This document shows, in pieces, positions 1-64,000 of a stretch of 64,000 nucleotides of DNA. How positions within the stretch are numbered: position 1 is the stretch's first letter; each line of letters begins with the position of its first letter. Below the pieces are notes generated by a model. That model had not been told where the DNA came from. It was given only the letters and a program-made list of their open reading frames with translations, and did no database searches. Source of the stretch: Catellatospora sp. TT07R-123. Lineage in GTDB: Bacteria; Actinomycetota; Actinomycetes; Mycobacteriales; Micromonosporaceae. The stretch covers positions 4,402,001 through 4,466,000 of the forward strand of contig NZ_BNEM01000001.1 of assembly GCF_018327705.1 (NCBI RefSeq), written 5' to 3'. The translations under genes and the position numbers were made by a program.

Positions 1-61
1 CGGTATCTCTGGATCTGCCCGTGCCGGTACGCTGAAACTCCTTACGCGTCGAGCAGGGAGG

Positions 62-625
62 GTGATGATCGTGACTGTGACCATCGATCTGCCCAGCGAT
101 GGCGTGATCACGCGCGCGACGTTCGAGAACCTGCCCACGCCCAACCGGGGCTGGGCATGGGAGTTGCACGACGGAAGGCTGGAGCTCGTCCACATGCCGG
201 TCACCATCTGGCACTGGCAGATCATCCTGATGATCCTGGAGCACTGGCGCCGCCACGGGCACGAGGTCGCCGGGGAGCAGTACGTCGCGGACAGCGGTTT
301 CGTCCGCGGCGGCAGCGGCCGCAACAACTTCGTCGCCGACGGCGTCGTCTTCGTCGCCGGGCACCGGCCCCGACCTCGCGATACGACCCACGACGCGGGA
401 GTCATCCACGTCGTAGTCGAGGCCGTCTCGGACCGCAGCGAGGAGAACGACGCCGTGAACAAGTTCGGTGTCTACGCGGCTCTCGGCGTCGAGCACTACT
501 GGATCGTGCGCGGGGACGCGGACGCAGACCAGGTCGACGGCATGATCACCATGCACGTCCTGCGCGACGGGGCATACGAGGTAGCCGGACACCGCATGGT
601 CTCCCGTCTTGGCGAAGGATCCTGA
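62..625 (+). CDS. Uma2 family (DUF820) putative restriction endonuclease-like protein
   Basis: 187 aa, the usual Uma2 size. This family has a PD-(D/E)XK nuclease fold; members are numerous in actinobacteria and cyanobacteria and their targets are unknown. The core is visible: D93 in VADGVVFV, E120 in VVVEAVS and K134 in NKFGVYA, followed by GVEHYWIV, the family's most conserved block. A Pro normally precedes the first Asp and is Ala here. A GGGAGGG ribosome site sits immediately before the ATG, so the second start a few codons in is also possible. It stands alone with no partner gene. A second Uma2 lies at 59099-59656 on the other strand. Confidence 0.85.
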   Translation: MMIVTVTIDLPSDGVITRATFENLPTPNRGWAWELHDGRLELVHMPVTIWHWQIILMILEHWRRHGHEVAGEQYVADSGFVRGGSGRNNFVADGVVFVAGHRPRPRDTTHDAGVIHVVVEAVSDRSEENDAVNKFGVYAALGVEHYWIVRGDADADQVDGMITMHVLRDGAYEVAGHRMVSRLGEGS

Positions 626-676
626 AACCGCAGGTCGGCGAGCACGGGGCAGCAGGATGAGCACCCGTCCGGTGGG

Positions 677-1936
677 ATGTCCGGCATGGGGGTACGCGAG
701 AACCTGGTCCCGCCCGCCGGTGTCGCCCGGCAGCTGGCCGTCCAGAGTCTGCTGTTCGGGGTCGGGCAGGGCACCTTCCTCACCGGCAGCGCCGTCTTCT
801 TCACCCGCGTCGTCGGCCTGCGCCCGCACGAGATCGGCCTCGGACTGTCCGCCGCCGCGGCGACGGCGCTGCTGCTCTCCGTACCGCTGAGCTCGCTCGC
901 CGACCGGCTCGGCCCGCTGATGCTCTGGAGCCGGGGCGTCGCGCTGCAGGGGCTGCTGTTCGCGGTGTGGCCGCTCGTGCGCGGGTTCGCCACGTTCCTC
1001 GTGGTGATCGTGGCCGTGGAGCTGCTCGGCACCGTGGCACAGGCCGGGCGCAGCGTGTATCTGATCGAGGCCCTCGACCCGAAGGAACGCGTGCGGACGC
1101 TCGCCTTCTCCCGCTCCTGGCTCAACGTCGGCTGGTCACTGGGTGCCGGGCTCGCCGCCCTGGCGCTGGCGATCGACGCCCGGCCCGCGTACTACGCGAT
1201 GGTGCTGGTCAACAGTGTTCTGCTGCTCGGCAACGCCGTCTTCATCGCCAGGCTGCCCGGGGCCGGGCAGCGCCGCGAGGCCCGGGCCGAGCGCCCGCGC
1301 GTGCTGGAGGTGTTCCGCGACCGGCCCTACCTGGCGGTCACCGCCGTCTGCGCGGTGATGGGCTGCTTCGTCACGGTGGAGCTGGAGGTGGCTCCGCTCT
1401 GGCTGCTGCACGACACCGACGCGCCGCGCTGGTGGCTGGGCGTGCTCACCCTGATCAACACATTGATGGCCACGACGTTGCAGGTGGCGCTGACCAGCGG
1501 GACGCACACCCTGCCCGGGGCCGTGCGCGCGCTGCGGCTGGGCGGCGTCGCCGCGGCGGTGGGCTGCCCGGTCTACCTGCTCGCGGGCGGCACCAGCGGC
1601 TGGCTGACGATGGCGCTGCTGGCGGTGGCCACGGTGCTGCTGACCCTGTGCGAGCTGCTTCAGTCGGCGGGCGCGTGGACCCTGATGGCCGAGCTGCCGC
1701 CGGCGGAGCGGCGGGGCGCGTACCTCGGGGCGTACCGGATGGGCACGTCGGCGCAGATGATGATCGGGCCGGCGGCGCTGATCGCGCTGGCGGTCAGCAC
1801 GGGCGGGTGGGGCTGGCTGGTGATCGCCGGGCTGTTCGCGGTCGGGGCGCTGATCATCGGGCCGGTGGTGGGACGTGCGGCGGACTCGCGTCCCAGTCTT
1901 CGGGCAACTGCTCCCGCAACGGCCACAGCGGCGTAA
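677..1936 (+). CDS. MFS transporter
   Basis: About 419 aa with the regular hydrophobic periodicity of a 12-helix major facilitator permease. Between helices 2 and 3 it has the shortened loop motif SSLADRLGP, an A-like motif. The central loop is basic (GQRREARAERPR). The substrate cannot be read from sequence; drug or metabolite export is typical of such actinobacterial permeases. The ATG at 686 is better placed behind GGTGGG at 670-675 than the one at 677, so the first three residues may not be real. The stop lies 14 bases before the leuA leader peptide start, so the leader's promoter must sit inside the end of this gene. Confidence 0.85.
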   Translation: MSGMGVRENLVPPAGVARQLAVQSLLFGVGQGTFLTGSAVFFTRVVGLRPHEIGLGLSAAAATALLLSVPLSSLADRLGPLMLWSRGVALQGLLFAVWPLVRGFATFLVVIVAVELLGTVAQAGRSVYLIEALDPKERVRTLAFSRSWLNVGWSLGAGLAALALAIDARPAYYAMVLVNSVLLLGNAVFIARLPGAGQRREARAERPRVLEVFRDRPYLAVTAVCAVMGCFVTVELEVAPLWLLHDTDAPRWWLGVLTLINTLMATTLQVALTSGTHTLPGAVRALRLGGVAAAVGCPVYLLAGGTSGWLTMALLAVATVLLTLCELLQSAGAWTLMAELPPAERRGAYLGAYRMGTSAQMMIGPAALIALAVSTGGWGWLVIAGLFAVGALIIGPVVGRAADSRPSLRATAPATATAA

Positions 1937-1950
1937 AGTCGACCACTGTC

Positions 1951-1995
1951 ATGCGGTACGTGAGCCTCCTGCTTCGCTGCCGCGACGAGGCCTAG
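1951..1995 (+). CDS. leuL: putative leuA leader peptide (14 codons, Leu-Leu-Leu run)
   Basis: ATG at 1951 opens a 14-codon frame reading MRYVSLLLRCRDEA and ending in TAG. The three consecutive Leu codons (CTC CTG CTT, 1966-1974) just ahead of leuA are what a leucine attenuator needs, and short Leu-rich leader peptides upstream of leuA are known in actinobacteria. There is no Shine-Dalgarno. TAAAGT at 1934-1939 could be a -10 element placing the transcript start close to the ATG, giving leaderless translation. Its 3' codons form the left arm of the stem at 1980-2035. The assignment is inference from position and composition. Confidence 0.6.
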   Translation: MRYVSLLLRCRDEA

Positions 1996-2035
1996 CCGCT
2001 GCCCACTGCGCAGCCACACCGGCACCTCGTCGCGG
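1980..2035 (+). promoter_or_regulatory. putative leucine-responsive RNA element upstream of leuA
   Basis: CCGCGACGAGG at 1980-1990 pairs perfectly over 11 bp with CCTCGTCGCGG at 2025-2035, enclosing the leader stop codon and a smaller hairpin around CTGCCCACTGCGCAG. Further down, TGGTCAA (2099-2105) can pair with TTGACCA (2132-2138). The 5' arm overlaps the leader codons that a ribosome stalled on Leu would cover, so folding should respond to leucyl-tRNA supply. Whether it controls transcription or exposure of the leuA ribosome site cannot be decided by eye; no U-tailed terminator is obvious. Confidence 0.5.
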
Positions 2036-2170
2036 AGTAGCGGCGCGTGCCCGTTTGCCGGTTTCCGTTCAGCTCCCGGTCCCGGCATTTCTGTTGCCTG
2101 GTCAACGACATCGATCCACGTGCCCGTGTGCTTGACCACACAACCGCGTCGGATCGCGCGACCCGCATGA

Positions 2171-3895
<1,725 letters not shown>

Positions 3896-3901
3896 CGACG
3901 T

Positions 3902-5377
3902 TCACGAGGAGGGGCACCGGCCGTACTCGGGCAGGTGCTCCTCCTTCTGTCTGCGCACCTCGGCCTTGGTCAGGGGCACGTGCGGGCAGACGAACAGCGC
4001 CACCGCCGCCGCGACGACCAGCACCCCGGCCGCCCACAGCGCCGCCTGCCGGTAACCGGCGGTCATCGGCCCGGCCTGCTCGTACTGTTCTCCGGTGAGC
4101 CCGACGAGCAGCGGCAGCACGGCCACGGCCAGCAGCGACCCGGCGCGGGCGGCGGCGTTGTTGACGCCGCTGGCCACCCCGGCGTGGCGCACCGCGACCG
4201 CGGCCAGCACCGCGGCGGTCAGCGGGGCGACGAACAGGGTGAGGCCGACGCCGAAGGCCAGCACCCCGGGCAGGATGCCGGTCCAGTAGTCCGTGCCCGG
4301 ACCCACCTCGCGCAGCAGCAGGATGCCGATCGCGCAGCAGACCGGGCCGACGGTGAGCTGTAGTTTCGGCCCGATCTTCGTGGCCAGGGCGCCGGAGCGC
4401 TCGGCGAAGGCGAACATCAGCAGCGTCATCGGCAGGGTGGACAGGCCCGCCTGGAGCGCGTCGTACCCGACGACGTTCTGCAGGAAGATGACCAGCAGGA
4501 ACAGGAAGCCGCCGAACGCGCCGTACACCAGCAGGGTGTAGAGGTTCAGCACCGAGAAGGCGCGCGAGTCGAACAGCTTGAGCGGCAGCATCGCGCGCGG
4601 CCCGCAGTGCCGCTCCCGCAGCACGAACGCCACCGCCCCGGCCACGGCCACGATCAGCCCGCCCAGCACGGCGACCGACCCGAACCCCCGCTCCGGCCAG
4701 GCGATCAGCGCGTACGTCAGCCCGGCCAGCGCCACCGCCCCGAGCAGGCCGCCGGCCAGGTCGAAGTGGTGGTCCACCGCCGGCGAGCGGCTCTCCGGCA
4801 CGTACCGCCGCGCCAGCAGCACCGCCACCGCCGCCAGCGGCACGTTTATCAGGAAGATCCAGCGCCACGACGCCTGGTCGATCAGCACCCCGCCGACGAA
4901 CGGGCCGAGCGCGGTGGTGACCCCGGCCAGCCCGGACCACGCCCCGATGGCGCGTGCCCGGTCGTCGGCGGTGAACGAGGCCTGGAGCAGCGCCAGCGAG
5001 CCCGGCGTGAGCAGCGCGGCGCCCACGCCCTGCACGATCCGCGCGGCGATCAGCAGCTCGACGGTCGGGGCCACGCCGCAGGCCACCGAGGCGACGGTGA
5101 ACCAGACGACGCCGACGACGAACATCCGGCGCCGTCCCCAGTGGTCGCCGAGCGCCCCGCCGAGCAGCACGAACGCCGCCAGCGTCAGCGTGTAGCCGCT
5201 GATCACCCACTGGAGCTGCGCCAGGGTCGCCCCGAAGTCGCGGCCGAGCGAGGGCAGCGCCACGTTCACGACGGTGGAGTCGAGGAAGGCCATGCCGGAG
5301 GCGAGCACCGCCGCGGCCAGCGTCCCCTTGCCCGCGCGGCTGCGCAGCACCAGTCCCCCACCGTCCACCCGCACCAT
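3902..5377 (-). CDS. DHA2 family (EmrB/QacA-type) MFS efflux transporter
   Basis: 491 aa with about 14 hydrophobic segments, the DHA2 layout for proton-coupled multidrug export. The diagnostic start of helix 1, LDSTVVNVALPSL, is at about 32-44. The A motif LGDHWGRRRMFVVG follows helix 2, and the antiporter C motif appears as PGSLALLQASF/GAWSGLAGVTTALGPFVGGVL in helix 5. The tail is basic and cytoplasmic. There is no adjacent TetR or MarR regulator, unusual for this class. It converges on leuA with no terminator visible between them. Confidence 0.9.
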   Translation of the reverse strand: MVRVDGGGLVLRSRAGKGTLAAAVLASGMAFLDSTVVNVALPSLGRDFGATLAQLQWVISGYTLTLAAFVLLGGALGDHWGRRRMFVVGVVWFTVASVACGVAPTVELLIAARIVQGVGAALLTPGSLALLQASFTADDRARAIGAWSGLAGVTTALGPFVGGVLIDQASWRWIFLINVPLAAVAVLLARRYVPESRSPAVDHHFDLAGGLLGAVALAGLTYALIAWPERGFGSVAVLGGLIVAVAGAVAFVLRERHCGPRAMLPLKLFDSRAFSVLNLYTLLVYGAFGGFLFLLVIFLQNVVGYDALQAGLSTLPMTLLMFAFAERSGALATKIGPKLQLTVGPVCCAIGILLLREVGPGTDYWTGILPGVLAFGVGLTLFVAPLTAAVLAAVAVRHAGVASGVNNAAARAGSLLAVAVLPLLVGLTGEQYEQAGPMTAGYRQAALWAAGVLVVAAAVALFVCPHVPLTKAEVRRQKEEHLPEYGRCPSS

Positions 5378-5475
5378 TCTCGTCGCCGTCGCGCCGAACG
5401 CACGCTGAAACCGGACACCTGCGCAGACGTCTTCCGAGTAGTTGCGACAGCAGGGATCAGCCGTAGGGTGAGCAC

Positions 5476-6162
5476 GTGCGATCCCCCAAACCCCTCAGAT
5501 GGACCGGTATCTCCCTACTCTTGTGCGCCACCCTGTTCGCCGCCGCGTGCGACCCGGAGACGGGCGGCACGGGCTCGCCCGGCACCGGTAGTAAGAGCAG
5601 CAGCAACGCCCGTCCGCCGGCGGCCGCCGGTGACGGCGCCACCGCGGCGGCCTCGCTGAAGAGCCTGAAGGTCGCCGAGCCCCAGCCGATGACCGGCTAC
5701 AGCCGCGACCGCTTCCCGCACTGGAAGAAGGCGGGCAGCAACTGCGACACCCGCGACACCGTGCTGGCGCGTGACGGCAAGAACATCAAGCTGGACGGCT
5801 GCAACGTGACCGGCGGCAGCTGGCACAGCGTCTACGACGGCCTCAACACCACCGACCCGCTGAAGGTCGACATCGACCACATGGTGCCGCTGGCGGCCGC
5901 GTGGCGCGCCGGGGCCGACTCGTGGACCGACGACAAGCGCTCGGACTTCGCCAACGATCTGACCCGGCCGCAGCTGTTCGCGGTGTCGTCCACGAGCAAC
6001 CGGTCCAAGGGCGACCAGGACCCGTCGACGTGGAAGCCGCCGTCGCGCGACTTCTGGTGCACCTACGCCGTTGATTGGATCACGGTGAAGACGTACTGGA
6101 AGCTCACCGTGACCACGGCCGAGAAGGCCGCCCTGACGGACATGCTGGAGACGTGTGTCTGA
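5476..6162 (+). CDS. secreted HNH-type nuclease lipoprotein (DUF1524/GmrSD-like HNH domain)
   Basis: 228 aa starting with GTG. A signal peptide ends in the lipobox LFAAAC with C25, so the protein should be lipid-anchored outside the membrane. A Ser/Gly/Ala linker to about 62 is followed by the nuclease domain: metal-finger His in DIDHMVPLAAAW (D135-H136) and the downstream Asn/His-equivalent block SSTSNRSKGDQDP (N176). This is the actinobacterial group related to Streptomyces extracellular nucleases; two Cys pairs (91/110 and a late pair) could form disulfides. The likely role is extracellular DNA or RNA breakdown. No immunity-like gene is next to it. Confidence 0.88.
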   Translation: MRSPKPLRWTGISLLLCATLFAAACDPETGGTGSPGTGSKSSSNARPPAAAGDGATAAASLKSLKVAEPQPMTGYSRDRFPHWKKAGSNCDTRDTVLARDGKNIKLDGCNVTGGSWHSVYDGLNTTDPLKVDIDHMVPLAAAWRAGADSWTDDKRSDFANDLTRPQLFAVSSTSNRSKGDQDPSTWKPPSRDFWCTYAVDWITVKTYWKLTVTTAEKAALTDMLETCV

Positions 6163-6198
6163 CAGCCCTGACGGCCAGGTCTCCACGGAGGAAGTCCG

Positions 6199-6450
6199 AT
6201 GAGCTCCTTGACCACGAACATCGTCGCCGGTCCGGGCGGAGTCATGACCGATGAGGTGGGCGTGGTCACCGGCGAGCTGACCCTCGCCAGCGAGCTCGGC
6301 ACCGACGGGGCGGCCCGGCTGCGGGTGCAGTACCTGGGCGCGGGCGAGTGGTACACGGTGACCGGGGCGACCGTCCCGGTGAGCGGCGGCGACTGCCTGC
6401 CCGCGCTGCACGCCCAGGCGGTGGGCATCCTGAACCGCCCCGAGGGCTGA
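6199..6450 (+). CDS. small conserved-looking hypothetical protein (83 aa)
   Basis: ATG at 6199 lies behind GGAGGAAG with ideal spacing, 36 bases after the nuclease gene, so the two may be co-transcribed. The 83-aa product has no signal peptide or membrane segment, one Cys, and a beta-rich appearance (GELTLASELG, ARLRVQYLGAGEWYTVTGA). The strong ribosome site and codon usage argue that it is real. I do not recognise the family. Confidence 0.65.
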   Translation: MSSLTTNIVAGPGGVMTDEVGVVTGELTLASELGTDGAARLRVQYLGAGEWYTVTGATVPVSGGDCLPALHAQAVGILNRPEG

Positions 6451-6457
6451 AGCGCCG

Positions 6458-6492
6458 AAGCGGCCGCCCGGAGTGACTCCGGGCGGCCGCTT
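6458..6492. terminator. bidirectional terminator hairpin
   Basis: AAGCGGCCGCCCGGAG and its exact complement form a 16-bp perfect stem with a 3-base loop between convergent genes. The A/T pairs at the base give a short tail in both directions. Confidence 0.85.
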
Positions 6493-6504
6493 CCGTGTCC
6501 GCGG

Positions 6505-7584
6505 TCAGCGGCGGCGACGGCGGTGGTGCCAGGCGAGCATGCCGGAGGCGAACAGGATCAAGAACCCGATCACCGCGTACGTCCCGATGCCCATGACCTC
6601 CTCGGCCTCGTCGTACGGCGGCTCCGCCTTGGCCAGGGCCAGCTGCTCGGGCTCGTGCGCCACCGGCGCGGCGCTGTCGGCCGCGTGCTGCACGGCGGGC
6701 GCGTCGACCGGGCTGGGGTGCGCGGACGGCTTGGGCGACGGCGTCGGCGTGGCGTGATGGCCGCCCCGGGTGCACTCGCCCGTCTCGTGCACGCAGATCG
6801 GGAAGCTGGCGTAGTTGTCGGTGATGATGCGGTCGTACGCCCCGTCGACGGTCATCTGCACGTGCGGCTCGCCGGGATGTGCGCTGGTCAGCTTCTCGGT
6901 GAAGGTCACCTTCCGGGTGGCCCCGGGTGCCAGCGCCTCGATCAGGCAGCCGTCCCCGTCCGCCAGCGGGCAGTCCGTCCAGGCCGGATCGGCGAACCCG
7001 GAGCCGCCGGGCTTGCCGATGCGCAGCACGCCGGGCACCGGCCCCGCGTTGCGGTAGGTGACCGTGAACGCGCCGGTCTCGCCGACCCGCAGGTAGGTGG
7101 GGGCGCTCGCGGCCTGGGCGGCGATGTCGGTGTACGGCGGCGAGACGACCTCGACCGGCACGGTGACGGCGGGCGCGGTGCCGGAGGCGGCGTGGGCGTT
7201 GACGGTGACGTTGCCCGCCGCCCCGAGCGGGGCGTTCTTGCGGGCGCGCAGCGAGATGCGGGCGGTGATGCCGCTGCCGGGCGTGATCCGGTCGACGGAG
7301 CAGGTGACCGAGGTCTTGTCCTTGGTGCACCAGTCGCCGCCGACCAGCTCGACCCGGCCGGACAGCCCGCCGCCCAGGCGCACCTTGAGCGTCACCCGGC
7401 TCAGGTCCTGCTCACCGCGGTCGTCTAGCTTGACCAGCAGGTCGGTGCCGCCCATCTCGTTGGCGACCGCCTTGTCGGGCACGGTGACGGCTATCGGGCC
7501 GTCGGCGGCGGCTGCGGGCAGCGCACCGGCCCCGGCCAGCACGAACGCTGTTCCCAACAGGACTGAACCCAGAGCGCGGACCAT
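6505..7584 (-). CDS. surface-exposed protein with signal peptide, beta-sandwich repeats and C-terminal membrane anchor
   Basis: 359 aa from the ATG at 7584 (MVRALGSVLL); an in-frame upstream start at 7614 would add a polar stretch before the signal peptide and is less likely. The signal peptide ends near AAAADG. Two domains of about 120 aa resemble DUF11/bacterial Ig-like sandwiches: conserved Cys pairs around DWCTKDKTSVTCSVD, and the PTYLRVGETGAFTVTYRNAG pattern. A Pro/Ala-rich stalk follows, then a transmembrane helix near the C-terminus ending in HHRRRRR. No LPXTG is seen, so it is anchored by the helix alone. It is paralogous to 9448-10455. Function unknown; a wall-spanning surface protein is inferred. 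Confidence 0.75.
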   Translation of the reverse strand: MVRALGSVLLGTAFVLAGAGALPAAAADGPIAVTVPDKAVANEMGGTDLLVKLDDRGEQDLSRVTLKVRLGGGLSGRVELVGGDWCTKDKTSVTCSVDRITPGSGITARISLRARKNAPLGAAGNVTVNAHAASGTAPAVTVPVEVVSPPYTDIAAQAASAPTYLRVGETGAFTVTYRNAGPVPGVLRIGKPGGSGFADPAWTDCPLADGDGCLIEALAPGATRKVTFTEKLTSAHPGEPHVQMTVDGAYDRIITDNYASFPICVHETGECTRGGHHATPTPSPKPSAHPSPVDAPAVQHAADSAAPVAHEPEQLALAKAEPPYDEAEEVMGIGTYAVIGFLILFASGMLAWHHRRRRR

Positions 7585-7707
7585 GCGGACCCCCAGCGAG
7601 CACGAACGTGGCAAGCTGGGAGGCTACCTTATGTCCTTAAAAGTCCGTTTATCCCGACACGCGGATACCCCGGACGTGGCACAGCCTCGGCGGCGGCTGT
7701 GCCGCCG

Positions 7708-9375
7708 CTAGAGGAACAGCGCGTCCGCGTAGTGCTCGTCGGTCAGCGGGCTGGGCACGATGCCGACCAGGTCCTGCACGGTGACCATGGTGGTCGGGCC
7801 GTGCACCAGCGGCACCGCGGGCAGCTTCTGCATCAGGCTCGCGTTCAGCGCCCGGTACAGGTCGGGTCGGCGCAGCCAGCTCGCCGCGTCGGCGTCCTTC
7901 AGCGCGCCGAACAGCTCGGCGTCGGTGAAGCCGAACTCGTTGGACCGCTGGTCGAACAGGCTGCCCAGGAACGTGTACGCGTCCCCGATGTCGCCTTCCC
8001 AGCCGAACAGGTGCAGGTCGTGCGCCTTGCCCTTGGTCACCGCGGTCAGGTACGCCGGGTTCCACGGCAGCGCCACCGGCTGCACCGTGATCCCGGCCGC
8101 CTTCAGGTCCTCGGCGATCAGGTCCACGATCTTCTTCGGGTCCGGCAGGTAGTCGCGGTAGATGTTGGTCGGGTAGTGCAGCCGCAGCGTCAGCCCGTTC
8201 GGGTAGCCCGCCTGTGCCAGCAGGTGCTTGGCCTGCTCCACGTTCGGCTTGTAGTCGTTGACGTCGGGGTTGTACCCGGCGGCGGTGTCGGGCTGGAAGT
8301 TCAGCGCCACCTTCGCGCCCGGCGGGAAGACCTGGTCCACGATGCGCTGCCGGTTGACCGCGTACGCGATCGCCTGCCGCACCTCGGGCTTGGCCAGCGC
8401 CGGGTTGCCGCTCTGGTTGATACCCAGGTAGAGCACGTTGTACGGCGGCCGCGGCAGCAGCTTGAAGCCCTTCGTCCCCAGCTCCTTCAGATCCGCCGGG
8501 TTGACCAGGTCGTAGCCCTGCACGGTGCCGTCGATCAGCGCCTGCTTGCGCTGGTTGGCCTCGATCGCCTGGAACACCAGATTCTTGATCTTCGCCTTGG
8601 TCCCGTGGTAGCCGTCGAAGGCCTCCATGGTGATCCGGCGCGCCTTCTTGTCCCACGACACCAGCCGGTACGGCCCGGTCCCGACCGGGTGCTCGGCGTA
8701 CGCGGGGAAGCCGGTCGGGCCCTTGAGGTCGTTGGCGTGGTACTTCTCCAGCGCCGCCGGGCTGGAGATGGCGAACGCGGGCACCGCCAGCGCGGCCGGG
8801 AACCTGCTGCTGGCCTTGGTCAGCGTCAGCACCGCCGTGCTCGCGTCCGTCGCCGCGCACGACTTGAACAGGCTCGCGGGCAGGCGGCTGGACCGGTTCT
8901 GGGCGAACCCGCCGAACACCAGCTGCCAGTACGCCGAGACGTCGGCGTTCTGGAGCAGCCCGGTGAAGTGGTACCACCGGTCGAAGTTGGCGCAGACCGC
9001 GGCCGCGTCGAAGTCGGTGCCGTCGTGGAACTTCACGCCCCGCTTGAGCTGGAACGTCCACACCGTGCCACCGGGGTCGGCGGTGAAACTCTCGGCCAGG
9101 CCGGGCATCACCCGGGCGGTGCCCGGCTGGATCTGCACCAGCGTCTCCAGCACCTGGCGGGCCACCCGCAGCGACTCGGCGTCGGGGGCCAGCGCCGGGT
9201 CGAGCGACTGCGCCTGCCCCACCCCGAACACCAGGGTGTCCTTGGTGCTGAAGGTGGGCAGCCCGGCCACGCCCGGCGGGGGCAGCGGGTTGCTGTTGTC
9301 GTCGGTGCAGCTCGTCGCGACCAGCGTCGCGAGCACGAGGAGGATCGACCAGACCCGGCGCCGGGGCGTACGCAT
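7708..9375 (-). CDS. ABC transporter substrate-binding lipoprotein, family 5 (peptide/nickel type)
   Basis: 555 aa. The N-terminus has a signal sequence and lipobox VATSC (Cys about 23), so it sits on the outer face of the membrane. The SBP_bac_5 signature is clear: AQSLDPALAPDAESL, VWTFQLKRGVKFHDGTDFDAAAVC split over about 90-130, and GTGPYRLVSW near 225. It should bind oligopeptides or a similar solute. No permease or ATPase lies beside it; it is embedded between two paralogous surface-protein genes, so it either shares a permease encoded elsewhere, such as 13081-19121, or works as a sensor. Confidence 0.9.
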   Translation of the reverse strand: MRTPRRRVWSILLVLATLVATSCTDDNSNPLPPPGVAGLPTFSTKDTLVFGVGQAQSLDPALAPDAESLRVARQVLETLVQIQPGTARVMPGLAESFTADPGGTVWTFQLKRGVKFHDGTDFDAAAVCANFDRWYHFTGLLQNADVSAYWQLVFGGFAQNRSSRLPASLFKSCAATDASTAVLTLTKASSRFPAALAVPAFAISSPAALEKYHANDLKGPTGFPAYAEHPVGTGPYRLVSWDKKARRITMEAFDGYHGTKAKIKNLVFQAIEANQRKQALIDGTVQGYDLVNPADLKELGTKGFKLLPRPPYNVLYLGINQSGNPALAKPEVRQAIAYAVNRQRIVDQVFPPGAKVALNFQPDTAAGYNPDVNDYKPNVEQAKHLLAQAGYPNGLTLRLHYPTNIYRDYLPDPKKIVDLIAEDLKAAGITVQPVALPWNPAYLTAVTKGKAHDLHLFGWEGDIGDAYTFLGSLFDQRSNEFGFTDAELFGALKDADAASWLRRPDLYRALNASLMQKLPAVPLVHGPTTMVTVQDLVGIVPSPLTDEHYADALFL

Positions 9376-9447
9376 GACGCGACCATAACGGTCGTCGATG
9401 GAGTTCGCTACCTCCCGTAGTGGAGGTGATATCGAACCGTTGTCCCG

Positions 9448-10455
9448 TCAGCCGTCCCGGCCGGGCCGCGACGAGCGGGCCAGCCGCACCGACGCGAGCA
9501 CGACCACCGCGAACACGAACGCGAACGCCAGCATCGCGGGCAGCCCCTCGACCGGGCCCCGGGCCGACAGCGGCAGACCCGACGCGGCCGGGTGCCCGTC
9601 CGGCTCCGCCGAGGCGGCAGGCTGCGGGGAGGCGGGCGGCTTGGGGGCCGCCGCCGCGCGGGCGCCGTAGCGGTGGCCGTCGGTGCAGTAGCCGCCGCGC
9701 ACGCACACGTCCAGGCGGCCGCCGTCGGGCCGGCGCGGGTCTGCGGTCGAGAGGGCGACGCCATACGCCCCCGCGGGGTGGCTGCCGGTGACCTTCACCG
9801 AGACCACGACCGCCACCGACGTGCCCGCCGCCAGTTCCGGCAGCACGCACCTGCGGCCCGACACCTTGCCGGGGCAACTGGCGAAGCCGCGGAACACCAG
9901 GTCGTCGGCGGTGGAGACGGTGACCGCCGAGCCGGCGGCCGGGTCGGGCCCCGCGTTGTGCACCACGACGGTCACCGGCACGGTCTGGCCGACCGAGGCG
10001 ACCTGCCGGTCGGAGGCCGTCTGGAGGTCGGCCTGGCGGGGGCGTACCACCGTGAGGTCGACGGTGACCGTGTCCGCGCCGGGCGCCGACACGCGCACGT
10101 GGCCCGCCGGGCCCTGCGCGGCGCCGGGCCGCGCCTGCACCACCAGCTGGAACTGTGCCGCAGCCCCGGCCGCGAGGCTGGTCTCGCAGGTGAACACCTG
10201 CCCGTCCCGCGCGCAGTTCTGCAGCATGTGCAGGACGGCTACGTCCTTGGACACCTCCGAGGCGTCCACCACCACCGACGTCTTTCCGCTCGCACCGGCC
10301 GCCGCGACCCCGACGAGGCTCACCGCGTACTCGCTGATCTCCACGGAGCCGCGCCCGGCGGACAGGGTGAGGCCGCCCGCCGCGCTCGCCGCCGCCGGGG
10401 CGAGCCCGCCCAGCAGCAGGGCGCCCAGGAGCACGCCGATCGTTCGCAGTCGCAT
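9448..10455 (-). CDS. surface-exposed protein, paralog of the 6505-7584 product
   Basis: 335 aa from ATG 10455 behind AAGGAAGG. The open frame continues far upstream antisense to dnaX, but composition and the signal peptide (MRLRTIGVLLGALLLGGL) fix the start. After cleavage near ASAAGG come two Ig-like or DUF11-like domains, with Cys pairs in LQNCARDGQVFTCE and FASCPGKVSGRRCVLP and the block ASVGQTVPVTVVVHNAGPD. A Pro/Ala stretch, a C-terminal membrane helix and a basic tail (RLARSSRPGRDG) follow. Same architecture as 6505-7584, implying duplication around the binding protein between them. Function unknown. Confidence 0.75.
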   Translation of the reverse strand: MRLRTIGVLLGALLLGGLAPAAASAAGGLTLSAGRGSVEISEYAVSLVGVAAAGASGKTSVVVDASEVSKDVAVLHMLQNCARDGQVFTCETSLAAGAAAQFQLVVQARPGAAQGPAGHVRVSAPGADTVTVDLTVVRPRQADLQTASDRQVASVGQTVPVTVVVHNAGPDPAAGSAVTVSTADDLVFRGFASCPGKVSGRRCVLPELAAGTSVAVVVSVKVTGSHPAGAYGVALSTADPRRPDGGRLDVCVRGGYCTDGHRYGARAAAAPKPPASPQPAASAEPDGHPAASGLPLSARGPVEGLPAMLAFAFVFAVVVLASVRLARSSRPGRDG

Positions 10456-10617
10456 GGTGGTGCCTTCCTTCGAGTGTCGCCTGCGGGATCGTAGTGACTG
10501 CGTGAGCTGATGGTCAGCCCCGCGGGGTACGGTGGCGGGCGACGTTCGGATGAAAACCGGCGTGCGCGGATCTGACGCATGCGGTGCCCCTGAACTGCGC
10601 GAAGACATGGAGGAGCC

Positions 10618-12798
10618 GTGGCGCTGGCGCTGTACCGCAAGTACCGCCCCCGCACCTTCGCCGAGGTGATCGGGCAGGATCACGTCACCGAGCCCCTGAT
10701 CCAGGCGCTGAAGAGCGGGCGGCTCAACCACGCCTACCTGTTCTCCGGGCCGCGCGGCTGCGGCAAGACCTCCAGCGCGCGCATCCTGGCCCGCTCGCTG
10801 AACTGCGCCAAGGGCCCGACCCCGGAGCCGTGCGGCGAGTGCGACTCGTGCCGCGCGCTGGCACCCGACGGCCCCGGCTCGATCGACGTCATCGAGATCG
10901 ACGCGGCCAGCCACGGCGGCGTCGACGACGCCCGTGAGCTGCGTGAGCGCGCGTTCTTCGCGCCCGCGGTGAGCCGCTACAAGATCTACATCATCGACGA
11001 GGCGCACATGGTCTCGTCGGCGGGCTTCAACGCGCTCCTGAAGCTCGTCGAGGAGCCCCCGGAGTACGTCAAGTTCATCTTCGCCACCACCGAGCCGGAG
11101 AAGGTGCTGGGCACCATCCGGTCCCGGACCCACCACTACCCGTTCCGGCTCTTCCCGCCCGGCGTGCTCCGGCCGTACCTGGAGCAGCTGTGCGCGTCCG
11201 AGGGCGTCACGGTGGAGCCGCAGGTGCTGCCGCTGGTGGTGCGCGCGGGCGGCGGCTCGGCCCGCGACACGCTGTCGGTGCTCGACCAGCTCATCGCCGG
11301 TTCCGGGCCCGAAGGCGTCACGTACGCCCGCGCGGTGTCCCTGCTCGGGGTCACCGACGCCGCCCTGATCGACGAGATGGTCGACGCCCTGATCGCCGGG
11401 GACGGCTCGGCCGCGTTCGCCACCATCGACCGGGTCTCCGAGGCGGGGCACGACTCCCGCCGCTTCGCCGGCGACCTGCTGGAGCGGCTGCGCGACCTGA
11501 TCATCCTGCGGCAGGTGCCGGAGGCGGCGGCCAACGGGCTGGTGGACGTGCCCGAGGAGCAGCTGACCCGGATGCGCGCCCAGGCCGGGCAGCTCGGCCC
11601 GGCGACGCTGTCGCGCTGCGCCGACATCGTGGCCAACGGCCTGGTCGAGATGCGGGGCGCGACCTCGCCGCGGCTGCTGCTGGAGCTGATCGCCGCGCGC
11701 ATGCTGCTGCCCGCCGTGGACGACTCCGCGTCCGCGCTGCTCCAGCGCCTGGAGCGGCTGGAGTCGGGCGCCGTGGCCCCGCGCCCGGCCGACCACGCCC
11801 GTGCCGAGCCGTCGGCCCGCGCCGAAGCACCTCGCGCCGAGACCCCGACCCGGCCCGAACCCGGCCGTGACGCTGCGCCCGCCCAGCCGCCGGCCCCGCC
11901 GGCCCCGCAGGCCCCGCAGGCCGCGGCCCGGCCCACTCCGGCGGCGGCCCCGGTCAGTGCGGCGCCGGTCAATGCGGCGCCCGCGCCGGTGAGCTCCGTG
12001 CCCGTGAGCGCCGTTCCCGTCAGTGCTCCCGCGGGGGCCGCGGCGGCCGGTGGCGCGGGCAGCGCCGCCGACGTGCGCCGCTCGTGGGACGAGATCGTGC
12101 GCACGATCGGTCGGACGAGCAAGAAGGCCGCCGCGTTCGCCCGGGAGGCGGTCGTCCGCGACCTCGACGGGCACACGCTGGTCCTCCTGTTCAAGCACAA
12201 GATCCACGCGTCCGGGGTGGAGAACGACCCCGCGCCGCTGCTGGAGGCGGTGCACCAGGTGCTCGGCGGCACGTGGCAGCTGCGCTGCGAGGTCGGCGGC
12301 GACCAGCGTGGCGCCGCGCCCGCGCGTACGGTCGGCGCCGCCCCCTCGGTGGCCGCGCCGCGACCCGCCGCTCCCGCCCCGCCCGGTGGTGACACCGACT
12401 GGCCCGCCACGGCACCGGTCGGCGGGGTGGCACCCGGCGCCGCGCCGGTCAGTGCCCCGGCCGCACCGAGCCGCCCGACCGCCGCGCCGAGCGGACCCGC
12501 CGCGCGCCGCGGCCCTGCCACGTCCGGCGGTGCGACCGGCGGCGCGGGGCGGCCGAGCCGGCCCCAGACCGCGGCCGGGCGCCGGGCACACGCCGACGAC
12601 GGCCCCCCGCTGGACGAGCCGCCCTATGACCCCGAGTTCGACGGCCCGCCGCCGGGCGGGGTGCGCGCGTACGAGGGATTCGATCCCGGCGACGAGCCCA
12701 CCGACGAGGTGATGGACGCCGCCACCGCGCGCCAGTCCACCGAGCAGGCCGCCGTCGACTCCCTCCGCCACTCCTTCAACCTGGAGAAACTCGACTGA
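10618..12798 (+). CDS. dnaX: DNA polymerase III subunits gamma and tau
   Basis: Clamp-loader ATPase of the replisome. 726 aa from a GTG behind GGAGGAGCC. AAA+ core: Walker A GPRGCGKT at 44-51, zinc-binding Cys 63, 72, 75 and 78, Walker B with DEAH at 127-130, sensor and arginine-finger region GTIRSRTHHY near 168. The collar domain runs to about 360. A Pro/Ala linker (about 385-475) leads to a tau-like domain (about 485-570) and a second Pro/Ala/Gly linker with an acidic end. dnaX is commonly followed by ybaB-recR on the same strand; here those lie 7 kb away on the opposite strand with a peptide transporter operon between. Confidence 0.96.
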   Translation: MALALYRKYRPRTFAEVIGQDHVTEPLIQALKSGRLNHAYLFSGPRGCGKTSSARILARSLNCAKGPTPEPCGECDSCRALAPDGPGSIDVIEIDAASHGGVDDARELRERAFFAPAVSRYKIYIIDEAHMVSSAGFNALLKLVEEPPEYVKFIFATTEPEKVLGTIRSRTHHYPFRLFPPGVLRPYLEQLCASEGVTVEPQVLPLVVRAGGGSARDTLSVLDQLIAGSGPEGVTYARAVSLLGVTDAALIDEMVDALIAGDGSAAFATIDRVSEAGHDSRRFAGDLLERLRDLIILRQVPEAAANGLVDVPEEQLTRMRAQAGQLGPATLSRCADIVANGLVEMRGATSPRLLLELIAARMLLPAVDDSASALLQRLERLESGAVAPRPADHARAEPSARAEAPRAETPTRPEPGRDAAPAQPPAPPAPQAPQAAARPTPAAAPVSAAPVNAAPAPVSSVPVSAVPVSAPAGAAAAGGAGSAADVRRSWDEIVRTIGRTSKKAAAFAREAVVRDLDGHTLVLLFKHKIHASGVENDPAPLLEAVHQVLGGTWQLRCEVGGDQRGAAPARTVGAAPSVAAPRPAAPAPPGGDTDWPATAPVGGVAPGAAPVSAPAAPSRPTAAPSGPAARRGPATSGGATGGAGRPSRPQTAAGRRAHADDGPPLDEPPYDPEFDGPPPGGVRAYEGFDPGDEPTDEVMDAATARQSTEQAAVDSLRHSFNLEKLD

Positions 12799-12837
12799 CC
12801 CGCCTGCCACCCTGCCGCCGACCGCGCGTCGGCGGCC

Positions 12838-12900
12838 GGGTCAGGCTGGGTCAGGCGGGTCAGGCGGGTCCGGCTGGGTCAGGCGGGGTCAGGCTGGGTT
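12838..12900. repeat. short tandem repeat, ~10-bp unit GGGTCAGGCT/G
   Basis: About six and a half imperfect copies of GGGTCAGGC(T/G) directly after the dnaX 3' end. The unit length varies between 9 and 11 bases. The rest of 12799-13032 is GC-rich with no convincing gene. Confidence 0.8.
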
Positions 12901-13032
12901 GATCGGTGCTTCCGGTCAGAACCTCGCCTCAGCCAGCATCTCCTGACCGAAGACAGCGATCACCGCGCGCCGCGCCGCCGCCACCCGCCGCGCCACCGCC
13001 ACGGGCCGTGCCGCCGCAAGTTGTACCAACGC

Positions 13033-13066
13033 AGAGGGCGAGGGCACCCACGTGCCCTCGCCCTCT
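13033..13066 (-). terminator. terminator of the peptide transporter operon
   Basis: AGAGGGCGAGGGCAC pairs perfectly with its complement over 15 bp with a 4-base loop, 15 bases beyond the stop of the last operon gene. It would also stop dnaX transcripts from the other side. Confidence 0.8.
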
Positions 13067-13080
13067 CGCAGCTGATGCCG

Positions 13081-14099
<1,019 letters not shown>

Positions 14100-14103
<4 letters not shown>

Positions 14104-15167
14104 GCAGCTCCCTCCAGGTTCGGCTTGATCTCTTGCTGCCAGATCTGGCGGCGCTGCGGCGCGGGCAGGTGGCACCGCACCGAGTGGCTGCCGCTGTCGA
14201 GCGACAGCAGCTCCGGGACCTCGTTCCGGCTGGCCCCGCCCGTGCGGTCGGCGAAGGCGCACCGCGGGTGGAAGGAGCAGCCCGAGGGCACGTTGATCAG
14301 CGACGGCGGGGTGCCCTTGATGGGCAGCAGCCGGTCGGTCACCGGGCGGTCCAGGCGGGGCATCGACCCGAGCAGGCCCCAGGTGTAGGGGTGCTCCGGC
14401 CGCTCGAAGATGTCCTCGGCGGTGCCGTACTCGATGCACTTGCCGCCGTACATGACCAGGACGTCGTCGGCCAGTTCGGCGGTGACCCCGAGGTCGTGCG
14501 TGATGATGACCAGCGCCGAATTGAACTCCTGCTGGAGGTCGCGCATCAGGTCCAGGATCTGCGCCTGCACCGTCACGTCCAGGGCGGTGGTCGGCTCATC
14601 GGCGATCAGCAGCTCGGGGTCGCAGGACAGCGCCATGGCGATCATGGCCCGCTGGCGCATACCGCCGGAGAACTGGTGCGGGAAGTCGTCCACGCGCCGG
14701 TCGGGCTGCGGGATGCCGACCCGGCCGAGCATGTCGATCGCGTGCTTGCGGGCGACCTTCTTCGACACGTTGTGGTGCACCCGGTACGCCTCGATGATCT
14801 GGGCGCCGACGGTGTAGTACGGGTGCATCGCCGACAGCGGGTCCTGGAAGATCATCGCCATCCGCTTGCCGCGCAGCTTGCGCACGGACTCCGGCGAGGC
14901 GCTGACCAGCTCCTGGCCGTCGAGCCAGATCTCGCCCGAGACGCTGGCGTTGCGCTTGTTGTAGATGCCGAGGATGCCCAGGCTGGACACCGACTTGCCG
15001 GAGCCCGACTCGCCCACGATGCCCAGCGTCTTGCCACGCTCCAGCGTGAACGACAGCCCGTCGACGGACTTGACCAGGCCGTCCTCGGTCGGGAAGTGGA
15101 CCTTGAGGTCGCGCAGCTCCAGGAAGGAGGTGGCCTCCGCCTGGCGGGGAGAGATCACAGTGTTCAT
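14100..15167 (-). CDS. peptide ABC transporter ATP-binding protein (DppD/OppD type)
   Basis: 355 aa from ATG 15167, overlapping the permease stop by 4 bases (ATGA). Walker A GESGSGKS is at about 51-58, the signature FSGGMRQR near 166, Walker [19 protein letters not shown] near 187. The C-terminal oligopeptide domain has [18 protein letters not shown]. The longer open frame upstream lies out of frame within the permease and is not used. It forms a heterodimeric ATPase with the DppF-type protein. Confidence 0.93.
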
Positions 15168-16192
15168 GACAGCCTCACCCGGGGGTCGACGACCGCGTAC
15201 ATCACGTCCACGATCAGGTTGGCGATGACGACGAAGAAGGCGGCCACCATGGTCACGCCCATGATCTTGGGCATGTCCTGGGCGAAGATCGCATCGATCG
15301 TGTACTTGCCGACGCCCTGCAGGGAGAACGTGCTCTCGGTCAGCACCGCGCCGCCCAGCAGCAGGCCGAGGTCCAGACCGAAGATGGTGACGATCGGGGT
15401 CAGCGCCGCGCGCAGGCCGTGCCTGGTGATGACGGTGCGCTCGCGCAGGCCCTTGGCCCGTGCCGTACGGATGTAGTCCTCGCCCATCGTCTCCAGCATG
15501 CCCGCCCGGGTGATCCGGGCGTAGCCGGCGGCGTAGATGAACGCCAGGGTGATCCACGGCAGGATCAGGTTGTACGCCCACTCGATCGGGTTCTCGGTGA
15601 TCGGGGTGAACGCGCCGCCCTTGGCGGTGATGTCCAGGTACAGCGGCGGAGCGCCGTAGCTCAGGAAGGTCAGCGCGAACAGACCGGTGAAGAAGATCGG
15701 CAGCGAGACGCCGCTGAGCGCGATGCCCATGCTGGCCCGGTCGAAGATGCTGCCGCGCTTGAGCGCCGACACCACGCCGGTGGCGACGCCGCCCAGCAGC
15801 CAGAGGATCGCGGCGCCCAGGGCCAGCGACACCGTCACCGGCAGGCGGTCGAGGATGTCCAGCCAGACGGGCTGGTGCGTGATGAAGGAGTAGCCGAAGC
15901 ACGGCGCGGAGCAGTGCTCGACGCCCGGCCCGTAGTTGTAGTCCGCACCCATCACGATGTCGCGCAGCCAGCGCCCGTACTGCACCCAGAGCGAGTCGTG
16001 GAAGCCGAGCCGCTCGGCGGCCAGCGCCACCGTCTCGGGGGTCGAGGTCTTGCCGACGTAGCGCGCCGCGAAGCTCTCCGGCGTCGCGCCCGCGAGGCGG
16101 GGGAGCCCGAAGAAGATCATGAAAGTGCAGAAGCTGACCGCGACGAGCATCAGCACCGCGCCGAACAGACGCCTGATGATGTATGTGACCAC
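15164..16192 (-). CDS. peptide ABC transporter permease (DppB/OppB type)
   Basis: 342 aa with a first helix at about 9-30 (VTYIIRRLFGAVLMLVAVSF) and five more after a long extracellular loop that is larger than usual (about 40-125) and contains two Cys (EHCSAPCFGYS), possibly a disulfide. The EAA-loop, ETMGEDYIRTARAKGL, at about 235-250 contacts the ATPases. It is separated from the upstream binding-protein gene by a strong hairpin (16205-16238), so it may be expressed at a lower level than the binding protein. Confidence 0.93.
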   Translation of the reverse strand: MVTYIIRRLFGAVLMLVAVSFCTFMIFFGLPRLAGATPESFAARYVGKTSTPETVALAAERLGFHDSLWVQYGRWLRDIVMGADYNYGPGVEHCSAPCFGYSFITHQPVWLDILDRLPVTVSLALGAAILWLLGGVATGVVSALKRGSIFDRASMGIALSGVSLPIFFTGLFALTFLSYGAPPLYLDITAKGGAFTPITENPIEWAYNLILPWITLAFIYAAGYARITRAGMLETMGEDYIRTARAKGLRERTVITRHGLRAALTPIVTIFGLDLGLLLGGAVLTESTFSLQGVGKYTIDAIFAQDMPKIMGVTMVAAFFVVIANLIVDVMYAVVDPRVRLS

Positions 16193-16204
16193 AATCGTCG
16201 GCTC

Positions 16205-16238
16205 GGGTGGCCCGGCCCGCTTCCGGGCCGGGCCACCC
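16205..16238 (-). promoter_or_regulatory. intra-operon hairpin between binding protein and permease genes
   Basis: GGGTGGCCCGGCCCG and its exact complement make a 15-bp perfect stem with a CTTC loop, in the 94-base gap after the binding-protein stop. Such a structure in this place typically stabilises the upstream message or partially terminates transcription, giving an excess of binding protein over permease. The effect here is inferred. Confidence 0.7.
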
Positions 16239-16286
16239 TACGCCTTCACCTACCTTTGGTTGTTGCTGTGTGTAGCGGGTGAGGGA

Positions 16287-18047
16287 TTACTGCTGCACAC
16301 CCATGGAGAGGTAGTCGTACTGACCGAACGACTCGTTGATGAAGACGTTGGTCGCGTTCTTGCCGCGCAGCGTCAGCGCCTTGGCCCAGACACCCGGCAG
16401 GATGACCGCGTTCTCCATGACCTTCTTGTCGACCTGGCCCCACAGCGCGTCGCGCTTGGCCTGGTCGGTCTCGTTGAACGCGGCGTCGATCAGCGCGTCG
16501 ACCTCGGGGCTCATGACCGAGAGGTTCGACGAGCCGCCCGAGTCACGGATGACCCGGCTGTCGACGATCTGCTGCAGGAAGCCGAAGCCGTCGTTCCAGT
16601 CCGCGCCCCAGCCGTTGGTGGCCAGACCCAGCTGGGCCTCACCGTTGCGGAAGCCCGGCTTGCCGGCGTACAGCGCGAAGTAGTCACCGGTCGGGTAACC
16701 CTTCAGGGTCAGCTTGATGCCGACGCGGGCCAGCGACTGCTGCAGCGCCTCGGCGGTCGCCTTCTCCTTCGGGCGGTCCGAGCGGTACGCCATGTTGGCG
16801 TCGAAGCCGGTGGGCTTGCCACAGGCGGTCAGCGCGGCCTTGGCCTTGTCGAGGTCGCCCTTGTGGTCGGCCCCGTTCGGGTACAGGTCCTCGGTCAGGT
16901 GACCCGGCACCTGCGGCGGCAGCATGCTGGTCGCGATCGCGCCACCGGCGAACTCACCGTTGTAGGCGTTCTGGTAGCCGACCTTGTCGACCGCGTACAT
17001 CACGGCCTTGCGGCACTCGATGTTGTCGAACGGCTTCACCATCGGGTTGATCGAGGTGTACCACAGACGCGGGATCGACGGGTTGTCCGCGCGAGCCTTC
17101 AGGTCCGGGGTGGACAGCACCTTCGACAGGGTCGCGGCCTGCACACCCGTGCCGGCGATGTCGACCTGCAGGTCACCGGAGATGAGCTGGTTGTCGATGT
17201 CGTTGGCGTTGAGGCCGAGCTTGACCTCGTAGCGGTCCGGCAGCGCCTTGCGGTTCGGGTCGGTCGCCGCGCTCCACTCGGGGTTGCGCTTGAGGGTGAA
17301 GCCCTTGCCCGCCTCGTACGTGTCGAACATGTACGGGCCGGAGGAGATCACGTGCTCCTTGTACTTCGCGCCCGTGTCCTTGGCCTCCGGGACCGGAACG
17401 GTCGACGGCTGCATCGCGAAGTAGTCGAAGCCACCGTACGGCTTGTTCAGGTGGAAGACGATGGTCAGGTCGTCCGGGGTCTCGATCGCCTTGGTGTCGA
17501 CACCCTTGCTCTTGTACGGGCCCTTGTACCCGTCCTCGAGCGCCAGCCAGTCGTTGAAGTAGGTCGGCCCGTTGACCAGGACCTCCTTGTCCAGCGACCG
17601 CAGCACGGCGTACTTGACGTCAGCCGACTTGATCGCGGTGCCGTCCTCGTACTTCAGACCCGCACGCAGCTTGTAGGTCCAGGTCTTGCCACCGTCGCTG
17701 GGAACGCCCAGGCCCTCGGCCAGGTCGCCGACCAGCTTGGTGCCCGCGGCACCCGGCGCCGGCGCGAACATGACCAGCGAGCGGCCGTAGGTGCGCAGGA
17801 AGTTCCAGGACAGACCGTAGTAGGTGTCGCCGGGGTCCACGGAGTCCCAGTCCTGGGAGGCGGCGAAGGTCAGGGTGCCGCCCTTCTTGTCGGACGGGTT
17901 GTAGACGGCACCGACACCGGCGTTGAACGCCGGCTTCGGGGCCGCGGTGCCCGGAGTCTCGTCCTTCTTGGAGCTGCACGCGGCGGCTCCAAGCGCGAGC
18001 GCGAGGACAGCCGTAGTGGCCGCCAGCGCCCTTGCCTTCTTGATCAC
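16287..18047 (-). CDS. peptide ABC transporter substrate-binding lipoprotein (DppA/OppA type)
   Basis: 586 aa from GTG 18047 behind GGGAGGAAT. Lipobox LGAAAC (Cys about 24). SBP_bac_5 features: SQDWDSVDPGDTYY near 62, the block KTWTYKLRAGLKYEDGT near 115-131, SSGPYMFDTY near 235. At the second-lobe start, LWYTSINPMVKPFDN lies near 335. It binds the solute for the operon's permeases. The closest relatives by look are oligopeptide binders of actinobacteria; the ligand cannot be read. Gene order (permease C, binding protein, permease B, ATPases) differs from the common A-B-C-D-F. Confidence 0.93.
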   Translation of the reverse strand: MIKKARALAATTAVLALALGAAACSSKKDETPGTAAPKPAFNAGVGAVYNPSDKKGGTLTFAASQDWDSVDPGDTYYGLSWNFLRTYGRSLVMFAPAPGAAGTKLVGDLAEGLGVPSDGGKTWTYKLRAGLKYEDGTAIKSADVKYAVLRSLDKEVLVNGPTYFNDWLALEDGYKGPYKSKGVDTKAIETPDDLTIVFHLNKPYGGFDYFAMQPSTVPVPEAKDTGAKYKEHVISSGPYMFDTYEAGKGFTLKRNPEWSAATDPNRKALPDRYEVKLGLNANDIDNQLISGDLQVDIAGTGVQAATLSKVLSTPDLKARADNPSIPRLWYTSINPMVKPFDNIECRKAVMYAVDKVGYQNAYNGEFAGGAIATSMLPPQVPGHLTEDLYPNGADHKGDLDKAKAALTACGKPTGFDANMAYRSDRPKEKATAEALQQSLARVGIKLTLKGYPTGDYFALYAGKPGFRNGEAQLGLATNGWGADWNDGFGFLQQIVDSRVIRDSGGSSNLSVMSPEVDALIDAAFNETDQAKRDALWGQVDKKVMENAVILPGVWAKALTLRGKNATNVFINESFGQYDYLSMGVQQ

Positions 18048-18125
18048 TTGCGATTCCTCCCTAACGGTGCGGCCCGGTCGGCCGCGATCTGGGGTGGTGG
18101 TCTTGGTTACCGCTCCTGCGGCTGA

Positions 18126-19121
18126 TCAGCGCTTGCCCTTGGGGTCGAGCGCGTCGCGCAGGCCGTCGCCGAAGAGGTTGAACGCCAGCACGGTCACGAA
18201 GATCGCCGCACCGGGGAAGAACATGAAGTGGGGCAGGTTGGTCCAGTTCGCGGCCTCGCCGAGCATGCCGCCCCAGCTCGGGGTCGGCGGCTGGATGCCG
18301 ACACCCAGGAAGGACAGCGCCGCCTCGAACAGCACGTTGCTCGGGATGAGCAGCGTGGCGTAGATCAGGATCGGCGCCACGAGGTTGGGCAGCATCTCCC
18401 GGACGATGATGTACGGCGCACGGGCGCCCAGGCTGCGCGCGGCGTCGACGAACTCGCGCTCGCGCAGCGACAGCGTCTGACCGCGCACGATGCGCGCGAT
18501 GTAGGGCCAGTTGAAGAAGCCGATGATGAAGACCAGGATCGCGATCTTCAGGCCGTTGCCGGAGAGCCCGAACGCGTGGTCGGGCAGCACCCCCACGATG
18601 GCGAGCGCGAAGACCAGCAGCGGGAAGGCGAGGAACAGGTCCATCAGGCGGCTGATGATCGTGTCGACCCAGCCGCCCAGGTACCCGGCCACGACCCCGA
18701 GGGTCGCTCCGATGGTCACCGACAGCAGCGTCGCCAGGAACGCGATGAGCAGCGAGATCCGGGCGCCGAAGACGATCCGGCTGAAGATGTCGCGGCCCTT
18801 CTGCGGCTCCAGGCCGAACCAGAAGTCTGAGCTGATCCCGCTGTTGAGCGGGCCGCTGACCGGCACGCCGCCCGTCGACTGGTCCAGGAACTCCGGGCCG
18901 TCGTGGTATTCGTCGACCGGATGCCCGAACCACTTGACGATCAGCGGCGCGAAGACGGCCATCAGCACCAGCAGGATGATGACGATCCCACCTGCCATGG
19001 CGACGCGGTCCCGCTTCAGTCGGGTCCAGGCGATGCGGCCCAGCGAGCGTCCTTCGATCTCCTTCGCGGGCGCGGCATCTGTGCGCACCTCGGTAGTTGA
19101 GGTGTCGACTGGCGTGGCCAT
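18126..19121 (-). CDS. peptide ABC transporter permease (DppC/OppC type)
   Basis: 331 aa. The OppC N-terminal domain is visible: a basic stretch RIAWTRLKRDRVAMAGG at about 29-45 precedes helix 1. Six membrane segments follow, with the EAA-loop REREFVDAARSLGARAPYII near 220-240. It is the first gene of the minus-strand operon; its own upstream region (19122-19487) must hold the main promoter. The gap to the binding-protein gene is 78 bases and contains only that gene's ribosome site. Confidence 0.93.
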   Translation of the reverse strand: MATPVDTSTTEVRTDAAPAKEIEGRSLGRIAWTRLKRDRVAMAGGIVIILLVLMAVFAPLIVKWFGHPVDEYHDGPEFLDQSTGGVPVSGPLNSGISSDFWFGLEPQKGRDIFSRIVFGARISLLIAFLATLLSVTIGATLGVVAGYLGGWVDTIISRLMDLFLAFPLLVFALAIVGVLPDHAFGLSGNGLKIAILVFIIGFFNWPYIARIVRGQTLSLREREFVDAARSLGARAPYIIVREMLPNLVAPILIYATLLIPSNVLFEAALSFLGVGIQPPTPSWGGMLGEAANWTNLPHFMFFPGAAIFVTVLAFNLFGDGLRDALDPKGKR

Positions 19122-19487
19122 GAGACGGGGCGCCCCTCCCTGCGGAGGCCCGTCACGTCCACCGGTTGCGCCTGAGGAATGGCCGGCTGCCGCGCGACAT
19201 CCGCTCGGTTGTTACCTAGCGTGACTCGCGCCGCCCGACCCCATCCGCCGTGGGGGGCAGTCGGATGACAGGCGACAACGGTGCCGTGTGGTGCACGCCA
19301 CCGCGTGATCAGAGCATTCTTCGCGAGTCGTATGGCGTCAAGCTCGGGCGGTGCCTGTAACCAAGTTCAGGCCCGACCGTGATGAGGGCGTTATAAAAAC
19401 CGGACGCCGGTGACGCGGGAAACAGCAGCTAGATGCCATAGGAACATCGCGCTGCTTGAATATATGCCGGGGATTCCGCGATGGAAT
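19122..19487. other. non-coding region upstream of the peptide transporter operon
   Basis: 366 bases between the operon's first start and the recR stop, with lower GC in the middle. It should hold the operon promoter (minus strand) and the end of recR. Short inverted pieces such as ATCCGCC/GTCGGAT at 19249-19266 and an A/T-rich stretch TTATAAAAACC near 19391 are seen; no gene or clear operator is recognised. Confidence 0.5.
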
Positions 19488-20081
19488 TCAGAGAGTGCGG
19501 CGACCCTCGAATGCGCGACCGAGCGTGATCTCGTCGGCGTACTCCAGATCGCCGCCGACCGGCAGGCCGCTGGCGAGGCGGCTGACCGTGATGCCCATCG
19601 GCTTGACCATCAGCGCCAGGTAGGTGGCGGTGGCCTCACCCTCGGTGTTGGGGTCCGTGGCCAGGATCAGCTCGGCGACCTTCCCGCTGCTCAGCCGGGC
19701 CATCAGCTCACGGATGCGCAGGTTGTCGGGGCCGACGCCCTCCAGCGGGTTGATCGCGCCGCCGAGCACGTGGTAGCGGCCCCGGAACTCGTTGGTGCGC
19801 TCGATGGCCACCACGTCCTTGGGCTCCTCGACGACACAGATCGCGTCCTCACGCCGGCGCGGATCGCGGCAGATGCGGCACGACTCCTCTTCAGCCACGT
19901 TGTAGCACTGCACGCAGAAGCGCACCTGCTCCTTGACCCGCGTCAGGGCGGCCGCCAGCCGCTTGATGTCGGTCGGGTCGGCGGCCAGCACGTGGAAGGC
20001 GATGCGCTGGGCGCTCTTCGGGCCCACTCCGGGCAGCCGGCCGAGCTCGTCGATCAGATCCTGGATCGCACCCTCATACAC
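19488..20081 (-). CDS. recR: recombination mediator protein RecR
   Basis: 197 aa, standard length. GTG start at 20081, 12 bases after the ybaB stop. Helix-hairpin-helix [17 protein letters not shown] at the N-terminus. The zinc finger has CVQCYN and SCRICRD at about 56-73. The Toprim domain contains [12 protein letters not shown] and the conserved [17 protein letters not shown]. With RecF and RecO it loads RecA at gapped DNA. It forms the usual pair with ybaB, but runs opposite to dnaX. Confidence 0.96.
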
Positions 20082-20093
20082 GGTGGCCGGGCC

Positions 20094-20423
20094 TTAGAAG
20101 GGCAGGCCCATGCCGCCGAGACCGGCGGAGAGCGGACCCATCTTCTGCTCAGTGATCTTGCGCACCTCGTCGGCGGCGTTGGTGATCGCCGCGAGGACCA
20201 GGTCTTCGAGGGTCTCGACGTCCTCGGGGTCGACCGCCTTCGGGTCGATCGAGACGCGGCGGAACTCGCCGGTGCCGCTGGCGGTCACGGTGACCAGGCC
20301 ACCGCCCGCGGTGCCGGTCACCTCGGCCTCGGCCAGCGCCTCCTGCGCCTGCTGAAGCTGGCGCTGCAGGTTCATCAGCTGCTTCATGTTGGGCTGCTGC
20401 TGCCGTCCACCACCCGGGCGCAT
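20094..20423 (-). CDS. YbaB/EbfC family nucleoid-associated protein
   Basis: 109 aa from ATG 20423 behind AGGAG. The open frame extends to 20492, but the ribosome site and the family length fix the shorter start. An N-terminal coiled helix ([20 protein letters not shown]) is followed by the conserved [12 protein letters not shown] and [16 protein letters not shown] blocks. It binds DNA as a dimer and is nearly always co-transcribed with recR, as here. Confidence 0.93.
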
Positions 20424-20527
20424 GCGTGCTCCTCTGGATCGCCGCCACTGCCGACTCCGACAGCCTAGACCGCCCCGCCGACAGACCGTCACGATCCCCG
20501 CGCGCTGCCGGACCCGGACGTGAAAGG

Positions 20528-20610
20528 GCCCCCGTGCACCCGGTATTGCCTGCTTATCCTTGCTGCCTTCCGGCCCTGGGGAGGTTCACAGGATGCCGCC
20601 GCACGGGGGC
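20528..20610 (-). ncRNA. ffs: signal recognition particle RNA (small bacterial 4.5S type)
   Basis: On the minus strand GCCCCCGTGC... and its complement (20528-20537 with 20601-20610) close a long imperfect hairpin. The apical part reads CAGGGCCGGAAGGCAGCAAG, the hallmark GGAA tetraloop with the asymmetric bulge that binds Ffh. About 83 nt between the closing stems; the transcript may be 10-15 nt longer. It lies 100 bases upstream of ybaB on the same strand. A ffs gene next to the dnaX-ybaB-recR group is common in actinobacteria. Confidence 0.9.
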
Positions 20611-20673
20611 TATGCCATGATACCCGCTGGGCCGGTCGTGCATGTCGCCACCCCGGTATGTATTCTTCTCCAC

Positions 20674-20761
20674 GGAGGATTCGCCTAGAGGCCTAGGGCG
20701 CACGCTTGGAAAGCGTGTTGGGATAAAACCCTCACGAGTTCGAATCTCGTATCCTCCGCCA
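20674..20761 (+). tRNA. tRNA-Ser(GGA)
   Basis: Acceptor GGAGGAT (20674-20680) pairs with ATCCTCC (20751-20757), discriminator G and encoded CCA. The anticodon loop CTTGGAAAG gives GGA. There is a long variable arm, as in class II serine tRNAs, and the T loop is GTTCGAATC. Confidence 0.95.
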
Positions 20762-20765
20762 GCAG

Positions 20766-20794
20766 CGAGCCCCGGTCCAGCGGACCGGGGCTCG
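20766..20794 (+). terminator. terminator after tRNA-Ser(GGA)
   Basis: CGAGCCCCGGTCC and its complement make a 13-bp perfect stem with an AGC loop immediately after the tRNA; no U-tail, as is common here. Confidence 0.75.
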
Positions 20795-20827
20795 ACTCGT
20801 CTGCGGCCGGGACCTAGCGTGGGCGGC

Positions 20828-21007
20828 ATGAGCGAGCAGGAGCGCGGCGCGGCACAGCAGCCCGTCTTCGTCTGCATGGACTGCTACGGCGCGGGCAAGC
20901 GGGTGGAGCACCGCCTCATCAGCACCCCGACGGGCACCACCACCCGCGCCCTCTGGATCACCTGCACCTGCCACCCCCACCCCGGCCAAGTGGCCACGGG
21001 CCCCTGA
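20828..21007 (+). CDS. small Cys-rich hypothetical protein (59 aa)
   Basis: ATG at 20828, 59 aa. Four Cys in VCMDCYGAGK and ITCTCHPHPG, plus His, look like a one-zinc knuckle. There is no signal peptide. The C-terminus is polar. It is framed by a tRNA terminator upstream and a repeat element downstream, so it is probably transcribed alone. Codon third positions are GC-rich as in real genes here. I cannot name the family; a zinc-binding DNA- or protein-interaction module is inference. Confidence 0.6.
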   Translation: MSEQERGAAQQPVFVCMDCYGAGKRVEHRLISTPTGTTTRALWITCTCHPHPGQVATGP

Positions 21008-21343
21008 CCGCTCCTCCCCTCCCCCACCCACCCCCGTGCGCTGGGTGCACTTTCGGGGAAAGTGCTGGAATCTTGGCCGCCTTTCGCGCAGTTTCCCCGA
21101 AACTGCATGATCCACGCGAGTTTCAAGATTCTTTGAGGTGGGGGTTTTGGGGGCGCGTGGTGGTGTTTCGGGGCGTTTGGATGGCATAAAACAGCCCTAA
21201 ACTGGATAAATATGAGCCTGGAGTCCCCGAGGAAGTCTCACGGTGAGGTTGCGGTCACGCAAGGTAGTCGTAGGATTACCGGCACGACCTCACCCCCGGT
21301 GAGAATCGCTTCACAGGCCGTAGTTTCTGGTAAGGGGACAGCC
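21008..21343. other. intergenic region with repeat element and leader
   Basis: 336 bases holding repeat copy 1 (21046-21107), then a lower-GC stretch (about 21110-21240) and a leader rich in short inverted pieces (CGGTGAGG... / CCTCACCCCCGGTGAG) before the secreted protein start. No gene was recognised; a longer in-frame N-terminal extension from 21212 is unlikely because the signal sequence begins at 21344. Confidence 0.55.
21046..21107 (-). repeat. dispersed double-hairpin element, copy 1 (inverse orientation)
   Basis: TGCACTTTCGGGGAAAGTGC, a 22-base spacer with GGAATCTTGG, then GCAGTTTCCCCGAAACTGC. Read on the minus strand it matches copies 2-4. Each arm is its own hairpin and the two loops (CGGGG and CCCCG) are complementary. 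Confidence 0.9.
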
Positions 21344-21883
21344 ATGCGCGGATCATTCGCTCTCGCGACCGTCATGATGATGGGCGGCGCCTGTGCCGCT
21401 CAGGCCACCACCGCGACGCACACCGCGCCCGTGCGCGGCGCCGTGGTCAGCTCCGTGGCCCAGGGCCCCGACATCGTCGACCTCCAGGGCGTGCGCGGCC
21501 TGCGGTTCGGCGACACCCGCACCGACCTCGACCCGCGCCTGGACAAGACCCGCATGGGCTGCGCCGCCCAGGCCAGTGGGATGCCCGAGGGCAGCCTGGT
21601 CTTCGGCCCGGACGACCGGCTGGCGCTGGTCTGGTTCGACCACCCGCTGCGTACGCCCGAGGGCGTGCACACCGGCAGCACCGTCGCGCAGGTGCGGGCG
21701 GCGTACCCGCAGGCGCAGGAGCTGACCCCGCCGACCGGCAGCTACCAGTTCGCCGGGTTGCTGGTGACCCAGGGCGACCGCGGCTATCTGTTCCTGCACG
21801 ACGGCTCGACCGTCCAGAAGGCCATCGCCGGCTACGGCGACTCACTGCGTCAGCTGTTCAACACCGGTTTCGGCGCCTGCTGA
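21344..21883 (+). CDS. secreted hypothetical protein (179 aa)
   Basis: ATG 21344 behind AAGGGGA. The N-terminus MRGSFALATVMMMGGACAAQ is a short signal sequence; GGAC gives a weak lipobox, so secretion versus lipid anchoring is open. The mature part opens with DLQGVRGLRFGDTRTDLDPRL, a pattern seen in actinobacterial exported proteins with a repeated GLRFGDT-type motif; a second similar block (GSTVAQVRAAYPQAQEL) follows at about 115. Two Cys remain (middle and last residue), which could pair. Function unknown. Confidence 0.7.
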   Translation: MRGSFALATVMMMGGACAAQATTATHTAPVRGAVVSSVAQGPDIVDLQGVRGLRFGDTRTDLDPRLDKTRMGCAAQASGMPEGSLVFGPDDRLALVWFDHPLRTPEGVHTGSTVAQVRAAYPQAQELTPPTGSYQFAGLLVTQGDRGYLFLHDGSTVQKAIAGYGDSLRQLFNTGFGAC

Positions 21884-21905
21884 AACATCGTGTATTGTCT
21901 GCGGC

Positions 21906-21995
21906 GGTGGTGTGTCCGAGTGGCCTAAGGAGCACGCCTCGAAAGCGTGTGAGGGGGTAACCCCTCCGCGGGTTCAAATCCCGCCGCCACCGCCA
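21906..21995 (+). tRNA. tRNA-Ser(CGA)
   Basis: Acceptor GGTGGTG (21906-21912) pairs with CGCCACC (21985-21991) including one G-U, discriminator G, encoded CCA. Anticodon loop CCTCGAAAG gives CGA. The long variable arm GAGGGGGTAACCCCTC is typical of serine tRNAs. Confidence 0.95.
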
Positions 21996-22062
21996 CGAGA
22001 ACGCCCGTTGGTTTCCACCGAGGAACCGGCGGGCGTTTTCTGCTGCGTGGGAAGATCAGCCC

Positions 22063-22770
22063 ATGAGTACGCATATCGGCGCCAAGCCCGGTGAGATCGC
22101 GGAGCGGGTCCTCATGCCCGGCGACCCGCTGCGGGCCAAATGGATCGCGGACAACTACCTCGAGAACGCGAACTGCTACTCGACGGTGCGCAACATGTTC
22201 GGCTTCACCGGCACGTACCAGGGGGTGCGGGTGTCGGTGCAGGGTTCCGGCATGGGCATGCCCTCGGCCTCGATCTACACCCACGAGCTGATCAACGACT
22301 ACGGCGTGAAGACGCTGATCCGGGTGGGTTCCTGCGGCGCGCTGGCCGAGTCCCTGAACCTGCGCGACGTGGTCGCGGCCATCGGGTCCAGCACCGACTC
22401 GAACATGAACCGGATGCGCTTCGACGGTCTGATCGACTACGCCCCGGTGGCCGACTTCGGCCTGCTGCGTACGGCGGTCGAGGTGGCCGAGCGGCGCGGC
22501 ATCACCATGCGGGTCGGCCCGATCCTGGCCGCGGACGCCTTCTACACCGACCGCCCCGACCTGTACGACACGCTGGCCGACTACGGCGTGCTGGCGGTCG
22601 AGATGGAGTCGGCGGCGCTGTACACGATCGCGGCCCGCTACGACGCGCGCGCGCTGACCATCCTGACCGTCAGCGACCACATCAAGCGGGGCGAGGCCAC
22701 CACCGCCCAGGAGCGCGAGCAGACCTTCTCCCAGATGGTCGAGATCGCCCTGGACACCGCCATCGCCTGA
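22063..22770 (+). CDS. deoD: purine-nucleoside phosphorylase, DeoD type
   Basis: Splits purine (deoxy)ribonucleosides with phosphate for salvage; hexameric and cytosolic. 235 aa, the standard length for this trimer-of-dimers class. Phosphate-binding GDPLRAK at about 20-26; RVGSCGAL near 87; the nucleoside-binding [15 protein letters not shown] near 178-192; and the catalytic Asp in [10 protein letters not shown] near 204. It stands alone after tRNA-Ser(CGA) and is closed by a very strong terminator. Confidence 0.95.
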
Positions 22771-22777
22771 CGCCTCG

Positions 22778-22842
22778 TTCGCGTGTGCCGGGCGATCGGG
22801 GACGTCCCGCGCCGCACACCCCGATCGCCCGGCACATGCGAA
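22778..22842 (+). terminator. long inverted repeat terminator after deoD
   Basis: A 24-base arm (22778-22801, starting TTCGCGTGTGCC) is complementary to 22819-22842 with one mismatch, loop of 17 bases. It is unusually long for a terminator. Confidence 0.75.
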
Positions 22843-22873
22843 GGGCGCCTCCTCCCGGTGGGAGAAGGCGCCC
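22843..22873 (-). terminator. terminator for the DUF6114 gene
   Basis: GGGCGCCTCCTCCC pairs with GGGAGAAGGCGCCC with one mismatch and a 3-base loop, abutting the deoD terminator and facing the minus-strand gene. Confidence 0.7.
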
Positions 22874-22895
22874 TCGGATGTACCGCATGCACCGG

Positions 22896-24266
22896 CTACA
22901 GCGTGGTGACCTTGAGGTCGGGTGCCGTGAGCACCGGCGAGTCGACGAACACCAGGTCGATCACCGGGTCGGTGAAGAACACCAGCGGGAGCGGGAGGCC
23001 CGGCGGCAGCGACGTCGGGCTGTAGTCGACCGGGATGACGCCGAGCAGGTTCCCGCGGAACCTGCTCGTGTAGAACTTCACGGTGTCACCCTTGACCGTC
23101 AGCTTCGGCGTGGTCAGCTCCTGGTCGGCGCCGTCCTTGCCGTACACGTGGAGCTTGAAGTCCACCGTGTCCGACTGGGTCATCGAGAACTGGAGCACCT
23201 CGATCGTGCCCGAGCGGGTCGGCAGGTGCACGATCCCGTCGAACACCAGGTTGTACATGGTGACCCGGCTGCCGGTCAGCAGCGAGGCGCGCTCGGCGAC
23301 CAGCGGCTGGCCCTTGGCCGCCTGCAGCTGCTTGGCCGTCGGGGACGGCGTCGGCGAGGCGGGGTCCGAGTCGTCCGGGGACGGCTCGGCCGTCGGCGAG
23401 CCGGAGGGTTCCGGCGAGGCCGACGGCTTCGGCGACGCCGACGGGCTGGGCTCGCCTCCCCCGGCCGACGCCGACGGCGACGGCTCGGGCGAGGCGGACG
23501 GGCAGGGGGTGGGGCTGGCCGACGGCGACGGAGTAACCTCCGCCGCCGCGCCGAGCAGGTTGCCCACGGTGCCGATCAGGCCGCCCACGACGGTCCGGAC
23601 CGGACCGGCGGCCGCCTGGGCCGTGCCGCACTCGGCGGCGCGGGCCGGCTGCTGGGCCGCGACCACGCCCAGCATGGACGCGGTCAGGGTCGCCATGACG
23701 ATGCCCAGCGCCGCGTGGCGCCCACCGCCGGGGCGGTCCTGACCGGTGATCGGCTCGCCGTACGGCTCGCGCTGGGTCGGCACGCCGCCGCGCAGCGGGT
23801 TGACCGCCGGCGGCAGGGTGTCGGTCATCGGGCCGTCGAGCAGGTCGTCCACGTCGGCCGAGTGACCGCCGCCGTCGGCGTCCGGGTCGTCGTCGCGCTC
23901 AGCCTGGTCGCCCTTGCCGGGCGCCGGGTTCCAGGCGAAGACGAGTCCGCCGCCGACGATGCCGAGGATCGTGCCGAGGAACCAGCCGCCCAGGTTCACC
24001 GCGATCAGCGAGTAGATCGCCACGAACACGCCGACCAGGCCGTAGAACATCCGCTGCGCCGGCGAGAACCAGGCCAGCAGCCCTGCCACCACGAGGATGA
24101 ACGGGATGAGCAGGGACTGGAGCCCGGTGATGCCGACACTGATGGTGGCGCCGTCCAGGGTCATCTTCGTACTGCCGATGATCTCCACACCGGCGAGTAT
24201 GAGGAGCTTGCCACCCCAGTACGGCCGGCTGCGGCGCCAGGCGCCATACCGTTGCCACGGGTTCAC
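22896..24266 (-). CDS. DUF6114 membrane protein with long C-terminal extension
   Basis: 456 aa from a GTG at 24266 behind GGAGG. It opens NPWQRYGAWRRSRPYWGG and then has four membrane helices to about 115, the DUF6114 domain. In actinomycetes this is regularly the neighbour of DUF6230, as here. A charged linker, another helix near 195-215, a Pro/Ser/Glu-rich stalk (SPSASP repeats, about 250-320) and a beta-rich C-terminal domain follow, longer than the minimal DUF6114 proteins. The stalk suggests the last domain lies outside in the wall. No biochemical role is known to me; the pairing suggests a complex with the DUF6230 protein. Confidence 0.85.
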   Translation of the reverse strand: MNPWQRYGAWRRSRPYWGGKLLILAGVEIIGSTKMTLDGATISVGITGLQSLLIPFILVVAGLLAWFSPAQRMFYGLVGVFVAIYSLIAVNLGGWFLGTILGIVGGGLVFAWNPAPGKGDQAERDDDPDADGGGHSADVDDLLDGPMTDTLPPAVNPLRGGVPTQREPYGEPITGQDRPGGGRHAALGIVMATLTASMLGVVAAQQPARAAECGTAQAAAGPVRTVVGGLIGTVGNLLGAAAEVTPSPSASPTPCPSASPEPSPSASAGGGEPSPSASPKPSASPEPSGSPTAEPSPDDSDPASPTPSPTAKQLQAAKGQPLVAERASLLTGSRVTMYNLVFDGIVHLPTRSGTIEVLQFSMTQSDTVDFKLHVYGKDGADQELTTPKLTVKGDTVKFYTSRFRGNLLGVIPVDYSPTSLPPGLPLPLVFFTDPVIDLVFVDSPVLTAPDLKVTTL

Positions 24267-24339
24267 GGGTGCCTCCAAGGAAAAACGGCCGGGGGTGGGC
24301 CATGATGACACGCCCCCGGCCGAAACGGCTCGGCCAGTG

Positions 24340-24963
24340 TCAGCCGGGGAAGCAGCCGGTCGAGTTCGCCTCGACCGTCAGCGACAGACCGACCAGGTTG
24401 AAGGTGCCGGCCTGGGTGCTGCGGGCGACCTGCTTGACGTTGTCGATCTCGGCGCCGTCGGCCTCCTGGCCGAACAGGCCGGCGTTGCCCGCGTGCGGGC
24501 CACCGGCGGTGAGCTCGGACGCGTCGGCGCCGATGTTGATGTTGGTGAACTCGGCGTCACCGGCCAGGCTGTCCATGCCGATCAGCAGGTTGTGCGCGGT
24601 CACCGGCTTGCCCGGCTCGTTGCCGGCCCGGATGAACAGCGTGAACGTGCCGAACGGAAGCGGCGTGGTGACCGACTGGCAGAGGTTGGTCAGCGTCGCG
24701 TCCTTGATCGCCGACATGGCCACCGCGTGCGGGGTGCCGTTCTTCTCCACCAGCACGCCGCCGTACTGGCTGAAGCCGTCGGCGCTGAGGTGGCTGGCCG
24801 CGATCTTCGCGGTCTGACCCGAGATGTGGAAGGTGACCGGGACCGCGCCCTGAGCCACTCCGGCCATGAGGCCCGAGACGGCGACGGCGGCCGGCACCAC
24901 GACGGCGGCGAAACGCCGCCACCTGGTACGCCCCAGTACCAGGTTGCCTTGCGAGTCCTTCAC
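24340..24963 (-). CDS. DUF6230 family exported protein
   Basis: 207 aa from GTG 24963, 5 bases after GAGGAGG. A short cytoplasmic start with GRTRWRRFAAVVVPAAVAVS leads into a signal or anchor helix to about 40. The mature part has the family's features: VTFHISGQTAKIAASHL, FSQYGGVLVEKNG, and a C-terminal single Cys near the end (TGCFPG) that could pair with C in NLCQSV. It was formerly annotated as cholesterol esterase in streptomycetes without basis. 73 bases upstream of the DUF6114 gene; clearly one operon. Confidence 0.85.
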   Translation of the reverse strand: MKDSQGNLVLGRTRWRRFAAVVVPAAVAVSGLMAGVAQGAVPVTFHISGQTAKIAASHLSADGFSQYGGVLVEKNGTPHAVAMSAIKDATLTNLCQSVTTPLPFGTFTLFIRAGNEPGKPVTAHNLLIGMDSLAGDAEFTNINIGADASELTAGGPHAGNAGLFGQEADGAEIDNVKQVARSTQAGTFNLVGLSLTVEANSTGCFPG

Positions 24964-25221
24964 GTGGACCTCCTCGCGTTGGGGGTTGCCCCGCGGCGCC
25001 TCGCCAGCGGGGTTCGTCTGCACCGGCGCGCAGGAGTACGGCGCGCTCGGGGGTGGGCAAGATGTTTCCGCCTTATGACGCGGACCACAAGGGGCTAGCT
25101 ACCCGCCGGTAACACGCGGTGGTGTGCGTGATCTACAAATGTCACGCAGGGTTAATGAACTCGCGGCATTGGCCAGCGGATGTCCGACTCGCACATGAGG
25201 CACGTCACAGACGGTCGAGAT

Positions 25222-25235
25222 TTACCTTAAGGTAA
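25222..25235. promoter_or_regulatory. 14-bp perfect palindrome, candidate operator of the DUF6230-DUF6114 operon
   Basis: TTACCTTAAGGTAA, followed by two GTAAC units in direct repeat (25232-25236, 25242-25246). It lies about 260 bases upstream of the DUF6230 start. AT-rich palindromes are rare in this sequence, which makes it stand out. The binding protein is unknown. Confidence 0.4.
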
Positions 25236-25381
25236 CGGTTTTGTAACGACAGCCTGCCAATCAGCTGAACGGCCAGGGGGTATATCCCCTGGAGGGCGCG
25301 GCAGGCGGCGGCACACGGGTTGCGCCTACCGCGCCCGGCGTACCACCTGCGCCTCGCTGGCTGCAGTCAGCACACCCTCGA

Positions 25382-25419
25382 CCTCAGGGACCATGGGGTG
25401 CGAGCCATGGGACCTGAGG
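25382..25419. promoter_or_regulatory. interrupted inverted repeat upstream of the GntR-like gene
   Basis: CCTCAGGGACCATGG (25382-25396) and CCATGGGACCTGAGG (25405-25419) are complementary except for two positions, with an 8-base centre. It could be an operator or a terminator; 115-150 bases before the regulator start. Confidence 0.4.
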
Positions 25420-25533
25420 CCTTCATCACCATAAACGAGCTAGTTGACTATGTCTAGAGACGATGAAGAGAAGAGTTGATTCCGGACAAGTGACGGTGAT
25501 CTACTACTGGGGCGAGCCATGGGAGATGACCGT

Positions 25534-25761
25534 ATGACCGCCAAGTACGAGCGGCTGGCGAACGCCATCCGCGAGAGGATCCGCTCGGGAGAGCTGAAGC
25601 CGGGAGACAAGCTGCCGTCCATCAGCCAGCTCCGCGAGGAGTACCAGATCAGCTACGGCTCCGTGCGCGGTGCCATGCTGGTCCTCAAGGCTGAGAACCT
25701 GATCGAGGGACGACAGGGAGACGGCGTCTTCGTCAAGGACCCCAACCGCAAGGAAGACTGA
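25534..25761 (+). CDS. small GntR-type winged helix-turn-helix protein
   Basis: 75 aa from ATG 25534, which has GGGAGA at a good distance; ATG 25519 would add MGDDR but has no ribosome site. The wing-helix is complete: KYERLANAIRERIRSGELKPGDKLPS is the GntR N-terminal helix (quoted in part), SISQLREEYQISYGSVRGAM the recognition helices, and IEGRQGDGVFV the wing. There is no effector domain, so it is a bare DNA-binding module, like many short actinobacterial proteins of this type and KorSA-like regulators of integrative elements. It probably binds the inverted repeats upstream. Confidence 0.8.
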   Translation: MTAKYERLANAIRERIRSGELKPGDKLPSISQLREEYQISYGSVRGAMLVLKAENLIEGRQGDGVFVKDPNRKED

Positions 25762-25842
25762 CCGGCGGTTGCCCGAGCACCCGTGCCGCGCTTGTGCGGC
25801 CGGGCGCTTTTGTATGCCCGGCGGACGCCCATGACGACATCG

Positions 25843-25878
25843 AAAAAAGGGACCCGGCCAGTCGGCCGGGTCCCTTTT
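25843..25878. terminator. classical bidirectional intrinsic terminator
   Basis: AAAAAAGGGACCCGGCC and GGCCGGGTCCCTTTT: 11-bp GC stem, 4-base loop, A-run on the left and T-run on the right, so it works on both strands between convergent genes. Confidence 0.9.
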
Positions 25879-25892
25879 CGGTGGTACGAGTG

Positions 25893-27938
25893 TCAGCGCA
25901 GCGTGCGGCTGGCACCGTTCTGCGCCGCCCGAAGCTGCTCCGCCATCTCCTGGAGCTGCTCGCGAGTGCGGTGGTACGTCGAGACGGGGACCGAGGTGGA
26001 CGCCGTCTTGCCGGTCGTACGCGCGCCGAGCGTGGTCGGGTTGTTCTGCGGGTCCCACCCGGCCGGGCCGCTGACCAGCGTGCCGGCCTCGGCGTCGAGC
26101 GCGGTGCTGACCGCGCCGGAGCCACCGAAGATCAGCACGGTGTTGATCGAGCCGCTGTCCGACTCCAGCATCCCCTGCACCTCCGGGTGCAGCGTGGTGC
26201 TGGTGCCCGGGGTCAGCAGCAGCGGGCCGTTGAGCGTGGCCATCAGCGCACCGCCGGCCAGCGCGTCCGGCCAGTTGGCGCCGGTCGCCAGGCCGACCGT
26301 CGCCTCGCCGCCGAAGAACTGCCACGCCGTGGCGCGGGCCGTCTCGTAGCGGTTCGCGCCGGTGACCGGGATCGGGGAGTAGTTCGTCGGCGACGAGAGC
26401 GCCTGAACCGCCTGACCGCCGATGCCGTAGAGGAACGTGCTGTCGGTCAGACCGTCCAGGAACTGCTTGGTCGGCGCGGGCAGGACCTTGTCGCTGGTCA
26501 GCACCACGACTGCCCGCCCGCTCGAGCCGGGGTAGTTGAACGAGCCCGCCGCCGCGCCGGCCGCCAGCGCGTCCGGGTAGTTGGCGCCGGTCGCCGCGAG
26601 GACGAACGTGGGCCGCTGGCCCTCGAGGATCGCGTCGGCGATGCTCACCGAGGTGCTGTACCGGTTGTCGCCGGACAGGCGCTCCACGTTGTAGTGCATC
26701 GCCACGATCTTCTGCTCGACCGCCGCCGAGAGGGCGCCGGTGCCGCCGAGCAGGTAGACCGTCGCCGAGGTGTCGTCGCCCAGCAGGCGCGCGATCTCGG
26801 CCTCGGTCGCGGCGTCCAGCGACGTCGGCAGGGTCATCAGCAGCGGACCCTGCTTCGCGGCGGCCAGCGCGGAACCGCTGAGCGCGTCGGCGAAGGTGTC
26901 CGACCGGGACAGCACGACCGCCTTGGCCTTCGCCCGGGGGTCGGCCGCGTCGGTGGCCGTGGCCCAGTGCGACTTCGACACCTGGATCGCGGTGTCGTAG
27001 CGGTTGCTGCCCTGGAGCCGGGCGACCTTGCTCTTCAGCGTGGTCTGGTACGCCGGCTTGCCCGACTGCGCGGTCTGCGAGACCGGCGCGTCGGCCTGGC
27101 TGCCGTCCGCCTTGGCCGTGGCGATGCCCGTGCCGTAGCTGAACGCGACGGCGGTGCCGTCGGGCGACCACACCGGGTTGTCGCTGGCCACACCGGTGCT
27201 GACGACCTGGACCAGGTCACCGCCGGTCGGGTTCGAGACGTAGATCTGGCCGCCGCGGACGAAGGCCACCCTCGTGCCGTCGGGCGAGATCGCCGGGTTG
27301 GCGGCGTTGGTGATGACCGTCTCGCTGGCACTCGGCTTCTGGACGTGGACCGACGGCGTGCCGGTGGGCGTGCCGTTGCTGTCGGCCTGGCGCTGGTAGA
27401 CCAGCGTGCCGCCGGCGTTGCCGTCGGGGTTGGTGTAGTTGTAGCCGTCGCCGACCGAGTACAGCCAGTCGTACATGGTGCCGGAGCCGTCGACCTGACG
27501 CAGCTCCCACGGCTCGTTGGCCGCGGGCTTGTCGGCGAAGACCACCAGGCCGGTGCCGAGCCAGGTGGGCGACGACCGGACGTGGCCGTCGGTGCCGAAG
27601 CCGTAGGTGTACCAGGTCCGGCTGTCGGTGTTGTTGTAACGCACCGAGCTGAGGTCGCCGTCCACGTCGATGAACAGCGCCCGGCTGCCGTCCGGCGTCC
27701 AGGCCACCTCGGTCACGGGCTCGTTGGCCGGCGACGCGCAGTTGGTGGTCGGGCAGTAGTACGGCACCAGGTTGTTGGAACCCTGGATGGCGATGAGCGA
27801 ACCGGTCGCCCAGGTCAGCTTGCCGGTGCCGCCGTAGCTGGCACCCGCGGCGGTCGGCATGGCTCCGACGGCGAGCAGACCCGCCGCGGCCAGGGCCGCG
27901 GCATACGCCAGCGGCTTCTTGAAGGGGGATGAAGTCAA
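25893..27938 (-). CDS. secreted cell wall-binding repeat 2 protein with beta-propeller-like N-terminus
   Basis: 681 aa from a TTG start behind GAGGAG. The signal peptide ends near GAMPTAAGAS. Residues about 35-330 carry TolB/WD40-like blades (AWTPDGSRALF, NPAISPDGTRVAF, PVWSPDGTAVAF). From about 335 three cell-wall-binding type 2 repeats follow, each with NRYDTAI / DTFADALSGSALA / VYLLGGTGALS-like blocks. In clostridia such repeats hold surface proteins non-covalently on anionic wall polymers. It sits divergent to a large secreted subtilase and is paralogous to 37751-39673. The propeller ligand is unknown. Confidence 0.88.
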   Translation of the reverse strand: MTSSPFKKPLAYAAALAAAGLLAVGAMPTAAGASYGGTGKLTWATGSLIAIQGSNNLVPYYCPTTNCASPANEPVTEVAWTPDGSRALFIDVDGDLSSVRYNNTDSRTWYTYGFGTDGHVRSSPTWLGTGLVVFADKPAANEPWELRQVDGSGTMYDWLYSVGDGYNYTNPDGNAGGTLVYQRQADSNGTPTGTPSVHVQKPSASETVITNAANPAISPDGTRVAFVRGGQIYVSNPTGGDLVQVVSTGVASDNPVWSPDGTAVAFSYGTGIATAKADGSQADAPVSQTAQSGKPAYQTTLKSKVARLQGSNRYDTAIQVSKSHWATATDAADPRAKAKAVVLSRSDTFADALSGSALAAAKQGPLLMTLPTSLDAATEAEIARLLGDDTSATVYLLGGTGALSAAVEQKIVAMHYNVERLSGDNRYSTSVSIADAILEGQRPTFVLAATGANYPDALAAGAAAGSFNYPGSSGRAVVVLTSDKVLPAPTKQFLDGLTDSTFLYGIGGQAVQALSSPTNYSPIPVTGANRYETARATAWQFFGGEATVGLATGANWPDALAGGALMATLNGPLLLTPGTSTTLHPEVQGMLESDSGSINTVLIFGGSGAVSTALDAEAGTLVSGPAGWDPQNNPTTLGARTTGKTASTSVPVSTYHRTREQLQEMAEQLRAAQNGASRTLR

Positions 27939-28267
27939 GAGGGGACTCCTCGGATCCTGCGCCGCACTCGACCCCGTGTCGGTGCCGTGCAGCTTGCTCG
28001 CTCGGGGCGGCGCAGCTCATCACCCTAGGGCCGATGGCAGGAGCACGCCACCCCGGGCCAAGACGCGGCAGGTGGATCCAATACCGCCAACGACCGCAAA
28101 ACGGGCAGCTGACCAGTGGTGAATCGTCCGAACGGATAGCCGGAGCAGCCTCGACGGACAGACTAGTGGATCTCGATGTGTCCTGTCGGTCGGTTGTGCC
28201 GCAGGTGAATGTGGTGGAAGGCTGCGGCGGCGCCCTGTGGGCGCGGTTTCACCACGGGGAGGAAATC
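27939..28267. other. divergent promoter region of wall-binding protein and subtilase
   Basis: 329 bases. It contains the TTG gene's ribosome site at its left end and GGGGAGGA for the protease at its right end. A GCGCCC/GGGCGC hairpin at about 28231-28246 precedes the protease start. No gene is seen. Confidence 0.5.
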
Positions 28268-31200
28268 GTGTACATCCGCCGCACGGTCGCGGCCGTCTTC
28301 AGTTCGGTCCTGCTGGTCTCCGTCGCCGCCGCGGCGCCCTTCGGCGCCAGCCCCCAGTGGGTCAGCGGGCAGGCTGCCGCAGCCGAGGCGGGCACCGTAC
28401 CAACCTGGGCACCCGCCGGCAACGGCAAGGTCAAGCGTCTGGCCGCGCGGCTCACCGCGTCCAAGACGAAGAAGGCGGCGTACGAGCCGAACACCGTGCT
28501 CGTCCGCCTGCGGCCCGGCGCGTCGGCGGCCGACCGCGCCAGGATCGCGAGCAAGGTCGGCGGCAAGGTCGCCGGCACCGTCGGCTCGACCGGGTACCTC
28601 AAAATCACCACCAAGAGCGCGGCCCGTGATGCGCTCAAGGTGCTCCAGGGCGACCCCGCGGTGGTCACCACCGCGCTGGACCAGCGCCGCTACCCGACCA
28701 AGGCGCCCAACGACTGGCTCTACCCCACCGACCAGGGCTACCTGAGCACGATCCGGATGCCGCAGGCGTGGGACCTCCAGTCGTCCGCGACCGCGGTCAC
28801 CGTCGCGGTGGTGGACACCGGCGTCGACTCGCGCAACCGGGACCTGGTCGGCCGGGTCGTGGGTGGATACAACAGCGTCAGCAACAACACCGACACGATG
28901 GACACCGCCGGGCACGGCACGATGGTTTCCGGCATCATCGCCGCCAACACCGGCAACGGTGAGGGCATCGCCGGGGTGACCTGGAACGGCCGGATCATGC
29001 CGATCAAGGTGTTCGCGGGCGAGTACGCATTCGACTCCGACATCGCCGAGGGCGTGACCTGGGCCGTCGACCACGGCGCCAAGGTCGTCAACATGTCGCT
29101 GGGCGGCCCCGGCGAGAACCCGATGCTGCACGAGGCGATCAAGTACGCCGTCGGCAAGGGCGTCGTCGTGGTGGTCGCCGCGGGCAACGAGGGCACGGAC
29201 GAGCCGCAGTACCCGGCGTACTACCCGGAGGTCCTCGCCGTCGGCGCCACCGACAGCGGGGGCAACCTCACGGACTTCAGCTCGTGGGGCGACCACGTCG
29301 ACGTCGCCGCGCCCGGGTTCGGCATCCTCTCCACCTACCCCGTCGACCCCGCGTGCGACATCGACTGCTACGCGTACGGCGACGGCACGTCGTTCTCCGC
29401 GCCGCTGGTCGCCGGCGTCGCAGCGCTGGTGAAGGCCAAGAACCCGACGTTCACGCCGACGCAGGTCATCGAGCGGATCAAGACCACGGCGCGCGACGCC
29501 GGTCCGCGTGGCGTCGACCCGTACTACGGCTTCGGCGTGCTCGACGCGTACCGGGCCCTCGGCGGCGCCGCCACCACCGCCTTCCCCCAGCGTGCGGGCG
29601 GCACCGGCGAGCCCAACGACACCCCGGCCCGCGCCGCCGCGCTCACCGCGACCCCGGTCAGCGCCATCGTCGCGATGGAGGGCGACACCGACTGGTACCG
29701 GTTCGACCTGGCCACGGACCGGTCGGTCACGCTGTCCGTCACCCCGCCCAGGTATGACGGGCTCTGGGCGCAGAACCTCGACCCGATCCTGGACGTGTAC
29801 GACAAGGACCTGCGGCTCATCGCCCACGTGGACAGCACCGACCCGGCCGCCGTCGAGCAGTTCACCGGGCTCCTGGCCGTCGGCGCGTACTACGCGCAGG
29901 TCCGCAACTACAACGGTGCCGCGGACACGCGCCCCTACGACCTGCGGATGTCGACCTCGGCGGCCGAGATCGGACCGTTCACCGGCGAGCGCTACCTGCC
30001 GCAGGGGCAGGCGTGGGCCGAGACCGTGGCGATCGGCGACGTCACCGGCGACGGGCGCAACGACGTCCTCATGGCGACGGACCACGAGGAGGGCGAGGGC
30101 ACCAGCGGCTACCGGATGTACGTCTACGCCCAGCAGCCCGACGGCACCCTCGACAGCGGCACCAAGTACGACGAGATCCAGCCGGCCAGCCAGCTCGCGA
30201 TGGCGGTCCTCGACGCCACCGGCGACGGCCGCAACGACGTCGCCGTAGCCACGACCGCCGGGGTGGCGGTCTACGCCCAGAACGGCAGCGGCAAGCTCGG
30301 CGCGCCCGTGCTGATCCCCGGCACCGCCAACACCAGCTTCTACTCCTACCTCACCGCCGCCGACGTGGACGGCGACGGCGACAAGGACCTGCTGTTCTCG
30401 GCGGGCGGGCTCTACCTGCTCACCCAGGAGCCGGCGGGGGTCTTCACGGTCTCCACCATCGCGACCGGGCCCTACATGGGCGAGGTGGCCGCCGGGGACG
30501 TCAACGGCGACGGCCGGGTCGACGTCGTGACCTACTCCGGCCTCAACCTGGACGGGTTCCTGACCATCAGCCTCAACGGGGCCGACGGCTGGACGACCAC
30601 CGCCCGGCCGATCCCCCACGGCAGCACCAGCAACGGCGTCGAGATCGCCGACGTCACCGGGGACGGCCTGGCCGACGTGGTCTACACGATCGAGTCGCAG
30701 TTCACGAAGCCCGGCGGCAACTCGGTGAACCTGCTCAAGCAGCTGCCCGACGGCACGCTCGCCGACGCGCAGCAGCTGACCTCACCCGGCTTCCCTGGCG
30801 GGGTCACGGTGGCGGACTACGACAAGGACGGCCGCACGGACCTGTTCGTCGCGAACAACACCGGCCCGGTCTTCATGTACCTCCAGCAGGCCGGCGGCTC
30901 GTTCGCCGCCCCGGTCAACATCTCCGTGTCGCTCACCCAGCACCCGAACCCCCGGGGGATGGCGGTCGGCGACGTCAACGGCGACGGCTGGGTGGACCTG
31001 GTCACGGCGGGCAACTACGCGCTCGGCCTGTACGTGAAGTACAACGTGCGCGGATCGGTGCCCAGCAACGCCCCGTACGCCTGGATCCGGCAGACGAGCG
31101 TGGCGGACTTCGCCACGAACCTCGACCCGGTGGGCAGCATGACGGTCACCACCGTGCGCGCGCTGAACCCGGCCACCGTCAACACCAAGACGGTCAAGCT

Positions 31201-31411
31201 GTACGACGGGCGCACCGGCCAGGTCGTGCCGGTCAAGGTCGGCTACAACGTGGCGACCCGCACCATCACCATCGCCCCGACGGGGCCGGCGACCGGCGTC
31301 CAGCGCAAGCCGATGTTCACCGACGGCGTGCCGTACCGGCTGGTCGTCGGCGGGGTGCAGGACACCTCGGGGAACATCCACGAGGGGTATTCGCTCAGCT
31401 TCGTCGGCTGA
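28268..31411 (+). CDS. secreted subtilisin-like serine protease with PPC, FG-GAP and Ig-like domains
   Basis: 1047 aa from GTG 28268 behind GGGGAGGA; the upstream frame lacks a start context. Signal peptide to about 40, propeptide to about 150. The S8 triad is complete: VAVVDTGVDSRN (Asp about 180), DTAGHGTMVSGI (His about 217), GDGTSFSAPLVAG (Ser about 379), with AAGNEG as the oxyanion Asn. A bacterial pre-peptidase C-terminal domain follows at about 445-575 (EPNDTPARAAAL, GDTDWYRFDL). Seven or so FG-GAP/VCBS units (GDVTGDGRNDV, ADVDGDGDKDL) bind calcium. A C-terminal Big_5-like Ig domain ends the protein. An extracellular, multi-domain protease; the large accessory part suggests substrate or surface attachment. 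Confidence 0.92.
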   Translation: MYIRRTVAAVFSSVLLVSVAAAAPFGASPQWVSGQAAAAEAGTVPTWAPAGNGKVKRLAARLTASKTKKAAYEPNTVLVRLRPGASAADRARIASKVGGKVAGTVGSTGYLKITTKSAARDALKVLQGDPAVVTTALDQRRYPTKAPNDWLYPTDQGYLSTIRMPQAWDLQSSATAVTVAVVDTGVDSRNRDLVGRVVGGYNSVSNNTDTMDTAGHGTMVSGIIAANTGNGEGIAGVTWNGRIMPIKVFAGEYAFDSDIAEGVTWAVDHGAKVVNMSLGGPGENPMLHEAIKYAVGKGVVVVVAAGNEGTDEPQYPAYYPEVLAVGATDSGGNLTDFSSWGDHVDVAAPGFGILSTYPVDPACDIDCYAYGDGTSFSAPLVAGVAALVKAKNPTFTPTQVIERIKTTARDAGPRGVDPYYGFGVLDAYRALGGAATTAFPQRAGGTGEPNDTPARAAALTATPVSAIVAMEGDTDWYRFDLATDRSVTLSVTPPRYDGLWAQNLDPILDVYDKDLRLIAHVDSTDPAAVEQFTGLLAVGAYYAQVRNYNGAADTRPYDLRMSTSAAEIGPFTGERYLPQGQAWAETVAIGDVTGDGRNDVLMATDHEEGEGTSGYRMYVYAQQPDGTLDSGTKYDEIQPASQLAMAVLDATGDGRNDVAVATTAGVAVYAQNGSGKLGAPVLIPGTANTSFYSYLTAADVDGDGDKDLLFSAGGLYLLTQEPAGVFTVSTIATGPYMGEVAAGDVNGDGRVDVVTYSGLNLDGFLTISLNGADGWTTTARPIPHGSTSNGVEIADVTGDGLADVVYTIESQFTKPGGNSVNLLKQLPDGTLADAQQLTSPGFPGGVTVADYDKDGRTDLFVANNTGPVFMYLQQAGGSFAAPVNISVSLTQHPNPRGMAVGDVNGDGWVDLVTAGNYALGLYVKYNVRGSVPSNAPYAWIRQTSVADFATNLDPVGSMTVTTVRALNPATVNTKTVKLYDGRTGQVVPVKVGYNVATRTITIAPTGPATGVQRKPMFTDGVPYRLVVGGVQDTSGNIHEGYSLSFVG

Positions 31412-31427
31412 CCCGGCCGCAGACCAC

Positions 31428-31461
31428 AGGAGCCCCGCACCGTCACCGGTGCGGGGCTCCT
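31428..31461 (+). terminator. terminator after the subtilase
   Basis: AGGAGCCCCGCACCG pairs over 15 bp with its complement (31447-31461), loop TCAC, followed by GCCTTTTCG. Confidence 0.85.
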
Positions 31462-31481
31462 GCCTTTTCGCCGTCGCCACA

Positions 31482-31543
31482 TGCACTTTCGGGGAAACTG
31501 CACGAATCTTGAGCCGGATTCCAGCACTTTCCCCGAAACTGCA
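31482..31543 (+). repeat. dispersed double-hairpin element, copy 2
   Basis: TGCACTTTCGGGGAAACTGC, spacer with CGAATCTTGAG...GGATTCCA, then GCACTTTCCCCGAAACTGCA. 62 bp, between the subtilase terminator and the duplicated tRNA-Arg end. Confidence 0.9.
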
Positions 31544-31577
31544 CCATCCCACCGGGGCGGGAGGGGAAAGGTAGAGG

Positions 31578-31614
31578 CCGAAGGGACTCGAACCCCTAAC
31601 CTTCTGATCCGTAG
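31578..31614. repeat. duplicated 3' half of tRNA-Arg(ACG): distal attachment-site candidate
   Basis: 37 bases identical to 33007-33043, the part of tRNA-Arg from the anticodon loop to the 3' acceptor strand. It breaks off into unrelated sequence (ACCCGG) at the anticodon, so it is not a gene. Direct orientation, 1429 bases apart: the signature of integration at a tRNA 3' end. Confidence 0.85.
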
Positions 31615-32126
31615 ACCCGGCCGCGTACCGCGTCGTCGGATGCACGAGCCTTGCCCCGCCTGGTCGGCTCGTTCCCCATGGAGCGCATGGTCGCCTGGCG
31701 TTGGGGTCGCGCAGGGTCAGACCCGGCCCGGTCCTGGACCTACGGATTACTGGCGGCAAGGTCAACGGCGGTTCGTGACGAGGTCCGCAGCCCAATGACG
31801 GCCGGACACGGCTGGATGCGGGCAGCAGCGTTGCTGTACGTCGCTGCTGTATCGGAGATCCAGGTGGAAGCGCCGTGCTTGAGGTGCAACCACGTCTTGG
31901 AACTTTACGGATCCGGCCCGGGCTGAACGGGCAGCCTCCCTCTCCAACAGCGAACGCGCCCTTCCGGGCCGCCCGGTCCAATCCTATGGTCCGGAGTCGG
32001 GCCGCGAGCGTCTCTCGTGGGCGGTACGACGGCGAGAGAACCGGACGGGAACAGTGCTGGACACGAAGATTCTGGGATGGGTATCGTTCCGTCCGCTGCT
32101 TGGGCGCGGTATACGGGGAGGATGTC
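31615..32126. other. left part of the tRNA-Arg-bounded island, no recognised gene
   Basis: About 510 bases with more A/T and atypical codon patterns. An open frame at 31651-31926 (91 aa) ends in PCLRCNHVLELYGSGPG but has no ribosome site and no family resemblance; it may be debris. The right end carries the ribosome site for the next gene. Confidence 0.5.
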
Positions 32127-32771
32127 GTGGCGTGCGTGGCGTGCGGAGCGGCGAAGGCGCTGCCCGGCAGGTGTGGGGCGTGCGGTCATGAGCCGCTTGA
32201 GTGGCGTACCGAGTACCGCTATCCACGTCCGCCTCGGACCTGGCTCATCATGACCTGGGTCGTGGTGGCGGCTGGTATTGCCCACCTGGCCGTCATCGCG
32301 TACTGGATGCTCGTCACCGCCCGCAGCATCGAGTTCTACGAGTCATGGGACGGTACTGTCTCCGGCCTCGACCGTGCTCGGTTCTTCGACGCCTTTGACA
32401 CTACGACGTCGTCGTCAGAGATGGTTGTCGCTGTGGGTCTCGTCTTCGTCTTCGCCTTCGCCGGTTGGCATTTCGCCGTGCGTAAGACGCTGGAGTCCGT
32501 TCGCGTTCCGGCGAGCGACGTCCTCACCCATTGGGGTTTCATCGTCTGGCGGGCCGGCGCCATCGCACTGCTGCTCCTCGCGTTCTCCAGGTTGAACTCG
32601 CCCGGCATCGATACGCAGGATCTCGCGGCGTTGCGGACCGCGATCCTCGACGAGAAGCACGGACAGGAATTCTACGTGTGGATACGCGCCGCGATCGGCG
32701 TCCTCCTCCTCGTCGCCGTCATCGCCATCCATCGGCGGGTACGCGTCGTCCTCGCCGCCCACACCGCCTGA
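32127..32771 (+). CDS. zinc-ribbon membrane protein of unknown function
   Basis: 214 aa from a GTG with GGAGG five bases before it. The N-terminus has two CxxC pairs (VACVACGAAK and GRCGACGHEPLEW), a zinc ribbon, then four hydrophobic helices: about 35-57, 87-108, 130-148 and 182-200. The layout recalls DUF4328-type actinobacterial proteins, but the sequence match is weak. Codon choice is less GC-biased than in neighbours (for example TCG, CGT, GTC mixed with A/T endings). It is the only intact gene inside the tRNA-Arg-bounded island, so it is probably the island's cargo. Confidence 0.7.
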   Translation: MACVACGAAKALPGRCGACGHEPLEWRTEYRYPRPPRTWLIMTWVVVAAGIAHLAVIAYWMLVTARSIEFYESWDGTVSGLDRARFFDAFDTTTSSSEMVVAVGLVFVFAFAGWHFAVRKTLESVRVPASDVLTHWGFIVWRAGAIALLLLAFSRLNSPGIDTQDLAALRTAILDEKHGQEFYVWIRAAIGVLLLVAVIAIHRRVRVVLAAHTA

Positions 32772-32807
32772 CGGCCCAGAGCGCGGGAACGCCTTGGGTG
32801 CTGGCGT

Positions 32808-32948
32808 GGCTTCGGCCGCGAGCTGATCCCCGAGGTCGGTCGGGGTTTGGGGTGGAACCCCAAGATCACCCTCGGGCCGGTCAAGACCGACAGCTCCGAG
32901 CGAAAGATCGCCGTGCCCGCGCCCTACTGGGGTCAAAGTCGGGGGTAA
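32808..32948 (+). pseudogene. probable fragment of a tyrosine recombinase (integrase)
   Basis: An in-frame stretch of 46 codons ending in TAA reads ...IPEVGRGLGWNPKITLGP followed by VKTDSSERKIAVPAPYW. The core LGPVKTDSSERKIAVPA resembles the region of phage-type integrases where LGPPKTxxSRRTVPLP is common, just before the catalytic domain's middle. No start codon and no catalytic R-H-R-Y part remain. It points toward the tRNA, where an integrase gene normally sits. Family identity is inference from a short motif. Confidence 0.45.
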
Positions 32949-32955
32949 CAACGAT

Positions 32956-32992
32956 CAAGGGCCGGTTTCCATTGACTGGAAACCGGCCCTTG
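32956..32992. terminator. hairpin between integrase remnant and tRNA-Arg
   Basis: CAAGGGCCGGTTTCC pairs over 15 bp with GGAAACCGGCCCTTG, loop of 7. It lies 10 bases past the 3' end of tRNA-Arg and would end its transcript. Confidence 0.75.
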
Positions 32993-33001
32993 GCCTGCTG
33001 G

Positions 33002-33074
33002 TGCGCCCGAAGGGACTCGAACCCCTAACCTTCTGATCCGTAGTCAGATGCTCTATCCGTTGAGCTACGGGCGC
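33002..33074 (-). tRNA. tRNA-Arg(ACG)
   Basis: 73 nt, acceptor GCGCCCG pairing with CGGGCGC, discriminator A, no encoded CCA. Anticodon stem TCTGA/TCAGA with loop CTACGGA gives ACG. It is intact despite being used as an integration site. Confidence 0.95.
33007..33043. repeat. tRNA-Arg half forming the proximal attachment-site copy
   Basis: 37-base direct repeat of 31578-31614, covering the tRNA from anticodon loop to acceptor. The island occupies the bases between. Confidence 0.85.
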
Positions 33075-33130
33075 TTGCTTGCTGGATCAGCATACACGGC
33101 CGGATTTCCGACCGCGAACGTGGTCCCGCG

Positions 33131-33221
33131 CGGAGGCTCCGGGATTCGAACCCGGGAGGGGCTTTAAGACCCCAACCGCATTAGCAGTGCGGCGCCATAG
33201 ACCGAACTAGGCGAAGCCTCC
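33131..33221 (-). tRNA. tRNA-Ser(GCT)
   Basis: 91 nt. Acceptor GGAGGCT with AGCCTCC, discriminator G. Anticodon loop CTGCTAA gives GCT. A long variable arm (TTGGGGTCTTAAAGCCCC) marks a serine tRNA. The 260 bases to the next gene (33222-33482) hold no recognised feature. Confidence 0.94.
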
Positions 33222-33482
33222 ATGGTGGGCATACAGGTTTCCCTGTGCGACCACCGACGCACGAGGATACCGTGCCCGCACCGGGTTGAGCAAAGCGACT
33301 ATCGGGTCGCGCGTCGGGGGATCTCGCCCCGCTCCTGCCCGGGTGTCTGTTCCGTGCCTCATCCTGGGCGGAAAGCCCCGGCGTTGTGATCATGGCCACT
33401 CCCGCGCGGCACGACGGCAGCACGGTGGCAGCACGGTGGCGGCCGGGACGGCAGGGCGGCGCGCCACCACCCCGCCGGGTCG

Positions 33483-34280
33483 TCACAGCCAGCTGAGGTG
33501 ACCGGCCAGCAGGGCGTATCCGACGAACGACACGATGTCGAGCAGCGTGTGCGCCACGATCAGCGGTCCGACCCGGCGCCAGCGCAGGAACACCAGTGCG
33601 AACACCACGCCCATGACCGCGTTCCCGACGAACGCGCCGAAGCCCTGGTAGAGGTGGTACGACCCGCGCAGCACCGCGCTGGCCGCGATCATCGCCGGGG
33701 TGCTCCAGCCGAGCTGGCGCAGGCGGGTCAGCAGGTAGCCGACCACGACGACCTCCTCCAGCACCGCGTTCTCGACCGCGGCCAGGACCAGCACCGGCAC
33801 CGCCCACCACACGTCGCCGAGCCCGGAGGCGACCACGGTGGCGTTGACGCCCAGCGCCTTGGCGGCCAGGTACAGGCCGAGGCCGGGGATGCCGATGGCG
33901 GCCGCGAGCAGTGCCCCGCCGCCGAGGTCGAAACCGACCCGCCGCCGGGCGTACCCGAGGATCTCCGGCGCGCCGAGCCGGCCGCCCAGCCCGGGCCCCC
34001 GGTTGAGCAGATGGACCGCGAACAGGGCGGGCACCACACCGAACGCGATCCGGGTCAGCTGGATGGACAGATCCAGCCAGGGCCGGTCCGGGGTGACGGC
34101 CGTGTTCAGCTCGGCCGCCTGCTGGTTCAACGGAACGTGAACCGTGAGTTTGTCGATGAGTGAGAGCACGGATCGTATGGCGGAGTAGCCGAGTGATACG
34201 CCGAGCAGCAGCAGGACCTCGTGACCCAGCAGGGTCCGGGTGGGGCGGGGGCTTCCCCAGTCGAGCTCTTCAGCAGCCAT
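33483..34280 (-). CDS. CPBP family intramembrane glutamic protease
   Basis: 265 aa from ATG 34280 (an in-frame GTG at 34298 would add six residues). About eight hydrophobic segments. The family motifs in the last third are: EEVVVVGYL in place of EExxxR, so the Arg is missing while both Glu remain; YHLYQG for the His of motif 2; and HTLLDIVSF for motif 3. Members process prenylated proteins in eukaryotes or act in bacteriocin immunity and unknown maturation steps in bacteria. Divergent from the flavohemoprotein gene, 62 bases apart. Confidence 0.87.
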   Translation of the reverse strand: MAAEELDWGSPRPTRTLLGHEVLLLLGVSLGYSAIRSVLSLIDKLTVHVPLNQQAAELNTAVTPDRPWLDLSIQLTRIAFGVVPALFAVHLLNRGPGLGGRLGAPEILGYARRRVGFDLGGGALLAAAIGIPGLGLYLAAKALGVNATVVASGLGDVWWAVPVLVLAAVENAVLEEVVVVGYLLTRLRQLGWSTPAMIAASAVLRGSYHLYQGFGAFVGNAVMGVVFALVFLRWRRVGPLIVAHTLLDIVSFVGYALLAGHLSWL

Positions 34281-34342
34281 GACTCCACAGGGTCGCACAT
34301 TCTGTGCGATGGCCGAACGCTCGAAGTTGACATCGTTCGAAC

Positions 34343-35455
34343 GTGAGCGACCTTCAGCGGCTGTTGAAAGAGAGCTGGACTCTCGTCGAGGAGCAGCAGG
34401 ACAAGCTGGCCGGTTACTTCTACGCCCGGATCTTCCTGAACCATCCGAGCGTACGAGAGATGTTCCCGGTGACGATGGACGTGCAGCGGGCTCGCCTGCT
34501 GGGCGCGATCGTCAGCGCGGTGCAGACCGTCGACGACCCGGACCGGTTCGACGAGTACCTGCGCTCGCTGGGCCGCGACCACCGCAAGTTCCAGGTGCAG
34601 GCGGACCAGTACGAGGTGGTCGGCGCCGCCCTGCTGGAGTCCCTGCGCACCTTCGCCCGCGACGAGTGGACCCACGAGTACGAGCAGGCGTGGCGCGACG
34701 CGTACGACGTGATCGCCCGCAAGATGCTCGCCGGGGCCGCCGCCGACAGCAACCCGGCCTGGTGGCATGCCGAGGTGGTGGCGCACGAGCGGCGCAGCCG
34801 CGACATCGCCGTGTTCACGGTGCGGCCGCTCCAGCAGCTGGAGTACCGCGCCGGGCAGTACCTGTCGCTGGAGTGCCCGCGGTACCACCCGCGGGTGTGG
34901 CGGACGTACTCGGTGGCCAACGCGCCGCGCAGCGACGGGACGATGGACTTCCACGTGCGGGCGCTGGGCGCGGGCTGGGTGTCGGGGGCGCTGGTGCGCC
35001 GGACCAGGGTCGGCGACATGCTGCGGCTGGCCTCGCCGATGGGCACCATGGTGCTGGACCGCCGGTCCACCCGCGACATCGTGTTCGTGGCGGGCGGCAC
35101 CGGGCTGTCGCCGATCAAGGCGCTGCTGGAGGAGCTGACCACGTTCAACCGCACCCGCTGGGTGCACGTGTTCTTCGGCGCCCGCGACCGCGACGACCTG
35201 TACGACCTGGGTTCGCTCCAGGAGCTCGCGGCGGCGTACCCGTGGCTGTCGATCGTGCCGGTGTGCAGCGACGATCCGGGGTGGGGCGGCGAGGAGGGCA
35301 CGATCCCCGACGCGCTGGCGCGGTTCGGGCCGTGGCTGGAGCACGACTTCTTCGTGTGCGGGTCGCCGAGCATGGTGCGCGGCACGCTGCGGTCGCTGGC
35401 GCAGTTGCAGGTGCCGCAGACCCGGATCCGGTACGACGCGTTCAGCGACGTCTGA
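34343..35455 (+). CDS. flavohemoprotein (globin-FAD-NAD, actinobacterial type)
   Basis: 370 aa from GTG. Globin domain to about 135 with Tyr at 25/27 on helix B and proximal His 80 in DHRKFQV. The FAD part has RTYSVANAP near 190-198, the NAD part GGTGLSPIKALL near 250 and FVCGSPSMV near 340. It should turn over nitric oxide to nitrate or act on lipid peroxides as mycobacterial type II flavohemoglobins do; the Y-S-V-A-N replacement of the classical RQYS fits the second group. No NsrR-like regulator is adjacent. Confidence 0.9.
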   Translation: MSDLQRLLKESWTLVEEQQDKLAGYFYARIFLNHPSVREMFPVTMDVQRARLLGAIVSAVQTVDDPDRFDEYLRSLGRDHRKFQVQADQYEVVGAALLESLRTFARDEWTHEYEQAWRDAYDVIARKMLAGAAADSNPAWWHAEVVAHERRSRDIAVFTVRPLQQLEYRAGQYLSLECPRYHPRVWRTYSVANAPRSDGTMDFHVRALGAGWVSGALVRRTRVGDMLRLASPMGTMVLDRRSTRDIVFVAGGTGLSPIKALLEELTTFNRTRWVHVFFGARDRDDLYDLGSLQELAAAYPWLSIVPVCSDDPGWGGEEGTIPDALARFGPWLEHDFFVCGSPSMVRGTLRSLAQLQVPQTRIRYDAFSDV

Positions 35456-35482
35456 GCGCCGCGGCCGCTGCGGCCGCGGCGC
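35456..35482. terminator. convergent terminator
   Basis: GCGCCGCGGCCG and its complement, 12 bp, CTG loop, between the flavohemoprotein and the XRE regulator. Confidence 0.75.
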
Positions 35483-35490
35483 CTCCGCCG

Positions 35491-36459
35491 TCAGTGCACC
35501 AGGGCCGGCGGGGCCGAGGCCACCGCCCGGAACCGCCACTGGAGCTGGAACCGCGCGTTCAGGGACGGGTCCTCGGTGCGCCAGGTGAACACCGCCCGGT
35601 CGCCGTCCTGCTCGCGCACGATCGGGGTGCGCAACGGCGCCTCCTCGGCCGCCATCGACGTCTCCACCCCCCACACCTGCGGGTCGAGCCCGGCCGGGAA
35701 GCGCATCTGCACCACCAGCCGCCGCGTGGGCAGCCGCACCGCGCGCTCGAACCACGAGCCCCACTTCAGCTCGTCGACGCGGTAGCGGTATTCCACCGTG
35801 GTCCGCTCGCCCGGGTAGAGCGGGAACCGGCCGTCGGCGTTCTCGAACAGCAGCCAGATCTCCTTGAACGCGTCCCGGTCCTGCTTCGCGCGCCACACCA
35901 TCGGCTCGGCGGAGCCGGGGTCGCCGCAGAACGCGACCATACCGAGCTCGTCGAGGCTCAGCGGGTGGGCGCGGTGGTGGGCGTTGGAACGCTGCGGCTG
36001 GCCCGGGTACCGGTCGACGGCGACCCGGATCAGATAGCGCGTGACCGGCTCGTTGCCCGCGTTGTAGAGGGCCCGGCGCACCACCACCTGATACGACCCG
36101 TCGTCGTAGGTGAGCTGGGCCTCCTCTAGCTCCACCACCAGCCCGGTGCCCGGGGGCAGCCACTGGGTGGGCACGGTCGGCTCACGGGTGAGCAGCGTGG
36201 ACGGGCCGCGGGCCTGGCGGGCCTCCTCGTATTCCTGGAACCTGCGCCAGATCGCGCCGCCGGCGTTGAGCACCGCCTCGGCCCGGCGCGCGAAGTCCTC
36301 GGTGGGCCGATGTCTTCGGCCCTCGATGTGGCTGATGTAGGAGGGATCGAAGCCCATCCGGCTGGCGAGCTGCTTCTTGGTCATGCCCCGGTCGATGCGC
36401 CACCTGCTGAGCTCGGTAGCGAACGCCTCCACGGCACGTTCCACCGGCGAAACGCTCAT
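35491..36459 (-). CDS. XRE family transcriptional regulator with unknown C-terminal domain
   Basis: 322 aa from ATG 36459 behind CGAGG. Residues about 8-65 form the Cro/C1 helix-turn-helix: RGMTKKQLASRMGFDPSYIS, then HIEGRRHRPT. The remaining 250 residues are beta-rich with paired blocks (DGSYQVVVRRALYNAG, RFPLYPGERTTVEYRYRV), a layout shared by many actinobacterial XRE proteins whose ligand is not known to me. It is divergent from the FhuF-like gene over a 300-base region and could control either itself or that gene. Confidence 0.87.
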   Translation of the reverse strand: MSVSPVERAVEAFATELSRWRIDRGMTKKQLASRMGFDPSYISHIEGRRHRPTEDFARRAEAVLNAGGAIWRRFQEYEEARQARGPSTLLTREPTVPTQWLPPGTGLVVELEEAQLTYDDGSYQVVVRRALYNAGNEPVTRYLIRVAVDRYPGQPQRSNAHHRAHPLSLDELGMVAFCGDPGSAEPMVWRAKQDRDAFKEIWLLFENADGRFPLYPGERTTVEYRYRVDELKWGSWFERAVRLPTRRLVVQMRFPAGLDPQVWGVETSMAAEEAPLRTPIVREQDGDRAVFTWRTEDPSLNARFQLQWRFRAVASAPPALVH

Positions 36460-36674
36460 GACCCGACCTCGGTGCGCTCGGTCATGCCACACCTCGCCCC
36501 CTCCTCTTTATGTCGTGAATCCTCATTCTTCGCGGCCTGAGGATCAACTAACGAGAAGTGGTGATTACGCGACAAAAGCCTTGACAGCTTTGCAAGTGGC
36601 CAGTGGATCACCGTAGACACCGAACTATGCCAGACGTCACACACGGTAAGTGAAATGACGTAAACTGGCGTGGG

Positions 36675-36693
36675 TCTGGTTAGCCTAGCCTTA
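36675..36693 (+). promoter_or_regulatory. DtxR/IdeR-type iron box upstream of the FhuF-like gene
   Basis: On the minus strand TAAGGCTAGGCTAACCAGA matches 15 of 19 positions of the consensus TTAGGTTAGGCTAACCTAA. It follows a possible -10 (TAAACT, 36661-36666) so it would cover the transcription start. Iron-loaded repressor should shut the gene. The wider 36460-36759 region is A/T-rich and also holds TTGACA at 36583-36588; no gene is seen in it. Confidence 0.65.
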
Positions 36694-36759
36694 TCGAGGT
36701 AGAGTGGCCGAGTCATCAGCGACCATGACTAGGTGCAGGAAGGGGCAGGTGAGGAACGG

Positions 36760-37554
36760 GTGCGTACGCTCACGCCGTTCGACCTGGCCGACGCCCTGAG
36801 GCCGCTGACCGTCACACTGCGCTCCATTCGCAGCCGTCTCGGTGAGGAAGCGGTGCACGGCCTGCCCGAACCGCTCGTCGTCGGCGGGATGCCTGGCTGG
36901 ACGCCCGCGACCGCGCTCACGGGCGGTGCGGGCATGCCCGCGCTGTTCGCCACCGCGCACCGCCGCTGGGGCGCCGCACCGCACGCCGCTGCCACTCTTT
37001 CGTGGAAGTCCTACTGCTACTGGGTCGCCATGCCCGCCGTCCTCAGTTGGGCGGTGGCCCGGCGCGTGCCGCTGGTCTCCGCCGACAACATGCTCGTCCG
37101 CTTCAGCGGAGCGCCGGGCGAGGCGCTGGTGCAGGTCGGCCTGCGCGACGTGCAGCTCGCGGTGCTGCCCGACGACCCGCTGGCCCAGTCGCCCCACCCG
37201 GGCGTGACCGTCGTCGGCGACGAGGCGCTGCTGCTCAAGACCCTGCGCACCGGCCTGCTCGACCAGCACCTGGACCCGCTGACCGAGCGCATCCGCGAGC
37301 ACGTCAAGGTCGGCCGCCGCACCCTGCTCGGCTCGATCGCCTCCGGCATCGCGTATGCGCTGGTCCGGGGCGGTCCGGACGTGCCCGGCAACGTCACCGA
37401 CTCCGCGCACACCGTGCTCGGCGCGCTCGACCTGGCGGATCTGGTCGACCTCGTCCCCGGCCATGCCGGGGAGACCGATGTGCAGCGCCGCACCTGCTGC
37501 CTGGCCTTCACGCTGCCGCAGCCCAAGGTCTGCTCCGGCTGCTGCCTGCGCTGA
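36760..37554 (+). CDS. FhuF-like ferric-siderophore reductase, (2Fe-2S) protein
   Basis: 264 aa from GTG 36760 behind GAGGAA; an upstream in-frame start at 36733 would add MQEGAGEER. The C-terminus has the FhuF cluster motif: CC, then ten residues, then CSGCC (RRTCCLAFTLP and KVCSGCC), ligating a 2Fe-2S centre. The body resembles the FhuF/siderophore-reductase fold (SWKSYCYWVAMPAVLSWAV, VRFSG). It releases iron from imported ferric siderophores in the cytoplasm. The iron box upstream supports the call. No siderophore transporter is next to it. Confidence 0.85.
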   Translation: MRTLTPFDLADALRPLTVTLRSIRSRLGEEAVHGLPEPLVVGGMPGWTPATALTGGAGMPALFATAHRRWGAAPHAAATLSWKSYCYWVAMPAVLSWAVARRVPLVSADNMLVRFSGAPGEALVQVGLRDVQLAVLPDDPLAQSPHPGVTVVGDEALLLKTLRTGLLDQHLDPLTERIREHVKVGRRTLLGSIASGIAYALVRGGPDVPGNVTDSAHTVLGALDLADLVDLVPGHAGETDVQRRTCCLAFTLPQPKVCSGCCLR

Positions 37555-37750
37555 CCGGCCGCTCGCAGTTCATCTGCGGGACGCGGACCGTACGGTCTCG
37601 CATATCCGACCCGATCAGTGGACAGCCTCGACCGTACGACCGGCCCATCCGTTCACGGACCGTGCTTAAACTCGCGTTCTGTGCCGCCCGGGGCCGGAAC
37701 CTACCGGCGTCTCACGAGGGACCTGGCGGCCGCCTCCCCTAGGAGACACG

Positions 37751-39673
37751 TTGTCCTCAAACCGGTCACGGCGGTATCTCGCGTTCGGCGCGGCCGTCGC
37801 TACCAGCGCACTGGCCGCCTTCGGCGGCGCGCCGGCAGCCCAAGCCAGCCACAGCGGCAACGGCAACGGCGTCCTCACCACCGCCAACGGCGGAATCTTC
37901 GTCAACGGCACCCTGTTGGCCTCCGGCGCCACCACGAACGAGATCTCGTGGACCGCCGACGGCAGCCGGGCGCTCTACGTCAGGAACGGGCAGGTCGTCA
38001 CCTCCCGCTGGGACGCCACCGACGCCGGCAATCCGCAGGTGATCGTCGGAGCCCCGGCGGCGGGCGCCGAACGTGCCCATCCCAGCTGGCTGGGCCTCGA
38101 CAGCAACGGCGTCGTCTGGGCCGAGCGTGCCTCGGCCACCGACCCGTGGCAGCTGTGGACGGCCGGCGGCAACCCGTACTGCTGCATGGCGGCGCCCGAC
38201 ACGATCAGCCTGCAGTCCTCGACTGCCGGGCCGCTCACGGCGGGCGACGGCTACGACTACACCTACCCCGACGGCGGCGACGGCAGCGTGCTGGTGTTCC
38301 AGCGCCAGTCGCGGCTGGCGGGCAGCACCCCCGAGGTGTGGGTGTACAACCCCAAGGCCAACCCGACCATGCGCAAGGTCGTCGGCAACGCGAGCCACCC
38401 GGCTCTGTCGCCCGACGGCACCAAGGTCGCCTTCGTCCGCCCCGCGGGCACGGGCAGCAACCAGCAGGTCTTCACCTCGGATCTGTCCGGCGGCAACGTC
38501 GTGCAGGTCACCGACACCCCCGCCGCCGCGGCGGGTCCGGACAACCACGACTTCCCGAGCTGGTCGCCGAACGGTCAGACCCTGGCCTTCCGCAATCAGT
38601 CCGGCGGCGTGGAGACGGCCGCGGCCAACGGCAGCGCGCAGCTCACCCACACCGCGCTGCCCGGCATCACCGGGACGCCGTTCTACCGGTCGCAGACCCG
38701 GGAGTCGGTGACCCGCATCTCGGGCAGCTCGCGGTACGCCACGGCGGCGGCGGTCTCCGCCTACCGCTGGGCGACCACCACCAACCCGGCCGACCCGCGG
38801 CCCACGGCCGACGCGGTCGTGCTGTCGCGGTCGGACACGTTCGCCGACGCGCTCGGCGGCGGTGCCCTGGCCGGGGCCAAGCAGGGCCCGCTGCTGATGA
38901 CCTCGCCGACCGTCCTCGACGGAACCACCGCGGCCGAGATCGACCGCGTGCTCGACCCGGGCGGCCGGATCTACCTGCTCGGCGGCACCGGCGCGATCTC
39001 CCTGGCGATCGAGACCGGCCTGCTCGCCAAGGGGTACGAGGTCGAGCGGCTCCAGGGTGCGAACCGGTTCGACACCTCGATCGCGATCGCGAACAAGATC
39101 AACCCCAACCCGGACGTGGTCATCACCGCGACCGGCGCCAACTTCCCCGACGCCCTGGCGGCGGGGGCGGCGGCCGGGGCGTACAACACCCCGGGTGGCC
39201 CGAAGTCCGCGGTGGTACTGCTCACCAGCGACAACGTGCTGCCCGCGGCCACCAAGACCTACCTGGACGCCTGGACTGTGGCCACGGGGCAGAAGCCGTA
39301 CGCGGTGGGCGTCCAGGCGGCCAACGCCCTGGCGCCCTACGCTCCGATCGCGATGGCCGGCGCAGACCGGTACCAGACGGCGGCGCTGGTGGCGTACAGG
39401 TTCTTCCCGAACATGAAGGTGGCCAGCCTCGCCACCGGCGCCAACTGGCCCGACGCCCTCGCGGGCGGCGCGCTGATGGGCGTCCTCGGCGGGCCGCTGC
39501 TGCTCACCCCGGGCACCGGCGACGTGAACAAGTACTCCGCCTACCTGCTGAACATCTCCAGCGGGTCGGTCTCGGAGGTGCTCATCTTCGGCGGCGCCGG
39601 TTCGGTCGCCACGACGAACGACGACCAGCTCGGCAAGCTGATCAGCGGGCCTGGCCTGTACGACAAGCACTGA
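37751..39673 (+). CDS. secreted cell wall-binding repeat 2 protein, paralog of 25893-27938
   Basis: 640 aa from a TTG behind AGGAGACACG, the same rare start codon as its paralog. Signal peptide to about 33 (ending AAQASHS). Propeller-like N-terminal part to about 305 (SWTADGSRALYV, HPALSPDGTKVAF, PSWSPNGQTLAF). Three wall-binding type 2 repeats start at about 315: SSRYATAAAV, DTFADALGGGALA, IYLLGGTGAIS, NRFDTSIAIANKI, VITATGANFPDAL, DRYQTAALVAYRF. A single Cys pair CC near 135 is unlike the paralog. Probably displayed on wall polymers. It is not part of an operon; terminator at 39712-39743. Confidence 0.88.
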   Translation: MSSNRSRRYLAFGAAVATSALAAFGGAPAAQASHSGNGNGVLTTANGGIFVNGTLLASGATTNEISWTADGSRALYVRNGQVVTSRWDATDAGNPQVIVGAPAAGAERAHPSWLGLDSNGVVWAERASATDPWQLWTAGGNPYCCMAAPDTISLQSSTAGPLTAGDGYDYTYPDGGDGSVLVFQRQSRLAGSTPEVWVYNPKANPTMRKVVGNASHPALSPDGTKVAFVRPAGTGSNQQVFTSDLSGGNVVQVTDTPAAAAGPDNHDFPSWSPNGQTLAFRNQSGGVETAAANGSAQLTHTALPGITGTPFYRSQTRESVTRISGSSRYATAAAVSAYRWATTTNPADPRPTADAVVLSRSDTFADALGGGALAGAKQGPLLMTSPTVLDGTTAAEIDRVLDPGGRIYLLGGTGAISLAIETGLLAKGYEVERLQGANRFDTSIAIANKINPNPDVVITATGANFPDALAAGAAAGAYNTPGGPKSAVVLLTSDNVLPAATKTYLDAWTVATGQKPYAVGVQAANALAPYAPIAMAGADRYQTAALVAYRFFPNMKVASLATGANWPDALAGGALMGVLGGPLLLTPGTGDVNKYSAYLLNISSGSVSEVLIFGGAGSVATTNDDQLGKLISGPGLYDKH

Positions 39674-39711
39674 CGCGCCACCTGGCACGACGCACCATCC
39701 GGCACGACCAC

Positions 39712-39743
39712 GAAGGCCCCGCCCGGGAACGGGCGGGGCCTTC
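39712..39743 (+). terminator. terminator after the wall-binding protein gene
   Basis: GAAGGCCCCGCCC and its complement, 13 bp, 6-base loop, followed by GTCCTGTTTC. Confidence 0.85.
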
Positions 39744-39755
39744 GTCCTGTTTCGG

Positions 39756-39844
39756 CGGAGGGTGTGGGATTCGAACCCACGAAGAACATCGCTGCCCTTA
39801 GCGGTTTTCAAGACCGCCGCCATCGGCCACTAGGCGAACCCTCC
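39756..39844 (-). tRNA. tRNA-Ser(TGA)
   Basis: 89 nt. Acceptor GGAGGGT pairs with ACCCTCC, discriminator G. Anticodon loop CTTGAAA gives TGA. Long variable arm. It is the fourth serine isoacceptor in this window. Confidence 0.94.
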
Positions 39845-39921
39845 TGGCAGATCGCCAGGAGCCAGTCTGCCAGAGCGCACCCCCCTGCGTACACGCAGAT
39901 ACCCGCCGGGTGTCGCGTCCG

Positions 39922-39982
39922 GCAGTTTCGGGGAAACTGCGGGTATCCGGTCCAAGATTCCAGCACTTTCCCCGAAACTGCA
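39922..39982 (+). repeat. dispersed double-hairpin element, copy 3
   Basis: GCAGTTTCGGGGAAACTGC, spacer ending AAGATTCCA, GCACTTTCCCCGAAACTGCA. 61 bp, between tRNA-Ser(TGA) and the oxidoreductase gene. Confidence 0.9.
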
Positions 39983-40068
39983 CCAACCGCCGCGTGCGGC
40001 GCGCGGCGCGGGGGCGGATGTGGCGGGGTTGGTGGGGGTGGGGGCGCCTGGGGCGGGAAGATGGGTGG

Positions 40069-41007
40069 GTGCGTGCGATGACGAACCCGGCCAAGGGCGA
40101 GCTCGTGTGGGGCGAGGTGGCGGACCCGGTGCCGGGTGACGGCGAGGTGCTGGTGCGGGTGGCCGCCACGGCGGTCAACCGGGCCGATCTGCTCCAGGTC
40201 GGCGGCTACTACCCGCCGCCGCAGGGCGCGCCCGCGTGGCCCGGCCTGGAGTGCTCGGGCACCGTCATGCGCGGCGCCGGGGAGTGGCAGCCGGGCGACG
40301 AGGTGTGCGCGCTGCTCAGCGGCGGCGGATACGCGGAGCTGGCGGCCGTGCCCGGGGCGCAGCTGCTGCCCGTGCCGTCCGGGGTGGACGTGGTGACGGC
40401 GGCCGGGTTGCCGGAGGTGGCCTGCACGGTGTGGTCGAACCTGACCCAGGTCGCGGGCCTGCGGTCGGGCGAGACGGTCCTGATCCACGGCGGCGGCAGC
40501 GGGGTGGGCACGTTCGCGGTCCAGTACGCGAAGGCGCTGGGCGCCCGCGTGGTGGCCACGGCCCGCGCGGTCAAGCACGACCGGCTGCGGGAGCTGGGCG
40601 CCGACGAGTGCATCGACTACACGGTCGACGACTTCACCGGCGTGAACGCGGACGTGGTGCTCGACATCATGGGCGCGTCATACCTGGGGCGCAACGTGCA
40701 GGCGCTGGCCCGGGGCGGGCGGCTGGTGGTGATCGGGTTGCAGGGCGGCACCCGGGCGGAGCTGGACCTGGGGGCGCTGCTGGCCAAGCGGGGCACGGTG
40801 GCGGCGACGGCGCTGCGGTCGCGCCCGGCGGCGGAGAAGGCCGAGATCGTCGCGGGCGTACGCCGGGACATGTGGCCGCTGGTGGAGTCCGGTGCGATCC
40901 GGCCGGTGATCGACCGGGTGGTGCCGCTCACGGAGGCCGCCACGGCGCACCGGCTCGTGGCGGCCAACGATCACGTCGGCAAGGTGCTGCTGAAGGTCGG
41001 CCCCTGA
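40069..41007 (+). CDS. NAD(P)H-quinone oxidoreductase, PIG3/QOR family
   Basis: 312 aa from a GTG; the protein then begins RAMTNPAKGELVWGEV, the family's start. Medium-chain dehydrogenase fold: GroES-like N-terminal half with VNRADLLQVGGYYPPP and WPGLECSGTV, and a Rossmann half with HGGGSGVGTFAVQ at about 141-153. No zinc ligands, as usual for this group. It reduces quinones or similar carbonyls with NADPH. Convergent with the GT2 gene, stops 3 bases apart. Confidence 0.92.
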   Translation: MRAMTNPAKGELVWGEVADPVPGDGEVLVRVAATAVNRADLLQVGGYYPPPQGAPAWPGLECSGTVMRGAGEWQPGDEVCALLSGGGYAELAAVPGAQLLPVPSGVDVVTAAGLPEVACTVWSNLTQVAGLRSGETVLIHGGGSGVGTFAVQYAKALGARVVATARAVKHDRLRELGADECIDYTVDDFTGVNADVVLDIMGASYLGRNVQALARGGRLVVIGLQGGTRAELDLGALLAKRGTVAATALRSRPAAEKAEIVAGVRRDMWPLVESGAIRPVIDRVVPLTEAATAHRLVAANDHVGKVLLKVGP

Positions 41008-41010
41008 GGG

Positions 41011-41709
41011 TCAGCGCTGCTTCGGGATCGGGCGGACGCGCTCGCGCATGAGGATGAGCAGCGCCTCGATGCCGTCCATCGCGGTGATCTTCTTGCCCTC
41101 TTCGCGGGTGCGCGCGTTGTAGCTGATCGGCACCTCGTACGGGCGGATCTTGCGGCGCAGCAGCTTCCCGGTGGCCTCAGCCTCCATGCCGAAGCCCTTG
41201 GACTTGATGTTCAGCGACCGGTACAGCTCCAGCGGCATCAGCTTGAAGCAGGTCTCCAGGTCGCCGATGTACGAGTTGAACAGGATGTTGGCGAACAGGG
41301 TCACGCCCTTGTTGCCCATCACGTACCAGAACGAGAAGGCCGCGTGGCCGCCGAAGGTGCGATTGCCGTAGACGACCTTGCTGCGGCCCTCCAGCACCGG
41401 GCCGAGCAGCTTCGGGATGTCCTTGGGGTCGTATTCGAGGTCGGCGTCCAGGATGACCATGTAGTCACCGGTGGCGGAGTCGACCGCGGTGCGGATCGCC
41501 GCACCCTTGCCCGCGTTCTTGGCGTGGTGGATCGCCCGCAACCGGGAGTCGTCCCAGTTGTTGAGGATCTCGGCCGTGGCGTCCTTGCTGCCGTCGTTGA
41601 CCACGACCAGCTCGGTCTCACAGGGGTAGTCGACCGCCAGCGCCTGCTTGAGCGCCTCGCCAAGCCGGGCCTCTTCGTTGTAGACCGGCATGAGAATGGA
41701 TAGCTTCAC
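41011..41709 (-). CDS. family 2 glycosyltransferase (dolichyl/polyprenyl-phosphate sugar transferase-like)
   Basis: 232 aa from GTG 41709 behind GGAGAG; the longer frame lacks support. GT-A fold: MPVYNEE at 6-12, VVNDGSKD near 38, DADLEYDP near 89-96 (metal-binding DAD), then YGNRTFGG and a C-terminal KGFGMEAEATGKLLRRK block. There is no membrane anchor, so it fits the DPM1/Ppm1-like soluble class that charges a polyprenyl phosphate with a sugar. The donor is not readable from sequence. No partner flippase is adjacent. Confidence 0.88.
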   Translation of the reverse strand: MKLSILMPVYNEEARLGEALKQALAVDYPCETELVVVNDGSKDATAEILNNWDDSRLRAIHHAKNAGKGAAIRTAVDSATGDYMVILDADLEYDPKDIPKLLGPVLEGRSKVVYGNRTFGGHAAFSFWYVMGNKGVTLFANILFNSYIGDLETCFKLMPLELYRSLNIKSKGFGMEAEATGKLLRRKIRPYEVPISYNARTREEGKKITAMDGIEALLILMRERVRPIPKQR

Positions 41710-41828
41710 GAGGCTCTCCGCTGCGTACTGTGGCTGGAACGCGCCGAGTCTAGCCCTTCGGCTGCTCCCGCGCACATCGGGCGAGGTCAGCGCCGTTCGA
41801 TGTGCGCGCTCAGGAAACCGGGTGTGAG

Positions 41829-41858
41829 ACAGGGCACCTCCGGTGGAAGGCGCCCTGT
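41829..41858 (-). terminator. terminator of the two-component/lipoprotein operon
   Basis: ACAGGGC/GCCCTGT with an imperfect CACCTCC/GGAAGGC extension, just downstream of the lipoprotein stop on the minus strand. Confidence 0.6.
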
Positions 41859-41862
41859 GCCG

Positions 41863-42417
41863 TCACTTCGCGACCGGGATCACGATCAGGCGGGCCGTCG
41901 ACGTGTCGCCGTTCTTCGCACCGGCGACCGCGACCTGGGCACCGACCTTCACCTCGCTCGGCTGGACCGTGGCGCGCTTTTCGACCACCCGCAGCTTCTC
42001 CCCGAAGGTCCAGGTGACCGTGAATCCGTCGGCCGACTTCACGGTGACGGTGCTGCCGTCGACCGCGGTCACCTCGCCCCGCTGGACGAGCACCGTCACG
42101 GTCCCCTGCTTGGTCTGCACGACGGCTTCGCCGTGCAGGGTGCCGCGGCGCAGCAGCACCCGCAGCGCCTTGCGGTGCTTCCAGTTGCGCAGGCGCCGGT
42201 CGGTGCCGTCACCGGCCTTGTCCGGGCCCGGGGAGGCCTTGTCGGCGAACTCCGGCTCGGCGGCGACCAGATCGGCCGGGTCCACGCCCAGCGCGGCCAG
42301 CGACTCCGCCTCGACCGAGGCGACCAGGTCGGTGGCGGTCGCGGGCAGCGCCGCGGGTCCGCAGGCGGTCAGCCCGAGCAGCAGGCCCAGGGCGACGGCG
42401 AGGCTGAGTCTCTTCAT
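41863..42417 (-). CDS. DUF5666-like lipoprotein
   Basis: 184 aa. Lipobox LGLTAC with Cys at about 19. A charged helical part (RRLRNWKHRKALRVLLRRG) leads to a beta-barrel domain with GEVTAVDGSTVTVKSADGF and VKVGAQVAVAG, the DUF5666/OB-like pattern. Third gene of an operon with a response regulator and a histidine kinase; it is probably a target or accessory sensor of that system, acting outside the membrane. Binding partner unknown. Confidence 0.8.
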   Translation of the reverse strand: MKRLSLAVALGLLLGLTACGPAALPATATDLVASVEAESLAALGVDPADLVAAEPEFADKASPGPDKAGDGTDRRLRNWKHRKALRVLLRRGTLHGEAVVQTKQGTVTVLVQRGEVTAVDGSTVTVKSADGFTVTWTFGEKLRVVEKRATVQPSEVKVGAQVAVAGAKNGDTSTARLIVIPVAK

Positions 42418-42452
42418 GGCGTACAGCCTGCACCGCCTGCGGCAACCGCCGG

Positions 42453-43868
42453 TCAGCCCGACGTACGGGGAAGGTAAACCGTGAACCGGGCTCCGCCCTC
42501 GGCGGCGTGCCCGGCCTCGATGGTGCCGCCCAGACGCCGGGCCAGCCCCGCCACCAGCGCCAGGCCCAGGCCGGTGCCGGTCTGCCGTACCCCCTGGTAG
42601 CGCTGGAACAGCGCACCGCGCTGGAACGCGACCGCCAGGTCGTCGTCGCTGAGGCCCGGACCGCCGTCGCGGACCTCGACCACGGCGCGGCCGGACTGCT
42701 CGCGCACCCCGAGCACGATCGGGCGGCCCTGCGGCACCACCCGCAGCGCGTTCTCGACCAGGCCGTCGATGATCTGCCGCAGCCGCACCGGGTCGGTGTA
42801 CGACCACACCTCGTGCGGCGGCACGTCGGCGTGCAGCAGCACGCCCGCGGTCGCCACCCGGGGCGCGAACGCCCGCTCGGCCGAGCGCACCAGCGACACG
42901 AGCTCCACCTGGGCGGGCTCGATGGGGAAGTCCGCGGCGTCGAGGCGGGCCAGCGACAGCAGGTCGGCCACCAGCCGGTCCAGCCGTTCCGCCTCGGCGA
43001 GCATGGTCTGCCCGACGCCCGGCGCGGCGTCGGCGTCGACGACCCCGTCCGACAGCGCCTCGGCGTACCCCCGGATGGTGGTCAGCGGGGTGCGCAGCTC
43101 GTGCGAGATCGAGAGCAGGAATTCGCGCTGGCGGCCCTCGCTGGTGGCCAGCGCCTCGGCCAGCTCGTTGATCGACTGCGCCAGGCGCTCCACCTCCAGC
43201 GGCGGCTCGGCGTGCAGGCGTACGGCCCGGTCGCCGGAGCTGAGCCGCGCCGCCGCGGTGGCCGCGTTGCGGATCGGGCGGGCCAGCCGCCGGCCCAGCA
43301 GCACCCCCGCCAGCACGCCCGCGCCCAGCCCGGCCAGCAGCGGCAGCCACAGGTTGCGCAGCACCTGCCGGGCCAGCCCGGTCCCGGCGGGCCGGGCCAG
43401 CACGACGCCGTCGCCGTCGCCCAGCGGACGTCCCTCGATCACGGCCAGGCTGCCGTCGACCAGGGCCAGCCGCTCGCTCACCGGCTGGCCGGCCGCGATC
43501 TGCCGGACCACCCGGTCGGGCAGGCCGGTGCGGTCGGGCGCGCCGCCGGTGATCAGGAAGCCCGTGGTGCCGTCGTCGAGCTTGCGCAGCTGCTGCATCA
43601 GCTTCTCGTCGGAGGCCGCGGTGCGGCGGTTCTTCAGGATCAGGGCCACCACGTCGGTCTGGACGGCCAGGCCCTCCCGGGCGGCGCGCTCGGCGGCGCG
43701 GGCGGCCAGCGGCACCGCGACCAGGGCCGTCACCAGTACCGAGATCAGCGCGACGAGCAGGCCCGCGGCGACCGCGCGGGTGGTCAGGGTGGTGGCGCTG
43801 CGGACCGGTCTCGGCGGGGCGGCGAGCACCCGGATCGGCACGGTCAGGTCGGTGCGGCGGTCAGGCAT
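42453..43868 (-). CDS. sensor histidine kinase
   Basis: 471 aa. Two membrane helices (about 25-50 and 165-190) bracket an extracellular sensor of about 110 residues with no recognised fold. HAMP at about 190-240. HisKA with the phospho-acceptor in LLSISHELRTPL near 253. The ATPase domain has the N box IIDGLVENALRV, DGGPGLSDDD and TGTGLGLALVAGLARR. Its start overlaps the response regulator stop by 8 bases. The signal is unknown. Confidence 0.93.
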   Translation of the reverse strand: MPDRRTDLTVPIRVLAAPPRPVRSATTLTTRAVAAGLLVALISVLVTALVAVPLAARAAERAAREGLAVQTDVVALILKNRRTAASDEKLMQQLRKLDDGTTGFLITGGAPDRTGLPDRVVRQIAAGQPVSERLALVDGSLAVIEGRPLGDGDGVVLARPAGTGLARQVLRNLWLPLLAGLGAGVLAGVLLGRRLARPIRNAATAAARLSSGDRAVRLHAEPPLEVERLAQSINELAEALATSEGRQREFLLSISHELRTPLTTIRGYAEALSDGVVDADAAPGVGQTMLAEAERLDRLVADLLSLARLDAADFPIEPAQVELVSLVRSAERAFAPRVATAGVLLHADVPPHEVWSYTDPVRLRQIIDGLVENALRVVPQGRPIVLGVREQSGRAVVEVRDGGPGLSDDDLAVAFQRGALFQRYQGVRQTGTGLGLALVAGLARRLGGTIEAGHAAEGGARFTVYLPRTSG

Positions 43869-44553
43869 CGGCGGTGTACCCCACGCCCCGGACCGTACGC
43901 AGGATGCCCGCGGCCTCGCCCAGCTTGGCCCGCACCTGGGCGACGTGCACGTCGACGGTGCGGGTGCCGCCGTGGGCGGCGTAGCCCCACACCGTGCTGA
44001 GCAGCTCGTCGCGGGTGTAGACCCGGCCGGGGCGGCTCATCAGGTGCGCCAGCAGGTCGAACTCGGTGCTGGTCAGGTGGATCGACCGGCCGTCGGCGGT
44101 CACCTCGCGGCGGGACGGGTCGAGCCGCACCGTCCCGACGGTGCGGCTGCGGTCGGGCTCGGGGGCGGCGCCGGAGCGGCGCAGCACCGCCTTGAGCCGG
44201 GCGACCAGCTCCCGGGGGCTGAACGGCTTGGTCAGGTAGTCGTCGGCGCCCAGTTCCAGGCCGACGATGCGGTCGACCTCGTCGTCGCGGGCGGTGAGGA
44301 AGATGATCGGGACCCAGATGTCGTCGGCCCGCAGGCGGCGGCAGATCTCCGTGCCGTCCAGGCCGGGCAGCGCGATGTCGAGCACGCACGCCACCGGCCG
44401 CAGCCGCCGCGCCGCGGCGAGCCCCGCGTTGCCGTCCTGCTCGACCTGCACGCCGTAGCCGTCGCGCTGTAGGTAGAGCCGGATCAGGTCGGCGATGGGC
44501 CGCTCGTCCTCGACGACGAGGACCAGACCTTTCTCAGTCACGCCCGCCATCAT
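43861..44553 (-). CDS. OmpR/PhoB family response regulator
   Basis: 230 aa. Receiver domain with VVEDE (acidic pair about 14-17), phospho-acceptor Asp in CVLDIALPG near 58, and K in DDYLTKPF near 108. The winged-helix output domain (about 130-228) has LTSTEFDLLAHLMSRPGRVY and RTVRGVGYTAD. Starts at 44553 or 44550; a GTG nearer the domain is also possible. First gene of the operon with 42453-43868 and 41863-42417. Confidence 0.94.
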   Translation of the reverse strand: MMAGVTEKGLVLVVEDERPIADLIRLYLQRDGYGVQVEQDGNAGLAAARRLRPVACVLDIALPGLDGTEICRRLRADDIWVPIIFLTARDDEVDRIVGLELGADDYLTKPFSPRELVARLKAVLRRSGAAPEPDRSRTVGTVRLDPSRREVTADGRSIHLTSTEFDLLAHLMSRPGRVYTRDELLSTVWGYAAHGGTRTVDVHVAQVRAKLGEAAGILRTVRGVGYTADA

Positions 44554-44748
44554 GTCCGACCTGTGTACGGATCACGTAAGGCTCGGGTCAAGCTCCCTAC
44601 ACACCGGGCCGCGACCACCGACCGGCTTCCGTCCGCCGATGGTTGCCGTGAAGGAGCGTGACATCGCGCAGCGATGTAGCGACGCGCGGCTGCCATCGGC
44701 TTTCGGGACGGAAGCCCGCGCCCGCGGAGGCGGGCGCCAGCAGCACAG

Positions 44749-45243
44749 CTAGGCGCCGACTAGGTGCTCCGCGAAGGAGCGGTACGGGGTGGCGTCGGGG
44801 GAGGCGGCGCGCTGGGCGATCAGCTTGGGCTTGAAGACGTGGCTGAACAGGGCGTCCAGGTGCCACACCTGCTTGGGGTGGCCCGCGTGGATCCAGAACC
44901 GCTCGCGGATGCCGTCGACGGCCGTGGCCGCGAACTCGATGGCCGACAGGCGCGGGTCCGGGTGCCAGGTGACGTTCGCCAGGTGCCGCAGGTCGGTGTT
45001 GAGGTGCAGCCGCAGGCGCCGCAGGATCCGGCTCTCCTGGGTGATGACCAGGCGGCGGTACGTCAGCAGCAGCAGGTACTCCCGCCCGAGTGGCCGTTCG
45101 GGGCGCAGCGCGCGGGCGACCAGCACGGTGGCGTCGCCCGCCTCGATGCAGCGCCGGAAGATCGGCATGTGCCGGCTGACCGTGGCCATGGGAATGCCGG
45201 CCTCACCGGTGGCGGGGAGGAACGTACGCGAGAAGACGTCCAT
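44749..45243 (-). CDS. conserved-looking hypothetical protein (164 aa)
   Basis: No signal peptide or membrane helix. The sequence is basic and mixed alpha/beta: YLLLLTYRRLVITQESRILR then HLNTDLRHLANVTWHPDPR recalls a pleckstrin-like domain of the kind found in actinobacterial proteins that read lipid surfaces, but that is only a resemblance. The C-terminal part is helical (VWHLDALFSHVFKPKLIAQR). It stands alone, 83 bases after the rhomboid gene on the same strand, and could be the operon's last member. Confidence 0.65.
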   Translation of the reverse strand: MDVFSRTFLPATGEAGIPMATVSRHMPIFRRCIEAGDATVLVARALRPERPLGREYLLLLTYRRLVITQESRILRRLRLHLNTDLRHLANVTWHPDPRLSAIEFAATAVDGIRERFWIHAGHPKQVWHLDALFSHVFKPKLIAQRAASPDATPYRSFAEHLVGA

Positions 45244-45326
45244 GTAAGGACCAACGAGCGCGCGTGACGGACGTCACGCGAGTCACTCACGCGGGGGCCA
45301 TTGACACCCGTCGCACCCGTTGTGCG

Positions 45327-46256
45327 CTACCCCTGCGTCAGCGGTGGTACGAACACCGCCACCGCCACCAGCACCGCGAACACCCCGGCCAGCACCGCCG
45401 CCTGCACGAAGTTGCGGTTCTCCCGCGGCGCGTAGGCCAGGCCCAGGCCGCAGGCGACGCCGGTGACGAACCCGCCCAGGTGACCCTGCCACGAGATGCC
45501 CGGCAGGAACGAGATCACGACGTTGACCAGGATGACCGGCACGACCGACATCGCGTCGCGCCCCAGCCGCCGCAGCACGAGGAAGTACGCCGCGAACAGG
45601 CCGAAGATGGCCGTCGACGCACCGGCGGAGAACGCGTACGGGCTGAGCAGCGCGCAGGCCACGTTGCCGCCGAACCCGCACAGCAGGTAGAGCGCCGCGA
45701 ACCGGATCGGGCCGAGCGCGGCCTCCAGGGACCGGCCGAGCACCCACAGCGCCCACATGTTCAGCGCGAGGTGGATCACGCCGTAGTGCAGGAACATCGC
45801 CGTGAAGAGGCGGTAGTAGGCCCCGTCGTGGATGCCGGTGAAGACCTCGCCGTACTGCGGCAGCGCGCCGAGGTAGAGGCCGCCCTCGATCTTGGTGACG
45901 GTGCGGCCGAGCGCCGCGCCCCACTCGTGCACCGGGGTCGAACCGCTGGTCAGGGTGTCCATGCCGTACAGGACGGCCAGCACGGCGAAGACGGCGACGT
46001 TGATGCCGATCAGCGCCTTGGTGACATACCCGTGCATGCCCGCGCGCGACCCGCCGAAGTGGGTCAGCGCGGGGCGCTGGGTGCGGCGGCCCTCGGCGAC
46101 GCAGTCGGGGCACTGGTGCCCGACCGACGCCGGGATCATGCAGTCGGGGCAGATCGGCCGTCCGCACCTGGTGCAGGTCAGATGCGTCTCCCGCCCCCGG
46201 TGGCGGTAGCAGACTGGCACAGCGGCTTGACCACTCTGGGGTGCGGGAGACGTCAT
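45327..46256 (-). CDS. rhomboid family intramembrane serine protease with N-terminal zinc finger
   Basis: 309 aa from ATG 46256. Residues 16-53 form a B-box-like zinc finger (CYRHRGRETHLTCTRCGRPI, then CPDC twice). Six or seven helices follow. Catalytic Ser214 in GASTAIFG and His259 in GHLGG, with the HLALN motif (H162, N166) on the earlier helix. It cleaves transmembrane segments within the bilayer. The finger is a common addition in actinobacteria. It starts 10 bases after the cyclophilin stop, so the two form an operon; pairing with a prolyl isomerase is frequent. Confidence 0.93.
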   Translation of the reverse strand: MTSPAPQSGQAAVPVCYRHRGRETHLTCTRCGRPICPDCMIPASVGHQCPDCVAEGRRTQRPALTHFGGSRAGMHGYVTKALIGINVAVFAVLAVLYGMDTLTSGSTPVHEWGAALGRTVTKIEGGLYLGALPQYGEVFTGIHDGAYYRLFTAMFLHYGVIHLALNMWALWVLGRSLEAALGPIRFAALYLLCGFGGNVACALLSPYAFSAGASTAIFGLFAAYFLVLRRLGRDAMSVVPVILVNVVISFLPGISWQGHLGGFVTGVACGLGLAYAPRENRNFVQAAVLAGVFAVLVAVAVFVPPLTQG

Positions 46257-46266
46257 GCGGACGAGA

Positions 46267-46791
46267 CTAGCGCTCAATCTCGATTCGCTCGATGACGAGC
46301 GGCTCCAGCGGGCGGTCCATCGGGTCCGTCGCGGTGCTGGAGATCGAGTCGACGATCTTCTGCGACTCCGCGTCGGCGACCACGCCGAAGATGGTGTGCT
46401 TGCGGTTCAGCCACGACGTCGGCGCGGTGGTGATGAAGAACTGCGACCCGTTGGTGCCCGGGCCGGCGTTCGCCATCGCCAGCAGGTACGGCTTGTCGAA
46501 GACCAGCTCCGGGTGGATCTCGTCGGCGAAGGTGTAGCCGGGGCCGCCGCGACCGGTGCCGGTCGGGTCGCCAGTCTGGATCATGAAGCCGTCGATCACG
46601 CGGTGGAACGGGGTGCCGTCGTAGTACGGCCCCTTGATCGGAGCACCGGTGCGCGGGTCGGTCGCGCCCTCGCGGGTGCCCTCGGCGAGCTCCACGAAGT
46701 TGCGGACGGTCTTGGGCGCGTGGTTGCCGAACAGCTCAAGACGGATCGGGCCGGCGCTGGTGTGCAGGACGGCGTAACGGGCGTCAGCCAC
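46267..46791 (-). CDS. peptidyl-prolyl cis-trans isomerase (cyclophilin type)
   Basis: 174 aa, cytosolic (no signal peptide). Catalytic Arg in [15 protein letters not shown] at about 62-76; the conserved [10 protein letters not shown] at about 110 and W/H in [11 protein letters not shown] near 125. Assists folding of proline-containing proteins. First gene of the pair with rhomboid. Confidence 0.96.
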
Positions 46792-47016
46792 GTCTTCTCT
46801 CCCGAATTTCTTGGTGGTCAGTTACCGACAGATTCTCCCATGTGCCCGTTCCGGTGGTGCGGAGGCATCCGGCGAGGCAGGATGACACTCGGGGACATGA
46901 GCAAGGCGCGCCTTCGTATCGATTCGATCGCGCGCTTTGTGCACCACAGGGCGCGGGGGCGCCCTGCGGCTGATATCTGCCGTTCGCGGGGGCGGCCGGC
47001 AGGAAGGCGGGGGAAC

Positions 47017-47688
47017 ATGTTGGGTTTCAAACCGCACAAGACGCGCGGGGAGCTCATGCGGGATGAAATGGGCCAGAGCTGGGACCATTTCCTCCAGGCG
47101 GCGACGCACGCCGCCGGCGGAGTCGGCCACCGGATCGGGCCGACCACCGGAAAGATGCGCCGCGCCACGTCCGGCGGGATCGACTCGACCATGTCAAGCC
47201 TGGCGCCGCTGATCGCGGCCTACCGGGAGGGCGCGGCGAGCGCCTCCTCTACCGCGAAGAAGGCGAAGGCCAAGGCGCGGAAGAAGGAGTCGCAGGTGTC
47301 GCACAGGAACACCAAGATGCTCGTCGGCCTGCTCGCGGCCGGGATCGCCGCCGGCGCCGTGGGTGCGCTGGTCGTCAGGCGCCGCAGGCAGCAGCAGTGG
47401 TCGGAGTACGACCCGAGCCAGGCCCTGGAGTCGGCGCGCTCGGACAGCCGCGCCATGGTCGACAAGGTGTCCGGCAAGACGGACACGGCCATCGACAAGG
47501 CCACCCACCACGCCAGCAAGGCGATGGACAAGACGGCCGACAAGCTGCACTCGGCGGCGTCCCAGCTCAAGGACAGCCGCGGTGCCGCGAAGTCCAAGGT
47601 CGACGACATGGCCGAAGCGGCCAACGACGCGACGGACAGCTTCGTCTCGAAGTACTCGTCCTCGGGCTCGAAGAACAGCCGCATGTAG
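47017..47688 (+). CDS. YtxH-like membrane-anchored protein with Ala/Lys-rich helices
   Basis: 223 aa from ATG 47017 behind GGAAGGCGGGGGAAC; the frame continues upstream without a start context. N-terminal soluble part of about 95 aa, a single helix at about 95-115 (MLVGLLAAGIAAGAVGALVV) with RRRR after it, then a long amphipathic region rich in Ser/Lys/Asp/Ala (VSGKTDTAIDKATHHASKAM) like late-embryogenesis or YtxH stress proteins. Probably a stress-linked envelope protein. Convergent with corA. Confidence 0.8.
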   Translation: MLGFKPHKTRGELMRDEMGQSWDHFLQAATHAAGGVGHRIGPTTGKMRRATSGGIDSTMSSLAPLIAAYREGAASASSTAKKAKAKARKKESQVSHRNTKMLVGLLAAGIAAGAVGALVVRRRRQQQWSEYDPSQALESARSDSRAMVDKVSGKTDTAIDKATHHASKAMDKTADKLHSAASQLKDSRGAAKSKVDDMAEAANDATDSFVSKYSSSGSKNSRM

Positions 47689-47693
47689 CGGAC

Positions 47694-47728
47694 CGCCGGT
47701 GGGGCGCCCCAGCGGCGCCCCACCGGCG
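47694..47728. terminator. convergent terminator
   Basis: CGCCGGTGGGGCGCC pairs over 15 bp with its complement, loop of 5, filling the whole gap between the YtxH-like gene and corA. Confidence 0.8.
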
Positions 47729-48886
47729 TCACAGCCAGCCGGAGCGCCGGAACGAGCGGTAGATGCCGTACGACACGGCCAGGGCGAAGGCCATGGTCAC
47801 CGGGTAGCCGTAGCGCATGTGCAGTTCCGGCATGTACTCGAAGTTCATGCCGTAGACGCCGGTGATCGCGGTCCACGCCGCGGCCATACCGGCGTAGGCG
47901 GCGATCTTGCGCATGTCGTTGTTCTGGTCGACGGAGACCTGGGCCAGGCGCGCCTGCATGATCGAGATCAGCAGGTCGTCGTACCCGCCGACCTGCTCGA
48001 CCACGCGGGCCAGGTGGTCCTGGACGTCCCGGAAGTACTTGCGCAGCTCCTTGGTGATCTCCGGGGTGTCGGAGAGCATCGCCTGGAGCGGCCGCTGCAA
48101 CGGCAGCGCCGCGCGCTTGAACTCCACGAGCTCGCGCTTGAGCTGGTAGATGCGCTGCATCCGGCCGCTGGAGTCGCGGGAGAACACCGCCTCCTCCAGC
48201 ACGTCCACGTCCTGGCCGATGCCGTCGGCGGCCAGCACGTACAGGTCGACCACGTGGTCGAGCACCCCGTATGCCACCGCCCACGGGCCCTGGCGCAGCA
48301 GCTCGGGGCGGCTCTCCAGGAGCTCGCGGACCGGCCGGAGCCGGCAGGCGTTGCCGTGGCGCACCGAGATGACGAAGTCGGGGCCGATGAACAGCATGAT
48401 CTGCCCGGTCTCGACGACCTCGGAGGTGTCGGTCAGCTCCTTGTGCTCGACGTAGCGGGCGGTGCGCAGCACCAGGAAGTGCACGTCGCCGAACTGCTCC
48501 AGCTTCGGCCGCTGCCCGGCGCTGACCACGTCCTCGACCGCGAGCTCGTGCAGGTCGTACGCCTCGGCGATACCCGCCATCTGCTCGGCGTCGGGCGCGT
48601 GCAGCCCCAGCCACACGAACGCCCCCGGCGTGCGCTTGGCCTGCGCCAGCGCCTCGCGGTAGTCGCCCGTGGACGGCAGCCGCCGGCCCTGCTCGTAGAT
48701 GGCGCAGTCGACGATCGCGTCACGGCGCCCGCCCGGCTGGAGCGGGATGGCGGCCGCCTCGTCGGCGCCGAGCCCGATTCCCGAGACGAGCCTGCTCATG
48801 GCGCGCGCGGGGGCGCTGAACGCGCGGGTCAGGCGGTCGCCGTTGGAGGCGCGCCGGCCAGGTTCGTCCCGGATGTCGTCGACCAC
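47729..48886 (-). CDS. corA: CorA family magnesium/cobalt transporter
   Basis: 385 aa from a GTG behind AAGGGGG (MVDDIRDEPG). Large cytoplasmic N-terminal domain, then two C-terminal helices with the selectivity motif YGMNFEYMPEL at about 330-340. The periplasmic MPEL loop is the standard Mg form. Functions as a pentamer that admits Mg2+. Its upstream region (48887-49327) holds strong hairpins. Confidence 0.95.
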   Translation of the reverse strand: MVDDIRDEPGRRASNGDRLTRAFSAPARAMSRLVSGIGLGADEAAAIPLQPGGRRDAIVDCAIYEQGRRLPSTGDYREALAQAKRTPGAFVWLGLHAPDAEQMAGIAEAYDLHELAVEDVVSAGQRPKLEQFGDVHFLVLRTARYVEHKELTDTSEVVETGQIMLFIGPDFVISVRHGNACRLRPVRELLESRPELLRQGPWAVAYGVLDHVVDLYVLAADGIGQDVDVLEEAVFSRDSSGRMQRIYQLKRELVEFKRAALPLQRPLQAMLSDTPEITKELRKYFRDVQDHLARVVEQVGGYDDLLISIMQARLAQVSVDQNNDMRKIAAYAGMAAAWTAITGVYGMNFEYMPELHMRYGYPVTMAFALAVSYGIYRSFRRSGWL

Positions 48887-49020
48887 AGCTCGCCCCCTTC
48901 GTGCGGCCGCCGCTGCGGCGGCGACTCCGCTCGACAGGCTACGCGCCGCGGGCACCGCGCCATGCGGCCGAGGGCACCACCGGCCGCGCGTCCCGGGCGA
49001 CGGGGTCCAGATACGACGAT

Positions 49021-49118
49021 GGCGCCGGGTGGACGTGTCTGCCGCGGTCGGGGGGAGATGCGGCAGGTCCACCCGGCGCCGGAACGGCACCCGGGGTGGG
49101 GGGTTGGGTGACCGTTCC
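49021..49118 (-). promoter_or_regulatory. two adjacent strong hairpins in the corA leader
   Basis: GGCGCCGGGTGGAC (49021-49034) pairs perfectly with 49067-49080; inside it CTGCCGC pairs with GCGGCAG. Immediately beside it GGAACGG/CCGTTCC (49081-49087 with 49112-49118) plus ACCC/GGGT closes a second hairpin. They lie 135-230 bases before corA, on its transcript. It does not match the known Mg2+ riboswitch pattern by eye. Confidence 0.5.
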
Positions 49119-49279
49119 TTCTTTCATCGGGGGCGGGGCAAAGCTGTCGGCACGTAGTCGACGCGCCGGACGAATTGTGATCCACGGAACGCGGGCGGGG
49201 GAACCCTGCATGCCGACCCAGCCATTGTCAGAAATGCGACAGAAATCGGTCGGATAACCGAATCGGCCAATGGCTGCGA

Positions 49280-49319
49280 AACAGCCCGGCAGCGCGGTTC
49301 GACCGCGCGCCGGGCTGTT
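49280..49319 (-). terminator. terminator of the aminotransferase gene
   Basis: AACAGCCCGGC then A then GCGCGG pairs with CCGCGCGCCGGGCTGTT; 17 bp with one bulge and loop TTCGA. Confidence 0.85.
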
Positions 49320-49327
49320 CGGGGACG

Positions 49328-50440
49328 TCAGCCGCGTACGGCCTCGATGGCGTCGGCGAGCCGGCGCACACCTTCGTCGATCTGGTCGGCGGTGACCGCG
49401 CTGAACGCCAGCCGCAGCGCGCTGGTGCCGCCCTCCAGCAGGAAGTCGGAGCCCTTCACCACGGCCACGCCTCGCTCGGCCGCCGCGGGCAGCAGCTTGT
49501 CCACGTGCACGTCGGCGGGCAGCTCGATCCAGAGGAAGTAGCCGCCGTCGGGCTCGGTGAACTCGACGCCCGGGATGTGCTTGCGCAGCGACTCGGCCAG
49601 CACCGACGCCCGCTCGGCCAGCGCCGCGCTGACGGTCGCCACCGAGCGGTCGATGTCGCCGGAGCGGCAGAACTCGTAGACGATGCCCTGCGCCACCTGG
49701 CCGGCCGAGATGTAGAGGTTGGTCGCGTTGCGGGCGATGTCGTCGATGACCTGCTTCGCACCCACCAGGTAGCCCACACGCACGCCGGGGCAGACCGTCT
49801 TGGTGAACGAGCTCGCGTGCACGACCACGTCGGCCGCGTCGCCGCCGCCGAGCTTCGTCATCGACAGCATCGAGGGCAGCGCGTCGCCGCGGAAGCGGAT
49901 GTCGACGTACGGGTCGTCCTCGAAGATCGTGAAGCCGTACTCGACGGCCAGCTCGATCAGCTCGCGCCGCTTCGCCACCGACAGCGTGACGCCCGCCGGG
50001 TTCTGGTAGTTCGGGATGATGTGCGCCAGCGTCGGCCGCACCCCGGACTCCAGCAGCGCGCGCAGCTCGGCGGTGTCGACGCCGTCGGGCCGCACCGTGA
50101 CCTGGTGCACGTGCGCGCCGAGCGAGCGCAGGTTGAGCAGCGTCCGGTCGTAGGTCGGCCTCTCGACCACGACGTGGTCGCCGGGCTTCACGAGCTGGTT
50201 GAACAGGAACGCGTCGGCCTGCAGCGAGCCGTTCGTGATGAGGACCTGGTCGACGGCGACACCGTGCTTGTCGGCCACCCACTTGCGCAGCGGTGCGTAG
50301 CCGTAGGAGTTGCCGTAGGCGGTGAGGCCGGCCGGGTCGGCGGCGAAGGCGCGGACGGCCGCGGCGCTGAGACCCTCGACATCGACGATGTCCAGGCTCG
50401 GGGCGCCCCGGGCGAAGGAGATGAGCTGCTCGGCGGTCAT
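49328..50440 (-). CDS. PLP-dependent aminotransferase (fold type I, MocR/KAT-II-like)
   Basis: 370 aa from ATG 50440. No DNA-binding N-terminus. N-terminal SFARGAPSLDIVD, then YGNSYGYAPLRKWVADK; the PLP-binding lysine is in SFTKTVCPGVRVGY at about 208, preceded by EDDPYVDIRF with the pyridine-contacting Asp. The substrate is probably an aromatic or 2-oxo-adipate-type amino acid in the kynurenine aminotransferase group; not decided. 86 bases downstream of the CBS gene. Confidence 0.88.
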   Translation of the reverse strand: MTAEQLISFARGAPSLDIVDVEGLSAAAVRAFAADPAGLTAYGNSYGYAPLRKWVADKHGVAVDQVLITNGSLQADAFLFNQLVKPGDHVVVERPTYDRTLLNLRSLGAHVHQVTVRPDGVDTAELRALLESGVRPTLAHIIPNYQNPAGVTLSVAKRRELIELAVEYGFTIFEDDPYVDIRFRGDALPSMLSMTKLGGGDAADVVVHASSFTKTVCPGVRVGYLVGAKQVIDDIARNATNLYISAGQVAQGIVYEFCRSGDIDRSVATVSAALAERASVLAESLRKHIPGVEFTEPDGGYFLWIELPADVHVDKLLPAAAERGVAVVKGSDFLLEGGTSALRLAFSAVTADQIDEGVRRLADAIEAVRG

Positions 50441-50526
50441 GGCCACCAAGCGTAATCGGCCCGAAATGCGGGACACCCCCACCCACCTGCGTTCAGCCGG
50501 GCGGGTGGGGTCCGGATACCGGGAAA

Positions 50527-50937
50527 TCACACGTTGGCGGTTGCCTCCGCACGGCGCAGGGCCCACACCCGCATCAGGTCGCGTACGGAGATGATGCCGA
50601 GTATCTCGTCGCCGTCGAGGACGGCGAGGTGGCGGAACCCGCCCCGGGTCATCGCCATGGCGGCCTCCTCCAGACTCCAGTCGGGGGACGCGTACACCAC
50701 GTCCCAGGTGATGTGGCCTGCACACTGCTCCACGTCCGGGTCCAGGCCCGAACCGATGGCATTGAGGATGTCGCGCTCGGTCATGATCCCGAGTCCTTCG
50801 CCATCCGGATCGATCACGATCGCCGAGCCGACGCGGCGCATCGACATGAGCTGAGCCGCCTGGCGCAGCGTGTGCTGCGGACCAACCAGCAGCACCGGCT
50901 TGCTCATCGCCTCCCGCACCTGCATGGCATGCGTCAT
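50527..50937 (-). CDS. CBS domain pair protein
   Basis: 136 aa from ATG 50937 behind AAGGGG (a TTG two codons upstream is possible). Two CBS domains: AMSKPVLLVGPQHTLRQAAQ, with SAIVIDPDGEGLGIMTERDI; and VVYASPDWSLEEAAMAM, with HLAVLDGDEILGIISVRDL. Such stand-alone pairs sense adenine nucleotides and modulate partner enzymes. It is divergent from the 51128 operon, so it may regulate that pathway or the aminotransferase downstream. Confidence 0.9.
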   Translation of the reverse strand: MTHAMQVREAMSKPVLLVGPQHTLRQAAQLMSMRRVGSAIVIDPDGEGLGIMTERDILNAIGSGLDPDVEQCAGHITWDVVYASPDWSLEEAAMAMTRGGFRHLAVLDGDEILGIISVRDLMRVWALRRAEATANV

Positions 50938-51127
50938 CTGCAATCACCCCTTCGGAACGCAACCCCATTGAAACGCACCGTACGGACATCTTGGGGCAGG
51001 TTCGGGCAGTTCACAAGACTTGTCATGGCCGCGAGCGTGTGTATCCGTGCCAACTCCGCACCCGGGGGCGGGTCTGCCGTGCAGTAGCCTTCACCAGCGA
51101 CGAGACCCCCTCCCCGAAGGAGAAACC

Positions 51128-51877
51128 ATGATCGGCATGGTGCTGGCCGCCGGCGCCGGGCGGCGACTGCGGCCCTACACCGACACGCTGCCCAAGGCCC
51201 TGGTGCCGGTGGACGGGGACACCACGATCCTCGACATCGCGCTGGCCAACCTGGCCGAGGCCGGGTTCACCGAGGTCGTGATCGTGGTCGGCTACCGGGC
51301 CGAGGCCGTCGAGGCCCGCCACGCCGCCATGCAGGAGAAGTACGGCGTGACCATCACCCTCGTGCACAACGACAAGGCCGAGGAGTGGAACAACGCGTAC
51401 TCGCTGTGGCTGGCGCGCGAGCACTTCGCCCGGGGCGTGCTGCTGGTCAACGGCGACACCGTGCACCCGGTGTCGATCGAGCACACCCTCCAGGCCGCCG
51501 CCGCCGACGCCGCGTACGCCGACGCGGGCATCGTGCTGGCGGTCGACGACGTGAAGAAGCTGGCCGACGAGGAGATGAAGGTCGTCTTCGGCACCGACGG
51601 CCGCCTCGCGAAGATCACCAAGCTGATGGACCCGGCCACCGCGCACGGGGAGTACATCGGCGCCACCCTGATCCGGCCCGAGGCCGCCGACGCGCTCGCC
51701 GACGCGCTGCGCGCCACCTGGGAGCGCGACCCCAACCTCTACTACGAGGACGGCTACCAGGAGCTCGCCGAGCGTGGCGGCACCGTCCGGGGCGCCGCGA
51801 TCGGCAAGGTGGACTGGGTCGAGGTCGACAACCACGACGACCTCGCCCGGGCCCGGGAGATCGCATGCCACTACTGA
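51128..51877 (+). CDS. sugar/polyol-phosphate nucleotidyltransferase (LicC-like)
   Basis: 249 aa from ATG 51128 behind GAAGGAG. NTP-transferase fold: VLAAGAGRRLRPYTDTLPKA at 5-24 with K23, VNGD with D110 as a metal ligand, and EEWNNAYSLWLA at about 85-96, a block typical of the CTP:phosphocholine/phospho-polyol cytidylyltransferase branch. Near its end DNHDDLARA closes the fold. It should form CDP-X (or NDP-X) from a phosphorylated small alcohol. It overlaps the next gene by 13 bases, and the third overlaps the second by 14: one tightly coupled pathway. Confidence 0.88.
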   Translation: MIGMVLAAGAGRRLRPYTDTLPKALVPVDGDTTILDIALANLAEAGFTEVVIVVGYRAEAVEARHAAMQEKYGVTITLVHNDKAEEWNNAYSLWLAREHFARGVLLVNGDTVHPVSIEHTLQAAAADAAYADAGIVLAVDDVKKLADEEMKVVFGTDGRLAKITKLMDPATAHGEYIGATLIRPEAADALADALRATWERDPNLYYEDGYQELAERGGTVRGAAIGKVDWVEVDNHDDLARAREIACHY

Positions 51878-52935
51878 CCCGGTCGGTGCAGACCCCGCTG
51901 AGCATCGACGTACGCCGCGGGGCGATCGCCGCGCTGGGACCGCTGCTGGTCGACCGGCGCATCTCCGCGGGCGGCGACGTCGCGGTGGTGGTCGGCCCCG
52001 GCCAGGGCGAGCGCATCGCCGAACTGATCGCCCCGACCCTGGACCACGCGCTGGTCCTGCACGTCGAGGGCGGGACGGTCGAGTCGGCGCTGGCGCTGGG
52101 CGAGAAGCTACGCGGGCGCAACCTGGACGCCGTGGTCGGCATCGGCGGCGGCAAGACCATCGACACGACGAAGTACGCGGCCTCGCGATACGGCATCCCG
52201 ATGGTGGCCGTCGCGACCAGCCTGGCCAACGACGGCATCGCCTCCCCCGTCGCCACGCTGGACCACGACGGCGGCCGGGGCTCCTACGGCGTGCACATCC
52301 CGCTGGCGGTCGTGGTCGACCTCGACTTCGTCGAGCAGGGCCCGGACCGGCAGACCCGGGCCGGGGTCGGCGAGACGCTGAGCAAGATCAACGCGATCGC
52401 CGACTGGCAGCTCTCGAACCAGGTCACCGGCGAGCCGGTGGACGGCCTGGCCGTGGCGATGGCCCGCTCCGGCGCCGAGGCGGTGCTGCGCCACCCCGGC
52501 GACGTCACCGACGACGGCTTCGTGACGGTGCTGGCCGAGTCGCTGATCACCAGCGGCCTGGCCATGGCGATCGCCGGCACGTCCCGGCCCGCCAGCGGCG
52601 GCTGCCACGAGATCTCGCACGCGCTGGACATCCTGTTCCCCGGCACGGCCGGGCACGGCGAGCAGTGCGGCCTCGGGGCCCTGTTCTGCACGTACCTGCG
52701 GGCCTCGATCGACCCGGCGCAGCGGACCCGCTTCGACGAGATCAGCGCCTGCCTGAAGCGGCACGACCTGCCGCGCACACCGGCCGACCTGGGCCTGAGC
52801 AACGACGACTTCGCCCGCGCGGTGGAGTACGCCCCGCGTACCCGGCCCGACCGGTACACCATCCTGGAGCACCTGAACCTGGGCTACGAGCAGATCCGCG
52901 AGCGGGTGGGAGACTACGCCGATGTCATCGACTGA
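51865..52935 (+). CDS. iron-containing alcohol dehydrogenase family protein, glycerol-1-phosphate dehydrogenase-like
   Basis: 356 aa. NAD-binding GIGGGKTIDTTKYAA with Gly 94-96; ATSLANDGIASPVA near 118-130, as in AraM/EgsA enzymes. Metal site His in GGCHEISHALD (H248, H252) and AGHGEQCG (H264). The first metal Asp of the family lies in a GxGD motif; here GVGE (167-170) has Glu. AraM/EgsA reduce dihydroxyacetone phosphate to sn-glycerol-1-phosphate. Placed between a nucleotidyltransferase and a CDP-alcohol transferase, it probably supplies the phosphorylated polyol. Confidence 0.85.
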   Translation: MPLLTRSVQTPLSIDVRRGAIAALGPLLVDRRISAGGDVAVVVGPGQGERIAELIAPTLDHALVLHVEGGTVESALALGEKLRGRNLDAVVGIGGGKTIDTTKYAASRYGIPMVAVATSLANDGIASPVATLDHDGGRGSYGVHIPLAVVVDLDFVEQGPDRQTRAGVGETLSKINAIADWQLSNQVTGEPVDGLAVAMARSGAEAVLRHPGDVTDDGFVTVLAESLITSGLAMAIAGTSRPASGGCHEISHALDILFPGTAGHGEQCGLGALFCTYLRASIDPAQRTRFDEISACLKRHDLPRTPADLGLSNDDFARAVEYAPRTRPDRYTILEHLNLGYEQIRERVGDYADVID

Positions 52936-53617
52936 GCTGCACGCGGCGCCGGTGCGGCGCCCCTCCGCCGCCGACTTCTACGCCGTCAACCGCGGTGGCG
53001 GCCTGTTCTCCGAGGCGCTCAGCCAGCGGCTCGGCGCGGTCTTCGCGCTGATCGCCGAGCGCACCGGCCTCAAGCCGACCACGCTGACCCTGGCCAACCT
53101 GGTGCTCGGGCTGACCGTGTCGACGCTGCTGGTGGTGCGCGGGCAGGGCGGCCTGGTGCTGGGGCTGCTGGCGCTGGTCGGCTGGCAGGTGGCGTACTCG
53201 CTGGACTGCGCCGACGGGCAGCTCGCCCGGGTCACCAAGCAGGGCAGCCTGGCCGGGGCGCGCATCGACATCCTGTGCGACGTCGCGGCCCAGATCGGGC
53301 TGGTCACCGCGCTGGTGGCGGTCGCCAAGCCGCCGGTGTGGCTGGCCGCGCTGTTCGCGGGCTCGTGGATGGTCAACCTGGTGACCAGCGTGCTGGCCAC
53401 CAGCGACAAGGCCCAGTCGATGGTCACCTCGACCTCGCTGCCGGTGCGGCTGGTGAAGCTGGTCCGCGACTACGGCGCCGTGATCTTCACAGCCGGCCTG
53501 GTGCTGGCCTTCGCGCCCGCGCTGACCGTCTGGTTCATCGCCGCGTTCACCGTGGTCAACTTCGGCTTCCTCCTGGCCAGCATCGCCTTCACGGCCCGCT
53601 CGGCGTACCGCTCGTAG
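52922..53617 (+). CDS. CDP-alcohol phosphatidyltransferase family membrane enzyme
   Basis: 231 aa, six hydrophobic segments. The complete catalytic motif D-x2-D-G-x2-A-R-x8-G-x3-D-x3-D is at 95-120 (DCADGQLAR ... GARIDILCD), binding two metals and the CDP-alcohol. It transfers a phosphoalcohol from a CDP-activated donor to an acceptor or a lipid backbone to a polyol phosphate. With the two upstream enzymes it should complete synthesis of a phospholipid or phospho-polyol linkage. The acceptor is unknown. Confidence 0.9.
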   Translation: MSSTELHAAPVRRPSAADFYAVNRGGGLFSEALSQRLGAVFALIAERTGLKPTTLTLANLVLGLTVSTLLVVRGQGGLVLGLLALVGWQVAYSLDCADGQLARVTKQGSLAGARIDILCDVAAQIGLVTALVAVAKPPVWLAALFAGSWMVNLVTSVLATSDKAQSMVTSTSLPVRLVKLVRDYGAVIFTAGLVLAFAPALTVWFIAAFTVVNFGFLLASIAFTARSAYRS

Positions 53618-53641
53618 CGGAGGCGCACCTGCATCGCTCAG

Positions 53642-53693
53642 CCTTAGAACTGTACCTCTAAGAGGCGCGCCTCTTAGAGGTACAGTTCTAAGG
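53642..53693. promoter_or_regulatory. 52-bp perfect palindrome overlapping the ATPase start
   Basis: CCTTAGAACTGTACCTCTAA... is followed by its exact complement; all 26 positions match and the centre is GGCGCGCC. Each half contains TTAGA-N8-TCTAA (53645-53662 and 53673-53690), itself an inverted repeat, so two operator-like sites lie head-to-head. It ends on the G of the GTG start at 53693 and lies 25 bases after the phosphatidyltransferase stop. It could be an autoregulatory operator, a terminator, or both. Confidence 0.85.
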
Positions 53694-55138
53694 TGCTCAC
53701 GAAGCCTGAGGGGATGTTCGACCGGAACGCCGAGTGGACGTCGCTGGTCGGCTTCGCGACGTCCACCGCGCCCAGCGTCCGGTTCGGCGTGGTCAGCGGT
53801 CGGCGCCGCCAGGGCAAGACGTTCCTGCTGGACGCCATCGCCCGCGCCACCGGCGGCTTCTACTTCGCGGCCAGTGAGGACACCGAGCTGGAGTCGCTGC
53901 GCCGCTTCGGCCGGGCGCTGGGCGCACGCGCGGGCACCGGTGGCGAATTCCAGCTCGGAAACTGGGAAGAGGCGATCGAGCGGCTGTACGCCGTGGTGCC
54001 CGACGGGCTGATCGTCATCGACGAGCTGCCGTACCTGCTGGCGGCGAGCCCCGCACTGGCCTCACACCTGCAACGGGCCCTCGACCCGGGCGGCGTGGCC
54101 CGCGAGCGCGCATCGAAACTGCTCGTCTGCGGTTCCGCAATGTCGATCATGGGTGGCCTGCTGTCCGGCAACGCACCCCTGCGCGGCCGGGCCAGCCTGG
54201 AACTCGTGGTCCGGCCGATGGACTACCGGACCGCCGCCGAATTCTGGGGGGTCGCCGAAGAGCCGGAGCTGGCCGTGCTGCTGCACAGCATCGTCGGCGG
54301 AACCCCGGCGTACCGGCACGAGTTCGTTCACTCCGACGCCCCGGCCAAGACCGCCGACTTCGACGAGTGGGTGGTGCGCACCGTGCTCAACCCGGCGGTG
54401 CCGCTGTTCCGGGAGGCGCGATACCTGCTCGCCGAAGAGACCGGCGCCCGGGACGCGGCGCTCTACCACGGCGTGCTGGGCGCGATCGCGCTCGGACACA
54501 ACACCCGAGGCGGCATCGCCGGCTATCTTGAGCGGCCCTCGACCAACATCTCCCACCCGCTCACGGTGCTGGAGGACTCCGGCCTGATCACCAAGGAGGC
54601 GGACGCGTTCCGCACCGGCCGCTCGGTCTACCGCATCGCGGAGCCGCTGATCACGTTCTACTCGGCCGTGATGCGCCGCAACTGGAGCTTCCTGGAACGC
54701 GGCATGGCCGAGCAGGCCTGGCAGGCTGGTCGCGACACGTTCCGCTCGCAGGTGGTCGGACCCCACTTCGAGCAGCTCTGCCGGGAGTACGCCCTGCGCA
54801 GCGCGGTCGAGTTGTTCGGCGAGCCGCCGACCGAGGTGGCGGCCGGCACCGTCGCGGATCCGGCCGAGCGCACCCAGATCCAGGTCGACGTGGTGGTGCT
54901 CGGCACCGACGGCGCCGCGCTGTGCCTGGGCGAGGCCAAGTGGCAGCAGACCATGGGGCTGCCCCATCTCGACCGGCTGCGCCGGGCCCGGGACCTGCTC
55001 GCCGTGAAACGGGTCCGCACCGAGCGGGTGCGACTGGCCTGCTTCAGCGGCCGCGGGTTCACCGAGGAGCTGCGCCGGGCCGCCGCGGCAGACCCCACCA
55101 TCCTCCTGATCGACCTGCCCCGCCTCTACGGCGCGTAG
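53693..55138 (+). CDS. AAA family ATPase with C-terminal DUF234 nuclease-like domain
   Basis: 481 aa from GTG 53693 (ATG 53714 is an alternative start). Walker A GRRRQGKT at 36-43, Walker B GLIVIDELPYL near 108, a winged helix near 280-310 (STNISHPLTVLEDSGLITK), then DUF234: QIQVDVVVL and CLGEAKW near 400-421 give the D...ExK of a PD-(D/E)XK fold. This is the archaeal-ATPase/MNS clade, widespread and functionally unclear; a DNA-acting or toxin-like role is possible. It stands alone between the 52-bp palindrome and repeat copy 4. Translation of its start lies within the palindrome, so folding may block it. Confidence 0.9.
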   Translation: MLTKPEGMFDRNAEWTSLVGFATSTAPSVRFGVVSGRRRQGKTFLLDAIARATGGFYFAASEDTELESLRRFGRALGARAGTGGEFQLGNWEEAIERLYAVVPDGLIVIDELPYLLAASPALASHLQRALDPGGVARERASKLLVCGSAMSIMGGLLSGNAPLRGRASLELVVRPMDYRTAAEFWGVAEEPELAVLLHSIVGGTPAYRHEFVHSDAPAKTADFDEWVVRTVLNPAVPLFREARYLLAEETGARDAALYHGVLGAIALGHNTRGGIAGYLERPSTNISHPLTVLEDSGLITKEADAFRTGRSVYRIAEPLITFYSAVMRRNWSFLERGMAEQAWQAGRDTFRSQVVGPHFEQLCREYALRSAVELFGEPPTEVAAGTVADPAERTQIQVDVVVLGTDGAALCLGEAKWQQTMGLPHLDRLRRARDLLAVKRVRTERVRLACFSGRGFTEELRRAAAADPTILLIDLPRLYGA

Positions 55139-55147
55139 CAGGCTTCG

Positions 55148-55207
55148 TGCAGTTTCGGGGAACTGCACGAAAGCGGGCCGTGATTCCAGCACTTTCCCCG
55201 AAACTGC
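55148..55207 (+). repeat. dispersed double-hairpin element, copy 4
   Basis: TGCAGTTTCGGGGAACTGCA (one A shorter than the others), spacer with GATTCCA, GCACTTTCCCCGAAACTGC. 60 bp, between convergent genes where it may act as a terminator. Confidence 0.9.
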
Positions 55208-55232
55208 GGGAACAGCACGTCCCGCGCCCGAG

Positions 55233-56393
55233 TCAGGAGCGGCGCAGGTCCTCGTAGACGCCGATGAGGCGGTCCATGACCACGGACGGGTGGAAGGTCT
55301 GCTCGTAGCGGCGGCGGGCGGCCTCGGTGAGCGACGGGGCGAGCTTGACCGCGTCGGGCAGGGCCGCGGCCCAGTCGTCGACGGTCGGCGCGACCGCCAC
55401 CCCGGCGTCCCCGATCAGGTACGGGATGCCGCCCAGCGCGCTGCCGATCACGGCCCGGCCGGAGGCCAGCGCCTCGATGATCACCGTGGGCAGCACGTCG
55501 TGCCAGGTCGACGGGGCGGCGAACAGGGCCGAGGCGCGGAACGCGGCCCGTACCCCCTCGCGGTCCTGCGGGCCGAGGAACACCACGTCCGACCGCTGCG
55601 CGGCGGCCTGCTCGGCCAGGGTGCGCAGCTCGCCGTCGCCGACGATCCGCAGCGTGCCCAGCGAGCCGTCCGGGTGCCGCCGCCAGGCGTCCAGCAGCAG
55701 CCCCAGGCCCTTCTCCGGGGTCAGCCGGCCCACGAACAGCACGCCCTCCCCCGGCGGGGTCGGGGGGCCCGGGTCGTCGACGCCGTTGGGCTTGACCACG
55801 ATGTGCCCGTCCGGGATGCCGTAGTCGCGCAGGTGGTCGGCGATGTTGTCGGTGAGCGCGATGTACCGGTCGACCGAGCGCCAGGTCGGGCGGTGCACCG
55901 CCAGCGTGGTCGCCATGATCGCGCTCTGCGCGGCGGAGTCCCGGTAGCACCGGTGCTTGATCGCGGGCAGCGCGAACGCCTTGCCCCGGCACTCGTAGCA
56001 GGCCTGGCCGTCGCGGAAGTACAGGCCGGGCGCGCAGACCTGCCGGAAGTTGTGCACGGTCTGCACCACCGGCACCCCGTGGGCGTGCGCGGTCCGCACC
56101 ACCCAGGGCGACAGCAGCGGGTACGGGTTGTGCAGGTGCAGCACGTCCGGCCGCTCGGCCTTCAGCAGCCGGGCCAGGTCCCGCTGCGCGCCCGGCGCCC
56201 AGATGGGCGACAGCGGCAGCAGCGCCTTGCCGACGGGCGACAGTGACGGAATGTCGTCGGAGCTGCGCAGGAAGGGCAGCACCGTGACCCCGGCCGCGGT
56301 GAGCTGCGCCATCTCCTGGTCGACGATGACGTTCTCCCCCGAGGGCAGCTCGGAGCGGTACCGGTTGTGTGCGACGACGACTTTCAACGCCAT
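55233..56393 (-). CDS. family 4 glycosyltransferase
   Basis: 386 aa. GT-B fold: N-terminal NRYRSELPSGENVIVDQEM, a mid-protein CYECRGKAF with two Cys (possible metal or disulfide), the second-domain GVLFVGRLTPEKGLGLLLDAW near 219, and the retaining motif APSTWHDVLPTVIIEALASGR near 300 with E317-type Glu. It adds a sugar in exopolysaccharide or surface glycan assembly. Divergent from the DNA glycosylase gene with only 23 bases between starts, so both promoters are compact and transcripts are probably leaderless. Confidence 0.92.
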   Translation of the reverse strand: MALKVVVAHNRYRSELPSGENVIVDQEMAQLTAAGVTVLPFLRSSDDIPSLSPVGKALLPLSPIWAPGAQRDLARLLKAERPDVLHLHNPYPLLSPWVVRTAHAHGVPVVQTVHNFRQVCAPGLYFRDGQACYECRGKAFALPAIKHRCYRDSAAQSAIMATTLAVHRPTWRSVDRYIALTDNIADHLRDYGIPDGHIVVKPNGVDDPGPPTPPGEGVLFVGRLTPEKGLGLLLDAWRRHPDGSLGTLRIVGDGELRTLAEQAAAQRSDVVFLGPQDREGVRAAFRASALFAAPSTWHDVLPTVIIEALASGRAVIGSALGGIPYLIGDAGVAVAPTVDDWAAALPDAVKLAPSLTEAARRRYEQTFHPSVVMDRLIGVYEDLRRS

Positions 56394-56416
56394 GGGTGAA
56401 CGGTAGCGTTACGGTC

Positions 56417-57271
56417 GTGCCGGAGTTGCCTGAGGTGGAGGCCCTCGCCGCGTATCTGCGCGAGCGGGCCGTGGGTCAGCGCGTCGAGCGGGTCGACGTG
56501 TCGGCGATCAGCGCCCTGAAGACGTTCGACCCGCCCCTGTCGGCCCTGCACGGGCGGACGGTCACCGGCGCCGGGCGCCACGGCAAGTTCCTCGACCTCC
56601 AGCTCGACGAGCTGCACCTGGTGGTGCACCTGGCCCGCGCCGGGTGGCTGCACTACCGCGACGAGCTGCCCGACACCCTGCTCAAGCCGGGCAAGGGGCC
56701 GATCGCGCTGCGGGTGCGGCTGGGCGACAGGTCGGGCTTCGACCTGACCGAGGCCGGTACGCAGAAGAAGCTCGCCGCCTATCTCGTGACGGACGTGGCG
56801 CAGGTGCCCGGTGTGGCCCGGCTCGGGCCGGACGCGCTCAGCCTCGACCTGGCCGGTCTGGCCGGAGTGCTCAAGGACCGCAACGCCCAGCTCAAGGGCG
56901 TGCTGCGCGACCAGCAGGTGCTGGCCGGGGTCGGCAACGCGTACTCGGACGAAATCCTGCACACGGCCAAGCTGTCGCCCTTCGCGCGGGCCGACAAGCT
57001 CACCGCGGCGCAGCTGGAGGCGCTGCACGCGGCCATGCAGCAGGTGCTGACCGAGGCGGTCACCCGGTCGGTCGGCCAGCGCGCGGCGACGCTGAAAGCC
57101 GAGAAGCGGGCGGGGCTGCGGGTGCACGGGCGCGCGGGTGAGAAATGCCCGGTCTGCGGCGACGTGATCAGGGAAGTCTCGTTCGCGGACTCCAGTCTCC
57201 AATACTGCCCCACGTGCCAGACGGGCGGAAAGCCGCTCGCAGACCGGAGACTTTCCAAGCTCTTGCGCTAG
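56417..57271 (+). CDS. Fpg/Nei family DNA glycosylase
   Basis: 284 aa from GTG 56417; after removal of the first Met the catalytic Pro is followed by ELPEVEAL, the family's N-terminal nucleophile and Glu. H2TH: QVLAGVGNAYSDEILHTAKL at about 175-194. C-terminal zinc finger CPVCGD / YCPTCQTGG. It excises oxidised bases. The residue set beyond the start does not decide between MutM and Nei; the Gln-rich and QGGRTT-like differences (ADRRLSKLLR end) place it in the actinobacterial Fpg2-type branch. Confidence 0.92.
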   Translation: MPELPEVEALAAYLRERAVGQRVERVDVSAISALKTFDPPLSALHGRTVTGAGRHGKFLDLQLDELHLVVHLARAGWLHYRDELPDTLLKPGKGPIALRVRLGDRSGFDLTEAGTQKKLAAYLVTDVAQVPGVARLGPDALSLDLAGLAGVLKDRNAQLKGVLRDQQVLAGVGNAYSDEILHTAKLSPFARADKLTAAQLEALHAAMQQVLTEAVTRSVGQRAATLKAEKRAGLRVHGRAGEKCPVCGDVIREVSFADSSLQYCPTCQTGGKPLADRRLSKLLR

Positions 57272-57377
57272 TGTCACCGGGAGCCGACTTCGTATAGTGT
57301 CCCGGTCCTGGGGTGTTCGGACGCATCTGCGCACGGTGTCGCCGTGACCCCGGACAAACCATGCGAGACTGAACGTT

Positions 57378-59033
57378 GTGGGCGAACCTCGTCCTGCCGC
57401 ACGTTCGGCGCCGCAGGCTGCAGCACTGGCCGGTTCCGCCGGGCAGGAACGTGACGCACGGGAGGACCCAGGTGAGGTGACGACGAGCCTGAAGCACCCG
57501 AGCACGGCGCCCATCCGTTCGAACGTCCCGGATTACGTGGCGGACCGCTACGAACTCCCTCCGACGCCCAAGACCAACGGCGTGGCACGGAGCGCGTTCG
57601 CCCGGCCCACGGCCCGGCGCGCCAAGTGGCACCGGCCATACATCCTGTGCCTGGTCGTCGCCGACTTCCTCTGCGCGGTCCTGGCCAGCTATACGGCGAT
57701 CTCCCAGTTCGAGACGCAGCGGGTCACCGCCGGCTTCGACGGGCGCACCAACTTCTTCCAGCTCGTGGCGTATGTCGGCCTGCCCATCGGCTGGCTGCTG
57801 CTGCTGTGGGCCAACGGCGCCTATGACAGACGCGTCATCGGCCTGGGCACCGACGAGTTCAAGCGCGTCTTCCGGGCCACCATCGCGGTCGGCGCGACCG
57901 TGTCGTTCCTGGCCTTCGCGTTCCAGAAGGACCTGTCGCGCGGCACCGTGGGCATCGTCGTGCTGGGCGCGATGGCGTACATCTTCGTGCTGCGGCTGAT
58001 GCTGCGGCGCGTGCTGTACGTGATCCGCCGCCGGGGGCGCCTGGCCACGTACCGGATGCTGCTGGTGGGCTCGCTGCCGGAGACGCTGTTCGTGTACAAG
58101 GTCGTCTCCCGCAGTCCCCGGGCCGGCCTGGTGCCCGTCGCGATCCACCTCTCCGAGCACCTGCCCGCCTCGCGGCGGGCGCAGGCGCCGATCCCGGTGC
58201 ACTACGGCCGCGACCTGGTCGACCTGGTGCACGAGCTGCGCGCCGACACGATCGCGGTGTGCGGCTCGGCCGGGGCCGAGCCCGACGAGCTGCGCCGCCT
58301 GGCCTGGCAGCTGGAGGGCACCGGCATCGACCTGGTGGTCGCGCCGCAGCTCACCGACATCGCCGGACCGCGCGTGCACATCCGGCCCATCGAGGGCCTG
58401 CCGCTGCTGCACGTGGAGGAGCCGAAGCTCTCCGGTGTCGCCTGGCTGGCCAAGAACCTGCTGGACCGGGTCGCCGCCGCGCTGGGCCTGATCGTGCTCT
58501 CGCCGCTGCTGCTGCTGATCTCGCTGGCCATCTCGATCACCGACCGGGGCCCGGCGTTCTTCCGCCAGCTGCGCGTCGGGCACGAGGGCCGGGTGTTCAA
58601 GGTGTGGAAGTTCCGCACCATGTACACCGACGCCGAGGAGCGCAAGAGCAAGCTGGAAGCCCAGAACGAGGGCGACGGCATGCTCTTCAAGATCCGCGAC
58701 GACCCGCGGGTCACCCCGGTCGGCCGGTTCCTGCGGGCCAGCTCGATCGACGAGCTGCCCCAGCTGATCAACGTGGTCAAGGGCGAGATGTCGCTGGTCG
58801 GGCCGCGGCCGCTGCCCGCCGACGACGGCGACTACCTCGGCGACGTGCGGCGGCGGCTGCTGGTGCGGCCCGGCATGACCGGCCTGTGGCAGGTCTCCGG
58901 CCGCTCGGACCTGAGCTGGGACGAGGCGGTCCGGCTGGACCTCTACTACGTCGACAACTGGTCCCTGGCCTACGACCTGTCCATCCTGTGGCGGACGGTC
59001 GGGGTCGTGCTCCGGCGCAAGGGCGCCTACTGA
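57378..59033 (+). CDS. exopolysaccharide polyprenyl glycosylphosphotransferase (WbaP/CpsE type)
   Basis: 551 aa. Long polar N-terminus; a GTG at 57477 would remove the first 33 residues, and which is used is unclear. Five membrane helices, a CoA-binding-like Rossmann domain (DTIAVCGSAGAEPDE), then the Bac_transf domain: VFKVWKFRTMYTDAEERK, SSIDELPQLINVVKGEMSLV, GPRPLP, and RPGMTGLWQVSGRSD with the Asp/Arg set. It moves a hexose-1-phosphate to undecaprenyl phosphate, starting a surface polysaccharide. Follows the glycosylase gene by 107 bases; TATAGT at 57293-57298 may be its -10. Confidence 0.92.
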   Translation: MGEPRPAARSAPQAAALAGSAGQERDAREDPGEVTTSLKHPSTAPIRSNVPDYVADRYELPPTPKTNGVARSAFARPTARRAKWHRPYILCLVVADFLCAVLASYTAISQFETQRVTAGFDGRTNFFQLVAYVGLPIGWLLLLWANGAYDRRVIGLGTDEFKRVFRATIAVGATVSFLAFAFQKDLSRGTVGIVVLGAMAYIFVLRLMLRRVLYVIRRRGRLATYRMLLVGSLPETLFVYKVVSRSPRAGLVPVAIHLSEHLPASRRAQAPIPVHYGRDLVDLVHELRADTIAVCGSAGAEPDELRRLAWQLEGTGIDLVVAPQLTDIAGPRVHIRPIEGLPLLHVEEPKLSGVAWLAKNLLDRVAAALGLIVLSPLLLLISLAISITDRGPAFFRQLRVGHEGRVFKVWKFRTMYTDAEERKSKLEAQNEGDGMLFKIRDDPRVTPVGRFLRASSIDELPQLINVVKGEMSLVGPRPLPADDGDYLGDVRRRLLVRPGMTGLWQVSGRSDLSWDEAVRLDLYYVDNWSLAYDLSILWRTVGVVLRRKGAY

Positions 59034-59047
59034 TCCTGCAAGACGTC

Positions 59048-59084
59048 GAACGGCCGGTCACCCCCAGCGGGTGCCCGGCCGTTC
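59048..59084. terminator. convergent terminator
   Basis: GAACGGCCGG with an inner CACCC, and GGGTG with CCGGCCGTTC; 15 paired bases with two single mismatches, between the polyprenyl transferase and Uma2. Confidence 0.8.
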
Positions 59085-59098
59085 CGCTTCTGCGGCTC

Positions 59099-59656
59099 TC
59101 AGCCGAAGACCTCGGCCAGATTCAGCTCGAACGGGAAAGGGTCAGCCCCGCGCAGGATGCCCGAGTGCTTCTGCTCGGTCAGGTAGCCCATCGACCCCGG
59201 CTGTGTCAGCACCAGCACGTCCTGGGTGCGCGCGTCAACGATCCAGTACTCGGGGACGCCTGCCACGGCGTAGCCGTACCGCTTGAGCACGAGGTCATTG
59301 CCGGGGTTGCTCGGCGATACCACCTCGATGACCAGCTGCGCCGCTGGTGGCGGCAGCGCGGGCAGCGCAGTCCCGAGCAGCGCGGCGTCGAAGACGACCA
59401 GGTCGGGGATGAAGTAGGAGCTTCCGTCTCGGCGCAGCACGCCGAGGTTCTCCCCGACCACGAGATCGTCAGGCGCCTGCCGCTCAAGCGCCCGGCGGAT
59501 GCGGTGCAAGACGGTGAAGTGCGGCATCGGGGGTGGTGGGGTCACGATCAGGCTCCCGTCGAAGATCTCGTACCGGTAGCCGTCGTCGGGCGTGTCGAGG
59601 AGGTCCTCGAACTGCCAGGCGCGCAGCGGCTGGGGCCGGAGCAGTGGATGGGTCAT
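59099..59656 (-). CDS. Uma2 family (DUF820) putative restriction endonuclease-like protein
   Basis: 185 aa from ATG 59656 behind GGGGTGA. Complete Uma2 motif: YFIPDLVVFDA with Asp near 94, LVIEVVSPSNPGNDLVLK with Glu near 117 and Lys near 129, then GVPEYWIVDART. Closer to the family consensus than the protein at 62-625. Target unknown; no adjacent methylase. The 59657-59807 gap carries the divergent promoter region of this gene and the response regulator. Confidence 0.88.
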   Translation of the reverse strand: MTHPLLRPQPLRAWQFEDLLDTPDDGYRYEIFDGSLIVTPPPPMPHFTVLHRIRRALERQAPDDLVVGENLGVLRRDGSSYFIPDLVVFDAALLGTALPALPPPAAQLVIEVVSPSNPGNDLVLKRYGYAVAGVPEYWIVDARTQDVLVLTQPGSMGYLTEQKHSGILRGADPFPFELNLAEVFG

Positions 59657-59807
59657 CGTTGTCACCCCAGTGGTCTATCGAAGCCGTCTGACATCTCCAG
59701 GGTGCCCCATCCACAGGCCGTTAAGAAGGTGCCCTTCCCTACGTGCGCACAAGTTCTTCACATCGGGGGCTGAGGGTCTGCACAGGTGAGGGCTACAGTC
59801 CCGTGAC

Positions 59808-60485
59808 ATGAACGAGCGTCGGGTCCTGGTTGTCGAGGACGACCCCACCATCGCCGGGTCCGTCATCGCGCGGCTGCGGGCGGAGGGGTTCGCCGTCGAC
59901 CACGCGGGCACGGGGCCCGCCGCGGTCGAGGCAGCCGCGCGGCTGCGACCGGACCTGGTCGTGCTCGACCTGATGCTGCCCGGGTTCGACGGGCTGGAGG
60001 TGTGCCGCCGCATCCACGCGCAGCGGCCGGTGCCGGTGCTCATGCTGACCGCCCGCGACGACGAGAACGACCTGCTGGTCGGGCTGGCCGTGGGGGCGGA
60101 CGACTACCTGACCAAGCCGTTCTCGCTGCGGGTGCTGGCGGCGCGGGTGCACGCGCTGCTGCGCCGGACCGAGCGCACCACCGCGCCGGAGGCGCCGATC
60201 AGGCTGGGTCCGCTGGAGATCAACCGGACCGAGCGCCGGGTGCGCCGCGACGGCGTCGAGGCCCACCTGACCCCGACCGAGTACGACCTGCTGGTGTACC
60301 TGGCCGAGCGGCACCGCGCGGTGCTGCCCCGGGAGCGGCTGCTGGCCGAGATCTGGGGCTGGGCCGAGGGCTTCGGGACCCGTACCGTGGACTCGCACAT
60401 CAAGGCCCTGCGCCGCAAGATCGGCGCGGACCTGATCCGGACCGTGCACGGTGTCGGCTACGCGCTGGAAGCCGAGAACACATGA
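59808..60485 (+). CDS. OmpR/PhoB family response regulator
   Basis: 225 aa. VVEDDPTIAGS with acidic pair about 9-10, phospho-acceptor in VVLDLMLPGFDG near 52, DDYLTKPFSL near 100. C-terminal winged helix: LTPTEYDLLVYLAERHRAV and RTVHGVGYALE. Overlaps the kinase start by 4 bases (ATGA), so the two are coupled. Confidence 0.95.
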   Translation: MNERRVLVVEDDPTIAGSVIARLRAEGFAVDHAGTGPAAVEAAARLRPDLVVLDLMLPGFDGLEVCRRIHAQRPVPVLMLTARDDENDLLVGLAVGADDYLTKPFSLRVLAARVHALLRRTERTTAPEAPIRLGPLEINRTERRVRRDGVEAHLTPTEYDLLVYLAERHRAVLPRERLLAEIWGWAEGFGTRTVDSHIKALRRKIGADLIRTVHGVGYALEAENT

Positions 60486-61627
60486 TCGAGCGCATCCTCG
60501 ACTGGCTGACCAAGCCCATGTACTGGCTGCTCGGCCCTCTGATCGTGTTCGCCAACCGGCTGCTGGACCGGCTGCCGCGGCCACTGGACCCGTTCCGTTC
60601 GATCAAGCTCAAGCTGGGCGTCCTGCTGGGCATCTCCGGCGCGACCGGCCTGAGCGTCTTCTACTTCTCGCTCGGCGGCATCCCGTGGCGCACCGCGATC
60701 TCGGCGGCGATGGTCGGCGTGATCACGCTCCAGGTGCTGGCGCACGGGATGACCAAGCCGCTGCGCGAGATGACCGCCGCGGCCCGGTCGATGGCGCGCG
60801 GGGACTACAGCCGCCGGGTGCGCGCGACCAGCCGCGACGAGGTCGGCACCCTGGCCCGCGCGTTCAACCTGATGGCCGCCGACCTCGCCGCCAGCGACCA
60901 GCAGCGGCGGGAGCTCATCGCGAACGTGTCCCACGAGCTGCGTACGCCGATCACGGCGCTGCAGGGCGTGCTGGAGAACATGGTCGACGGCGTGAGCACG
61001 GCCGACCCCGCGACGCTGCGCACCGCGCTGGCGCAGACGCAGCGCCTCAGCCGCCTGGTCACCGAGCTGCTGGACCTGTCGAAGGTCGACGCGGGCGCGG
61101 TGACGCTCCAGCGGGTGCCGGTGCCGGTCGCCGAGTTCCTGGCGACGGTCGTGGAGGAGGCGGGGCTGAACTCGCCGAAGACCCGGTTCCGGCTGGACGG
61201 CGTGGTCGCCCACACCATCAGCGCCGACCCGGCCCGGCTGCACCAGGTCTTCGCCAACCTGCTGGAGAACGCGGCCCGGCACAGCCCGCCCTGGGGGCTG
61301 GTCACCGTCAGCGCGCGGCCCGAGGGCACCGCGACCGTGTTCGAGGTGCTCGATCAGGGGATCGGCATCGCCCCGGCCCACCGGGAGCGGGTCTTCGAGC
61401 GTTTCACCACCAAGGTCTCCCGGCCGGGGGCGCTGCCCTCGACGCCGGACGCCGACCGGCGCGGCACCCGCGCCGGCCAGACCGCCCGCAGCGACGGCGG
61501 CACGGGCCTCGGCCTGGCCATCGCCCGCTGGGCGGTCGAGCTGCACCACGGCACCATCGCGATCGTCGATCCCCCGGCGGGGGTCGGCTGCCGCGTCCGC
61601 ATCACCCTGCCCCACGGGCCGCGGTGA
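60482..61627 (+). CDS. HAMP-containing sensor histidine kinase
   Basis: 381 aa from ATG 60482. Two membrane helices (about 14-30 and 55-95) with only a very short extracytoplasmic loop, so the signal is probably intramembrane or transmitted by a partner. HAMP near 95-145, HisKA with IANVSHELRTPI near 149, ATPase domain with VFANLLENAARHS, DQGIGIAP and GGTGLGLAIARWAVEL. A Pro/Ser/Arg-rich insertion (GALPSTPDADRRGTRAGQ) sits in the ATP-lid, longer than normal. Confidence 0.93.
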   Translation: MIERILDWLTKPMYWLLGPLIVFANRLLDRLPRPLDPFRSIKLKLGVLLGISGATGLSVFYFSLGGIPWRTAISAAMVGVITLQVLAHGMTKPLREMTAAARSMARGDYSRRVRATSRDEVGTLARAFNLMAADLAASDQQRRELIANVSHELRTPITALQGVLENMVDGVSTADPATLRTALAQTQRLSRLVTELLDLSKVDAGAVTLQRVPVPVAEFLATVVEEAGLNSPKTRFRLDGVVAHTISADPARLHQVFANLLENAARHSPPWGLVTVSARPEGTATVFEVLDQGIGIAPAHRERVFERFTTKVSRPGALPSTPDADRRGTRAGQTARSDGGTGLGLAIARWAVELHHGTIAIVDPPAGVGCRVRITLPHGPR

Positions 61628-61714
61628 GTCTCCGGCGAGCCGCCTCGGCCCGCCGGGAACCAGCCGCAGTCCGCACCGTCGTTTCGCAGCAGAAGCCAGC
61701 CGAGCCTGGAGGCA

Positions 61715-63496
61715 ATGATGTCCACCCCCCACCCGGAAAGCGCACCACCGCCGTCCGAGGCGGCAGAACCCGCCTCGGTAGAGACCCCGGCGGCGGACAG
61801 CACGGCGCCGCAGACCCCGGCGGCCGCTGCCGAGCCGGCCGAGGCGGCCGAATCGGCCGCCGAGACCGCCGCGCCCGAAGCCGCCCAGGCTGAGGCCGTC
61901 GCGCCTGAGGCTGCCGCGGCCGAACCCGCCGCCGCGACGGTGCCGCCGCAGCAGTACCCCGCGGACATGGCCCGGTTCCGGCCGCTGCCGCCGCCCCCGC
62001 CCGGCTTCATGGAGGCCCGCTGGAAGGGGCCCGACTACGCGGGCGGCCCGGCAGCCTGGATCGCCGCGCTGATCGGCGGCCTGGCCACCGCGATCATGCT
62101 GCCGCTGAGCCGGCCCGGCCTGGGCTGGCTGCTGGTCGGCCTGGTGATGGCCGGGGCGGTCGTGCACGCGGCCCGGTTCGGCCCGAAGCCGGACAGCCGC
62201 GGCGAGCGCCTGGTCCGGATCGGCTGGGGCGTGGTCGCGCTCGCGCTGCTGTCGGTCGGCACGTTCCGGGCCGCAGGCTGGCTGGTCGTGTTCTGCACCC
62301 TGGGTGCGCTGGCCTGCGCCTCGCTCGCGGTGGCGGGCGGCCGGTCGGTGCGCGCGGTGCTGTTCGCGTCGATCGCCGCCCCGATCGCGGCGCTGCGGGC
62401 GATCCCGTGGCTGGCCCGCGGGCTGGCCAGCTGGCACCGGAGCCGGGAGAAGAGCGGCACGTTCGGCCGGGTGCTGCTGTCGCTGCTGGTGACCGTGATC
62501 CTGCTGGTGGTCTTCGGCGCGCTGTTCGCCTCGGCGGACGCCGCGTTCGCGAAGCTGCTCGGCGACATCCTGCCCAAGCTCGACGGGCGCACCATCGCCC
62601 GCGGCCTGATCTACACCACGGTGGGCGGCCTGCTCACGGCCGGTGCGATCTTCCTCGTGCTGGCGCCGCCGGACCTGTCCGGCATGGAGCGCCCGTCGCC
62701 CCGCCGGATCGGCCGCATCGAGCTGGCGCTGCCGCTGGGCGGCCTGGTCCTGATGTTCGGCGCGTTCGTGGCGCTTCAGGTGCGCAACTTCTTCGGCGAC
62801 AAGGCGTACATCGAGAAGACCACCGGCCTGACCTACTCGCAGTACGCCGTGCGCGGGTTCGGCCAGCTGCTCGTGGTCACCCTGCTGACGCTGATCATCA
62901 TCGGGCTGGTGTCGCGCTGGGCGTCCAGGGAGACCAGCGCGGACCGGACGCTGCTGCGTACGCTGCTCGGCCTGCTGGTCGTGCTGAGCATGGTGATCGT
63001 CGGCTCGGCGGTGTGGCGGATGTGGCTGTACCAGAACACGTACGGCTGGACCCGCGAGCGGCTGTTCTTCGGCTCGGTCGAGCTGTACCTCGGCGGGGTG
63101 TTCGTGCTGGTGGCGCTCGCGGGCTGGAAGCTGCGGGCGACCTGGTTCCCCCGCGCGGCGGTGGCCGGGTTCGCGGCGCTGCTGCTGGGGCTGGCCGTGG
63201 CCAACCCGGAGCACTTCATCGCCGAGCAGAACGTCGAGCGGGTCAAGAAGATCGACTTCTGGTACCTGCGGGCGCTGGGCCCGGACGCCGCCCCGGCCCT
63301 GGCCAAGCTGGACGAGCCGCTGCGCAGCTGCGCGCTGAGCTGGATGGACCGCGAGCTGAAGCAGAACCCGGAGCAGTGGTACTCGTGGAACCTCAGCCGG
63401 GCCCAGGCCCGCGAGCAGCTGGCTGGAACCTTCCCGCGACCGACCACCAAGACCTGTTCCGCCGCTGAGGAGCAGTACCGGAGTTCGCGGGACTGA
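61715..63496 (+). CDS. DUF4153/DUF4173-like membrane protein with Ala/Glu-rich N-terminal tail
   Basis: 593 aa. Residues 1-80 are a low-complexity Ala/Glu/Pro tail, predicted cytoplasmic. About twelve hydrophobic helices follow, and the block LFASADAAFAKLLGDILP in the middle is the family hallmark. Such proteins are often beside two-component systems in actinobacteria and may be their sensor partner, which would fit the loop-poor kinase directly upstream. 87 bases after the kinase stop with a ribosome site (TGGAGG). Confidence 0.82.
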   Translation: MMSTPHPESAPPPSEAAEPASVETPAADSTAPQTPAAAAEPAEAAESAAETAAPEAAQAEAVAPEAAAAEPAAATVPPQQYPADMARFRPLPPPPPGFMEARWKGPDYAGGPAAWIAALIGGLATAIMLPLSRPGLGWLLVGLVMAGAVVHAARFGPKPDSRGERLVRIGWGVVALALLSVGTFRAAGWLVVFCTLGALACASLAVAGGRSVRAVLFASIAAPIAALRAIPWLARGLASWHRSREKSGTFGRVLLSLLVTVILLVVFGALFASADAAFAKLLGDILPKLDGRTIARGLIYTTVGGLLTAGAIFLVLAPPDLSGMERPSPRRIGRIELALPLGGLVLMFGAFVALQVRNFFGDKAYIEKTTGLTYSQYAVRGFGQLLVVTLLTLIIIGLVSRWASRETSADRTLLRTLLGLLVVLSMVIVGSAVWRMWLYQNTYGWTRERLFFGSVELYLGGVFVLVALAGWKLRATWFPRAAVAGFAALLLGLAVANPEHFIAEQNVERVKKIDFWYLRALGPDAAPALAKLDEPLRSCALSWMDRELKQNPEQWYSWNLSRAQAREQLAGTFPRPTTKTCSAAEEQYRSSRD

Positions 63497-63580
63497 CCGC
63501 CAGGAGCGGACTGACCGCCAGGAGGAGGCGGCATCGGCGAGCGATTCCGACATTGTGACGCTGGGTCTACAGTCGGTCGC

Positions 63581-64000
63581 GTGACAGCCGATGCCGCCTT
63601 CGCCCTTCAGGGGCTCGTGAAGAAGTTCGACACCAAGCTCGCCGTCGACGGGGTGGATCTCTCCGTACCGGCGGGCTCTTTCTTCGGCCTGCTCGGACCG
63701 AACGGCGCGGGCAAGACCACGACCCTGTCCATGGCGGTGGGCCTGCTGCGCCCCGACGCCGGGCGCGCGCTGGTGCTGGGCCACGACGTGTGGGCCGACC
63801 CGGTGCGGGCCAAGGCGCTGGTCGGTGTCATGCCCGACGGGGTGCGGCTGTTCGACCGGCTCGACGGCACCGAGCTGCTGACCTACCACGGCCTGCTGCG
63901 CGGGCTGGCCCCGGACGTGATCGACCAGCGCGTCACCGAGCTGCTGGACGTGCTGGCCCTGGCCGACGCTGGCCGCACGCTGGTCATCGACTACTCGGCC
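63581..64000 (+). CDS. ABC transporter ATP-binding protein (5' part, cut by window end)
   Basis: First 140 codons from GTG 63581. Walker A GPNGAGKTT near 45, Q-loop region not yet reached with certainty (GVMPDG near 87), and a long helical part after it. N-terminal FALQGLVKKFDTKLAVDG is typical of DrrA/YxlF-type exporters with an adjacent permease. The gene continues beyond the window. Confidence 0.9.
   Translation, partial: MTADAAFALQGLVKKFDTKLAVDGVDLSVPAGSFFGLLGPNGAGKTTTLSMAVGLLRPDAGRALVLGHDVWADPVRAKALVGVMPDGVRLFDRLDGTELLTYHGLLRGLAPDVIDQRVTELLDVLALADAGRTLVIDYSA

Follow-up and report, generated by a model that had tools for sequence, protein, structure and literature searches.

Three genes on the forward strand of the Catellatospora sp. 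TT07R-123 genome overlap one another, and the question they raise is whether their products together activate a small polyol phosphate and transfer it to a membrane acceptor, and, if so, which polyol and which acceptor are involved. We analyzed these genes, all with ATG starts, within a window of 64,000 nucleotides. P0001 (51128..51877, 249 amino acids) is a LicC/PntC/IPCT-like nucleotidyltransferase (NTase), which its PDB sequence and structural matches led us to propose as a CTP:polyol-phosphate cytidylyltransferase; P0002 (51865..52935, 356 amino acids) is an AraM/EgsA-like dehydrogenase with Glu170 and Lys174, proposed to reduce a ketose phosphate (dihydroxyacetone phosphate, DHAP); and P0003 (52922..53617, 231 amino acids) is a CDP-alcohol phosphotransferase with a complete motif, predicted to be an integral membrane protein. 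The overlaps of 13-14 bases reported in the first-pass annotation are exact, i.e. 13 bases between P0001 and P0002 (51865..51877, + strand) and 14 bases between P0002 and P0003 (52922..52935, + strand). The gene identities that it had assigned also hold, as all three products pass their Pfam cut-offs: NTP_transferase for P0001 (64 bits, cut-off 21.2), Fe-ADH_2 for P0002 (105.6 bits, cut-off 28) and CDP-OH_P_transf for P0003 (35.7 bits, cut-off 22).

A search for conservation of the trio had also been proposed. The trio recurs in many actinobacterial genomes, but the core is the NTase-AraM pair, and the phosphotransferase varies in type by lineage and can occur without the pair. Among the 109 best-scoring loci (which include L052 and L080, the same sequence), the NTase gene lies directly upstream of araM in all 109 and a CDP-alcohol phosphotransferase gene directly downstream in 108. 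Within our sample of 150 genomes from the family, the 112 genomes that have AraM are also those that have the NTase, and the two genes lie side by side in 111 of these, all except G317 (read by eye). The phosphotransferase adjoins AraM in 88 of the 112 and is apart from it in 24, so that homologs of the trio are not mostly apart; a further observation is that 19 genomes have the phosphotransferase without the pair. For the 20 loci fetched from the phylum sample, the NTase was adjacent to AraM in 18, one gene away in one and absent in one, and AraM was found in 8/8 sampled genomes of a genus of the same class (g8), probably Streptomyces judging by the gene order that it has in common with named Streptomyces loci. 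The NTase-AraM pair is therefore the tightest unit and the phosphotransferase a looser partner. It is this conservation, and not the single window, that excludes a chance origin of the trio. In 47 of 49 family loci (L051-L099) a start codon is so placed as to allow the 13-base overlap, the exceptions being L068 and L072, and the crude dN/dS of the three genes against four congeners was 0.09-0.49, a range that fits purifying selection. Searches found no RNA elements at gathering score within 48000-60000 and no promoter-like sites within 50850-53800; the latter interval held a single terminator-like match, which is on the minus strand, with 0.6 expected.

P0001 has the LicC fold. Its best PDB sequence match is LicC (1jyk), and its best structural match is PntC (6pd2; Z 29.5, rmsd 2.1, 234 residues aligned), with IPCT (4jd0, Z 26.8) in a lower-ranked row and 1jyk (Z 26.2, rmsd 2.3, 224 aligned) tied with many sugar nucleotidyltransferases. 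As the GalU-, RmlA- and GlmU-type structural scores are close to those of IPCT and LicC, CTP is a proposed and not a proven substrate, and the curated IPCT-DIPPS model NF041135 gave 49.9 bits, below its cut-off of 580. Although P0001 has its fold and nearest structures in common with the LicC/PntC cytidylyltransferases, no choline or phosphonate genes were recognised beside it. A phosphonate pathway with P0001 as the PntC-like enzyme is unsupported in the genome, where PEP mutase reached at best 64.7 of the 319.55 bits of its cut-off.

The model closest to P0002 is that for glycerol-1-phosphate dehydrogenase (G1PDH; PRK00843), at 241.5 bits; the next NCBIfam model, glycerol dehydrogenase, reaches 62.9. 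As 241.5 bits is below the curated G1PDH cut-off of 413, we file P0002 as G1PDH-like and not as a proven G1PDH. The metal ligands of G1PDH are Asp, His and His, and P0002 retains both His. The suspected replacement of the first metal Asp by Glu is real (Glu170). However, that position is Glu in 16 of 130 homologues and Asp in 114, which rules out the substitution as a family hallmark and marks it, on the alignment, as a lineage feature. Lys174 stands where most homologues carry Asn, whereas Arg241, His248 and His264 (P0002 numbering) are kept in 130/130; PDB 3ce9, named a glycerol dehydrogenase, has Ser where P0002 has Arg241. Position 247 is Cys or Asp in 123/130 homologues (Cys247 in P0002), while the archaeal G1PDH 4rgq has Glu. 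The sequence alignment with 4rgq gives archaeal EgsA and P0002 the Fe-ADH_2 domain, its motifs, the two metal His and Arg241 in common, but P0002 differs by Glu170, Lys174, Cys247 and its sub-cut-off score. Moreover, Bacillus subtilis AraM and archaeal EgsA serve prenyl ether synthesis, whereas the P0002 gene adjoins a nucleotidyltransferase gene. Glycerol-1-phosphate (G1P) is a plausible substrate for P0002.

The motif DxxDGxxARx8GxxxDxxxD of the CDP-alcohol phosphotransferases is intact in P0003, as the first-pass annotation had read it, and is complete in all 50 window-type homologues called in L051-L159. The predicted model (pLDDT 85.1) has a helical membrane fold, nearest to AF2299 (4o6m; Z 18.9, rmsd 3.5, 215 aligned) and IPCT-DIPPS (4mnd; Z 18.5), followed by CPT1 and PIPS (Z 15.2); every Foldseek match had E > 0.001 (best 2.7e-3). 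By sequence the best PDB match is cholinephosphotransferase 1 (E 0.0031). The best curated model is archaetidylinositol phosphate synthase (24.6 bits of 180), the IPCT-DIPPS model NF041135 gives 22.2 bits of 580 and the PIPS model 17.1 of 170, and the PgsA, ClsA and PssA models do not match at E <= 0.01. None of the models for synthases of PIP, PG, cardiolipin or PS thus claims P0003. These scores rule out an ordinary phospholipid synthase, and the genome has its own separate PgsA, ClsA and PIPS, each over its cut-off (PgsA 137.1 bits of 109.1). From a tree of CDP-alcohol phosphotransferases, for which 10 F3 rows and 2 F7 pieces that failed the motif pattern were dropped, we drew no conclusion, as 16 of its 28 inner branches were open and long branches met.

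Two syntenic companions of the phosphotransferase slot bear on the acceptor: a GT4-type glycosyltransferase (55233..56393, - strand) and a polyprenyl glycosylphosphotransferase (Bac_transf, EPS_sugtrans; 57477..59033, + strand). Of 21 long loci that contain AraM, 16 have the GT4 gene no more than 9 kb from the phosphotransferase, as do 12 of 14 slots that lack AraM; homologues of the polyprenyl glycosylphosphotransferase are also found near NTase-AraM in L047-L050, and in some relatives the slot is also flanked by flippase-like and O-antigen-ligase-like genes. These flanking genes favor a surface glycan or glycolipid over a bulk phospholipid, and so narrow the earlier, broader suggestion of transfer to a lipid or membrane acceptor.

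The partners of NTase-AraM change between lineages. Those in Streptomyces are two other phosphotransferases, a GT2 and a TagGH-type exporter; in distant loci they are a sugar transferase and a phosphodiesterase; and in L045 a mannitol-dehydrogenase-family gene follows the pair. In other genera of the family an ABC-2 permease adjoins the pair in all five loci fetched (L179, L186, L188, L192 and L193; Pfam score over cut-off in two of three tested), these being loci in which the pair lies away from the window-type phosphotransferase, with G317 set aside. By eye, the AraM of G317 lies near genes resembling a phosphonate cluster (L190).

The proposed three-enzyme module is borne out as a conserved gene set with the expected domains, and we consider it very likely that the trio is a CDP-polyol module. 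In this pathway (i) the AraM-like enzyme would reduce a ketose phosphate, most likely DHAP to sn-glycerol-1-phosphate, (ii) the LicC/PntC-like enzyme would use CTP to form a CDP-polyol, most likely CDP-1-glycerol, and (iii) the membrane phosphotransferase would detach the phospho-polyol from CMP and place it on an acceptor in the membrane. Because the NTase and AraM are nearly inseparable and their other partners depend on the lineage, the pair would be the donor supply and the rest its consumers. Here the consumer side sits with GT4 and the polyprenyl glycosylphosphotransferase, and the likely product is a lipid-linked glycan or glycolipid bearing a phospho-polyol. A surface glycan or glycolipid is slightly favored as the product, the chances that the polyol is G1P are about even, and we put the full explanation, i.e. 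a CDP-polyol module with such a product, at a probability of roughly 0.5. The earlier remark that G1P would give the product archaeal stereochemistry was overdrawn, as a CTP-activated small polyol phosphate is a donor for head groups or polymers and not a lipid backbone. In bacterial phosphatidylglycerol (PG) the usual head group is phospho-1'-sn-glycerol, and CDP-activated G1P would yield a phospho-1-glycerol head group, the normal bacterial PG configuration.

The strongest competitor, which we regard as a serious if less favored possibility, keeps the module and changes the polyol: P0002 would reduce some other ketose phosphate, or a ketone that carries no phosphate, and the CDP-polyol would be one other than CDP-glycerol. 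The score of P0002 below the G1PDH cut-off, its Glu170 and Lys174, the Cys or Asp at position 247 and the mannitol-dehydrogenase-family gene of L045 fit this, while G1PDH as by far the closest NCBIfam model and the invariant Arg241 and two metal His oppose it. In PMC9700705, a halophile protein annotated as G1PDH showed no appreciable activity with either G1P or DHAP, and a G1PDH-annotated homologue turned out to be a glycolaldehyde reductase, which also favors another polyol. It is rather unlikely that the pair instead acts in trans, making CDP-glycerol that the genome's two TagF-type (PF04464) proteins (381 and 363 bits) would use as donor. No P0001 match was found among the genes called around these two, and no protein of the genome, P0001 among them, matches TIGR01518 (TagD) at E <= 0.001, both of which suit such a supply. 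However, none of the 150 family genomes has TIGR01518 over its cut-off, AraM-less relatives included, so there is no complementary pattern and, for want of contrast, TagD-AraM complementarity was rejected as proof of CDP-glycerol supply. Weaker matches in 110/150 genomes (up to 89.2 bits) also make a diverged TagD possible in some (of 14 search controls, 12 matched and 2 exceeded the cut-off), and other donors may serve PF04464 enzymes.

A Kennedy-type route, in which CDP-1-glycerol and diacylglycerol would give PG or a related lipid of normal head-group configuration, appears improbable to us: the best PDB sequence matches of P0003 and P0001 and the sn-glycerol-1-phosphate configuration of the PG head group agree with it, but it would be a second PG route beside the PgsA already present, AF2299 and DIPPS rank above CPT1 structurally, and glycan enzymes are among the slot companions. 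Slightly more doubtful still is a soluble osmolyte made from CDP-polyol and polyol phosphate, like the di-inositol phosphate or diglycerol phosphate of hyperthermophiles. The archaetidylinositol-phosphate and IPCT-DIPPS models give the highest scores for P0003 and related proteins, and AF2299 and 4mnd lead in structure, yet those model scores are far below cut-off, none of the overlapping trio encodes a phosphatase, glycan genes adjoin the slot, and such solutes are known from thermophiles. An archaeal-type prenyl ether lipid made from G1P, as in Bacillus, is very improbable, as only AraM homology speaks for it, the NTase gene beside araM in 109/109 loci would go unexplained, and none of the three overlapping genes encodes a prenyltransferase.

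The reading that we prefer, a CDP-polyol module serving a lipid-linked surface glycan or glycolipid, has relatives in known systems. Teichoic-acid donors are made by TagD/TagF and TarI/TarJ through a polyol phosphate, a cytidylyltransferase and phospho-polyol transfer, TarJ/TarI being a reductase and a cytidylyltransferase. The trio has this logic in common with them, but the protein families differ, and the stereochemistry of TagD/TagF is sn-3 whereas that of the trio would be sn-1 if the polyol is G1P. IPCT-DIPPS, of the di-myo-inositol phosphate pathway, likewise joins a cytidylyltransferase to a CDP-alcohol phosphotransferase; however, it is a fused two-domain protein whereas P0001 and P0003 are encoded separately, and its polyol comes from inositol-phosphate synthase where ours would come from an AraM-type reductase. 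We tentatively suggest an undescribed, widespread actinobacterial route, in which G1P from an AraM-type enzyme is activated to CDP-1-glycerol and a CDP-alcohol phosphotransferase then donates it to a lipid-linked glycan of the cell surface. This route would be a mirror-image, non-homologous counterpart of TagD/TagF and a major origin of G1P in bacteria, unrelated to archaeal lipids. Should the polyol be G1P, the retention of G1P dehydrogenase genes in bacteria outside Bacillus would be accounted for, and one could test directly where the sn-1 phosphoglycerol units of actinobacterial envelopes come from.

The open-licence literature yielded no assigned function for the NTase-AraM pair, and nothing on DUF5941, on an iron-containing alcohol dehydrogenase with a CDP-alcohol phosphatidyltransferase and a nucleotidyltransferase, or on Micromonosporaceae teichoic acid with glycerol phosphate. 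A paper retrieved for Catellatospora and teichoic acid has no bearing, in the text read, on the polymers of this genus. A Streptomyces syntenic group of araM, NTase, CDP-alcohol phosphotransferase, GT2, tagG, tagH and crtB is in print (PMC13118837); the text available to us ties it by synteny to teichoic acid and secondary metabolism and gives no tested function for it. Its NTase and AraM are homologous to those described here, and we saw the same gene order in our Streptomyces loci. However, the phosphotransferase beside AraM in Streptomyces belongs to a different class, in which the fourth Asp of the motif is replaced in 58/58 cases called in L100-L159 (His in 30, Ala in 28). A second CDP-alcohol phosphotransferase lies upstream, usually with a complete motif, and in L033 it is joined to DUF5941.

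The first-pass annotation had described three overlapping plus-strand genes, and these were reproduced exactly, with ATG-initiated open reading frames at 51128-51877, 51865-52935 and 52922-53617 that overlap by 13 and 14 bases. Pfam assigned them, each above the cut-off, to NTP_transferase (P0001, a LicC/PntC-like NTase), Fe-ADH_2 (P0002, the AraM/EgsA-like dehydrogenase, hereafter AraM) and CDP-OH_P_transf (P0003, a CDP-alcohol phosphotransferase). The predicted structures had pLDDT values of 96.3 (P0001) and 85.1 (P0003). The VIA-align comparison, in which rows within 1 Z counted as ties, singled out PntC alone for P0001 and just the AF2299/4mnd group for P0003; Foldseek with the P0003 model gave no match at E ≤ 0.001.

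AraM was searched for at E ≤ 1e-30, in 296 Actinomycetota genomes and then in 150 Micromonosporaceae genomes. Matches were present in 32 of the former, 14 (the window counted) being 49-100% identical and the remaining 18 37-43%, and in 112 of the latter; the nearest named genome, Catellatospora sp. KI3 (L080), has an AraM 93% identical to that of the window. The NTase (E ≤ 1e-40) occurred in the identical list of 112 family genomes, while a P0003-type phosphotransferase was found in 131, i.e. all 112 plus 19 lacking both AraM and that NTase; the search for it found none in the other 19. When coordinates were read by eye, conservation of the trio held for the NTase-AraM pair (adjacent in 111/112) but less well for P0003, which was no more than about 300 bases from AraM in 88/112. 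Genus g209 accounts for 15 of the 24 exceptions and g202 for five; the others are G307, G308, G317 and G353. One of the 24, G391, has P0003 and AraM on separate contigs that may be neighbours.

Gene order was compared in 109 loci (L051-L159; 29 from the family search, 80 from another AraM search), which are the best-scoring ones, uninformative on remote homologues, and include one sequence twice (L052 and L080). The NTase was directly upstream of AraM on the same strand in all 109, and a CDP-alcohol phosphotransferase directly downstream in 108, the exception being Kineosporia (L150). Remote homologues were represented by 20 selected Actinomycetota loci of up to 20 kb each: the NTase adjoined AraM in 18, was one gene off in L044 and was missing from L042, and a CDP-alcohol phosphotransferase adjoined AraM in 14. 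Four distant loci (L047-L050) carry a type I phosphodiesterase as well as a homologue of the window's sugar-transferase gene 57477-59033 (called by Pfam in L048 and by family clustering in the other three); L049 and L050 also have a protein weakly matching P0003 7-8 kb off, and the gene after the pair in L045 belongs to the mannitol-dehydrogenase family. The trio is thus a genuine module, conserved widely and probably of the CDP-polyol type. Its enzyme types are already known, but we did not find the combination described: open-licence PMC papers yielded no function for it and only synteny, in the excerpts of PMC13118837.

In an alignment of 130 AraM sequences (these 20 and 109 loci and the window, with one duplicate row whose removal lowers the relevant counts by one), Arg241, Pro242, His248 and His264 were kept in all 130 and Asp123 and Gly124 in 129, the remaining row having a gap. 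Metal- and phosphate-binding residues are assigned here by analogy with the enzyme family. The reported replacement of the first metal Asp by Glu was borne out at position 170, which is Glu in 16 sequences, including all 10 congeners in the family search and L080, and Asp in 114; position 174 is Asn in 122, Lys in six and Thr in two. Actinobacterial sequences were already placed among sn-glycerol-1-phosphate (G1P) dehydrogenases in the consulted part of a 2016 phylogeny (PMC5059525).

A CDP-alcohol route with the CDP on a small polyol would donate a phospho-polyol, and if that polyol were G1P the product would be an sn-glycero-1-phospho unit. This unit also occurs in the phosphatidylglycerol head group and in lipoteichoic acid. 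In an archaeal membrane backbone G1P has to carry the chains, so a product with a G1P head group would not be one, and the suggested archaeal stereochemistry of the product does not follow. A CDP-1-glycerol pathway, if true, would still be new.

The Micromonosporaceae loci have the window-type phosphotransferase, with a complete motif in 50/50. The AraM-adjacent enzyme of Streptomyces, Streptosporangiales, Nocardiopsis and Actinomadura is of a different type; in Streptomyces and relatives (L100-L159) its fourth motif Asp is missing in 58/58 (His in 30, Ala in 28), so that it is perhaps a changed or inactive enzyme. These loci usually encode an extra upstream protein, with a complete motif in 46 of 53 called pieces and none seen in seven. 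In L033 (11582-13279) this extra protein is a CDP-alcohol phosphotransferase joined to DUF5941, and Pfam recognises nothing in its N-terminal part. DUF5941 occurs in 10 of 198 Actinomycetota genomes, within 1 kb of AraM in nine and about 15 kb away in the tenth (G108), and is absent from the window's genome. In Streptomyces, GT2 and an ABC permease plus ATPase usually come next, followed by squalene/phytoene synthases, a protein of the amine-oxidase family and a polyprenyl synthase, a run that we take from its gene set to be the hopanoid cluster. The same neighbours appear in a survey published in 2026 and covering 929 Streptomyces genomes (PMC13118837), which in the excerpts consulted links them to teichoic acid.

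In 14 family loci examined for this purpose the window-type phosphotransferase lies away from AraM (nine AraM-less genomes, five with AraM elsewhere), mostly at one chromosome position between CBS/aminotransferase and GT4/Fpg/sugar-transferase genes (CBS 12/14, GT4 12/14, sugar transferase 11/14, aminotransferase 5/14). An NTase match adjoins it in seven, six being 27-30% identical to P0001 and L189 67%. Weak, below-cut-off polysaccharide flippase matches lie next to it in L180, L181 and L183, with none beside it in L185, and Wzy_C is nearby above the cut-off in L180, L185 and L196 and below it in L181. Of the long loci that contain AraM, 21 in number, 16 have GT4 within 9 kb and 16 a sugar transferase; L086 and L092, two of the five without these companions, are short contigs. 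Where the pair is located elsewhere (L179, L186, L188, L192, L193), a gene matching the Streptomyces ABC permease adjoins it; of three checked, two exceeded the Pfam cut-off and L179, which additionally carries an acyltransferase-SGNH protein, fell just under. Because of these slot companions and the permease beside the displaced pair, guilt by association places the product of the trio pathway at the cell surface. The displaced AraM of G317 (L190) has no adjacent ABC permease match; genes near it resemble, by eye, a phosphonate cluster.

The window's genome has six CDP-alcohol phosphotransferase genes, P0003 among them. The others are PgsA (137.1 bits, cut-off 109.1), ClsA (270.5, cut-off 240), PIPS (236, cut-off 170), a PssA-like gene (92.7, cut-off 107) and one claimed by no NCBIfam model (L164, 1303-2124). 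TagF-like genes (PF04464) lie at L202 8919-10142 and L203 9197-11398, and the genes around both include no match to the trio NTase. TIGR01518 (TagD) had no match in this genome and none above the cut-off in the 150 family genomes; because 110 of these have weaker matches, of up to 89.2 bits, a diverged TagD in relatives is possible.

Directly behind the trio, just before the next gene, is a perfect 50-base palindrome (53643-53692), with no other exact copy of its arm in the window. That next gene (ATPase_2/DUF234, 53693-55138) sits between the trio and GT4. A 57-aa piece of it occupies the same position in Catellatospora sp. KI3, which suggests a decaying accessory insert.
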